Shown piece after piece: positions 1 to 33,285 of a stretch of DNA of 33,285 nt; within the stretch, counting starts at the first letter, position 1; the number at the start of each line of letters is the position of its first letter. The position numbers were made by a program, and so were the translations under genes. The DNA comes from Bacteroidota bacterium (GTDB taxonomy: Bacteria > Bacteroidota > Bacteroidia > B-17B0 > Aurantibacillaceae), in contig JAJONO010000052.1 of the NCBI GenBank assembly GCA_021323535.1, positions 1 through 33,285 of the forward strand, read 5' to 3'. Below the pieces are notes generated by a model. It worked only from the letters and a program-made list of their open reading frames with translations. It was not told the origin of the DNA and ran no database searches.

Positions 1-233
1 TCCGAAAATCCATCGGGTTCTCCTTTTGCATTGGTCATGCGTTGCATTTCCATTTCGTAACGCTTGAAATGCTTCCAGTGCTTTTTTGTTTTAAGATCGT
101 TGTTCTTTTTGAAATCATGAAACTGAAGCTGGATTTCTTTAAACGTGAGTGCTTTTTTAGTGGTGTTCCTGAAAAGCGGTTGCGCAAAAGAGTTCAATGA
201 AATTGAACAAAGAAGGATGAATAGAATTCTCAT
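1..233 (-). CDS. N-terminal fragment of a secreted protein, possibly sortilin/BNR type
   Basis: An open frame on the minus strand starts with ATG at 233 and runs off the window's left edge, giving 77 residues. It begins with a classic signal peptide: MRIL, then a hydrophobic stretch, ending in NSFAQ with cleavage probably after Ala-Gln. The mature start (FKEIQLQFHDF, later HWKHFKRYEMEMQRM) resembles the short helical N-terminus seen in Bacteroidota exported proteins with VPS10/sortilin or BNR propellers, in which a 'W..FKRWE' segment precedes the repeats. That family link is recalled, not computed. A TAAATTTG element sits 18 bases upstream of the ATG, supporting this start. The gene is divergent from kynU, and nothing can be said of its C-terminus. 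Confidence 0.7.
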   Translation of the reverse strand, partial: MRILFILLCSISLNSFAQPLFRNTTKKALTFKEIQLQFHDFKKNNDLKTKKHWKHFKRYEMEMQRMTNAKGEPDGFS

Positions 234-251
234 TGAAAAAATGCTTATAAC

Positions 252-282
252 CAAATTTAGTGAATTTTTGTGGTTTTGTAAA
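252..282 (-). promoter_or_regulatory. Bacteroidota-type promoter for the minus-strand secreted gene
   Basis: On the minus strand, TTTA (282-279) is followed by 19 bases and then TAAATTTG (259-252), a perfect -7 element. Transcription would start near 245, leaving a leader of about a dozen bases before the ATG at 233. Confidence 0.5.
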
Positions 283-305
283 CAGTGGCTTTATACTTAC
301 ATTTA
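275..305 (+). promoter_or_regulatory. Promoter of kynU
   Basis: TTTG at 275-278, 19 bases, then TACATTTA at 298-305, one base from the consensus TAnnTTTG. It lies just upstream of the ATG at 326, which argues against the in-frame ATG at 260. Confidence 0.5.
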
Positions 306-325
306 CGCAGCCAAAAAAACGAATT

Positions 326-1600
326 ATGTCAGAGGTATTGGAATTAAAAAACAGTCTCGAATTTGCAAAATCACTTGATGAAAAAGATCCGCTCAAAAAC
401 TACCGCGAGCGTTTCATTTTACCACAGCACAATGGAAAAGACGTTGTTTATTTCACAGGAAACTCTCTTGGTCTTCAGCCAAAAACTACCTCATCTTACA
501 TTCAGCAGGAGCTCGACGACTGGGGAAAATTCGGAGTAGAAGGGCATTTCCTCGCCAAAAACCCATGGATGCCTTATCACGAATTTCTTACCGATAAAAT
601 GGCAAAACTGGTTGGCGCGCAGCCCAAAGAAGTTGTGATGATGAACCAGCTCACCGTGAACCTGCATCTTCTCATGGTATCCTTTTACCGCCCAACCAAA
701 CAACGTTATAAAATTCTCTGCGAAGCAAAAGCTTTTCCAAGCGATCAGTATGCTTTACAATCACAAATAAAATTTCACGGTTTTGATATTGACGATGCAT
801 TAATCGAAGTTCATCCACGTGAAGGTGAATACACCATTCGTGAAGAAGATATTTTTTCCGCCATTGAGAAAAACAAGGATTCTCTCGCGCTTATAATGAT
901 AGGTGGGGTGAATTTTTTCAGCGGACAAGTGTTCGATATGAAAGCGATAACTGAAGCAGGACATAAGGCCGGGGCCATTGTTGGTTTCGATCTTGCGCAC
1001 GCTGCCGGAAATATAAAATTGCATTTACACGGCTGGAATGTAGACTTTGCAGCCTGGTGCAGTTATAAATATCTTAACAGCGGGCCCGGAAGTGTTGCCG
1101 GCGCCTTTGTTCATGAAAAACATCTTTCCAATGTTGATCTTCCCTTATTCGCTGGCTGGTGGGGCCATGATAAACAAACACGTTTTCTCATGGACAAAAA
1201 ATTCATTCCCATGCAAACAGCGGAGCGCTGGCAAATGAGCAACGCGCCAATTTTCAGTATGGCCGCCTGCAGGGCAAGTCTCGATATTTTTGATGAAGTT
1301 GGAATGGACGCACTTATTGAAAAAAGCAAAAGACTAACCGCTTACCTCGAATTTGTGATTGGAGAAATCAATAAGAAAAAGAACAACTGCCTCCACATTA
1401 TTACTCCCGAAAAAAATCGTGGCTGCCAGATTTCTATTGTGGCGCACGGCTATGGAAAACCGCTTTACAACAAACTTATAGAAAACGGCGTTATTCCTGA
1501 CTGGCGCGAACCAAATGTAATTCGATGCGCTCCTGTGCCTCTTTATAACTCTTTTGAGGACATACATCGATTTAGTGAGATTTTAATTTCACTTTTATAA
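326..1600 (+). CDS. kynU: Kynureninase
   Basis: PLP-dependent hydrolase that cleaves L-kynurenine (or 3-hydroxykynurenine) to anthranilate (or 3-hydroxyanthranilate) and alanine, in tryptophan breakdown or de novo NAD synthesis. The 424-residue product has the family length and signatures: YFTGNSLGL at 42-50, EGHF, a NQLTVNLHLLM segment, FPSDQYA, DLAHAAGN (PLP-ring Asp), and SYKYLNSGPG with the Schiff-base lysine at residue 248, then GWWGHD. I chose ATG 326 because the frame's earlier ATG at 260 lies upstream of the likely promoter and adds residues foreign to the family. No other kynurenine-pathway gene is nearby; nadE at 25284 acts later in NAD synthesis but is far away. Confidence 0.96.
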   Translation: MSEVLELKNSLEFAKSLDEKDPLKNYRERFILPQHNGKDVVYFTGNSLGLQPKTTSSYIQQELDDWGKFGVEGHFLAKNPWMPYHEFLTDKMAKLVGAQPKEVVMMNQLTVNLHLLMVSFYRPTKQRYKILCEAKAFPSDQYALQSQIKFHGFDIDDALIEVHPREGEYTIREEDIFSAIEKNKDSLALIMIGGVNFFSGQVFDMKAITEAGHKAGAIVGFDLAHAAGNIKLHLHGWNVDFAAWCSYKYLNSGPGSVAGAFVHEKHLSNVDLPLFAGWWGHDKQTRFLMDKKFIPMQTAERWQMSNAPIFSMAACRASLDIFDEVGMDALIEKSKRLTAYLEFVIGEINKKKNNCLHIITPEKNRGCQISIVAHGYGKPLYNKLIENGVIPDWREPNVIRCAPVPLYNSFEDIHRFSEILISLL

Positions 1601-1629
1601 TTGTCTCTTTCTTAGTTTACTTATATTTG
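1601..1629 (+). promoter_or_regulatory. Promoter of the propeller-SpoIIE gene
   Basis: TTG at 1601-1603, 18 bases, then TATATTTG at 1622-1629, an exact match to TAnnTTTG. It begins directly after the kynU stop codon, so the downstream gene is probably transcribed on its own. Confidence 0.5.
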
Positions 1630-1651
1630 GACTGAAATCCCCTCACCCGAG

Positions 1652-4600
1652 ATGCTCCAAAAGTCTGTCCTTATTTTTATTTGCCTCTTTCTTGCTTTTG
1701 GTAAGTATAAATCCCAGCCTGCCCAATCTGCAGTAATTGACCGCATCAATACCAAGGACCTGAGCAACACTTTTGTGAGCGCCTTGTTCCAGGATCAGAA
1801 AGGATATTTATGGGTTGGCACCATTGCAGGACTTAACCGTTACAATGGTTATGATTTTACAAAGTTCAGAAGTTTATCAAAAGACACCACCACCTTAAGC
1901 AGCCCTGCCATTTCGTGCATTCAGCAACTCGATGCTGATAAGATCATGATAGGAACGCGCGACGGTTTAAACATTTACAGTTACAGTTCAAACGAATTCG
2001 TTCGTGTAAAATTAAGTCCACTTATAGGAGAAAAAAAGAAGAAAAATAATATTCACAGTATTGCCGCCGGAACAAAAGGTGATAAAGTAATAGGAACCTC
2101 TGATGGAATTCTTCTTTACAACCCTCAGAAAAACACTCTCGAACCAATTGTTTATGGCATGGGTACTTTCCTGGCGGGATGGACCATTCAAAGTCTTTGT
2201 TTTGACCGCCTTGGAAATTTATGGGCCGGCGCAAAAAAAATGGATACCACCGGCAATCTTATATCACGCATTTTTAAATGCAATATCAAAAAAAGAAGCG
2301 CCATAGAAATTACTGTTTTCAATGGTGGATCCGCTGGTCACGTAGGAATATCTGAAGATTATCTGGGTAATATCTGGGTAGCCGTAGAAGATGGTTTAGT
2401 CAATATCAATCCTTCCACACTTGCTCAAACATATTACCAGGCACCCGAAAAATTTTACTCCAATGTTTCTTACACACATACAAAAGACAACATGATATGG
2501 CAATGTTACTGGAGCTTTGGATTAACTTCATTCGACATTGATAAAAAGGAGTTTAAAATCTATAGGAACGATCCCGACAATGAAAAATCACTAATGAGCA
2601 ACAAATGCTGGGCCCTGTTCAAAGATGAAAATGATATTTTGTGGATTGGCTCCGACATTGGCTTGCAGAAACTGACCAGTAGCCGGCCAAACATGGAAAT
2701 CATCAAGAGGAATTATCAGAATCCTAACAATTCTTTTTTAGCGAATCGTATTTCTGCAGTATTGCCAAGCAGCGCGCACAATCATATTTCTTATGCAGGG
2801 ATAGACGGTGAAGGGTTTTCGGTTTACGACCGTCTGAATAAAATTGCAGTGAATTTTGGTCCCAATGCCTATAACAAAAATAACGAGCGTTTCGTTAACG
2901 AATTTCTTGAAGACGATAAAGGTGATGTTTACGTCGCGGGCCAGCATCATTTCCATAAGATCTCCTTTACGGGCCAGACACCCTGGGTACGAAGTTTTTT
3001 GAACCAGCAGGAACATTATTCAAGCTGCATAACCGCTGACCCAATGAACGCGAATGTACTCTGGATCGGCGGCATCGGCGAAATTTATTCCTTTCACAAA
3101 ATCACTCAACAATTCGAATTCATTAAAAAACCGGCTGGTGTCACCGGAGTTATTCAGGAAGTATTTACGTTCAAAAACAGATTGTACTTCACCCATTTCA
3201 ACGGTTTATTCATTTTTAATCCCGGAACTAAAACCTCGGAAGAAATTTCTCTGCCCGATGTTGGAAATATTTCAAACGCTCTTGTGCTTAATGATAGTAC
3301 AGTTTTACTGGCATCGCAGTACATGGGACTTATTAAATTTTTTCCTAAAAGCAAAAGAACTGAAGTTGTTTACAAAAACAGCGACCAGCTTTATCCGGAG
3401 ATCAATGAAATTATCTCTTATAAAAACGCTATATGGCTGGCTACATCTCACGGGCTTGTAAAATGGAACCCTGCTACAAATGAGCACACCGAAATTACTA
3501 CCGATGATGGTTTGCCTTCAGAAACGGTGCACCAGGTAAATGTACTTGAAGGTTATCTTTACATTGCAACACAGGACGGACTCGTTGTTTTTAATCCTGA
3601 TTTTCAGGTGTCGCATTTCAACATACCAAAAATCGAGATCACTAAAATTGTTGGAAGCGGTAATGATTTTTTGCAGGAAAGTATCAGCAATAATTCTGAA
3701 ATAACCCTCGAAGAAAATCAGAACTCTTTCCAGGTAAATTTCACACTGTTTGATTTTAACATGCCTGAAAAGAACCAGTACAAATTCAGGATGAAGCCGC
3801 TTGACAAGGACTGGAAAAGTATTGGTAACAGACACTCGGTATTTTTTAATGATCTTTTACCGGGCACTTACGTTTTTGAACTTATGGGTGCTAACGCCGA
3901 TAATACCTGGTGCGCCGAGCCTTTTAAAATTACTATAAAAATTGTTCCTCCATTCTATAAATCGAACTGGTTTTATTATCTGTGCGTGTCCATTGTCATT
4001 TTTATTTCAGTAGCGTTTGTGTTATTGCGTTTCAGATCTAACCAGAGAATGCAGAAACGTTTGGAAGAAATTATTGACCAACGTACTGCCGAGATCCGTG
4101 AAAAACGCGCCGAATTACTCGACAGCATTTCTTACGCTGAAAGGATCCAGAAAGCCATTTTTGTAGGAGAAGACATTCTTCATGCCAATATTCCCGGGAG
4201 TTTTATCTTGTACAAACCCAAGGATAAGGTCAGCGGCGATTTTTACTGGATAGGCAAATACAAAGATCTTCTCATTGTGTTTGCAGGTGATTGTACCGGT
4301 CACGGTGTGCCCGGCGCCATGCTCAGTATAGTAGGAACCTCGTTGCTGAATAAAATCGTTTTTGAAGAAAACATTTGCCTGCCCGGAGAGATCCTTACAC
4401 GGTTGAATTATCTTTTTTATAATCAATTAAATCTTAAGGAGACAAACATCCGGGATGGCATGGACGCTTCCATTCTTACAATTAATGTTGTAAATCATAC
4501 AGTTTATTTTTCAGGTGCTAAAAACGACGCCTGCTACATGATAAACAACGAAATCACCGATCTCAAAGCAGAGCGTCATTCTATAGGCGAGTACGAAAAA

Positions 4601-4852
4601 ACAGAATTCACCACGCAGACTATTCCTCCAGGAAACGATCGTTATTTTTACTTATTCAGTGATGGAATAAAAGATCAGTTTGGCGGGCCGAAACAAAAGA
4701 AATTATCATCGAAACGCTTTAAACAAATTCTTTTACAGGCCTCGTCGTTACCAATAGAGGACCAGCACAAATTTATTTTCGAATCGATTAGCAGTTGGAA
4801 AGCCGGAATGCCTCAGACAGATGATATGTTAACGATTGGTTTGAAATTCTAG
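1652..4852 (+). CDS. Membrane sensor: Reg_prop beta-propeller, Y_Y_Y domain and SpoIIE-type phosphatase
   Basis: A 1066-residue protein. After an N-terminal signal sequence come Reg_prop-type propeller repeats (GYLWVGTIAGLNRYNG, GNIWVAVEDGLVNI, DILWIGSDIGLQKL and others) to about residue 680. A Y_Y_Y-like immunoglobulin fold follows at about 680-765 (YKFRMKPLDKDW, then LPGTYVFELMGAN), then one membrane helix near 772-793, a charged coiled coil ending SISYAERIQKAI, and a PP2C/SpoIIE phosphatase at about 845-1066. Metal and catalytic motifs are intact: SGDFYW, DCTGHGVPGA, DGMDAS, FSDGIKDQFGG and TDDMLTIG. The input half matches Bacteroidota hybrid two-component sensors, but the output is a Ser/Thr phosphatase instead of a histidine kinase. 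It probably relays an extracytoplasmic signal to a cytoplasmic phosphoprotein such as a STAS antagonist. The partner is not in the window. Confidence 0.9.
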   Translation: MLQKSVLIFICLFLAFGKYKSQPAQSAVIDRINTKDLSNTFVSALFQDQKGYLWVGTIAGLNRYNGYDFTKFRSLSKDTTTLSSPAISCIQQLDADKIMIGTRDGLNIYSYSSNEFVRVKLSPLIGEKKKKNNIHSIAAGTKGDKVIGTSDGILLYNPQKNTLEPIVYGMGTFLAGWTIQSLCFDRLGNLWAGAKKMDTTGNLISRIFKCNIKKRSAIEITVFNGGSAGHVGISEDYLGNIWVAVEDGLVNINPSTLAQTYYQAPEKFYSNVSYTHTKDNMIWQCYWSFGLTSFDIDKKEFKIYRNDPDNEKSLMSNKCWALFKDENDILWIGSDIGLQKLTSSRPNMEIIKRNYQNPNNSFLANRISAVLPSSAHNHISYAGIDGEGFSVYDRLNKIAVNFGPNAYNKNNERFVNEFLEDDKGDVYVAGQHHFHKISFTGQTPWVRSFLNQQEHYSSCITADPMNANVLWIGGIGEIYSFHKITQQFEFIKKPAGVTGVIQEVFTFKNRLYFTHFNGLFIFNPGTKTSEEISLPDVGNISNALVLNDSTVLLASQYMGLIKFFPKSKRTEVVYKNSDQLYPEINEIISYKNAIWLATSHGLVKWNPATNEHTEITTDDGLPSETVHQVNVLEGYLYIATQDGLVVFNPDFQVSHFNIPKIEITKIVGSGNDFLQESISNNSEITLEENQNSFQVNFTLFDFNMPEKNQYKFRMKPLDKDWKSIGNRHSVFFNDLLPGTYVFELMGANADNTWCAEPFKITIKIVPPFYKSNWFYYLCVSIVIFISVAFVLLRFRSNQRMQKRLEEIIDQRTAEIREKRAELLDSISYAERIQKAIFVGEDILHANIPGSFILYKPKDKVSGDFYWIGKYKDLLIVFAGDCTGHGVPGAMLSIVGTSLLNKIVFEENICLPGEILTRLNYLFYNQLNLKETNIRDGMDASILTINVVNHTVYFSGAKNDACYMINNEITDLKAERHSIGEYEKTEFTTQTIPPGNDRYFYLFSDGIKDQFGGPKQKKLSSKRFKQILLQASSLPIEDQHKFIFESISSWKAGMPQTDDMLTIGLKF

Positions 4853-4856
4853 ATTG

Positions 4857-4920
4857 AATGTAAAAGGGAAGATGGAAGATGTACGAGATCCCTTTTCCAT
4901 TATACATCTTACATTTTCCA
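4857..4920. repeat. Intergenic inverted repeat, family A copy 1
   Basis: The arm at 4867-4883 (GGAAGATGGAAGATGTA) is complementary at 15 of 17 positions to the arm at 4903-4919 (TACATCTTACATTTTCC). The centre contains a competing stem, AAAAGGGA with TCCCTTTT. A related element lies at 27219-27367. This copy fills the gap between two convergent genes, directly after the stop of the SpoIIE-type gene. Confidence 0.6.
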
Positions 4921-4930
4921 TATTACCGTA

Positions 4931-4958
4931 AACAAAAAAGAGACCTTCCAGTCTCTCT
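4931..4958 (-). terminator. Intrinsic terminator of the DUF3108 gene
   Basis: A six-pair stem, AGAGAC (4939-4944) with GTCTCT (4951-4956), has a six-base loop. On the minus strand it is followed by a run of six T, so it should end transcription coming from the acyltransferase/DUF3108 unit. Confidence 0.6.
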
Positions 4959-4984
4959 TCTAATAAAATTATAGTGGTGTTTGT

Positions 4985-5851
4985 TTAGTTTACTTTCGCC
5001 GTTTCATTCGCCAAACCTTTAACACTGGTAATATCCATTTTAACGCTTCCGATAAGAATATCGGCTTTGGCGCGTAACACAATATGGTTTTTGTCGTCAC
5101 TGATCCAAACGTTAAGATCTTCTTCTTTTTTGAAGACACGTCCTTTCTGAACCACCGGACGGAATTTAAGGGCCCTGAACTTACCAATGTCGGTTTTGAT
5201 CTCTTCACGACCAACGAATTTGATTTTTAGCGGCCATATTTCCTTATCCACGAAGCAAGGTAAGCTATAAATATCTCCTTCTTTCGCATTGCTAAGATCC
5301 AGATTACGGGCAGCATAAAACGCGCTTACCATATCCTGTACTCCAACCGGAACATCAAATTTTTCGCCGTTGCCGATATCCACTTTTTTAGTGTAGTGAT
5401 TGAAAGAATAATCCTGGCTGAACTTGTATCCGCCTTCATCTACTCTTCTCACAAATAACCATGGCAACATGGCATCCTTATCCATATAGGTTTCATAACG
5501 GTCGCGTACTTTAAAGAACCAATCCGCACTGCCGGTAGTAAAACCTGTACCCACAATGTGATACACTTTTCTTCCGCTCACTTCAATGATATCGGGTTTA
5601 ACTTCAAGAACCGCGGCTCCTGCATTTAAAGCGCCGTAGTGTAAACGGTATGTAAGAACTTCGCCCTCTTTAAAAGCGACATTTTCTTTTGATGGTAACT
5701 GATCTGGCATAAGACGCCCTGACTCAATATTTTTAGTCAGAGCTTGTGTTTGTTTTGACATATATCCGGCAGAACATAATGCAACAACACCAACAACCGC
5801 CGCCGATTTCAAAGCAATATTTTTTAATTTTCTCATGTTATACTCACTCAT
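4985..5851 (-). CDS. DUF3108 family exported protein
   Basis: A 288-residue protein of the DUF3108 family. An N-terminal hydrophobic segment (about residues 13-30) follows a basic start and looks like a signal peptide or anchor. The body shows the family pattern: FKEGEVLTYRLHYG, ending in GxxxLEV, then a WFFKVRDRYETYMD block, a QDMVSAFYAARNLD block and a C-terminal LNVWISDDKNHIVLRA strand pair. The fold is expected to be an all-beta, periplasmic or outer-membrane-associated module; its function is unknown. ATG 5851 is used, but the codon at 5836 (MRKLKN) is an equally good start. It follows the acyltransferase by 37 bases on the same strand, so the two are probably co-transcribed. Confidence 0.82.
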   Translation of the reverse strand: MSEYNMRKLKNIALKSAAVVGVVALCSAGYMSKQTQALTKNIESGRLMPDQLPSKENVAFKEGEVLTYRLHYGALNAGAAVLEVKPDIIEVSGRKVYHIVGTGFTTGSADWFFKVRDRYETYMDKDAMLPWLFVRRVDEGGYKFSQDYSFNHYTKKVDIGNGEKFDVPVGVQDMVSAFYAARNLDLSNAKEGDIYSLPCFVDKEIWPLKIKFVGREEIKTDIGKFRALKFRPVVQKGRVFKKEEDLNVWISDDKNHIVLRAKADILIGSVKMDITSVKGLANETAKVN

Positions 5852-5888
5852 TTAAGACAATCATTATACTCAAACGACATGCCAAAAG

Positions 5889-7217
5889 TTACCCTTGAAA
5901 CGGCAAAAATTTGTTAACTAAAGATAGTAATTCCGCCCTTCTTTCCTTAAACTGCTTTACTTTCTCTTTTTCTTTAACAGCTCTTAACATTCCCAGAGTT
6001 TTAAGTACAAAGAAATGAAAATGTAATGTGAACCAGCCGCAGAGCACAAGCGCAAAAATTGTAAGTATGGGCCATAAAACAGTAGCTGAAAAATGATAAA
6101 CAACAAAGAAGAAGAGCGCTAAATTTATCCATACCAGGAGCATTCCCACTCCGATCGCAAATGAAGAGTAAAATTCTTTATTTGCTCTAATTCCTTTTTT
6201 TACAATTTTTTCAGAGAAATAATACGGAATAAAATTACCTCCATAACCAACTATGTAAAACGGCAGACCCAACAGAATAAGAAAAAATCTTCCAAGCACA
6301 TGTGCCATGCTTAGATTAGTTGAAGGTTTAATGAGCCAGTCGCGAAGTTTATTTTTTCTGAGATCACTGAAATAAGCTTTAGCTTTCTGTGTGAATTCAT
6401 CAAGTTCGTTCTTATGTAAAATTTCAGCTTCATTCACCGCGGCTGTGATTTCTTTTGTGACTTCATAATCGTTTTCGAGTTTCTTAGGATTTAATCCTTT
6501 TTGTTTTAAAAGGTCGCGTTTTAGCAGATCTTCGATATAAATTACAGTTTTATCATACTCTTTATTGTTGATGTGCGTAATCAGTTCTTTCATTTTTGGC
6601 TCAAGCGCCTGGAGAAATGCATTATTCCCTTTTGCCGGATTGACTTTATACTCTTCATAAAAATCTTTCACTTTCATAGGCTCACCTACATTGTAAAACA
6701 AGGTGCTTCTGAACTTATCGGGTTGACTGTAATTCACGCCAACAGGAACCACAGTGAGTTCATCGTTACTTAAATATTCGTAAGCTCCGAAAACCATCCG
6801 GGCAACTCCTTTTTTGAGGGGCCTTAAACGGCGTTCCTGGATACAGAGGCCCTCAGCAAAAACAATGATCTTATGGTTGCGTTTTAACAGCTTATTTACC
6901 CGGATATAGGACTGGTCATTTTTCTTTAAACCCTCTTTTCCTCCATCCTGGATCCTGAAAATAGGAACAATGCCCAGCCTTTCCAGGAAATAGGACCCTA
7001 TTCCGGGCTTAAAAGCGTCGCCTCGCGCAAGATATTTGAGTCGGACAGGGTAAGTAACGTATGTAAAGGCGATCGGGTCTGTAAACGCATTTGGATGATT
7101 CATAGCAATAATCACCGGACCCTTAACCTGAACATGCTTTATGTTTTTGCCCTGAATGCGTTTGTAAAAAGCAGGTAAAACAATGGTTACAAGATACCTG
7201 ATGAAATGCCAAATCAT
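5889..7217 (-). CDS. PlsC-like membrane acyltransferase
   Basis: A 442-residue protein of the glycerolipid acyltransferase (LPLAT) superfamily, expected to transfer an acyl chain to glycerol-3-phosphate or lysophosphatidate at the inner membrane. The catalytic histidine sits in NHPNAFTDP (His41, Asp47) and the second motif is VFAEG near residue 120, followed by RPLKKGVARM. Histidine and aspartate are five residues apart, not the four of textbook PlsC; the NHPNxxxDP form is, as I recall, typical of a distinct subfamily related to yeast glycerol-3-phosphate acyltransferases. After a long charged middle come two to three membrane helices (about 315-405) and a basic C-terminus. It is the first gene of a unit with the DUF3108 gene. 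The exact substrate is not evident. Confidence 0.85.
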   Translation of the reverse strand: MIWHFIRYLVTIVLPAFYKRIQGKNIKHVQVKGPVIIAMNHPNAFTDPIAFTYVTYPVRLKYLARGDAFKPGIGSYFLERLGIVPIFRIQDGGKEGLKKNDQSYIRVNKLLKRNHKIIVFAEGLCIQERRLRPLKKGVARMVFGAYEYLSNDELTVVPVGVNYSQPDKFRSTLFYNVGEPMKVKDFYEEYKVNPAKGNNAFLQALEPKMKELITHINNKEYDKTVIYIEDLLKRDLLKQKGLNPKKLENDYEVTKEITAAVNEAEILHKNELDEFTQKAKAYFSDLRKNKLRDWLIKPSTNLSMAHVLGRFFLILLGLPFYIVGYGGNFIPYYFSEKIVKKGIRANKEFYSSFAIGVGMLLVWINLALFFFVVYHFSATVLWPILTIFALVLCGWFTLHFHFFVLKTLGMLRAVKEKEKVKQFKERRAELLSLVNKFLPFQG

Positions 7218-7297
7218 AAGTTGAAATATCGGCTAAAATAAGGCAATTTTTTTACATAAAATTTTTAACATTTTGTTAGTAAAATCGCGCTAACTAA

Positions 7298-7331
7298 TTG
7301 CCTTCAAATCCGCAGAAAATGGGTATATTTA
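7298..7331 (+). promoter_or_regulatory. Possible gyrB promoter
   Basis: TTG at 7298-7300, 23 bases, then TATATTTA at 7324-7331. The spacing is longer than in the other promoters here, so the upstream half is uncertain. Confidence 0.3.
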
Positions 7332-7350
7332 AAGGATATTACTAAAATAA

Positions 7351-9318
<1,968 letters not shown>

Positions 9319-9338
9319 AAAATTTTACAATCAGGATT

Positions 9339-10049
9339 ATGCAGAAAGCAAAGTTGAAAACACTGTTTTTTTACTTTGCTTTCTTTTTTTGTTTTTATTC
9401 CTGCCGGGTTATGAAGGATTCTTCTACCTATGAATTTTCAGATGGAACATATAAGTCGAAATGCTTTAGCGGAAATTCTTCCAAAGTTTACGTTCAAAAC
9501 AGGAATGATTCAATTTTAGTTTATAAACTAAATGCGGCAAAAACCACAACGCAAGCCCCCCTGTCTTATCCGTCCAAAAACACATCAGAAATTATTGGCG
9601 GGGATCGTTTCAGGGAAACAAGTCTCGATCTTGATTTCCTGACAATGCCGTTTAAATTCAGAACCGTTGTAAAAAACATGCCGCAACAATTCAACACCAA
9701 CCTTAACGGCTCCGTTTATTTTGGAATAAGAAGCGATATCTACAATATAAAATACAATTCAACACCTCTCAACTACTGGAAACGGCAAACAAATCATTTT
9801 GGAGTTTCATTCGGTTTATTTAGTGGTATTGGCGGAACAGCTATAAACCCCTGGGTGACGGACTCAAACGTAAACTCCGAATATGATGGAGTAGTTTGGA
9901 TGAAAGGAGTGGCGTTTATTGTCGCCATCGATAAATTTACCTTAGGTATTGCCTTAGGAACTGATAATCTTCTCGACAGTAATAAAAAGCACTGGATCTA
10001 TGAGAGCAAACCGTGGACCGGTCTTACATTTGGATTAAATCTTAATTAA
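9339..10049 (+). CDS. Putative lipoprotein of unknown function
   Basis: A 236-residue protein that I do not recognise. It starts with a basic residue pair and a very aromatic hydrophobic segment ending CFYSC, which looks like a lipobox with Cys22 as the lipidated residue. The remainder is rich in Asn, Ser, Tyr and glycine. Near the C-terminus are alternating hydrophobic strands (HFGVSFGLFSGIGGTAI, KFTLGIALGTDNLL, WTGLTFGLNLN) resembling the transmembrane beta-strands of a small outer-membrane barrel. It starts 20 bases after gyrB and ends 8 bases before the DUF1801 gene, so read-through transcription is likely. Confidence 0.7.
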   Translation: MQKAKLKTLFFYFAFFFCFYSCRVMKDSSTYEFSDGTYKSKCFSGNSSKVYVQNRNDSILVYKLNAAKTTTQAPLSYPSKNTSEIIGGDRFRETSLDLDFLTMPFKFRTVVKNMPQQFNTNLNGSVYFGIRSDIYNIKYNSTPLNYWKRQTNHFGVSFGLFSGIGGTAINPWVTDSNVNSEYDGVVWMKGVAFIVAIDKFTLGIALGTDNLLDSNKKHWIYESKPWTGLTFGLNLN

Positions 10050-10057
10050 AAAATAAC

Positions 10058-10522
10058 ATGAGATCAGAAGCAAAAACACCGGACGAATATTTTGAAACGC
10101 TTCCAGAAGACAGGAAGGAAGCGATGAACGAATTACGCAAACAGATAAAGAAAAATCTTCCCAAAGGATTTAAAGAAGCAATAGGATACGGAATGGTAGG
10201 ATACTGTGTTCCACACTCGAAATACCCAAACGGATATCATTGCGATCCGAAACAACCATTGCCATTCCTGGGAATTGCCTCGCAAAAAAATTTCATTGCC
10301 GTATATCATATGGGAATTTATGCCGATCCGAAACTTTTGAAATGGTTCACTACAGAATTTCCGAAGCACAGTAAAACAAAACTGGATATGGGAAAAAGCT
10401 GTATCCGTTTCAAAAAACCTGATCAGATCCCATTTAAACTCATCGGAGAATTGTCAACCAAAATGACGCCGGATGATTGGATAAAAATCTATGAAGCAGC
10501 CTTTCTAAAATCAAAAAAATAA
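10058..10522 (+). CDS. DUF1801 domain protein (YdhG-like)
   Basis: A 154-residue protein of the DUF1801 family. It has the typical start (TPDEYFETLPEDRKEAMNEL), the central IGYGMVGYCVP and LPFLGIASQKNFIAVYHMG segments, and the late MGKSCIRFKK motif followed by a helix. The family has a compact alpha/beta fold; one Bacillus member is described as an iron or frataxin-like chaperone, but most are uncharacterised. It sits in a tight run of plus-strand genes between the putative lipoprotein and the phosphoesterase. Confidence 0.85.
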   Translation: MRSEAKTPDEYFETLPEDRKEAMNELRKQIKKNLPKGFKEAIGYGMVGYCVPHSKYPNGYHCDPKQPLPFLGIASQKNFIAVYHMGIYADPKLLKWFTTEFPKHSKTKLDMGKSCIRFKKPDQIPFKLIGELSTKMTPDDWIKIYEAAFLKSKK

Positions 10523-10532
10523 TCCGGAATGT

Positions 10533-11216
10533 ATGGCGCTTTACGCGATCGGTGATATTCACGGATGCTACAATGCATTAACAACACTTGTTGATTTGGT
10601 GAAATTAAAGCCAGAAGACACACTCGTTTTCCTTGGAGATTATGTAGATCGTGGGCCGGGTTCTAAACAGGTGATCGATTGGATCATTGAACACTCAAAG
10701 AAATTTAATATTGTGGCATTGAGAGGAAATCATGAAGTGATGATGATGAATTCGAGATTGTATCAGAATTCGCTCAGTAGTTGGATGATGAACGGAGGAT
10801 TTCAAACCCTCGATTCTTATGAGATAGGAGATGATTTCGACTGGTACAAAAAAATTCCGGCAGAGCATTGGGATTTTTTAAAAGCCACTCTCGAATATTA
10901 TGAAAACGGAAAATTTATTTTTGTCCATGCAGGATTAAAACCAGGAGTGGAATTAAAACACCAGATCCACGATACACTTTTCTGGTTGCACCAATACGAA
11001 CCTCCTCCATACGCCGATGATAAAATTGTGGTGTGCGGACATACACCTCAGAAAAACGGGCAAATAAAAAATCTGGGTCATACTATTTTTATAGACACCT
11101 GGGCATTCAATGGCCAATGGCTCACATGTCTTGATGTTGAAAGCGGTAATTTTTTTCAGGCCAATGAAAAGGGTGAGACACGGGATGGGAAGATTACCAT
11201 TGGATTTACTTCATAA
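10533..11216 (+). CDS. PPP-family metallophosphoesterase
   Basis: A 227-residue cytoplasmic phosphatase of the calcineurin/PP1 superfamily (bacterial PrpA/ApaH-like). All metal-binding motifs are in place: GDIHG at 7-11, GDYVDRG at 35-41, GNHE at 65-68, the later HAG, and CGHTP before the C-terminal strand. Members dephosphorylate Ser/Thr-phosphoproteins or cleave dinucleoside tetraphosphates; the sequence does not separate these options. It follows the DUF1801 gene by ten bases. The chosen ATG gives the family's typical MxxYAIGDIHG start; an overlapping ATG at 10528 is out of frame. Confidence 0.9.
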   Translation: MALYAIGDIHGCYNALTTLVDLVKLKPEDTLVFLGDYVDRGPGSKQVIDWIIEHSKKFNIVALRGNHEVMMMNSRLYQNSLSSWMMNGGFQTLDSYEIGDDFDWYKKIPAEHWDFLKATLEYYENGKFIFVHAGLKPGVELKHQIHDTLFWLHQYEPPPYADDKIVVCGHTPQKNGQIKNLGHTIFIDTWAFNGQWLTCLDVESGNFFQANEKGETRDGKITIGFTS

Positions 11217-11275
11217 GAATAGATTGTATAAATTTCACAGACAAACTCGTTTTATTATCTTTAGAAAATAAAGCT

Positions 11276-11330
11276 GTAGATTTCACAGATTTACGCATAT
11301 AGATCTGTGTGAATCTACGAAATCTGTGGC
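11276..11330. repeat. Intergenic 'CACAGAT' inverted repeat, family B copy 1
   Basis: The left arm at 11276-11290 (GTAGATTTCACAGAT) is nearly complementary to 11303-11318 (ATCTGTGTGAATCTAC), and a further copy of the motif follows (AAATCTGTGGC, to 11330). Similar 'cacagattta...aatctgtg' sequences are, as I recall, common between genes of many Bacteroidota. The related stretch in this window is 29755-29850. Confidence 0.6.
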
Positions 11331-11350
11331 TTAGAAAATTGTAGCTTCTG

Positions 11351-11383
11351 AATGGCAAAAAAAACATATTTATCTCCCCCATG
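11351..11383 (+). other. A8 run separating the natural start codon from the glycosyltransferase frame
   Basis: ATG at 11352 begins ATG-GCA followed by A-rich codons across A8 (11357-11364), but it is one base out of frame with the long glycosyltransferase reading frame. With one more A, or a -1 slip on the run, it would read MAKKNIFISPMDWGLG, which restores the first beta-strand expected in MurG-like enzymes. In the long frame itself there is no ATG upstream of 11381; the stop TAG is at 11342-11344 and a CTG lies at 11348. Confidence 0.65.
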
Positions 11384-12325
11384 GACTGGGGACTTGGACA
11401 TGCCACACGATGTGTTCCCATTATTCATGGATTAAAAACACATTACAATGTTCTTTTGGGTGTAACACCAATCACAAAATCAATCTTTGACCAGGAATTT
11501 CCTGAGCTCGAAAATATCGATGTGCCTTCCTATAATATCCGCTATTCCAATATTCTACCATTATCGGTAAAATTACTTTCCGACTGGCCCAGAATTTCGG
11601 GAATTATAAAAGCCGAACATAAGTTGCTTGACGAAATTATTTCAAAATACAAGTTAGATGCTGTAGTGAGTGATAATCGCTTTGGCCTGTATTCAAAAAA
11701 AATACATTCCATATTTATAACTCATCAGCTTTTTCTGAAAGCACCATTTGCAAATTCTATCGCTCAGAATCAAAATAAAAAATACATTCTTAATTTTAAT
11801 GAGATCTGGGTTCCCGACTATGAGGACGAAACGAAAAGTTTAAGTGGCGAACTTTCACACGGAAAACATTTTCATGATAAAGTGAGTTATGTTAGTCCGC
11901 TAAGCCGTTTACAGAGACAAAAAAACCTTGTTCCCGAAGCGGATTATCTTTTTCTATTATCAGGGCCTCAGCCCGAACTTTCTAATTTCGCGGATATATT
12001 ATTAAAAAGAGCGAAAGAATATCCCCATTTAAAATTCATTCTCGTATCTCCTGAATTTCACAAACCACTTTCCGAAAATGTAGAGTGTTTTGTTTCTCCG
12101 CCAAAACAAAAACTCAGTGAGCTCATTTCAAAAAGCAAAAGGATCATTTGCCGAAGCGGTTACAGTTCCTTAATGGATCTTCACCGTCTCGAAAAAGAGG
12201 ATATTATTCTGGTTCCAACTCCCGGGCAAACCGAGCAGGAATATTTAGGAAAATACTGGCAGGAAAAATTCGGAGCGGTTTGTGTTGCTCAAAACAAACT
12301 GAAAAAAATTGATTTGAATTTCTGA
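11381..12325 (+). CDS. MurG-like (GT28-type) glycosyltransferase, N-terminus probably incomplete
   Basis: As read from ATG 11381 the product has 314 residues and starts MDWGLGHATRCVPII, the nucleotide-sugar glycosyltransferase loop of GT-B enzymes related to MurG and the archaeal MJ1255 family. The C-terminal half has the donor-site features (DYLFLLSGPQPELSNFA, SKRIICRSGYSSLMDL, LVPTPGQTEQEYLGKYW). Such enzymes normally have a beta-strand before the glycine-rich loop; it is encoded upstream but offset by the A8 run at 11357-11364. Thus the real product may be about ten residues longer if slippage occurs or if the run is mis-sequenced. The stop is one base from the stop of the convergent T9SS gene. 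The sugar donor and acceptor are unknown; cell-envelope polysaccharide is a guess from the family. Confidence 0.8.
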   Translation: MDWGLGHATRCVPIIHGLKTHYNVLLGVTPITKSIFDQEFPELENIDVPSYNIRYSNILPLSVKLLSDWPRISGIIKAEHKLLDEIISKYKLDAVVSDNRFGLYSKKIHSIFITHQLFLKAPFANSIAQNQNKKYILNFNEIWVPDYEDETKSLSGELSHGKHFHDKVSYVSPLSRLQRQKNLVPEADYLFLLSGPQPELSNFADILLKRAKEYPHLKFILVSPEFHKPLSENVECFVSPPKQKLSELISKSKRIICRSGYSSLMDLHRLEKEDIILVPTPGQTEQEYLGKYWQEKFGAVCVAQNKLKKIDLNF

Positions 12326-12326
12326 G

Positions 12327-13820
12327 TTATTCTTTAATGATTTTTTTTACAATTTCACCTTTATCTGTTTTAATGAACAGAAAATAAACTCCTCCTTCAA
12401 GAAAAGATGTATTGATGACAGAAACATTCCCGGAAGAAAAAATCTGCTTCCCGGTTACATCTGTGATTTTTATCTCTGAAACATTGAGCTTTCCTTCGTT
12501 CTCAATATTTAATTGGTCCTTAACAGGATTAGGATAAATTTTCACAGTCGAAAAAATCGTATTCTTTTTTATACCCAAATGTGTTTCCGGAAACGATCCG
12601 CATTTAAATCCTGATGTTGAATAATAAACCGGATCGTTCTGATAATTTAAAGGATTTACTGGCGTTGCGATCTGAAAATCGTAGGTTCCTAATTTGAAGT
12701 AACGATTATATCTCTGGTTGTTGTTGCATGATACGCCGGGACTCATGCAGGTATCATTATTTCCAGCAGCCTGAACACAATTTTGGGAAGTCTCAAAAAT
12801 AAAATCACAATTTTTGTTTCCAGTCTGTGGGTTAAAATAAAAATTCATTTCGTGACCCCAATTGTTCGAGCCACTGCCATAATTTACAAACTGCCCGGGC
12901 ATTTGAGAATACGGAACAACGCTTGCATTATTAATTGTAATAGTTTGAATCCCGCTCGAAAAAGGATAGGTTACCACGGCTGTAAATCCTGGAGATACTG
13001 TGGTAGTCTGAACAACTGCGTTCTCACCCTGCGTGGTAACACTTGCTGTGTAAACCACCGTATTTACGGAGGGAGTTGTTTTGGTAAGAATAATTGTGGT
13101 TTTATACTGTTTAAAATAAGTGGCGCCCGCTCCTCCTTGCCCGTTATTACCGTTGGAATAGGAAATGATTGTATCACCAACATTCACGTCAAATATTTCA
13201 CCGTTCGTGAGTCTTTTTCCAAAACAGCGCGATGTGGTGGCTATAGTTGAAGGGAATTTATAAATGTCACCAAATTTAATTATCCCTTGCGTTTTTGAAA
13301 TTTTGTATGTTACAGAATTGAATGGATTACTAATAGGGTTATTTAAACTGTTGTACGTTTGAAATACAATTGTTTTTACGGTGTCCGACATTCCATCAAA
13401 AGTACTTTCATATTGTTTGAGATTGACGTTTGCCTCTATGTAATCGCCATTCGGGTAAGTGTAAAATAACCATGGAACGTTAAGGGATGCAGACGATTTG
13501 ACCAATAAAGAATCTCCATCCGCATTATAAAATACATAATCGTTATTTGTTTTTCTCCGGGTTTTTATACCAAGCCAGGAAACAGTTTTTGCGCTAAAGC
13601 ATGTATTCGTTGAAGTAGAATAACCTAAAATCCGGTAGTGATAATAAACAGAATCCGTACCAGAGGTTTTTACTGAGTCGGGTCTAAGACCTACGAGCGG
13701 AGCACTAAGGTTTTGCTGATTAAAAAAGAATTCACTATTACTGTTAAACAATTCATATGGTGTTTGAGCATTAAGAACTATAACCAATAAAATAAAAAGA
13801 AGAGTAAATATTTTTTTCAT
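12327..13820 (-). CDS. Secreted protein with T9SS type A sorting domain
   Basis: A 497-residue exported protein. It begins with a signal peptide (MKKIFTLLFILLVIVLNAQ) and ends with a type A sorting domain, starting VKIYPNPVKDQLNI near residue 430, followed by ITDVTGKQIF, GGVYFLFIKTD and a basic tail (KKIIKE). The T9SS would move it across the outer membrane and usually attach it to the surface. The middle region, rich in Asn, Thr, Tyr and Ser, has no domain I can name; a cysteine-containing stretch (CDFIFETSQNC, CMSPGVSCNNN) and a WGHEMNFYFNP segment suggest disulfide-stabilised beta structure. No T9SS machinery gene is nearby. Confidence 0.85.
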   Translation of the reverse strand: MKKIFTLLFILLVIVLNAQTPYELFNSNSEFFFNQQNLSAPLVGLRPDSVKTSGTDSVYYHYRILGYSTSTNTCFSAKTVSWLGIKTRRKTNNDYVFYNADGDSLLVKSSASLNVPWLFYTYPNGDYIEANVNLKQYESTFDGMSDTVKTIVFQTYNSLNNPISNPFNSVTYKISKTQGIIKFGDIYKFPSTIATTSRCFGKRLTNGEIFDVNVGDTIISYSNGNNGQGGAGATYFKQYKTTIILTKTTPSVNTVVYTASVTTQGENAVVQTTTVSPGFTAVVTYPFSSGIQTITINNASVVPYSQMPGQFVNYGSGSNNWGHEMNFYFNPQTGNKNCDFIFETSQNCVQAAGNNDTCMSPGVSCNNNQRYNRYFKLGTYDFQIATPVNPLNYQNDPVYYSTSGFKCGSFPETHLGIKKNTIFSTVKIYPNPVKDQLNIENEGKLNVSEIKITDVTGKQIFSSGNVSVINTSFLEGGVYFLFIKTDKGEIVKKIIKE

Positions 13821-13906
13821 AAATAAATCTTTGTTTCAATTTACGCAAAAAGACATCATGAAACAAGTAAAATGTAATTAACGGGGTTAAATTGTAACTA
13901 ACGGAA

Positions 13907-14557
13907 CTAAACCGAAACCGGGCTATGACCTCCCATCGAAGAAACTTTTTTCTCTATGAAAAGAAGCCCTAGTTCGAATGTGTTTTTATAATGCTTCAAT
14001 CCATACTTATTTCCGGGAGAAGCGTAAGTTACCAGTGTTAGTTTGTTGTTTTTAAAAGTAGTTGTACCATTGAACAATTTGTGTTTTGCAACAAATTCAT
14101 TCCTGATCCTATCGGTAAAAAATTTTGCCGCATCAGGATGGCTTGATTTTAATCTGTACAACTTATCAAACTCATCGTCGCCGGTTTTGACATCTTTCAT
14201 TCCAAGCGCCTCTCCTATTTTCGTGAAGAGATTTTCTCTATACAGAGTAAATTCTGCCGGCGAATTTATTCCAAGAAGCTCTGTTTTAGTGATCAGGGTC
14301 CGGTTCTTTCCACTGCCCACGTATTCGCTGTAAACATGAATATTGTGTCCGTTTTTCTCTCCTGACAACCTTAACAGAACCGCTTTATTTTGAGGAACAG
14401 CGCTTCTTAAGGTCACGTTGTTCTCAGTAAAAATCTGCAGCAGGTTATCAAAAGCGCGCGTCATCATTCGTTTCTGGAATCTGACTGCCCACCAGATAAG
14501 GAGAACAAAAGGAGCAACAATAAGAATTAATCCGAATATGAGCTTAATAACATCCAT
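13907..14557 (-). CDS. Small membrane-anchored protein of unknown function
   Basis: A 216-residue protein with a single N-terminal membrane helix (about residues 5-25, rich in Leu, Ile and Val) and a cytoplasmic or periplasmic body. The sequence GDDEFDKLYRLKSSHPDAAKFF is reminiscent of DUF3137-like proteins with an N-terminal anchor, in which 'tGD..FD..f.v.s.d...a' recurs, but I cannot confirm the family. It is followed 86 bases later by the T9SS cargo gene and is preceded, 49 bases upstream, by the flavoprotein gene on the same strand. Confidence 0.7.
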   Translation of the reverse strand: MDVIKLIFGLILIVAPFVLLIWWAVRFQKRMMTRAFDNLLQIFTENNVTLRSAVPQNKAVLLRLSGEKNGHNIHVYSEYVGSGKNRTLITKTELLGINSPAEFTLYRENLFTKIGEALGMKDVKTGDDEFDKLYRLKSSHPDAAKFFTDRIRNEFVAKHKLFNGTTTFKNNKLTLVTYASPGNKYGLKHYKNTFELGLLFIEKKVSSMGGHSPVSV

Positions 14558-14606
14558 AAAATGGTGAGCTAAAATAATTTTAAAAAATCAGAAACGGAAA
14601 TTACTT

Positions 14607-15617
14607 TTAGAATTCGTTCACACCCTGCACGGTTGTGTATTTCATGGTGTATTTAATTCCGGGGTTGATGTATTTATAGGCGCTGTGACTCATAAGAGAA
14701 GCTTCATGAAAACCGCAGAGAATTAATTTGAGCTTGTTCTTATAAGTGTTGATATCTCCTATTGCGTAAACTCCAGGAACGTTTGTGCTGTAATCATCCA
14801 CATTCACTTCAATGGCATGTTTATCCAGGTTAAGCCCCCATTTCTCAATTGGTCCCAGTTTAGGGCTCAATCCGAAAAGAGGGATTAAATGATCAGCGTC
14901 GATATTCGTTTTTTCTTTTGTTTTAATATTTAGAATATCAACGCTTTCAAGTTTTCCATTTCCGTTTACAGCTTCGAGATTAGAATTAAGAAGTAATTTT
15001 ATTTTTCCGGCTTCGGCGAGTTTCATTACTTTATTGACACTGTCGGGAGCGCCGCGAAAACTTTCGCTACGGTGAACAAGTGTAAGTTCGCTACACACTT
15101 CTGCAAGGAAAATGGTCCAGTCAAGCGCACTGTCACCGCCACCTGCAATCACCATTTTTTGTCCGCGGTATTTTTCAGGATCAAGGATCATGTAATTGAT
15201 TCCTTTTCCGTTTTCGAATTGTTCGAGTCCGGCCACCTCTGGTTTTCTTGGTTCAAAACAACCTAATCCTCCTGCGATAACCACCACTTTTGCGTGCACC
15301 TGCGTGCCCATGTTGGTAGTAAGAAGAAAATCACGTTCATCGCGTTTTTCAAGAGTTTCTATACGTTCGCCAAAAGTAAAACCGGGTTTAAAGGGTTCGG
15401 CTTGTTTAAGAAGATTATCAACGAGTTCCTGTGCAAGAACGGATGGGAATCCAGGAATATCATAAATTGGTTTCTTAGGATAGATCTCGGATAATTGTCC
15501 ACCCGCTTGTGGCAGGTAATCTACCAGGTGGCACCTCATCTTAAGTAAACCCGCCTCAAAAATGGCGAATAGCCCAACTGGCCCCGCCCCAACAATTACT
15601 ATATCCGTACTAATCAT
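14607..15617 (-). CDS. Ferredoxin-NADP(+) reductase-like flavoprotein (TrxR type)
   Basis: A 336-residue FAD- and NADPH-binding oxidoreductase of the thioredoxin-reductase-like ferredoxin reductase group (Bacillus YumC type). The FAD site is IVGAGPVGLFA near residues 8-18, followed by LPQAGGQLSEIYP. The NADPH site is VIAGGGDSALDW with HRSESFRG after it, and the C-terminal FAD motif is VYAIGDINTY. The CxxC disulfide of true thioredoxin reductases is missing, which supports the ferredoxin or flavodoxin reductase assignment. It would supply reduced ferredoxin or pass electrons from it to NADP. It is first in a minus-strand run with two envelope proteins of unknown role. Confidence 0.9.
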   Translation of the reverse strand: MISTDIVIVGAGPVGLFAIFEAGLLKMRCHLVDYLPQAGGQLSEIYPKKPIYDIPGFPSVLAQELVDNLLKQAEPFKPGFTFGERIETLEKRDERDFLLTTNMGTQVHAKVVVIAGGLGCFEPRKPEVAGLEQFENGKGINYMILDPEKYRGQKMVIAGGGDSALDWTIFLAEVCSELTLVHRSESFRGAPDSVNKVMKLAEAGKIKLLLNSNLEAVNGNGKLESVDILNIKTKEKTNIDADHLIPLFGLSPKLGPIEKWGLNLDKHAIEVNVDDYSTNVPGVYAIGDINTYKNKLKLILCGFHEASLMSHSAYKYINPGIKYTMKYTTVQGVNEF

Positions 15618-15735
15618 TTAAAAAACTTGGCAAAAGTAATCTATTTCCGATGATTGTTAAAACAATAAAATCTAAAAGAATATAAAATATATTTACTATT
15701 TTTATCACTTAAACTAATAATAACAAGTAAATAAC

Positions 15736-17916
15736 ATGAAAAAATCACTACTTTCTGTTCTTAGTTTGGTTACTATGGGGGCTGCGTTCGCGCAGACGCC
15801 TAGTCCAGACTGGACAATTTCACAAAACGCGTCTTTCACGGTTACAGCAGCAGGAACTCGTTTCTTGGACGCGGTGAGTTCTAATGTAGTTTGGGCCGTT
15901 GGTTACAACGGGTTAGCTCCAAGCCAAAACTATAACTGGTGCTCAAGAACCATTAACGGTGGTACCAACTGGAATGTAAAAAACATCGTTCCGGATACCA
16001 ATAGCTATGTACTCGCTAACCTTGAAGGTATCGATGCTAATACAGCATGGGCAAGTGCCTACAAAAAGCCTACACAATCACAGGGTGGAATATTCAGAAC
16101 AGCTGATGGTAACACCAGTTGGCAGAATATGACTCCAGCGGGTATGTATACCAATACTGCGTCTTTCTGTAACATCGTTAGCTTTGCTACTCCATTGATC
16201 GGTATTACTCAGGGTGATCCTATCGGAGCATCTAATGAATATGAAATCTGGAGAACAACTGACGGGGGTCTTAACTGGACACAGGTTCCGGGCTCTAATA
16301 TTCCAAATCCTACAGCAGGTGAATTCGGAATTGTTAACGTTTATACTAAACAAGGAACAGGAAACTTCTGGTTTGGAACGAACTCAGGACGTGTTTACCG
16401 TTCAACCGATGCTGGTCAAACCTGGAACGTGGCAACACTTCCTACAGCTATCAGCACGAACGCATATGTAACTGACTTAGCTTTCACGAGCCCTTTGGTT
16501 GGTATTTGCGCCCTTAACAATAACGGAACAGCTGAATTGTTTAACACTACTGACGGTGGTGCTAACTGGACAGCTATCACTCCACTTCCTGCTAACTATG
16601 GCCTAAATGACATCAGCGTTGTTCCCGGAACAAACTATCTTGTGTCTGCAGGTGCAGGTGCAGGAAACAATGTTATCTCTTATTCAACTGATAATGGTAT
16701 GACATGGACTGACTGGGGAAGTGTTAGTATCCAGTATTTAACTGTTGATTTCGCTGATAACGTTAGCGGATGGGCTGGGTCTTTCAGCGACCAGGTTACC
16801 GCTTCAAATGGTGGTATCTGGAAGTATAGCGGACCGGCTCTTAACTCTACTTCGGTTCCTCCAACAGCAGCATTCTCTTTACCAACTTTATTATGTTCTT
16901 CAAGTGCAACAGCAACTCCTGTTAACAGCTCAACAGGCTCGGGTCCTTTAACGTACTCATGGAGTTCAAGCCCTGCAGCTACAATTTCTGCTCCTACGGC
17001 AAGCGCGCCTCTTTTCACTTTTCCTGGTGCAGGAACTTACACTGTAACATTAGAAGCTACTAACTCTGTTACAACAAACATTACTACGCAAGTGGTTAAT
17101 GTAACTGCTTGTTCAGCTCCAACTGCTTCTTTCGCGGTTACAAGCTCTAGCGTATGTAACAAAGTTGCAACCAACTTCACTAACACAAGTACCGGTTCTC
17201 CAACACCTACTTTCTCCTGGACAACAACTGGTTCTTCAACAATAACTCCTTCTGCTACTTCATCCAACGTTGCTATCTCTTTCTCAACAGCAGGTGTTTA
17301 CACTGTAACGCTTTGGGCAATGAACGCACAGGGAACTGTTTCTACAACGCAGACAATCAGCATCAGCAACTGTGGTCCTGTTGCAGGATTTAATGTGCCT
17401 TCAGGAACACAATGTACTGTTGCCGCGATCACTCCAACAAATACAACTCCGGCTAACTCACCTGCAGGTGGTGGAGCCCTGACGTATTCATGGAGCTGTT
17501 CTCCAACAGCCGGCTCAATCAGTAACGTAACAGCTCTTAACCCTACAATTACGTTGGTTAACGCTGGTACTTATACCATTACTTTAAAAGCTACAAATAC
17601 TTCTGGTACAATGATCGCAACTCAGCAGGTTACTGTATCTACATGTATCGGTGTTGAAGAAAATTCATTAAACGCTTCAAACATCAGTGTTTATCCTAAC
17701 CCTGCAAAAGATCACTTAAATATCGAGATCCCTGAAGGATTCTCTGATAACTACTCAGTAACATTAACCAATGTGCTTGGTAAAGTTATCCTAAGTGAAA
17801 AAGTAGCTAATAAAGAAAAAATCAATATTTCGTTTGCTAGTGTTGCAAAAGGAATCTACTTTGTAACTGTAGAATCTAAAGGACAAAAAGCCAACAAGAA
17901 AATTATCATCGAATAA
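15736..17916 (+). CDS. Secreted T9SS cargo with BNR-like propeller and three PKD domains
   Basis: A 726-residue surface or secreted protein. A signal peptide ends AAFAQ near residue 20. Residues 25-370 form a YCF48/BNR-like propeller (TTDGGLNWTQVPG, STDAGQTWNVAT, TTDGGANWTAITP, STDNGMTWTDWG). Three PKD-type repeats follow at about 376, 461 and 547, each 85 residues with a Cys near the start and at the end (TAC, SNC, STC) and a GTYTVTL or GVYTVTL core. A type A sorting domain closes the protein from about residue 652 (VYPNPAKDHLNI, then KGIYFVTVES). Only the T9SS-type repeats and tail indicate a role; adhesion or gliding are possibilities. An intrinsic terminator follows. Confidence 0.9.
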   Translation: MKKSLLSVLSLVTMGAAFAQTPSPDWTISQNASFTVTAAGTRFLDAVSSNVVWAVGYNGLAPSQNYNWCSRTINGGTNWNVKNIVPDTNSYVLANLEGIDANTAWASAYKKPTQSQGGIFRTADGNTSWQNMTPAGMYTNTASFCNIVSFATPLIGITQGDPIGASNEYEIWRTTDGGLNWTQVPGSNIPNPTAGEFGIVNVYTKQGTGNFWFGTNSGRVYRSTDAGQTWNVATLPTAISTNAYVTDLAFTSPLVGICALNNNGTAELFNTTDGGANWTAITPLPANYGLNDISVVPGTNYLVSAGAGAGNNVISYSTDNGMTWTDWGSVSIQYLTVDFADNVSGWAGSFSDQVTASNGGIWKYSGPALNSTSVPPTAAFSLPTLLCSSSATATPVNSSTGSGPLTYSWSSSPAATISAPTASAPLFTFPGAGTYTVTLEATNSVTTNITTQVVNVTACSAPTASFAVTSSSVCNKVATNFTNTSTGSPTPTFSWTTTGSSTITPSATSSNVAISFSTAGVYTVTLWAMNAQGTVSTTQTISISNCGPVAGFNVPSGTQCTVAAITPTNTTPANSPAGGGALTYSWSCSPTAGSISNVTALNPTITLVNAGTYTITLKATNTSGTMIATQQVTVSTCIGVEENSLNASNISVYPNPAKDHLNIEIPEGFSDNYSVTLTNVLGKVILSEKVANKEKINISFASVAKGIYFVTVESKGQKANKKIIIE

Positions 17917-17937
17917 TTCCGGTAGGTTTTAAAATAC

Positions 17938-17971
17938 AAAGCCCTATAGCACACGCTATAGGGCTTTTTTT
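17938..17971 (+). terminator. Strong intrinsic terminator after the PKD T9SS gene
   Basis: A perfect ten-pair stem, GCCCTATAGC (17941-17950) with GCTATAGGGC (17955-17964), has an ACAC loop, a preceding AAA and a seven-T tail. Confidence 0.92.
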
Positions 17972-17987
17972 ATTTAGGTATACACAT

Positions 17988-17995
17988 TACCTTTG
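17988..17995 (+). promoter_or_regulatory. -7 element of the fmt promoter
   Basis: TACCTTTG matches TAnnTTTG exactly. The expected upstream half falls in the T tail of the terminator and is T-rich but lacks TTTG. The predicted transcription start (about 18002) favours translation from the ATG at 18013. Confidence 0.45.
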
Positions 17996-18012
17996 GTTCC
18001 ATGAGCAGAAAA

Positions 18013-18966
18013 ATGAAGATAGTGTTTATGGGGACTCCTGATTTCGCGGTACCATGCCTTGATATTCTCGTAAAAAACGGTTTTGAAATTACTGGTGTGG
18101 TTACTGTTCCCGATAAAGCCGCCGGACGGGGACAACAACTGCAACAATCAGCTGTAAAAAAATACGCGCTCGAACATAAACTCAGAATACTTCAGCCAGA
18201 AAAACTGAAAGATGAAAATTTTATTTCTGAATTAAGATCACTCGGAGCCGATCTTCAGATCGTTGTAGCTTTCCGAATGCTTCCTGAAGCAGTATGGAAC
18301 ATGCCTTCTATGGGAACTTATAATCTTCACGCTTCGCTGCTACCCAAATACCGGGGTGCCGCTCCAATTAACAGGGCTGTTATGAACGGAGAAAAAGAAA
18401 GCGGCGTTACAACATTTAAGCTTCAGCACGAAATTGATACAGGTAACATACTAATGAGGGAAAGGGTGAAAATTGAGGATGATACAACCGCCGGAGAATT
18501 ACACGATAAACTCATGCAGGTGGGATCTGAACTTATTTTAAAAACAGCCAGACAGATTCAGGAAAGTTTTCTTACAGGAAAAACGCTTGAGTTCTCAGAG
18601 CAGGATGATAGTGAGGCTACTCACGCTCCGAAAATATTCAGAGAGGATTGCAGAATAGATTGGAACAAAACAATTGACAAAGTATATAATCATGTGAGGG
18701 GATTATCTCCGTATCCGGGTGCCTTTACGGAACTAAGGCAGGACGACACGAACCTGGTGTTGAAAATTTTTGCCGGAGAAAAAGAAAAGAATGATAACCG
18801 AGAAACTAACGGTTCTCTGCTTACCGACAATAAAACTTTTTTAAAAATAAAATGCGGCGGCGGTTATCTCGTAATAACCGATCTGCAGCTACAGGGTAAG
18901 AAAAGGATGAACGTTGCCGATTTTTTGAGAGGTTTTTCAATAAAAAATTCCGCTACAATAATTTGA
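18013..18966 (+). CDS. fmt: Methionyl-tRNA formyltransferase
   Basis: Formylates the initiator Met-tRNA with 10-formyl-tetrahydrofolate. The product from ATG 18013 has 317 residues and starts MKIVFMGTPDFAVP, the usual family beginning. Catalytic residues are present: Asn104 and His106 in YNLHASLLPKYRGAAP, and Asp142 in LQHEIDTGNI. The C-terminal tRNA-binding domain includes RIDWNKTIDKVYNHVRGLSPYPGAF. An in-frame ATG at 18001 would add four residues, but it lies only five bases after the promoter element at 17988-17995, so I prefer the second ATG. The gene sits alone between the two T9SS cargo genes; def is not adjacent. Confidence 0.95.
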   Translation: MKIVFMGTPDFAVPCLDILVKNGFEITGVVTVPDKAAGRGQQLQQSAVKKYALEHKLRILQPEKLKDENFISELRSLGADLQIVVAFRMLPEAVWNMPSMGTYNLHASLLPKYRGAAPINRAVMNGEKESGVTTFKLQHEIDTGNILMRERVKIEDDTTAGELHDKLMQVGSELILKTARQIQESFLTGKTLEFSEQDDSEATHAPKIFREDCRIDWNKTIDKVYNHVRGLSPYPGAFTELRQDDTNLVLKIFAGEKEKNDNRETNGSLLTDNKTFLKIKCGGGYLVITDLQLQGKKRMNVADFLRGFSIKNSATII

Positions 18967-19139
18967 TCGTTTTAGCCTGCAGCAAAGAATGCAGGACAAT
19001 CATACCTTCAAAGCCATACTAATAGCCCGAACCGGGAAGGCATGGGTTCAGAAACCGCACACAGGGCTTATCTCAGGTCTGTTTTATTAACAAATGGCTG
19101 ATTTATCAACAAAAATTTGCTTTTTTTTCGCTGAAGGGC
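18967..19139. other. Gene-free stretch with nested inverted repeats
   Basis: Between fmt and the HU promoter I see no gene. Two structures are present: CCTGCA (18976-18981) with TGCAGG (18990-18995), which could be a weak fmt terminator without a T tail, and a nested pair of stems, AGCCC (19024-19028) with GGGCT (19064-19068) enclosing GAACC (19029-19033) with GGTTC (19045-19049). Confidence 0.4.
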
Positions 19140-19169
19140 TTGACAAGCAAGGTTTTTCGTATACATTTG
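19140..19169 (+). promoter_or_regulatory. Promoter of the HU gene
   Basis: TTG at 19140-19142, 19 bases, then TACATTTG at 19162-19169, an exact -7 match. The leader before the ATG at 19218 would be about 40 bases. It is the best promoter in the window. Confidence 0.65.
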
Positions 19170-19217
19170 CTTCGTAATAAATTATTTAATTGTTTAACTT
19201 TTAAAACACAAGACAAA

Positions 19218-19499
19218 ATGAACAAAGCAGAATTAATCGATTCAATCGCTTCAAGCGCAAAATTAACTAAAGCTGATGCTGGTCGTGCATTAGACGCTAC
19301 AATCGAATCAATCCACAAGGCACTTAAAAAAGGTGACCGTATTGGTTTAGTAGGTTTCGGATCTTTCTCAGTTGCTAAACGCGCTGCTCGTACTGGTCGT
19401 AATCCACAAACCGGAAAAGAAATTAAAATTGCTGCTAAAAAAGTAGTAAAATTCAAAGCCGGTGCTGAGTTAGCTGGTTCAGTTAACAAAGGAAAATAA
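19218..19499 (+). CDS. HU family DNA-binding protein
   Basis: A 93-residue nucleoid protein of the HU/IHF family that binds and bends DNA as a dimer. It starts [11 protein letters not shown], has the dimer helices to about residue 40, the [13 protein letters not shown] turn, and the DNA-contacting arm [12 protein letters not shown] with the conserved proline, ending in a short basic tail. The frame remains open upstream to a TTG at 19140, but that codon is the promoter's TTG and the extra residues do not fit the family, so ATG 19218 is the start. It has its own promoter and terminator. Confidence 0.95.
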
Positions 19500-19520
19500 T
19501 TGTAGATACAATTAGATTTT

Positions 19521-19553
19521 AAAAAAGCTGCTAATGATATTAGCAGCTTTTTT
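19521..19553 (+). terminator. Intrinsic terminator of the HU gene
   Basis: A nine-pair stem, GCTGCTAAT (19527-19535) with ATTAGCAGC (19539-19547), has a three-base loop and flanking A6 and T6, so it could work in both directions. Confidence 0.9.
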
Positions 19554-19662
19554 GTTTTATGAAATTTGCGGTTCAGCGATTTTATTTGTAAATTAGATTT
19601 ATCTCCATTGTTTTTAACAAACAAAATCCTTGTTTTCCGGGCTATTTATGATCAAATTTAAT

Positions 19663-19693
19663 TTTGTATGTGGTAATTTATTTACTATTTTAG
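19663..19693 (+). promoter_or_regulatory. Possible promoter of the second T9SS cargo gene
   Basis: TTTG at 19663-19666, 19 bases, then TATTTTAG at 19686-19693. The -7 element differs from consensus by one base (A for T before the final G), but the spacing is ideal. Confidence 0.45.
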
Positions 19694-19729
19694 CCTCTTA
19701 TATAATTAGAAAAACTAAAACCAAATAAC

Positions 19730-21937
19730 ATGAAAAAACAACTACTATTGGGATCGCTTTTACTAGCAGCAGTAAGCGCTTTTCCTCAACAAGGTAGAAC
19801 AAAGCCGGCAGGGCAGGTTGATGTTGCTGAAAAGTACCATCAGAAAATGCTCAGAACAATGAAAGAGCCGTCAGCGTCTACTCTGAATAACAACTCAGTT
19901 GCAACTAATCCACAACCGGAGGCAAGCATGAGTGCTGCACCAACCGGTACATGGAACCTTATCGCAGGTTCAAGAAACCTTTACGGCGTGCTTGTGAGTG
20001 AACAAAGACCTTTACAATACAACAGTGCGTTAAACACAGTATCTTATATCCACAGATGTAGTAATACATATTCAGGTAGCCCGGTAGATAACACTGGTGT
20101 TATCGTTGCCGAAATTTCTACAGACTGGGGTGCTACATGGGACAGTACAGCTCTTTGGAGCGATGCTAACCAGGGGCGTTACCCGGGTGGTGGTATCTAC
20201 AACCCTGCTGGTAATACTAACATCAACAACGCTTATGTTGTTGCTGCGGGTCCTACTACCAACGGTAGCGGATGGCAAGGAAGTTTCTTTGCTTCTAAGC
20301 AATTAGGTACAGCTAACTATAACTCAACTGCAAGCGCTGCACCTGGTGCCATGCAATTCATTAACAACTCTGCTCCGTTAACTAACACGGCTGTAGGTAA
20401 AGTTGATTTCCCACGTTATTGCTTCACTGCTACTAACGATGGTAAAATGAGATCAGTTGGAAGGATCGTTAATGATATCAATAACACTTCAAGTAACGCA
20501 GGTTATGGTTACAGAGGTATCAACATGGTAAAAGGAACCTATAACGCTGGTGTATTTGACTGGGTTGGAGATTCTATCATGTTCAACGGTGTTGTATACA
20601 TGAACACTGCAGGAACCGCTGGTTCTACTTCTGACGACTATTTCATGGCAACTGGTTCGCCAATGTTAGCATTCAACGAAGCGGGAACTCATGGTTACGC
20701 TTTCATCATTGGTGTTCGTAATTCGCCAGCTAATGCAAATAGCAGCGGATATCAGCCAATCGTTTGGAGAACTTCTGATGGTGGTGGCTCATGGTCATTA
20801 ATGCCAGGTATCGATTTCGCTTCACCAACATTCTCAAACGTTATCAAACATCTTTACGCAGTTCCAGAAAATACAACTAAAACCATTCCTTTGTTTAACG
20901 CATCTGAAGGTATCGGCGCAGTTGTTGACGCTAATAACAAATTACACTTGGTAATGACAGTTGTTGCCTCTTCAAGAGAAGAGCAGGATTCTGTAGGATA
21001 TTCTTTCACAAACACTTTAAGTGTTAACTCTTCTACCGCTACCTACTCATGGGGCCATGTTCCTGGTGACAGACCTTACATTTATGATTTCATGTTAGAT
21101 GGAGCTACATCAACATGGGATTATATGGTTGTTGACTCTATGTCATCTGAAGCTCCTAGCGGAACATCTGGCGAAGGTGGATTCTCTGAGAACCCATTCG
21201 ATGAAGATGCTGGCGCTAAACAAGTATCTGACGCCCGTATTCAGGCTTCACGTACTGTTGATGGTAAATTCGTAGTAATTTCATGGGCTGAATCTGACAC
21301 TAACTTTACTAACAGCGGTGTAAAATACAATATCATTCCTGATATTAAAGTACGTTGCATCGACGTTCAGAACGGTGGTGGTTCAGGTAACTACTTCCTT
21401 TCTCCAACCGAACTTAACATTAGTAAATTAGGTACTAACTTACAGGTTGAGAAAAAAGCCGTGATGCACTATATGACACCTGTTTCCGGTGCAATGGCCA
21501 TTGGTACAAATCCTACCAAAACAAGTACAATAACAACTGGTTTCACTATTACTCACAGTCAGGGACCTGGTGCACAGCCTGGAACTATCTTTGCTGGTTT
21601 AACAAGTAACGCACATTGGTTTTGTGCTCCAAAAATGGATTTCAACCTCGCGGTTGTTGGTGTAAAGGAAAACGCTCTTGAAAGCGTTAACTCTGCAGTA
21701 ATTTATCCTAACCCTGCTTCAGGAAACGCTGTTCTTTCTATTGACATGGTTGACAACGCTAATGTATCAATTGATGTTTACAGCACAGTTGGTCAACTCG
21801 TGAAAAGCAGCAAAACAACTGCACAGGTTGGAGAAAATACTATCAACTTCGATCTTTCTAACTTAGCTACCGGCATTTACATGGTGAATGTAAAAGTTGG
21901 AAACGCTGTTAGCACGAAAAAATTAATCGTTGAATAA
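19730..21937 (+). CDS. Large secreted T9SS cargo protein
   Basis: A 735-residue exported protein with a signal peptide ending in SAFPQQ near residue 21 and a type A sorting domain from about residue 656 (VIYPNPASGNAVLSI, then YSTVGQLVKSSK and a final VSTKKLIVE). Between them is a long beta-rich region with sequences like BNR repeats (STDWGATWDSTALWSD, RTSDGGGSWSLMPG) and several Asp/Gly-rich loops, but I recognise no catalytic motif. Codon use is biased to GCT, AAC, ACT and GTT as in the PKD cargo gene and HU, consistent with high expression. A strong terminator follows. Confidence 0.88.
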   Translation: MKKQLLLGSLLLAAVSAFPQQGRTKPAGQVDVAEKYHQKMLRTMKEPSASTLNNNSVATNPQPEASMSAAPTGTWNLIAGSRNLYGVLVSEQRPLQYNSALNTVSYIHRCSNTYSGSPVDNTGVIVAEISTDWGATWDSTALWSDANQGRYPGGGIYNPAGNTNINNAYVVAAGPTTNGSGWQGSFFASKQLGTANYNSTASAAPGAMQFINNSAPLTNTAVGKVDFPRYCFTATNDGKMRSVGRIVNDINNTSSNAGYGYRGINMVKGTYNAGVFDWVGDSIMFNGVVYMNTAGTAGSTSDDYFMATGSPMLAFNEAGTHGYAFIIGVRNSPANANSSGYQPIVWRTSDGGGSWSLMPGIDFASPTFSNVIKHLYAVPENTTKTIPLFNASEGIGAVVDANNKLHLVMTVVASSREEQDSVGYSFTNTLSVNSSTATYSWGHVPGDRPYIYDFMLDGATSTWDYMVVDSMSSEAPSGTSGEGGFSENPFDEDAGAKQVSDARIQASRTVDGKFVVISWAESDTNFTNSGVKYNIIPDIKVRCIDVQNGGGSGNYFLSPTELNISKLGTNLQVEKKAVMHYMTPVSGAMAIGTNPTKTSTITTGFTITHSQGPGAQPGTIFAGLTSNAHWFCAPKMDFNLAVVGVKENALESVNSAVIYPNPASGNAVLSIDMVDNANVSIDVYSTVGQLVKSSKTTAQVGENTINFDLSNLATGIYMVNVKVGNAVSTKKLIVE

Positions 21938-21956
21938 TTAATTCGATTATAAAACT

Positions 21957-21991
21957 TAAAAGCCCTGAAGCATATCGCTTCGGGGCTTTTT
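21957..21991 (+). terminator. Intrinsic terminator after the second T9SS cargo gene
   Basis: The hairpin pairs AAAAGCCC-GAAGC with GCTTC-GGGCTTTT around an ATATC loop (one T/G position in the stem), followed by a T run. Confidence 0.88.
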
Positions 21992-22011
21992 ATTTGTGGA
22001 CGATACACAAT

Positions 22012-22042
22012 AAAAACGCCCCGCAGTGTGTCTACGGAGCGC
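22012..22042 (-). terminator. Intrinsic terminator of the aminotransferase gene
   Basis: Bases 22017-22026 pair with 22032-22041. Read on the minus strand the ten pairs are all Watson-Crick or G-U and are followed by five T. Confidence 0.65.
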
Positions 22043-22065
22043 TCTCAAATCTCAAAAATAAATTC

Positions 22066-23346
22066 CTAGGATAATTTCTGTAACGCGTTACGCAATCCTG
22101 AAATGATTCCGTCTACATCTTTTTCACTGCAGGTTCCAACTGATAAGCGGTACCAGTCTGAATTATCGGAAGCGCCAAAAGCATAAAAAGGTACAATGGC
22201 CAACTTAGCTTCGTCCAGCAGATATTTAGTAATGTCTTTTGTTGTATTTAATGTTTGTCCGGAAGCTGTTTTCTTTCCATGAAGAGAAAATCTTACAGTA
22301 AGGTAAATGGCAGCCTGGGGTGTAATAGAATCTACATTATGTCCTTCTGATTTCAGTTTCTGAAAACCGGTATGAAATCCGCGAAGACGTAAATCGATTT
22401 TTTTCTTTTGTTCAACAAGAAAGTTATCGTATTGTTTAAGGTCGGATAAATATTTGGCAGTGGCCATTTGTTCGGCTTTTGGGGCCCATGCGCCAATATG
22501 AGTTAAGATCGCTTTCATTTTATCGATCACAAATTTTGGCCCCATGCTCCACCCTACTCTTACCCCGGTTGCAGCGAGCGATTTGGAAATACCATCTACA
22601 AACACCGTGTAATTTTTCATTTCGGGACGAAGAGACACGGGATCGTAATGTTTTATATCGCCAAATGTAAGCGCCCAGTAGATCTGGTCGTACATAAGAT
22701 AAACCGGTTTCTGATCGGGACCACGTCTTTTGTTTTCTTCAAGGATCATATCGCAAATTTCTTCAAGGCCTTCCTTTGTAAAAACGGTTCCGGTTGGATT
22801 TTGAGGTGAACAAAGCGCTACAAGCGAAGCTTTAGAAATATGAGGTTTAATATCCACCGCGCTCGGCATAAAATTATTTTCTGCCTTAGCTTCAATAACC
22901 AATTGTTTTGCCCCGTTAAGATAGCTATAGTGATTGTTGTTCCAGGATGGCACCGCGAATATCACCGTGTCATTTGCATCTACCAGTGCGCGGAAAATCG
23001 CGTAAATAACAGGTCTTGCCCCGCCGGCAATAAGAATCTCATCCGTCTTATAATCCAGGCCGCCTCTTTCCTTCAGTAAAACGCTTACCGCCTGGCGCAG
23101 TTCGGCCATTCCATCGGCTGCCGGATAATTGGTCTGGTCGGCGAAATAAGCATCCACTATCATTTGTTTAAGATCGGCAGGGATTGGGAACTCTTTGGGG
23201 TTAAAATCGCCAATGGTGAGGTTATAGATCTTTTCGCCTTGTTTTACCTTTTCGTTTACTTCGGCGGCAAGTTTAATAATCTCTGAACCTATAATGTTTT
23301 CGGCTAGTTTAGAAACTTTCATAGCGGGAATTTGTAATGTGGTCAT
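22066..23346 (-). CDS. Class I/II PLP aminotransferase (aspartate aminotransferase-like)
   Basis: A 426-residue PLP enzyme of fold type I. Visible landmarks are the N-terminal LTIGDFNP segment, SPQNPTGT in the middle, MYDQIYWALTF (Asp/Tyr near the ring) and DGISKSLAATGVRVGW with the Schiff-base lysine at residue 255, plus YRLSVGTCSEKD near the end carrying the substrate-carboxylate arginine. It probably transaminates aspartate or another amino acid with 2-oxoglutarate; the exact substrate cannot be read. It is divergent from the LacI-type regulator and shares the intergenic region that carries the phased repeats. Confidence 0.9.
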   Translation of the reverse strand: MTTLQIPAMKVSKLAENIIGSEIIKLAAEVNEKVKQGEKIYNLTIGDFNPKEFPIPADLKQMIVDAYFADQTNYPAADGMAELRQAVSVLLKERGGLDYKTDEILIAGGARPVIYAIFRALVDANDTVIFAVPSWNNNHYSYLNGAKQLVIEAKAENNFMPSAVDIKPHISKASLVALCSPQNPTGTVFTKEGLEEICDMILEENKRRGPDQKPVYLMYDQIYWALTFGDIKHYDPVSLRPEMKNYTVFVDGISKSLAATGVRVGWSMGPKFVIDKMKAILTHIGAWAPKAEQMATAKYLSDLKQYDNFLVEQKKKIDLRLRGFHTGFQKLKSEGHNVDSITPQAAIYLTVRFSLHGKKTASGQTLNTTKDITKYLLDEAKLAIVPFYAFGASDNSDWYRLSVGTCSEKDVDGIISGLRNALQKLS

Positions 23347-23463
23347 TTTTAAAGGCTACAAACCTAAATCAATAAAAACACTATTCAAATAATCATTAAT
23401 AACTTTTAAGATGTTGTTCAGCTATAAAAAACCGAAAATCGTCTTATATTCATGCAGTTATAT

Positions 23464-23525
23464 CTAAATCCTTTTAAATTTCTCTAAAATTCTTTTAGTT
23501 TTACCTAAAATACCTTTAGATTTAC
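23464..23525. promoter_or_regulatory. Three helically phased operator-like repeats upstream of the LacI-type gene
   Basis: Imperfect palindromes of the form CTAAA-n5-TTTAG occur three times: 23464-23478 (weakest copy), 23484-23498 (CTAAAATTCTTTTAG) and 23505-23519 (CTAAAATACCTTTAG). Each is followed by an ATTTAC- or TTTTAC-like tail; copies 2 and 3 are identical at 18 of 21 bases. Right half-sites are spaced exactly 21 bases apart, two helix turns. Confidence 0.65.
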
Positions 23526-23565
23526 TTATACGGAATCCCATTAATTACACCAAAAAATTATTCCT

Positions 23566-24576
23566 ATGAAAAGATTGCAGTTAGAAGACCTTTCGAAACA
23601 GCTGGGCTACTCGAAGACCCTCATCTCGATGGTTCTGAATGGAAAAGGAAATCAGTATGGCATCAGTAAGAAAACACAAACCGCTGTATTGGATGCAGTG
23701 GCGCAGTTGGATTACACGCCAAATAAATTTGCCAAAGCTCTGCGAACAGGCAAGAGTTATTTTGTAGGACTCATTGTGGCGGATATTTCCAATCCGTTTT
23801 ATTCTACAATCGCAAAAAATATTGAACACGTTCTATTTGAGCGGGGCTACAATCTTATGGTGTGCAGCACCGAAGAAAACGAAGAAAAAGAAAAACGTCT
23901 TGTTGAAATGATGCTTAACCAGCAGGGAGTGGACGGTGTAATTGTTTCCACTACATTTAAAGATTCTTCTTTTTACGACCAGCCACGTTTTGCAAAAACG
24001 CCGCTGGTATTCATTGACCGTTTGCTTCCACTCTTCAACACGAATTACGTGGTGATTGATAACTACGGCGGTTCACTTGAAATTGTATCGCACCTGGTGA
24101 AAGATGGCTCTAAAAAAATTGCCTGCCTTTCTATTTCCCCTTCGTACCTGAGCACTATCGAAGATCGTGTGAACGGATACAAAGACGCGCTGATCAAAAA
24201 TAAATTAAAGCAGGATAACGATCTTATTAAGATGATCCATTTCGAGAGCATTAATGCCGATGTGGAAAATGCAATGAGAGAATTACTTGCCAGACATCCT
24301 GATCTGGATGCTGTTTACGCGTTAAACAATCACATTGCTACCGCTTTATTAAAAACACTCCGTAAAAAAGAATTCGAAAATTATAACGGCAAATTAAAGA
24401 TCGCCTGCTTTGATGATATTGAACTATTTAATATCATTGATAAAAAAGTGGTTTCGGTTTCGCAGCCAATTGAAGAGATAGGCAAAAACGCCTCGCTGTT
24501 AATGCTCGATATCATTGACGGAAAACAAGTGAATAAATCGAACGTGGTGCTTTCTACAAAAGTGATTGAGCGCTGA
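23566..24576 (+). CDS. LacI/GalR-family transcriptional regulator
   Basis: A 336-residue DNA-binding regulator. Residues 1-50 hold the LacI-type helix-turn-helix (LEDLSKQLGYSKTLISMVLNG) and hinge (YTPNKFAKALRTGKS). Residues 58-336 are a periplasmic-binding-protein-like effector domain (VGLIVADISNPFYSTIAKN, a GVDGVIVSTT core, DAVYALNNHIATALLKTL, and IACFDDIELFNI). It most likely senses a sugar or related small molecule. No sugar-use gene adjoins it; the neighbours are a divergent aminotransferase and a convergent SprT-like gene whose end overlaps this one by 23 bases. It is probably autoregulated through the repeats at 23464-23525. Confidence 0.93.
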   Translation: MKRLQLEDLSKQLGYSKTLISMVLNGKGNQYGISKKTQTAVLDAVAQLDYTPNKFAKALRTGKSYFVGLIVADISNPFYSTIAKNIEHVLFERGYNLMVCSTEENEEKEKRLVEMMLNQQGVDGVIVSTTFKDSSFYDQPRFAKTPLVFIDRLLPLFNTNYVVIDNYGGSLEIVSHLVKDGSKKIACLSISPSYLSTIEDRVNGYKDALIKNKLKQDNDLIKMIHFESINADVENAMRELLARHPDLDAVYALNNHIATALLKTLRKKEFENYNGKLKIACFDDIELFNIIDKKVVSVSQPIEEIGKNASLLMLDIIDGKQVNKSNVVLSTKVIER

Positions 24577-25210
24577 TATTCGGTTGATCGAACAATTGAA
24601 CTTCTGTAAGCGGATCGAAAAGGTAAACCGATCCCGATTTTAATTCAACGCATTTAATACGCTTCCTTATTTTTTCTCCTTTTCTGAAAACCTTGCTGTT
24701 ATATAAGAAGAATGTATTATCAGGCACGCGCTCCACAAACAGCGAATCTGAATCTTCATCGTGCAGTTTCAATACACGTAACAGCTTAGTATCCGTACAA
24801 CTTGTAGCTGCCGGGTTCTGCATATAATTTCTCAAAGCCGAAAAAACTTCAAGCGGAAATATTTCAGTGGTCAGAAACGGCTGCATGAGTTTTTTGAAAT
24901 TATTTTTCCATTCGTAACCGTGAGGCGCCACTCCGTTTTTATATTCATTGTAAGTAACCAGATGGGCCACTTCATGCACTAATGTTATCAGGAAAGAAAA
25001 CTTATTGAGATTATGGTTGATGGTGATCGTGTGATTAAGTCCGTTATGCGGCGATGTGTAATCACCCAGCCTGGTACTTCGTTCGCGTTTGATCTTTAAT
25101 TTAAAATCATATTCAACGATCCATCGCGCAATCGTATCCACACTTTGTTCAGGAAGATACTTTTTGAGTATCTCCGAATTCTTCTGATATTGAATAGCCC
25201 TCAAATCCAC
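24554..25210 (-). CDS. SprT-like zinc metalloprotease domain protein
   Basis: A 218-residue protein with the SprT-like protease signature: HEVAH at 79-83, followed by His97 in PHGYEWK as the probable third zinc ligand. The family includes Spartan/Wss1 proteases that degrade DNA-protein crosslinks and bacterial SprT proteins of less certain role. After residue 130 comes a C-terminal extension (SDSLFVERVPDNTFFLYNS, KIRKRIKCVELKSG) like the zinc-ribbon or SH3-like part of other SprT proteins, but with few cysteines, so the ribbon may be degenerate. Its 3' end overlaps the 3' end of the LacI-type gene. Confidence 0.85.
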   Translation of the reverse strand: MDLRAIQYQKNSEILKKYLPEQSVDTIARWIVEYDFKLKIKRERSTRLGDYTSPHNGLNHTITINHNLNKFSFLITLVHEVAHLVTYNEYKNGVAPHGYEWKNNFKKLMQPFLTTEIFPLEVFSALRNYMQNPAATSCTDTKLLRVLKLHDEDSDSLFVERVPDNTFFLYNSKVFRKGEKIRKRIKCVELKSGSVYLFDPLTEVQLFDQPNISAQSLL

Positions 25211-25283
25211 GCTGCAAAAATAATCAGCTTTCTCCGTATAAAACCGACCAATTTTCTAACTTTACAACAAAATTTTGTTAACG

Positions 25284-26060
25284 ATGAAGCACAGAGAAGT
25301 TATTAACCATATTGTAAACTGGCTGGCCGATTATTCCGTAAAATCCTGTACCAATGGTTTTGTAATTGGGATTTCGGGAGGAATAGACAGCGCCGTGACC
25401 TCTACATTGTGCGCAATGACCGGAAAACGTGTTATTGTGCTGAATATGCCCATACGGCAGTTTAAAAACGAGTTTGACCGAAGCAATGAACACATCGAAT
25501 GGCTGAAAGCTAATTTTAAAAATGTGGAACAGGGTACAGTTGAGCTTACCGGAGTTCTTGATGCCTTCGAAAAAAGTCTTCCAACCGATATACAGGATTT
25601 TCTTACAATGGCCAATGCGCGCGCGCGTATCAGGATGACAACTTTATACGCTTTTGCAACTCACAATAAATTACTTGTTGCAGGCACAGGAAATAAAGTA
25701 GAAGATTTCGGCGTTGGTTTCTTCACAAAGTATGGAGACGGCGGTGTCGATCTTTCTCCGATTGCTGACCTTTACAAAACCGAAGTCTATGCTCTTGGAA
25801 AAGAACTTGGAGTAGTAAACAGCATTCAGGGCGCCAAACCTACCGATGGATTATTTGCCGACGGAAGAACTGACGAAGATCAGATTGGTGCGACTTATCC
25901 CGAACTGGAATGGGCAATGGAATACATTTCAAAAAAAGAAACTTATCAGCTTAGTGAAAGACAAAAACAGGTAATGGAAATTTACGGCGCCCGTCATAGC
26001 GCCAACAAACATAAAATAGATCCTATTCCTGTTTGTTTGATACCAACTGCGTTGAAATAA
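25284..26060 (+). CDS. nadE: NH3-dependent NAD(+) synthetase
   Basis: Last step of NAD synthesis: amidation of deamido-NAD with ATP and ammonia. The 258-residue product has the PP-loop SGGIDS at 31-36 and the family's later landmarks, ARARIRMTTLYAFA, LLVAGTGNKVEDFGVGFFTKYGDGGVDL (the deamido-NAD/ATP-binding region, motif parts in order) and KTEVYALGKELGV. There is no glutaminase domain, so it depends on free ammonia. The frame can be extended to a TTG at 25275, but ATG 25284 is chosen. It is not next to other NAD genes; kynU lies far upstream. Confidence 0.95.
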   Translation: MKHREVINHIVNWLADYSVKSCTNGFVIGISGGIDSAVTSTLCAMTGKRVIVLNMPIRQFKNEFDRSNEHIEWLKANFKNVEQGTVELTGVLDAFEKSLPTDIQDFLTMANARARIRMTTLYAFATHNKLLVAGTGNKVEDFGVGFFTKYGDGGVDLSPIADLYKTEVYALGKELGVVNSIQGAKPTDGLFADGRTDEDQIGATYPELEWAMEYISKKETYQLSERQKQVMEIYGARHSANKHKIDPIPVCLIPTALK

Positions 26061-26125
26061 TTTATTAATGATGAAGCGTGCCGATAACCATCGGGATTAT
26101 CTGCTTGATTAAAAAACGAAAAAAC

Positions 26126-26434
26126 ATGTTAGGAAAATTCGGAGATATGATGAGCAAATTGCAGGAAGCTAAAAAACTCGCGGAAGAAATTAAACGTAAA
26201 CTCGACGACACTATTCTTACTGCGGAAGTAGCGAGTGGCGATATTAAAATTGAGATTACCGGTAACAGGAAAATAAAAAATATTTTTATCGATGCTTCCA
26301 TTCAGCATGGTGATAAACAACAACTCGAGGAATTGCTTCTTACCGCGATAAACAAAGCCATAGAAAAAGCCGATAAGGTTAACGAAGAAGAGATGAAAAA
26401 AGTGGCAGGCGGCATGATGCCCGGACTCTTCTGA
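26126..26434 (+). CDS. YbaB/EbfC family nucleoid-associated protein
   Basis: A 102-residue protein starting MLGKFGDMMSKLQEAKK with a long helix, the family's GxIKIEITGN strand region, and the terminal KVAGGMMPGLF tail, all typical of YbaB/EbfC DNA-binding dimers. In many bacteria the gene is next to recR or dnaX, but here it follows nadE by 65 bases, so it is more like the Bacteroidota arrangement. The in-frame ATG at 26078 would add 16 residues (MPITIGIICLIKKRKN) that do not resemble the family. Confidence 0.92.
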   Translation: MLGKFGDMMSKLQEAKKLAEEIKRKLDDTILTAEVASGDIKIEITGNRKIKNIFIDASIQHGDKQQLEELLLTAINKAIEKADKVNEEEMKKVAGGMMPGLF

Positions 26435-26549
26435 TAATAACACAAACCATAAAGAGAATTAATTTCTACACTTTAATTTTTCTGTCCAAAAAAACTTAAT
26501 TCGTTTTCGTTGGCACGCTTTTATCAGTTCATTGGTAAAAACAATTTCA

Positions 26550-27215
26550 ATGAAACGTTTAATTCTTGTTACTTTATCATTTGCCTTATTAACCAATTCA
26601 TGTAAGAACTGGAACCGTACACAAAAAGGAACCGCTATTGGTGCCGGAACAGGAGCCGCCGCGGGTGCTGTTATCGGTAAAGCTGCCGGAGATAAAACCA
26701 TACTCGGCGCTATTATCGGCGCAGCTGTTGGTGGCGCAACGGGAGCAGCCATTGGGCATTATATGGACAAGCAAGCCGAAGAAATTCAGAAAGACGTTGA
26801 GGGTGCGAAAGTAGAACGTGTTGGCGAAGGAATTAAAATTACATTTGACTCCGGAATATTATTTGATGTAAACTCATCTACATTAAAAGGAGAAGCGAAA
26901 GATAACATTCAGCAGCTTGCCAAAGTGCTTCAGAAATATGACGACACTGAAATTTTAATTGAAGGTCACACCGATAATACCGGCGATGATAAATACAACC
27001 AGGATCTTTCAGTAAAACGCGCCGAATCGGTTTCCAACACAGTGAAGATCCAGGGCATTAAGGGCTCGCGGGTTACAACGGTGGGTTATGGCGAGGCTCA
27101 ACCTATTGACAATAATGAAACAATTGATGGCCGTGCGAAAAACCGAAGAGTTGATATTGCAATTATGGCGAATAAAAAATTAAAGAAAGCCGCTAAGCGC
27201 GGAGACATCAAGTAA
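26550..27215 (+). CDS. OmpA-family lipoprotein with glycine zipper
   Basis: A 221-residue outer-membrane lipoprotein. A lipobox (LLTNSC) puts the lipidated cysteine at residue 18. Residues 25-75 form a glycine-zipper segment (repeated GxxxG: GTAIGAGTGAAAGAVIG, GAIIGAAVGGATGAAIGH). Residues 105-205 are an OmpA C-terminal peptidoglycan-binding domain with IEGHTDNTGDDKYNQDLSVKRA and NRRVDIAI. It probably links outer membrane and cell wall. Start ATG 26550 is preferred to the in-frame TTG at 26532. The convergent neighbour is a SpoIIE-type gene, separated by a long inverted repeat. Confidence 0.92.
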   Translation: MKRLILVTLSFALLTNSCKNWNRTQKGTAIGAGTGAAAGAVIGKAAGDKTILGAIIGAAVGGATGAAIGHYMDKQAEEIQKDVEGAKVERVGEGIKITFDSGILFDVNSSTLKGEAKDNIQQLAKVLQKYDDTEILIEGHTDNTGDDKYNQDLSVKRAESVSNTVKIQGIKGSRVTTVGYGEAQPIDNNETIDGRAKNRRVDIAIMANKKLKKAAKRGDIK

Positions 27216-27218
27216 AAA

Positions 27219-27367
27219 GGGAAAATGTAAGATGTAAGATGGAAAATGTGATGTGCTAAATTATAAATGCAGAGTAAACAAGAGTTTTAAAGATGTCCTA
27301 TAATTTTAAAGCCTGGTTTTTACTCTGCTTTTTTAACCACTGCCCCATTTTACATCTTACATTTTCC
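27219..27367. repeat. Intergenic inverted repeat, family A copy 2
   Basis: Perfect 18-base arms: GGAAAATGTAAGATGTAA at 27220-27237 and its complement at 27350-27367. Inside are a second perfect ten-base inverted repeat (GCAGAGTAAA at 27269-27278 and TTTACTCTGC at 27319-27328) and a direct repeat of TTTTAAAG. The element occupies almost the whole gap between two convergent genes. Confidence 0.7.
27269..27334 (+). terminator. Possible terminator inside the family A repeat
   Basis: The ten-pair stem 27269-27278 / 27319-27328 is followed by a T6 run, so it may end transcription of the OmpA gene. The 40-base loop makes it weaker than the other terminators here. Confidence 0.4.
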
Positions 27368-27371
27368 ATTT

Positions 27372-29678
27372 TTAAACCCTGATCCCAATTACCAAAACGT
27401 CGTCTACCTGCGATAAATTCCCTTTCCATGTTTCGAAAATCTTATGAAGTTCTGTTCGTTGTTCTTCCATACTTAAATCCTGAATGCTCACTAAGGTTTC
27501 CTTGAATTGTTTATACATGTATTTTCTTCCTTTATCCCCGCCAAACTGATCGGCATAACCATCCGTAAAAAGATAAATAGTGTCGCCTTCCTGCAACTCA
27601 AATAAATTATTGGTAAAAGGTTTCGATTCACTGTCGATCGATGCTGTAAGGGGTTGTTTATCGGCCTTAAGTAAAATCAATTCTTTATTCCTGATAATGT
27701 AAAGCGGATTGTTTGCCCCGGCGTATTCCAATCGCTTTCCGTCAATATCAATGCAACATAAAGCAATGTCCATTCCGTCGCGCAAAGGCGTATCCTCATT
27801 ATTTTTATTAAGCGCCTTCTTCAACTCCGCGTTTACATAATCCAAAGCATAAGCTGCCGAATTTACCTTCAGGTTATTGAGTGTTTGATTCAATAAGGTA
27901 TTACCAATAATACTCATGAATGCACCTGGAACTCCATGTCCTGTACAATCCACTGCGGCAACAACCAACACATTCGTTCCTGCTTTATAATGATAACCAT
28001 TATCAGAAACCAGGTCTTCTTTGATCTCATAATTGGTGAACCAGTAAAAATCTCCACTCACCACATCGCGTGGCTGGAAGAAAATAAATGACTTGGGTGC
28101 GTATTGTTTTATTTTTTCTTTTTCAATAAAAATAGAACGCTGGATACGTTTCGAATATTCGATACTATCGGTAATATCTTTGTTCTTTTCTTCGATCTGT
28201 CTTCTTTGTTCGTTAAGTTCACTTTCCATTTTCAGGCGCTCAGTAATATCCCTCGCGTAGATCACAATGGCCGGCCTTCCCGCAAACGGAGCCACTTTCG
28301 CCGAGCACTCTACCGGAACCAGTTTTCCGCTTTTGGTCTGAAAAGGAATATCGTTGTAAATCATACCGCCTTTTTCCCATACATCGGCCACTATCTCCGA
28401 ACTCTTTTGAAGGTATTCTTTAGGATGAAGATCAAATAAGCTACGTTGCTCTAATTCTTCCCTGCTGTATTCTAACAATTTTGCAGCGCTTGGATTACTC
28501 TGATGGATCTTTCCGTCGACAAGATCAATTACAATCATGGCATCGTTCGCCTGATCGATAATACTTTCGTAATTATTGAGTTGCTTCTGCATTAAGGCGA
28601 TGGTTTCATCAAACTGCGCCTGATCCATTTTTTTTGTACCTGTGTTTTTTTTCTGGTCGGTACTTTCCTGCATAACATCCCGGCTACCCGAAACTTTTCC
28701 GCCAAGCTGATCAACGATAGGGAAAATCAAAGAAGGATTTAAAAATTCGCCGACCTTATCAGGACGTGACGCATATCTTACAACACCATTTATATCTATC
28801 AGGAAAGAAGCAGGCAATGGAATACCTTCATCATACTTTTCAGCAAAATCGTTATCGTATTCTTTTAACTGAACACCATACACCATGGCAGTGCGTTGCC
28901 CTTCATCGGAAAGAACTTTGAAATCAAGCCCGAGTTTTTCAACCATGCCACGATTCACACCAACCGGGTCGGGACCAATGGCCATTACTAAAATATTTTT
29001 CGATTTAAATTTATCGTTATTCTTTTCATACGTGCGAAGCATCATGTGACAACCCGGGCACCAATCGCCCCGAACGAAGATGAGCAGCAAGTGTCTTTTA
29101 CCTTTAAAATCCGAGAGCCTTACCTGATTTCCATCCTGATCGGGTAATTCAAATTCAGTGGCTGCCTGTCCGATCTGCACCTTATAACCGCCTTGCGCGT
29201 GAGCGAGTAATTGCTTTTTATCTTTAAGGATTCCCCATGCAAGAACAGATTGAAATAAGATGAGAGGCGCCGGAAAACTCCAGGCTTTCCAATCATAATC
29301 GCCTAAAAGGTTTCCTGCAAGATAGGCTCCCAGTGTAACAACAAACATCAGCGGCTCATACCATGAATGATTGGTGTAAGAAAAGATCCTAAAGAAAACA
29401 ATTCGCAGAATTGAACCAAAACCGGCGGCGAGACATGAAACAAGAATAAAAGGAATTGACAGGAATGGGAGCTCGATGGCTACCCCGATCAATGCGGCAG
29501 AAGCAAACACAGTAATGAACTGGTACCAACTTGTGTACTTCGAAACTTCTTTAATGGAAGCAAAATACGCAAGTAATGAAAGAATAGCAGCGGCGAGATT
29601 GTAATGCAAGGCGATGCACACAATAGAAGCTAAATTTAAAACAGCTCCAACGGTTGTGCTAACATGAACGTTTTTCAT
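27372..29678 (-). CDS. Membrane redoxin-PAS-SpoIIE phosphatase fusion
   Basis: A 768-residue protein with an unusual domain order. Residues 1-155 hold about five membrane helices. Residues 165-330 are a redoxin (AhpC/TSA- or thioredoxin-like) domain: FELPDQDGNQVRLSDFKGK, RGDWCPGCHMMLRTYEK with Cys207 and Cys210 as a CxxC pair, and PASFLIDINGVVRYA with the expected cis-proline. After a linker, residues 366-485 form a PAS domain (IIDQANDAMIVIDLVDG, ending in IVIYARDITERL). A coiled coil ends EYSKRIQRSIF and a SpoIIE/PP2C phosphatase fills 510-768, with SGDFYW, DCTGHGVPGA, DGMDIA and FTDGYADQFGG; the last TDD motif reads VDD. It may make phosphatase output depend on thiol redox state. The redoxin's side of the membrane is not clear. 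Confidence 0.88.
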   Translation of the reverse strand: MKNVHVSTTVGAVLNLASIVCIALHYNLAAAILSLLAYFASIKEVSKYTSWYQFITVFASAALIGVAIELPFLSIPFILVSCLAAGFGSILRIVFFRIFSYTNHSWYEPLMFVVTLGAYLAGNLLGDYDWKAWSFPAPLILFQSVLAWGILKDKKQLLAHAQGGYKVQIGQAATEFELPDQDGNQVRLSDFKGKRHLLLIFVRGDWCPGCHMMLRTYEKNNDKFKSKNILVMAIGPDPVGVNRGMVEKLGLDFKVLSDEGQRTAMVYGVQLKEYDNDFAEKYDEGIPLPASFLIDINGVVRYASRPDKVGEFLNPSLIFPIVDQLGGKVSGSRDVMQESTDQKKNTGTKKMDQAQFDETIALMQKQLNNYESIIDQANDAMIVIDLVDGKIHQSNPSAAKLLEYSREELEQRSLFDLHPKEYLQKSSEIVADVWEKGGMIYNDIPFQTKSGKLVPVECSAKVAPFAGRPAIVIYARDITERLKMESELNEQRRQIEEKNKDITDSIEYSKRIQRSIFIEKEKIKQYAPKSFIFFQPRDVVSGDFYWFTNYEIKEDLVSDNGYHYKAGTNVLVVAAVDCTGHGVPGAFMSIIGNTLLNQTLNNLKVNSAAYALDYVNAELKKALNKNNEDTPLRDGMDIALCCIDIDGKRLEYAGANNPLYIIRNKELILLKADKQPLTASIDSESKPFTNNLFELQEGDTIYLFTDGYADQFGGDKGRKYMYKQFKETLVSIQDLSMEEQRTELHKIFETWKGNLSQVDDVLVIGIRV

Positions 29679-29754
29679 TCGCTGGTTAAATAGTATTTAC
29701 TAATATAAACGAATCTACATTAATTTCAAAACACGAATTACTTCAGGGTTTTGA

Positions 29755-29850
29755 CACGAATTTCACGAATTAACACAGATCTGTGTAATTTAAAATTAAA
29801 GATAGCTCCGCTATCTGATTCCACTGATCTGCGCGAATCTGTGTAATCGC
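29755..29850. repeat. Intergenic 'CACAGAT' repeat region, family B copy 2
   Basis: Contains a perfect 14-base palindrome (ACACAGATCTGTGT, 29773-29786), the neighbouring motif CACGAATTTCACGAATTA, a hairpin GATAGC (29801-29806) with GCTATC (29810-29815), and a late ATCTGTGTAAT. It fills most of the 193-base gap between the two tandem SpoIIE-type genes, which otherwise holds nothing I recognise. Confidence 0.5.
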
Positions 29851-29871
29851 GGCTTTAAAAAACGTCGCGAA

Positions 29872-31032
29872 TTAAATTTTAATCCCTATCACCAACACGT
29901 CATCCGTCTGTTCTTCTTCCTGCCTCCAATTATTTAAAGAATACTCGAGGAAGGCTTCCTGTTCGGCCGGGCTCATCTCTGCAGCAATTTTTAAAAGTTC
30001 CCTGAAATTTTTCCGGTTAAATTTTTTATTCTCTCCACCTCCAAACTGATCAATGAATCCATCCGTGAACATATATAAATTATCTCCTGGCCGAAGAATG
30101 ATGACATGTTCTTCGAAGATTTTATCCACGTCGTTATAAAAACCCAATGGGTATCTGCTCGCTTTCAACTCGATAACCTGTTCGTTACGGATAATCATCA
30201 AAGGACGAAAAGCTCCCGCAAAATGCAAACGATTTGTTTTTTTGTTTACACTGATCACAGCGGCATCCATTCCGTCGCTGTTTATTTCGGTGCCGTAAGA
30301 GTTAATACACTTGAATAGCTCCTTATCCAATTCATATAAGATCTTAGAAACCGATTTTGCTTTTTTATTAAGCAGAACTTCCTTGATGATGGAATTCGCA
30401 ACCATACTCATCATAGCGCCCGGCACACCGTGTCCGGTACAATCCACAGCAATGGCGTATTTATTTTCTTCATCCTGGAAGAAAAAATAAAAATCCCCGC
30501 TAACAATATCCTTCGGCCGGTACAACACAAAGCTGCTATTGAAAACCGAACTCACAAACTCCTTCGATTGCAGACTATTTTGCTGAATGCGTTGCGCGTA
30601 AAAAATGCTATCCTTTATTTCCTTATTATGTTGTTGCAAAAGCCGGTTACGTTCCAGCAATTGTTTCTCCTGTAGTTTCTGATCGGTTATATCGTAGCCA
30701 ATACCAATGATCTGATCATCGTCGAGAAAAGAAACATTCCAGCGTATCCATTTTTCACCACCATACGATGTCCTGAACAAGTGCTCAAACGTTTCAGTAG
30801 TATTGTTGCTCTTTCTCATAAGCGCCATAATTTCATTTCGGGTGCGTTCGCCTTCCGGTTTTGAAAAACGCGTCACTTCCCACCAGTTGCTTCCTATGAG
30901 TTGTGAAGGATCATAACCTAAAAGCTGGCAGGCTGATTGGCTTACATATTCGGCATTTCCGCGGCTATTAAGAACAACCACGAGTGCATTTAATTTTTCC
31001 AGGATTTGCTCCTGTATGTCAGAACGTACCAT
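29872..31032 (-). CDS. PAS-SpoIIE phosphatase
   Basis: A 386-residue soluble protein. Residues 10-125 are a PAS domain (LEKLNALVVVLNSRG, ASQLLGYDPSQLIGSNWWEV-type region and IIGIGYDITDQKL). A coiled coil follows with RNRLLQQHNKEIKDS ending FYAQRIQQN. The phosphatase (about 160-386) has SGDFYF, DCTGHGVPGA, DGMDAAV, FTDGFIDQFGG and TDDVLVIGI. Its output domain is clearly related to those of the other two SpoIIE-type proteins in this window. It lies upstream of and in tandem with the redoxin fusion, but a 193-base gap with repeats makes an operon uncertain. Its substrate is probably a phosphorylated STAS-domain protein, by family analogy. Confidence 0.9.
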   Translation of the reverse strand: MVRSDIQEQILEKLNALVVVLNSRGNAEYVSQSACQLLGYDPSQLIGSNWWEVTRFSKPEGERTRNEIMALMRKSNNTTETFEHLFRTSYGGEKWIRWNVSFLDDDQIIGIGYDITDQKLQEKQLLERNRLLQQHNKEIKDSIFYAQRIQQNSLQSKEFVSSVFNSSFVLYRPKDIVSGDFYFFFQDEENKYAIAVDCTGHGVPGAMMSMVANSIIKEVLLNKKAKSVSKILYELDKELFKCINSYGTEINSDGMDAAVISVNKKTNRLHFAGAFRPLMIIRNEQVIELKASRYPLGFYNDVDKIFEEHVIILRPGDNLYMFTDGFIDQFGGGENKKFNRKNFRELLKIAAEMSPAEQEAFLEYSLNNWRQEEEQTDDVLVIGIKI

Positions 31033-31255
31033 AACGGTTGATTTTTGTTGGGTGAATAAAAAAGGAAAGAGTAGCTGGTTGCCGGTCTATAGACTAGCGC
31101 ATACAAATGGGCCACATAATGTGACACATGCGGTGATAACGATAATTTGTATGTTTAAAGAATAACATCTTATGAGAACAAAAGTAAACGTATTTTTTAT
31201 TTAATCAAAAACTTTTTGACCTTTGTGAGATCAAATCTTTAAAAAGAGTTAAATC

Positions 31256-31768
31256 ATGCCAGTTATATTACCAGTGAAAGGTGTTTCGCCGCAATTAGGA
31301 GAAAATTGTTTTGTTGCACCCAACGCCACGATTGTGGGCGATGTAATAATAGGAAACGACTGTAGTATCTGGTTCAACGCGGTGGTACGAGGAGATGTGA
31401 ACAGCATCAGGATCGGGAACAAAGTGAACATTCAGGACGGAGCCGTGTTACATTGCACTTACCAGAAAACAAAAGTGCACTTAGGTAACAATGTGTCGGT
31501 TGGACACAACGCCATCGTTCACGGATGTAAGGTTCACGATAATGTGCTGATTGGGATGGGGGCCATTGTGATGGATAATTGCGAGATAGGAAGTAACACC
31601 ATTATAGCGGCGGGAGCTGTTGTAACAGAAGGAACAGTGGTTCCTCCGGGTTGCATCTTCGCGGGAGTTCCGGCAAAAAAGGTAAAAGACATTTCGCAGG
31701 AGCTTATCAGCGGGGAAATTGACCGTATCGCCAATAACTACCAGATGTACAGCAGTTGGTTCAAATAA
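31256..31768 (+). CDS. Gamma-carbonic-anhydrase-like hexapeptide-repeat protein
   Basis: A 170-residue left-handed beta-helix protein (trimer expected). Its hexapeptide turns include FVAPNATIVGDVIIGNDC, IWFNAVVRGDVNSIRIG, NIQDGAVLHC and VGHNAIVHGC, then IGMGAIVMDNC and GVPAKKVKDIS at the C-terminus. His in LHC and the two in VGHNAIVHGC match the zinc ligands of the gamma-CA/YrdA/PaaY group. Carbonic anhydrase activity is not certain, as many members lack it or act on CoA or carnitine-related substrates. It is flanked by SpoIIE-type and secreted-protein genes with no clear functional link. Confidence 0.9.
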   Translation: MPVILPVKGVSPQLGENCFVAPNATIVGDVIIGNDCSIWFNAVVRGDVNSIRIGNKVNIQDGAVLHCTYQKTKVHLGNNVSVGHNAIVHGCKVHDNVLIGMGAIVMDNCEIGSNTIIAAGAVVTEGTVVPPGCIFAGVPAKKVKDISQELISGEIDRIANNYQMYSSWFK

Positions 31769-31843
31769 AAAACAACATTTAAAATATTTACAACAACCAC
31801 ACACGCGTTGTAATTACTCTCTTACATTTTTAATTCAACAAAT

Positions 31844-32965
31844 ATGAAGCACCTGACACTTGCTCTGGTTGTGTGTACTATTGGCATTATTCATTCACAA
31901 ACCTTCAGATACTATAAGGTTGGCCAGAAATTCGAAATGAATGATAATGCATGCCTCGTGATCAAAAAAGATCTGCGTTTACTTCTGCATCTCGAATCGC
32001 TCGACGATTACAAAGACGTGAAAGCTTTGAAACTTGTAGGTTTCAAAGACATTGAATTTGACATGGACAGTGTTATCACGCTCATGTCTGAATTCACAAA
32101 GATCAAATCCCTGCAATTTGAAGACTGCGACCTGAACAATCTCACCGAACCACTTTCCTTTCTTCCCGAATTAAAAGACGTGAGAATTCTTAAAGGAAGT
32201 AGTTTCAACGAAAATTTTTTCTTTCCATTGCTGAAAGATAATCCTGTTGAACAGATCAGTATCCAGGCAAGCGATCCGGGATTAATGACGGATAGCCTTC
32301 ACCTCCTCTCTCAGTTAAAAACCATTTCCATTAGTAGTAACAACACCTTTCTGAAGGCAAACAAAACTATTACTTACGTTGTGGGCTCGAAACAAAACCG
32401 TAAAAATATTGATCTTGCTTATTACGGAAATTTCTTTCGCGCCGAAACAAAACCCGCGAAGGAATCAAAACAAACTTCAGCAGTTGCCTCGGCGAAATTC
32501 AAACCAAAGCAACTCAGCTGTATTAACCAGCCCATTCCAGGAATTGATATCAACGATACGCTTTATTTATTTAATTCAACTTCATCGATCAGGCTGCAAT
32601 ACGAATCAGGAAGCGTGATCAACATTGATAGAAATGCTTTCGTAACGACTGATGGACAAAACTACAATGGCCCCGTGAAAGTATTTTACAGGGAATTCAG
32701 AAATCCTGTTGAGATCATGTTATCGGGAATTCCGATGACAACAAAAATGAACAATGAAACCATGTTGTTTAAAAGCGGAGGCATGTACGAGATCAGCGCT
32801 TACGATCCCCAGGGAAATTCATTAAATACGCGCAGCGATTCCTCAGTTAAAATTCATTTTGCCCTTACCGATACCTCAGAGAACTTTCAATTCTATTCCT
32901 TGAACGACAATGGAAGCTGGGCTACAACATCACCAAGTGTTCTGTTTCTGAAACAAAAGCTATAA
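31844..32965 (+). CDS. Secreted protein of unknown function, N-terminal part, probably frameshifted
   Basis: 373 residues from a signal peptide (MKHLTLALVVCTIGIIHSQ) to a stop at 32963-32965. The first half has leucine-rich-like repeats (VKALKLVGFKDIEFDMDS, IKSLQFEDCDLNNL, DVRILKG). The second half (INIDRNAFVTTDGQNYNGPV, FYREFRNPVEIMLSGIPM, MYEISAYDPQGN) is a beta-rich module I have seen in other Bacteroidota secreted proteins, but no function is known to me. The frame does not appear to end naturally: another frame continues the same kind of sequence to the window's edge (see 32966-33285). Confidence 0.75.
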   Translation: MKHLTLALVVCTIGIIHSQTFRYYKVGQKFEMNDNACLVIKKDLRLLLHLESLDDYKDVKALKLVGFKDIEFDMDSVITLMSEFTKIKSLQFEDCDLNNLTEPLSFLPELKDVRILKGSSFNENFFFPLLKDNPVEQISIQASDPGLMTDSLHLLSQLKTISISSNNTFLKANKTITYVVGSKQNRKNIDLAYYGNFFRAETKPAKESKQTSAVASAKFKPKQLSCINQPIPGIDINDTLYLFNSTSSIRLQYESGSVINIDRNAFVTTDGQNYNGPVKVFYREFRNPVEIMLSGIPMTTKMNNETMLFKSGGMYEISAYDPQGNSLNTRSDSSVKIHFALTDTSENFQFYSLNDNGSWATTSPSVLFLKQKL

Positions 32966-33285
32966 CAGAATACTACAATCATTTATATTACAGTCCTAAA
33001 GCCCTCGCAGATTCGACTCCTTATCATAACCGTTTTGCCGACCATAAATATCTTTACACTTACCGAACTGACAATTTAGAGAAAGGGTCCAACGATTCTT
33101 ATTATTACTATAGATACAAATACGTGTTTAAAAACCGGGATAAGATAAAAGCGTTGTTCAGAATTAAATTTGTGAAGCAAACCAAGGACAAAGAACTAAT
33201 TTTTACAATTATTCCGTCCCGTAAAGATGTTTCATACGATATACCTGATCATATTCAGGCTCTCATGAATAAGACATTTGTTTAC
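32966..33285 (+). pseudogene. Out-of-frame continuation of the preceding secreted protein, partial
   Basis: From about 32950 the reading frame one base back stays open for 107 codons from 32965 to the end of the window and has no ATG until near its end. It reads SETKAITEYYNHLYYS, then LYTYRTDNLEKG and DKIKALFRIKF, typical of an exported beta-rich protein and a natural continuation of the preceding ORF. One extra T near 32945-32947 would fuse the two parts (SVLF, then SETKAITE). Either the gene is broken or one base is missing from the sequence. Confidence 0.7.

Follow-up and report, generated by a model that had tools for sequence, protein, structure and literature searches.

A membrane-held CxxC redoxin joined to a SiaA-like PAS–SpoIIE phosphatase in Bacteroidota, a candidate thiol-redox input to protein-phosphorylation signaling

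The window, by which we mean the whole stretch of 33,285 nucleotides analyzed here, encodes a 768-aa protein in which a six-helix membrane domain, a CxxC redoxin domain, a PAS domain and a SpoIIE/PP2C phosphatase domain follow one another in a single open frame (Table 1). The membrane-redoxin module is linked to PAS and/or SpoIIE in 64 of 68 readable loci recovered from species genomes, which we regard as strong evidence for a working partnership between redoxin and phosphatase; sequence comparison indicates that this partnership is real and conserved, and probably functional. Our reading, held with middling confidence, sees in this protein a thiol-redox input unit, anchored in the membrane, to which a SiaA-type serine/threonine phosphatase is attached. 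The linkage is what motivates the idea of redox gating, which was already proposed in the earlier note on this DNA and which we consider plausible.

Table 1. Features of the membrane–redoxin–PAS–SpoIIE gene and of its upstream neighbor, with positions in the window
Feature	Position	Strand	Basis
Whole gene, membrane–redoxin–PAS–SpoIIE protein, 768 aa	27372..29678	-	ORF, Pfam, AlphaFold
Six-helix membrane domain, residues 6–161, N and C ends predicted cytoplasmic	29196..29663	-	AlphaFold, K+R count
Redoxin domain, residues 169–302	28773..29174	-	AhpC-TSA, E 2.6e-28
CPGC pair, Cys207 and Cys210	29049..29060	-	CxxC in 74/74 modules
Pro289, presumed thioredoxin-fold cis-proline position	28812..28814	-	Alignment with ResA
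Flexible tether from redoxin to PAS, residues 328–351	28626..28697	-	pLDDT < 50
PAS domain, residues 366–488	28215..28583	-	TIGR00229, E 1.6e-18
Long helix into phosphatase, residues 479–516	28131..28244	-	AlphaFold secondary structure
SpoIIE/PP2C phosphatase domain, residues 571–768, SiaA-like	27375..27968	-	PF07228, E 8.4e-17
Asp577-Cys578 of DCTGHG, predicted metal ligand and adjoining Cys	27945..27950	-	Motif conservation
Upstream neighbor, 386-aa PAS–SpoIIE protein without redoxin	29872..31032	-	Pfam

The protein starts at an ATG, the open frame being merely six codons longer (774), and the same methionine is the alignment start for most of its relatives. Pfam matches to AhpC-TSA and SpoIIE at the limits and E-values listed in Table 1, and to several PAS models within residues 369–481 (best, PAS_9 at 5.3e-11), all lie above the curated cut-offs. 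An AlphaFold model of the full protein, built from a 97-row alignment, reached a mean pLDDT of 89.9 and arranged the chain as six long helices, the redoxin, a low-confidence stretch, a helix at 353–376, the PAS domain, a second long helix and the phosphatase; the mutual placement of these domains is not confident because the pTM is 0.53. Sixteen fused relatives show the same order; among these, L033 is truncated where its contig ends. ORF, Pfam and relatives thus bear out the earlier note, which had claimed these domains in this order within one frame, behind a multi-helix membrane anchor, with the CPGC cysteines at 207 and 210. Chance read-through or a false fusion can be ruled out, given that the same frame recurs in 16 relatives while 45 loci carry two genes, and it is further countered by the separate second gene: in all 40 split PAS–SpoIIE proteins tested, one hydrophobic stretch of their own lies within the first 50 aa, whereas the fused proteins lack it.

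The linkage itself was established by a pattern scan of 84,980 species genomes with three patterns from the membrane-redoxin alignment. The scan returned 71 loci: 69 from records titled as Bacteroidota, L073 from a bacterial bin without group assignment, and a Roseivivax locus with a weak match to the redoxin. Besides the Roseivivax match there are 70 loci, two of which (L100 and L101) are cut at a contig end, leaving 68 that are readable. The 64 linked cases among them divide into 16 fused and 48 directly adjacent, and the phosphatase gene lies just downstream of the redoxin gene in 46 of the 68 loci. In 45 loci the SpoIIE gene starts between −300 and +400 nt from the redoxin end, with PAS present in all but L065; in L088 the contig carries only the end of the redoxin gene, and the phosphatase gene is next; in L073 a PAS downstream of the redoxin is cut by the contig end; and in L089 the phosphatase gene sits just upstream instead. 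Gaps could be measured, with start codons set by rule, for 41 of the 46 separate PAS–SpoIIE genes: 20 pairs overlap, 18 are spaced by 1–40 nt and three by 140–184 nt.

Unlinked redoxin copies account for the remaining 4 of the 68 loci (L067, L075, L084 and L099), and the assemblies that carry them each hold a linked copy as well (L094, L091, L046 and L043). The window's own genome likewise has an unlinked copy (L027) beside its linked one, bringing the unlinked copies to five in all. Some adjacency is expected by chance because SpoIIE genes are very common in the window's genome (94 matches); a rough estimate, assuming some 4,500 genes, puts it at about 2% per gene, against the 64 of 68 observed. 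Beyond local synteny the loci showed no conserved third neighbor, the commonest other family being confined to 12 loci, which all belong to one group of 14 rows. The description of the protein as a one-component switch does not extend to the family at large, because 48 of the 64 linked loci keep two separate genes. From the alignment used (A2), divergent or cut sequences were dropped, which left 40 of the 55 stand-alone redoxin modules and, likewise, 40 of the 46 stand-alone PAS–SpoIIE proteins.

The redoxin domain falls within the AhpC/TSA-redoxin superfamily, with PF00578 and PF08534 at 98.9 and 76.9 bits, both above cut-off, and Foldseek returned a thioredoxin-like fold with matches to Bcp1 (3drn) and ResA (4nmu). 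By sequence, two PDB chains come closest, ResA 4nmu and the peroxiredoxin 2ywn. When aligned with ResA, Cys207 and Cys210 fall inside the WCxxC motif and Pro289 on the proline of 'PLPTSFLID', which we equate with the cis-proline. When aligned with 2ywn, Cys210 falls on its cysteine, Cys207 on the threonine three residues earlier and Pro289 on an arginine; we take these three residues of 2ywn to make up its catalytic triad, of which the Thr and the Arg are thus replaced in our protein. In the accessible text of PMC8300647, the peroxiredoxin triad is given as Thr/Ser, Cys and Arg. These replacements make the peroxidase reading of the domain less likely.

The residues shared with ResA, in turn, are conserved without exception. 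Both cysteines of the CxxC were present in 74 of 74 modules (a set that takes in two cut modules and the Roseivivax one), and proline occupied the position of Pro289 in all 71 modules covering the site and in 57 of 57 alignment rows. As one of the three scan patterns included Cys207, conservation was rechecked on the modules found by profile, and here too both cysteines were kept (30/30). ResA-type proteins (PDB 4nmu, 1st9) have the WCxxC, the proline at the cis-proline position and the overall fold in common with the window's redoxin. ResA is extracytoplasmic and held by a single anchor, whereas the window's redoxin follows six helices, is predicted to be cytoplasmic and has a phosphatase linked to it; the domain therefore shares the ResA/TlpA-type active-site features and departs from that type in location. 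Taken together, the comparisons suggest that it resembles a ResA-like thiol-disulfide oxidoreductase rather than a peroxidase, so that the earlier designation as a peroxiredoxin/thioredoxin-like domain is upheld as to the redoxin fold and shifts towards the CxxC thiol-disulfide type.

Its predicted location follows from the membrane domain, which folded confidently alone in AlphaFold (pLDDT 90.4, pTM 0.85). Lysines and arginines average 8.9 in the predicted inside loops (45 columns) and 0.7 in the outside ones (24 columns), with inside exceeding outside in 57 of 57 alignment rows, or 56 of 57 when the last and longest loop is left out. Six helices with this positive-inside pattern predict that both ends of the membrane domain are cytoplasmic, and none of 17 fused proteins has a hydrophobic stretch between redoxin and PAS. 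On these predictions the redoxin should face the cytoplasm, close to the membrane; the structure and topology prediction of the N-terminal part that the earlier note had proposed thus yields six helices with the redoxin on the cytoplasmic side. As for its family, no Pfam entry matched the window's membrane domain. Among 63 members the commonest weak match was PF09527 (in 10, best E 2.2e-4), and a Foldseek search of the domain against solved structures gave no match with E ≤ 0.001. A known fold was also sought with VIA-align and rejected, the best hit (Z 9.7, rmsd 8.0) being a designed helical toroid, as is usual for helical bundles.

The membrane domain accompanies the redoxin, is confidently folded in the model, and over 63 rows keeps R92 invariant and G65, W106, P136 and D153 at 90% or more. 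These features would also suit a different division of labor, with the membrane domain as the true sensor, whether of quinone, of ions or of lipid state, the redoxin serving as a relay or catalytic accessory, and the phosphatase responding to a signal from the membrane, not to cytoplasmic thiol redox. We consider this a serious but unlikely alternative: mean column identity in the domain is 29%, which is low beside the near-invariant active site of the redoxin, and the aligned membrane domain contains no conserved cysteine.

At the other end of the protein, PF07228 matched the phosphatase domain with 62.2 bits against a cut-off of 25, phmmer led to the PP2C domain of SiaA (6k4e, E 8.9e-27), and the same structure was the best Foldseek match (E 1.3e-18). 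In a residue alignment with SiaA 6k4e, the acidic metal-binding motifs GDFYW, DxxGHG, TDG and DD are all kept, and D577, G580 and H581 occur in 57 of 57 rows. It is, on this evidence, a PP2C domain with intact acidic motifs and a predicted serine/threonine phosphatase of SiaA type. The likeness is one of domain, as the SiaA equivalog model NF038263 scored 177.9 bits against a cut-off of 700, with the match limited to residues 485–768.

The genome of the window offers some indication of what such a phosphatase might act upon, since besides its 94 SpoIIE matches it holds four SiaC and two STAS matches. At C23 a SpoIIE gene heads a same-strand series in which another ORF, then DUF6272 and finally SiaC come after it, and at C49 two SpoIIE genes adjoin SiaC and a gene that carries two stretches of DUF6272; DUF6272 is presumably SiaB-like. 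The SiaC of C23 carries the stretch EYFNTSSSK, which is similar to the peptide LLYLNTSSIK containing T68, the site at which Pseudomonas aeruginosa SiaA dephosphorylates SiaC in the available text of PMC7647112. A SiaA-like PP2C domain, together with SiaC genes beside other SpoIIE genes of the genome, makes SiaC-type proteins plausible by analogy, and they are the most plausible substrates; this assignment is a guess because no SiaC or STAS gene was found adjoining the window's gene or the redoxin gene.

Two cysteines outside the redoxin bear on how it could act. The first, Cys578, adjoins the predicted metal ligand Asp577 in the DCTGHG motif. Of 62 partner phosphatases, 61 carry this motif; only L065 has lost it, and there the redoxin is kept. 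In a sample of 43 phosphatases of the window's genome that have no redoxin partner, 30 have the motif and the other 13 have serine in place of the cysteine, so that Cys578 is not special to redoxin partners. The second, at PAS position 458, is Cys in 48 of 57 alignment rows and Ser in nine, and over 63 PAS matches in the loci it is Cys in 52, Ser in 10 and Ile in one; for this comparison, the searched sequences of the window's genome held a single PAS match, namely the window's own. Disulfide reduction is a common role of CxxC redoxins, and the redoxin might accordingly serve the phosphatase as its own reductase or repair enzyme, holding Cys578 or Cys458 in the reduced state, and not be a sensor. 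The presence of Cys578 in 61 of 61 partners with an intact motif, as compared with 30 of 43 non-partners, and of Cys458 in most PAS rows would agree with such a role. We nevertheless judge it doubtful, as the same cysteine is common without a redoxin partner (30/43, and DCAGHG in SiaA itself) and the kinship of the rows inflates the contrast between partners and non-partners.

The segment that joins redoxin and PAS varies among the fusions. Over alignment columns 322–366 the spacing is 40–49 residues in 15 window-type fusions and 12 in L090 and L095. Predicted disorder in this tether makes a rigid linear gate unlikely. Beyond the PAS, helix 479–516 leads into the phosphatase. In SpoIIE and RsbP, according to the part of PMC5468089 consulted, a regulatory-domain helix acts on the switch helices of the PP2C domain, and SpoIIE is activated through dimerization. 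The position of helix 479–516 fits such a part, and by analogy we infer that it corresponds to the regulatory helix of these proteins.

In the mechanism that we propose, the redoxin would be held at the cytoplasmic side of the membrane, and its CPGC pair would cycle between dithiol and disulfide with the redox state or with a membrane or respiratory signal. The two redox states may dock differently on the part made up of PAS, helix 479–516 and PP2C, and this differential docking could shift the PP2C switch helices, upon which the phosphatase would dephosphorylate a regulator of SiaC or STAS type. Since most relatives make the halves as two distinct membrane proteins, coupling would come about through contact and without a rigid linker. 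With a disordered tether here and two proteins in most relatives, the redoxin would most likely act by docking, or else by thiol exchange with Cys458 or Cys578. A specific form of the latter, which we think quite unlikely, has the membrane-held redoxin hand its disulfide to Cys578 beside Asp577, or to PAS Cys458, and thereby toggle the phosphatase, in a system that is mostly two proteins and apparently was fused repeatedly.

The history of the fusion was traced in a quick tree of 73 modules, which carries no bootstrap and omits L100–L102. The fused state requires at least five changes on it, two of them forced by well-supported branches, a count that cannot separate fusion from splitting; the tree also gave a long-branch warning for L090 and L095, and fused and split states are poorly resolved within the window's clade. 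As L090 and L095 fall outside the window's well-supported group in both the module tree and the phosphatase tree, two separate fusions are the simplest reading, and the pair has apparently been fused more than once.

On the phosphatase side, a tree of 109 domains (omitting three long rows) placed 40 partners, the window's included, in one group with support 99, which contains none of the 41 other phosphatases of the window's genome in the tree and leaves the fused L090 and L095 outside. The 62 partners require seven label changes on this tree, one of them forced, as against an average of 35.7 in shuffles; an earlier phosphatase tree required eight, three of them forced by well-supported branches. 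Of the 94 SpoIIE matches in the window's genome, the earlier tree holds 44 domains and the 109-domain tree 42, the window's included. A single origin of the redoxin-linked phosphatases is uncertain, since the 62 partners do not form one group on the best tree; the pattern would fit long co-inheritance of redoxin and phosphatase with some partner swaps. That the redoxin is a non-catalytic scaffold with structural or metal-binding cysteines, or merely a separate antioxidant enzyme that is co-expressed, seems very improbable to us despite the replaced peroxidase Thr and Arg and the disordered tether joining the domains, because the CxxC and Pro289 are kept without exception in the modules covering them and because fusion, seen at two or more points in the tree, would be needless for plain co-expression.

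Several known systems share parts of this arrangement. RsbP of Bacillus subtilis signals via RsbQ to sigma-B and, to our knowledge, has neither a membrane domain nor a redoxin. It is likewise a PP2C phosphatase steered by a regulatory-domain helix in the text seen of PMC5468089, and the title of a reference cited there indicates a PAS ahead of its phosphatase too. SiaA of the P. aeruginosa SiaABCD system is also a membrane-anchored PP2C_SIG phosphatase, with a DC(A/T)GHG motif and the nearest solved structure (6k4e); it is described in the consulted sections of PMC7647112 with two predicted membrane spans and a HAMP domain, whereas the window's protein has six helices, a redoxin and a PAS domain.

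The closest precedent comes from marine metagenomes, where a peroxiredoxin belonging to a selenoprotein family was reported in fusion with a PP2C_SIG phosphatase (Zhang and Gladyshev 2008, PMC2398784); there, as in the window's protein, one chain combines a redoxin-family domain with a SpoIIE/PP2C_SIG phosphatase. A redoxin–SpoIIE fusion is therefore not wholly new, and the earlier statement that no protein with this arrangement was known has to be narrowed accordingly. The portion of the 2008 text available to us names no membrane domain, PAS or gene pair, and in the window's redoxin a CxxC is present with the Thr and Arg of the peroxiredoxin triad replaced. That text also notes a conserved extra cysteine in its PP2C_SIG group and a great expansion of the group, to 159 sequences, in the Bacteroidetes bacterium Microscilla marina; Cys578 is a candidate counterpart, the positions being unmatched. 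In the literature covered, consisting of titles and the beginnings of abstracts with few subscription journals, we found no account of the membrane module, the CxxC redoxin or the gene pair, and these parts of the claim stand to that extent. The main text of a 2025 survey of bacterial PP2C domains, as far as it was accessible (PMC12088040), does not contain the words redoxin, thioredoxin or AhpC.

SpoIIE/PP2C phosphatases are signal outputs, and a conserved redoxin partner names a likely input for one lineage. In an uncultured group of Bacteroidota, the pair points to an uncharacterized route from redox change to a protein-phosphorylation signal, and the redoxin input can be tested in a two-protein system, as it is kept separate in most relatives. 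If our reading of the protein as a thiol-redox input joined to a SiaA-type phosphatase is true, bacteria would offer an example of a serine/threonine phosphatase under the control of a thiol redox protein.

The phyletic spread of the module was examined at three depths. Among 60 relative genomes searched, the window's included, 24 gave a match at E ≤ 1e-15, two of them (G045 and G053) being weak matches to the redoxin part alone. An even draw over the class (395 genomes, 196 genera) recovered the module in 45 genomes and 17 genera, whereas an even draw over the phylum recovered it in 1 of 395, namely the window's own; the module is thus a trait of certain lineages. Every linked locus from the pattern scan comes from a MAG record. 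The 386-aa PAS–SpoIIE neighbor upstream of the window's gene is present in three of the loci as well (L033, L038 and L041).

The genome from which the window derives (G000, 5.3 Mb) yielded 94 SpoIIE matches above the cut-off, compared with only four matches to SiaC and two to STAS, and is rich in phosphatases and poor in substrate types of known kind. Across 40 genomes of the same genus, SpoIIE matches ranged from 1 to at least 64 per genome, the top figures being lower bounds because about 61 candidates were scored in the largest genomes. Within the 33-kb window, two further SpoIIE genes accompany the focal redoxin–PAS–SpoIIE fusion gene, and the domain ending the longer frame is the third there. 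A homolog of the shorter protein occupies the equivalent position in three relatives' loci (L033, L038, and L041).

Other SpoIIE genes in the window
Position (strand)	Length	Feature	Placement or match
29872-31032 (-)	386 aa	PAS-SpoIIE protein without redoxin	Upstream of focal gene, same strand
1652-4852 (+)	1066 aa	Frame with SpoIIE domain at its end	Match 4055-4846

At L065, the phosphatase gene (4289-5320) still follows a redoxin gene whose product carries CxxC, and its sequence suggests a likely dead phosphatase retained in the redoxin pair: the DxxGHG motif is lost, and a search of this protein for a PAS match returned none.

Gene arrangement also varies among the relatives. At L089 (3785-6002), the order is inverted, with PAS-SpoIIE preceding membrane-redoxin on one strand across a gap of ~20 nt. 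Membrane-redoxin genes occur as tandem pairs at both L053 and L073, and as a tandem triplet followed by a single PAS-SpoIIE gene at L042 (5001-7933).
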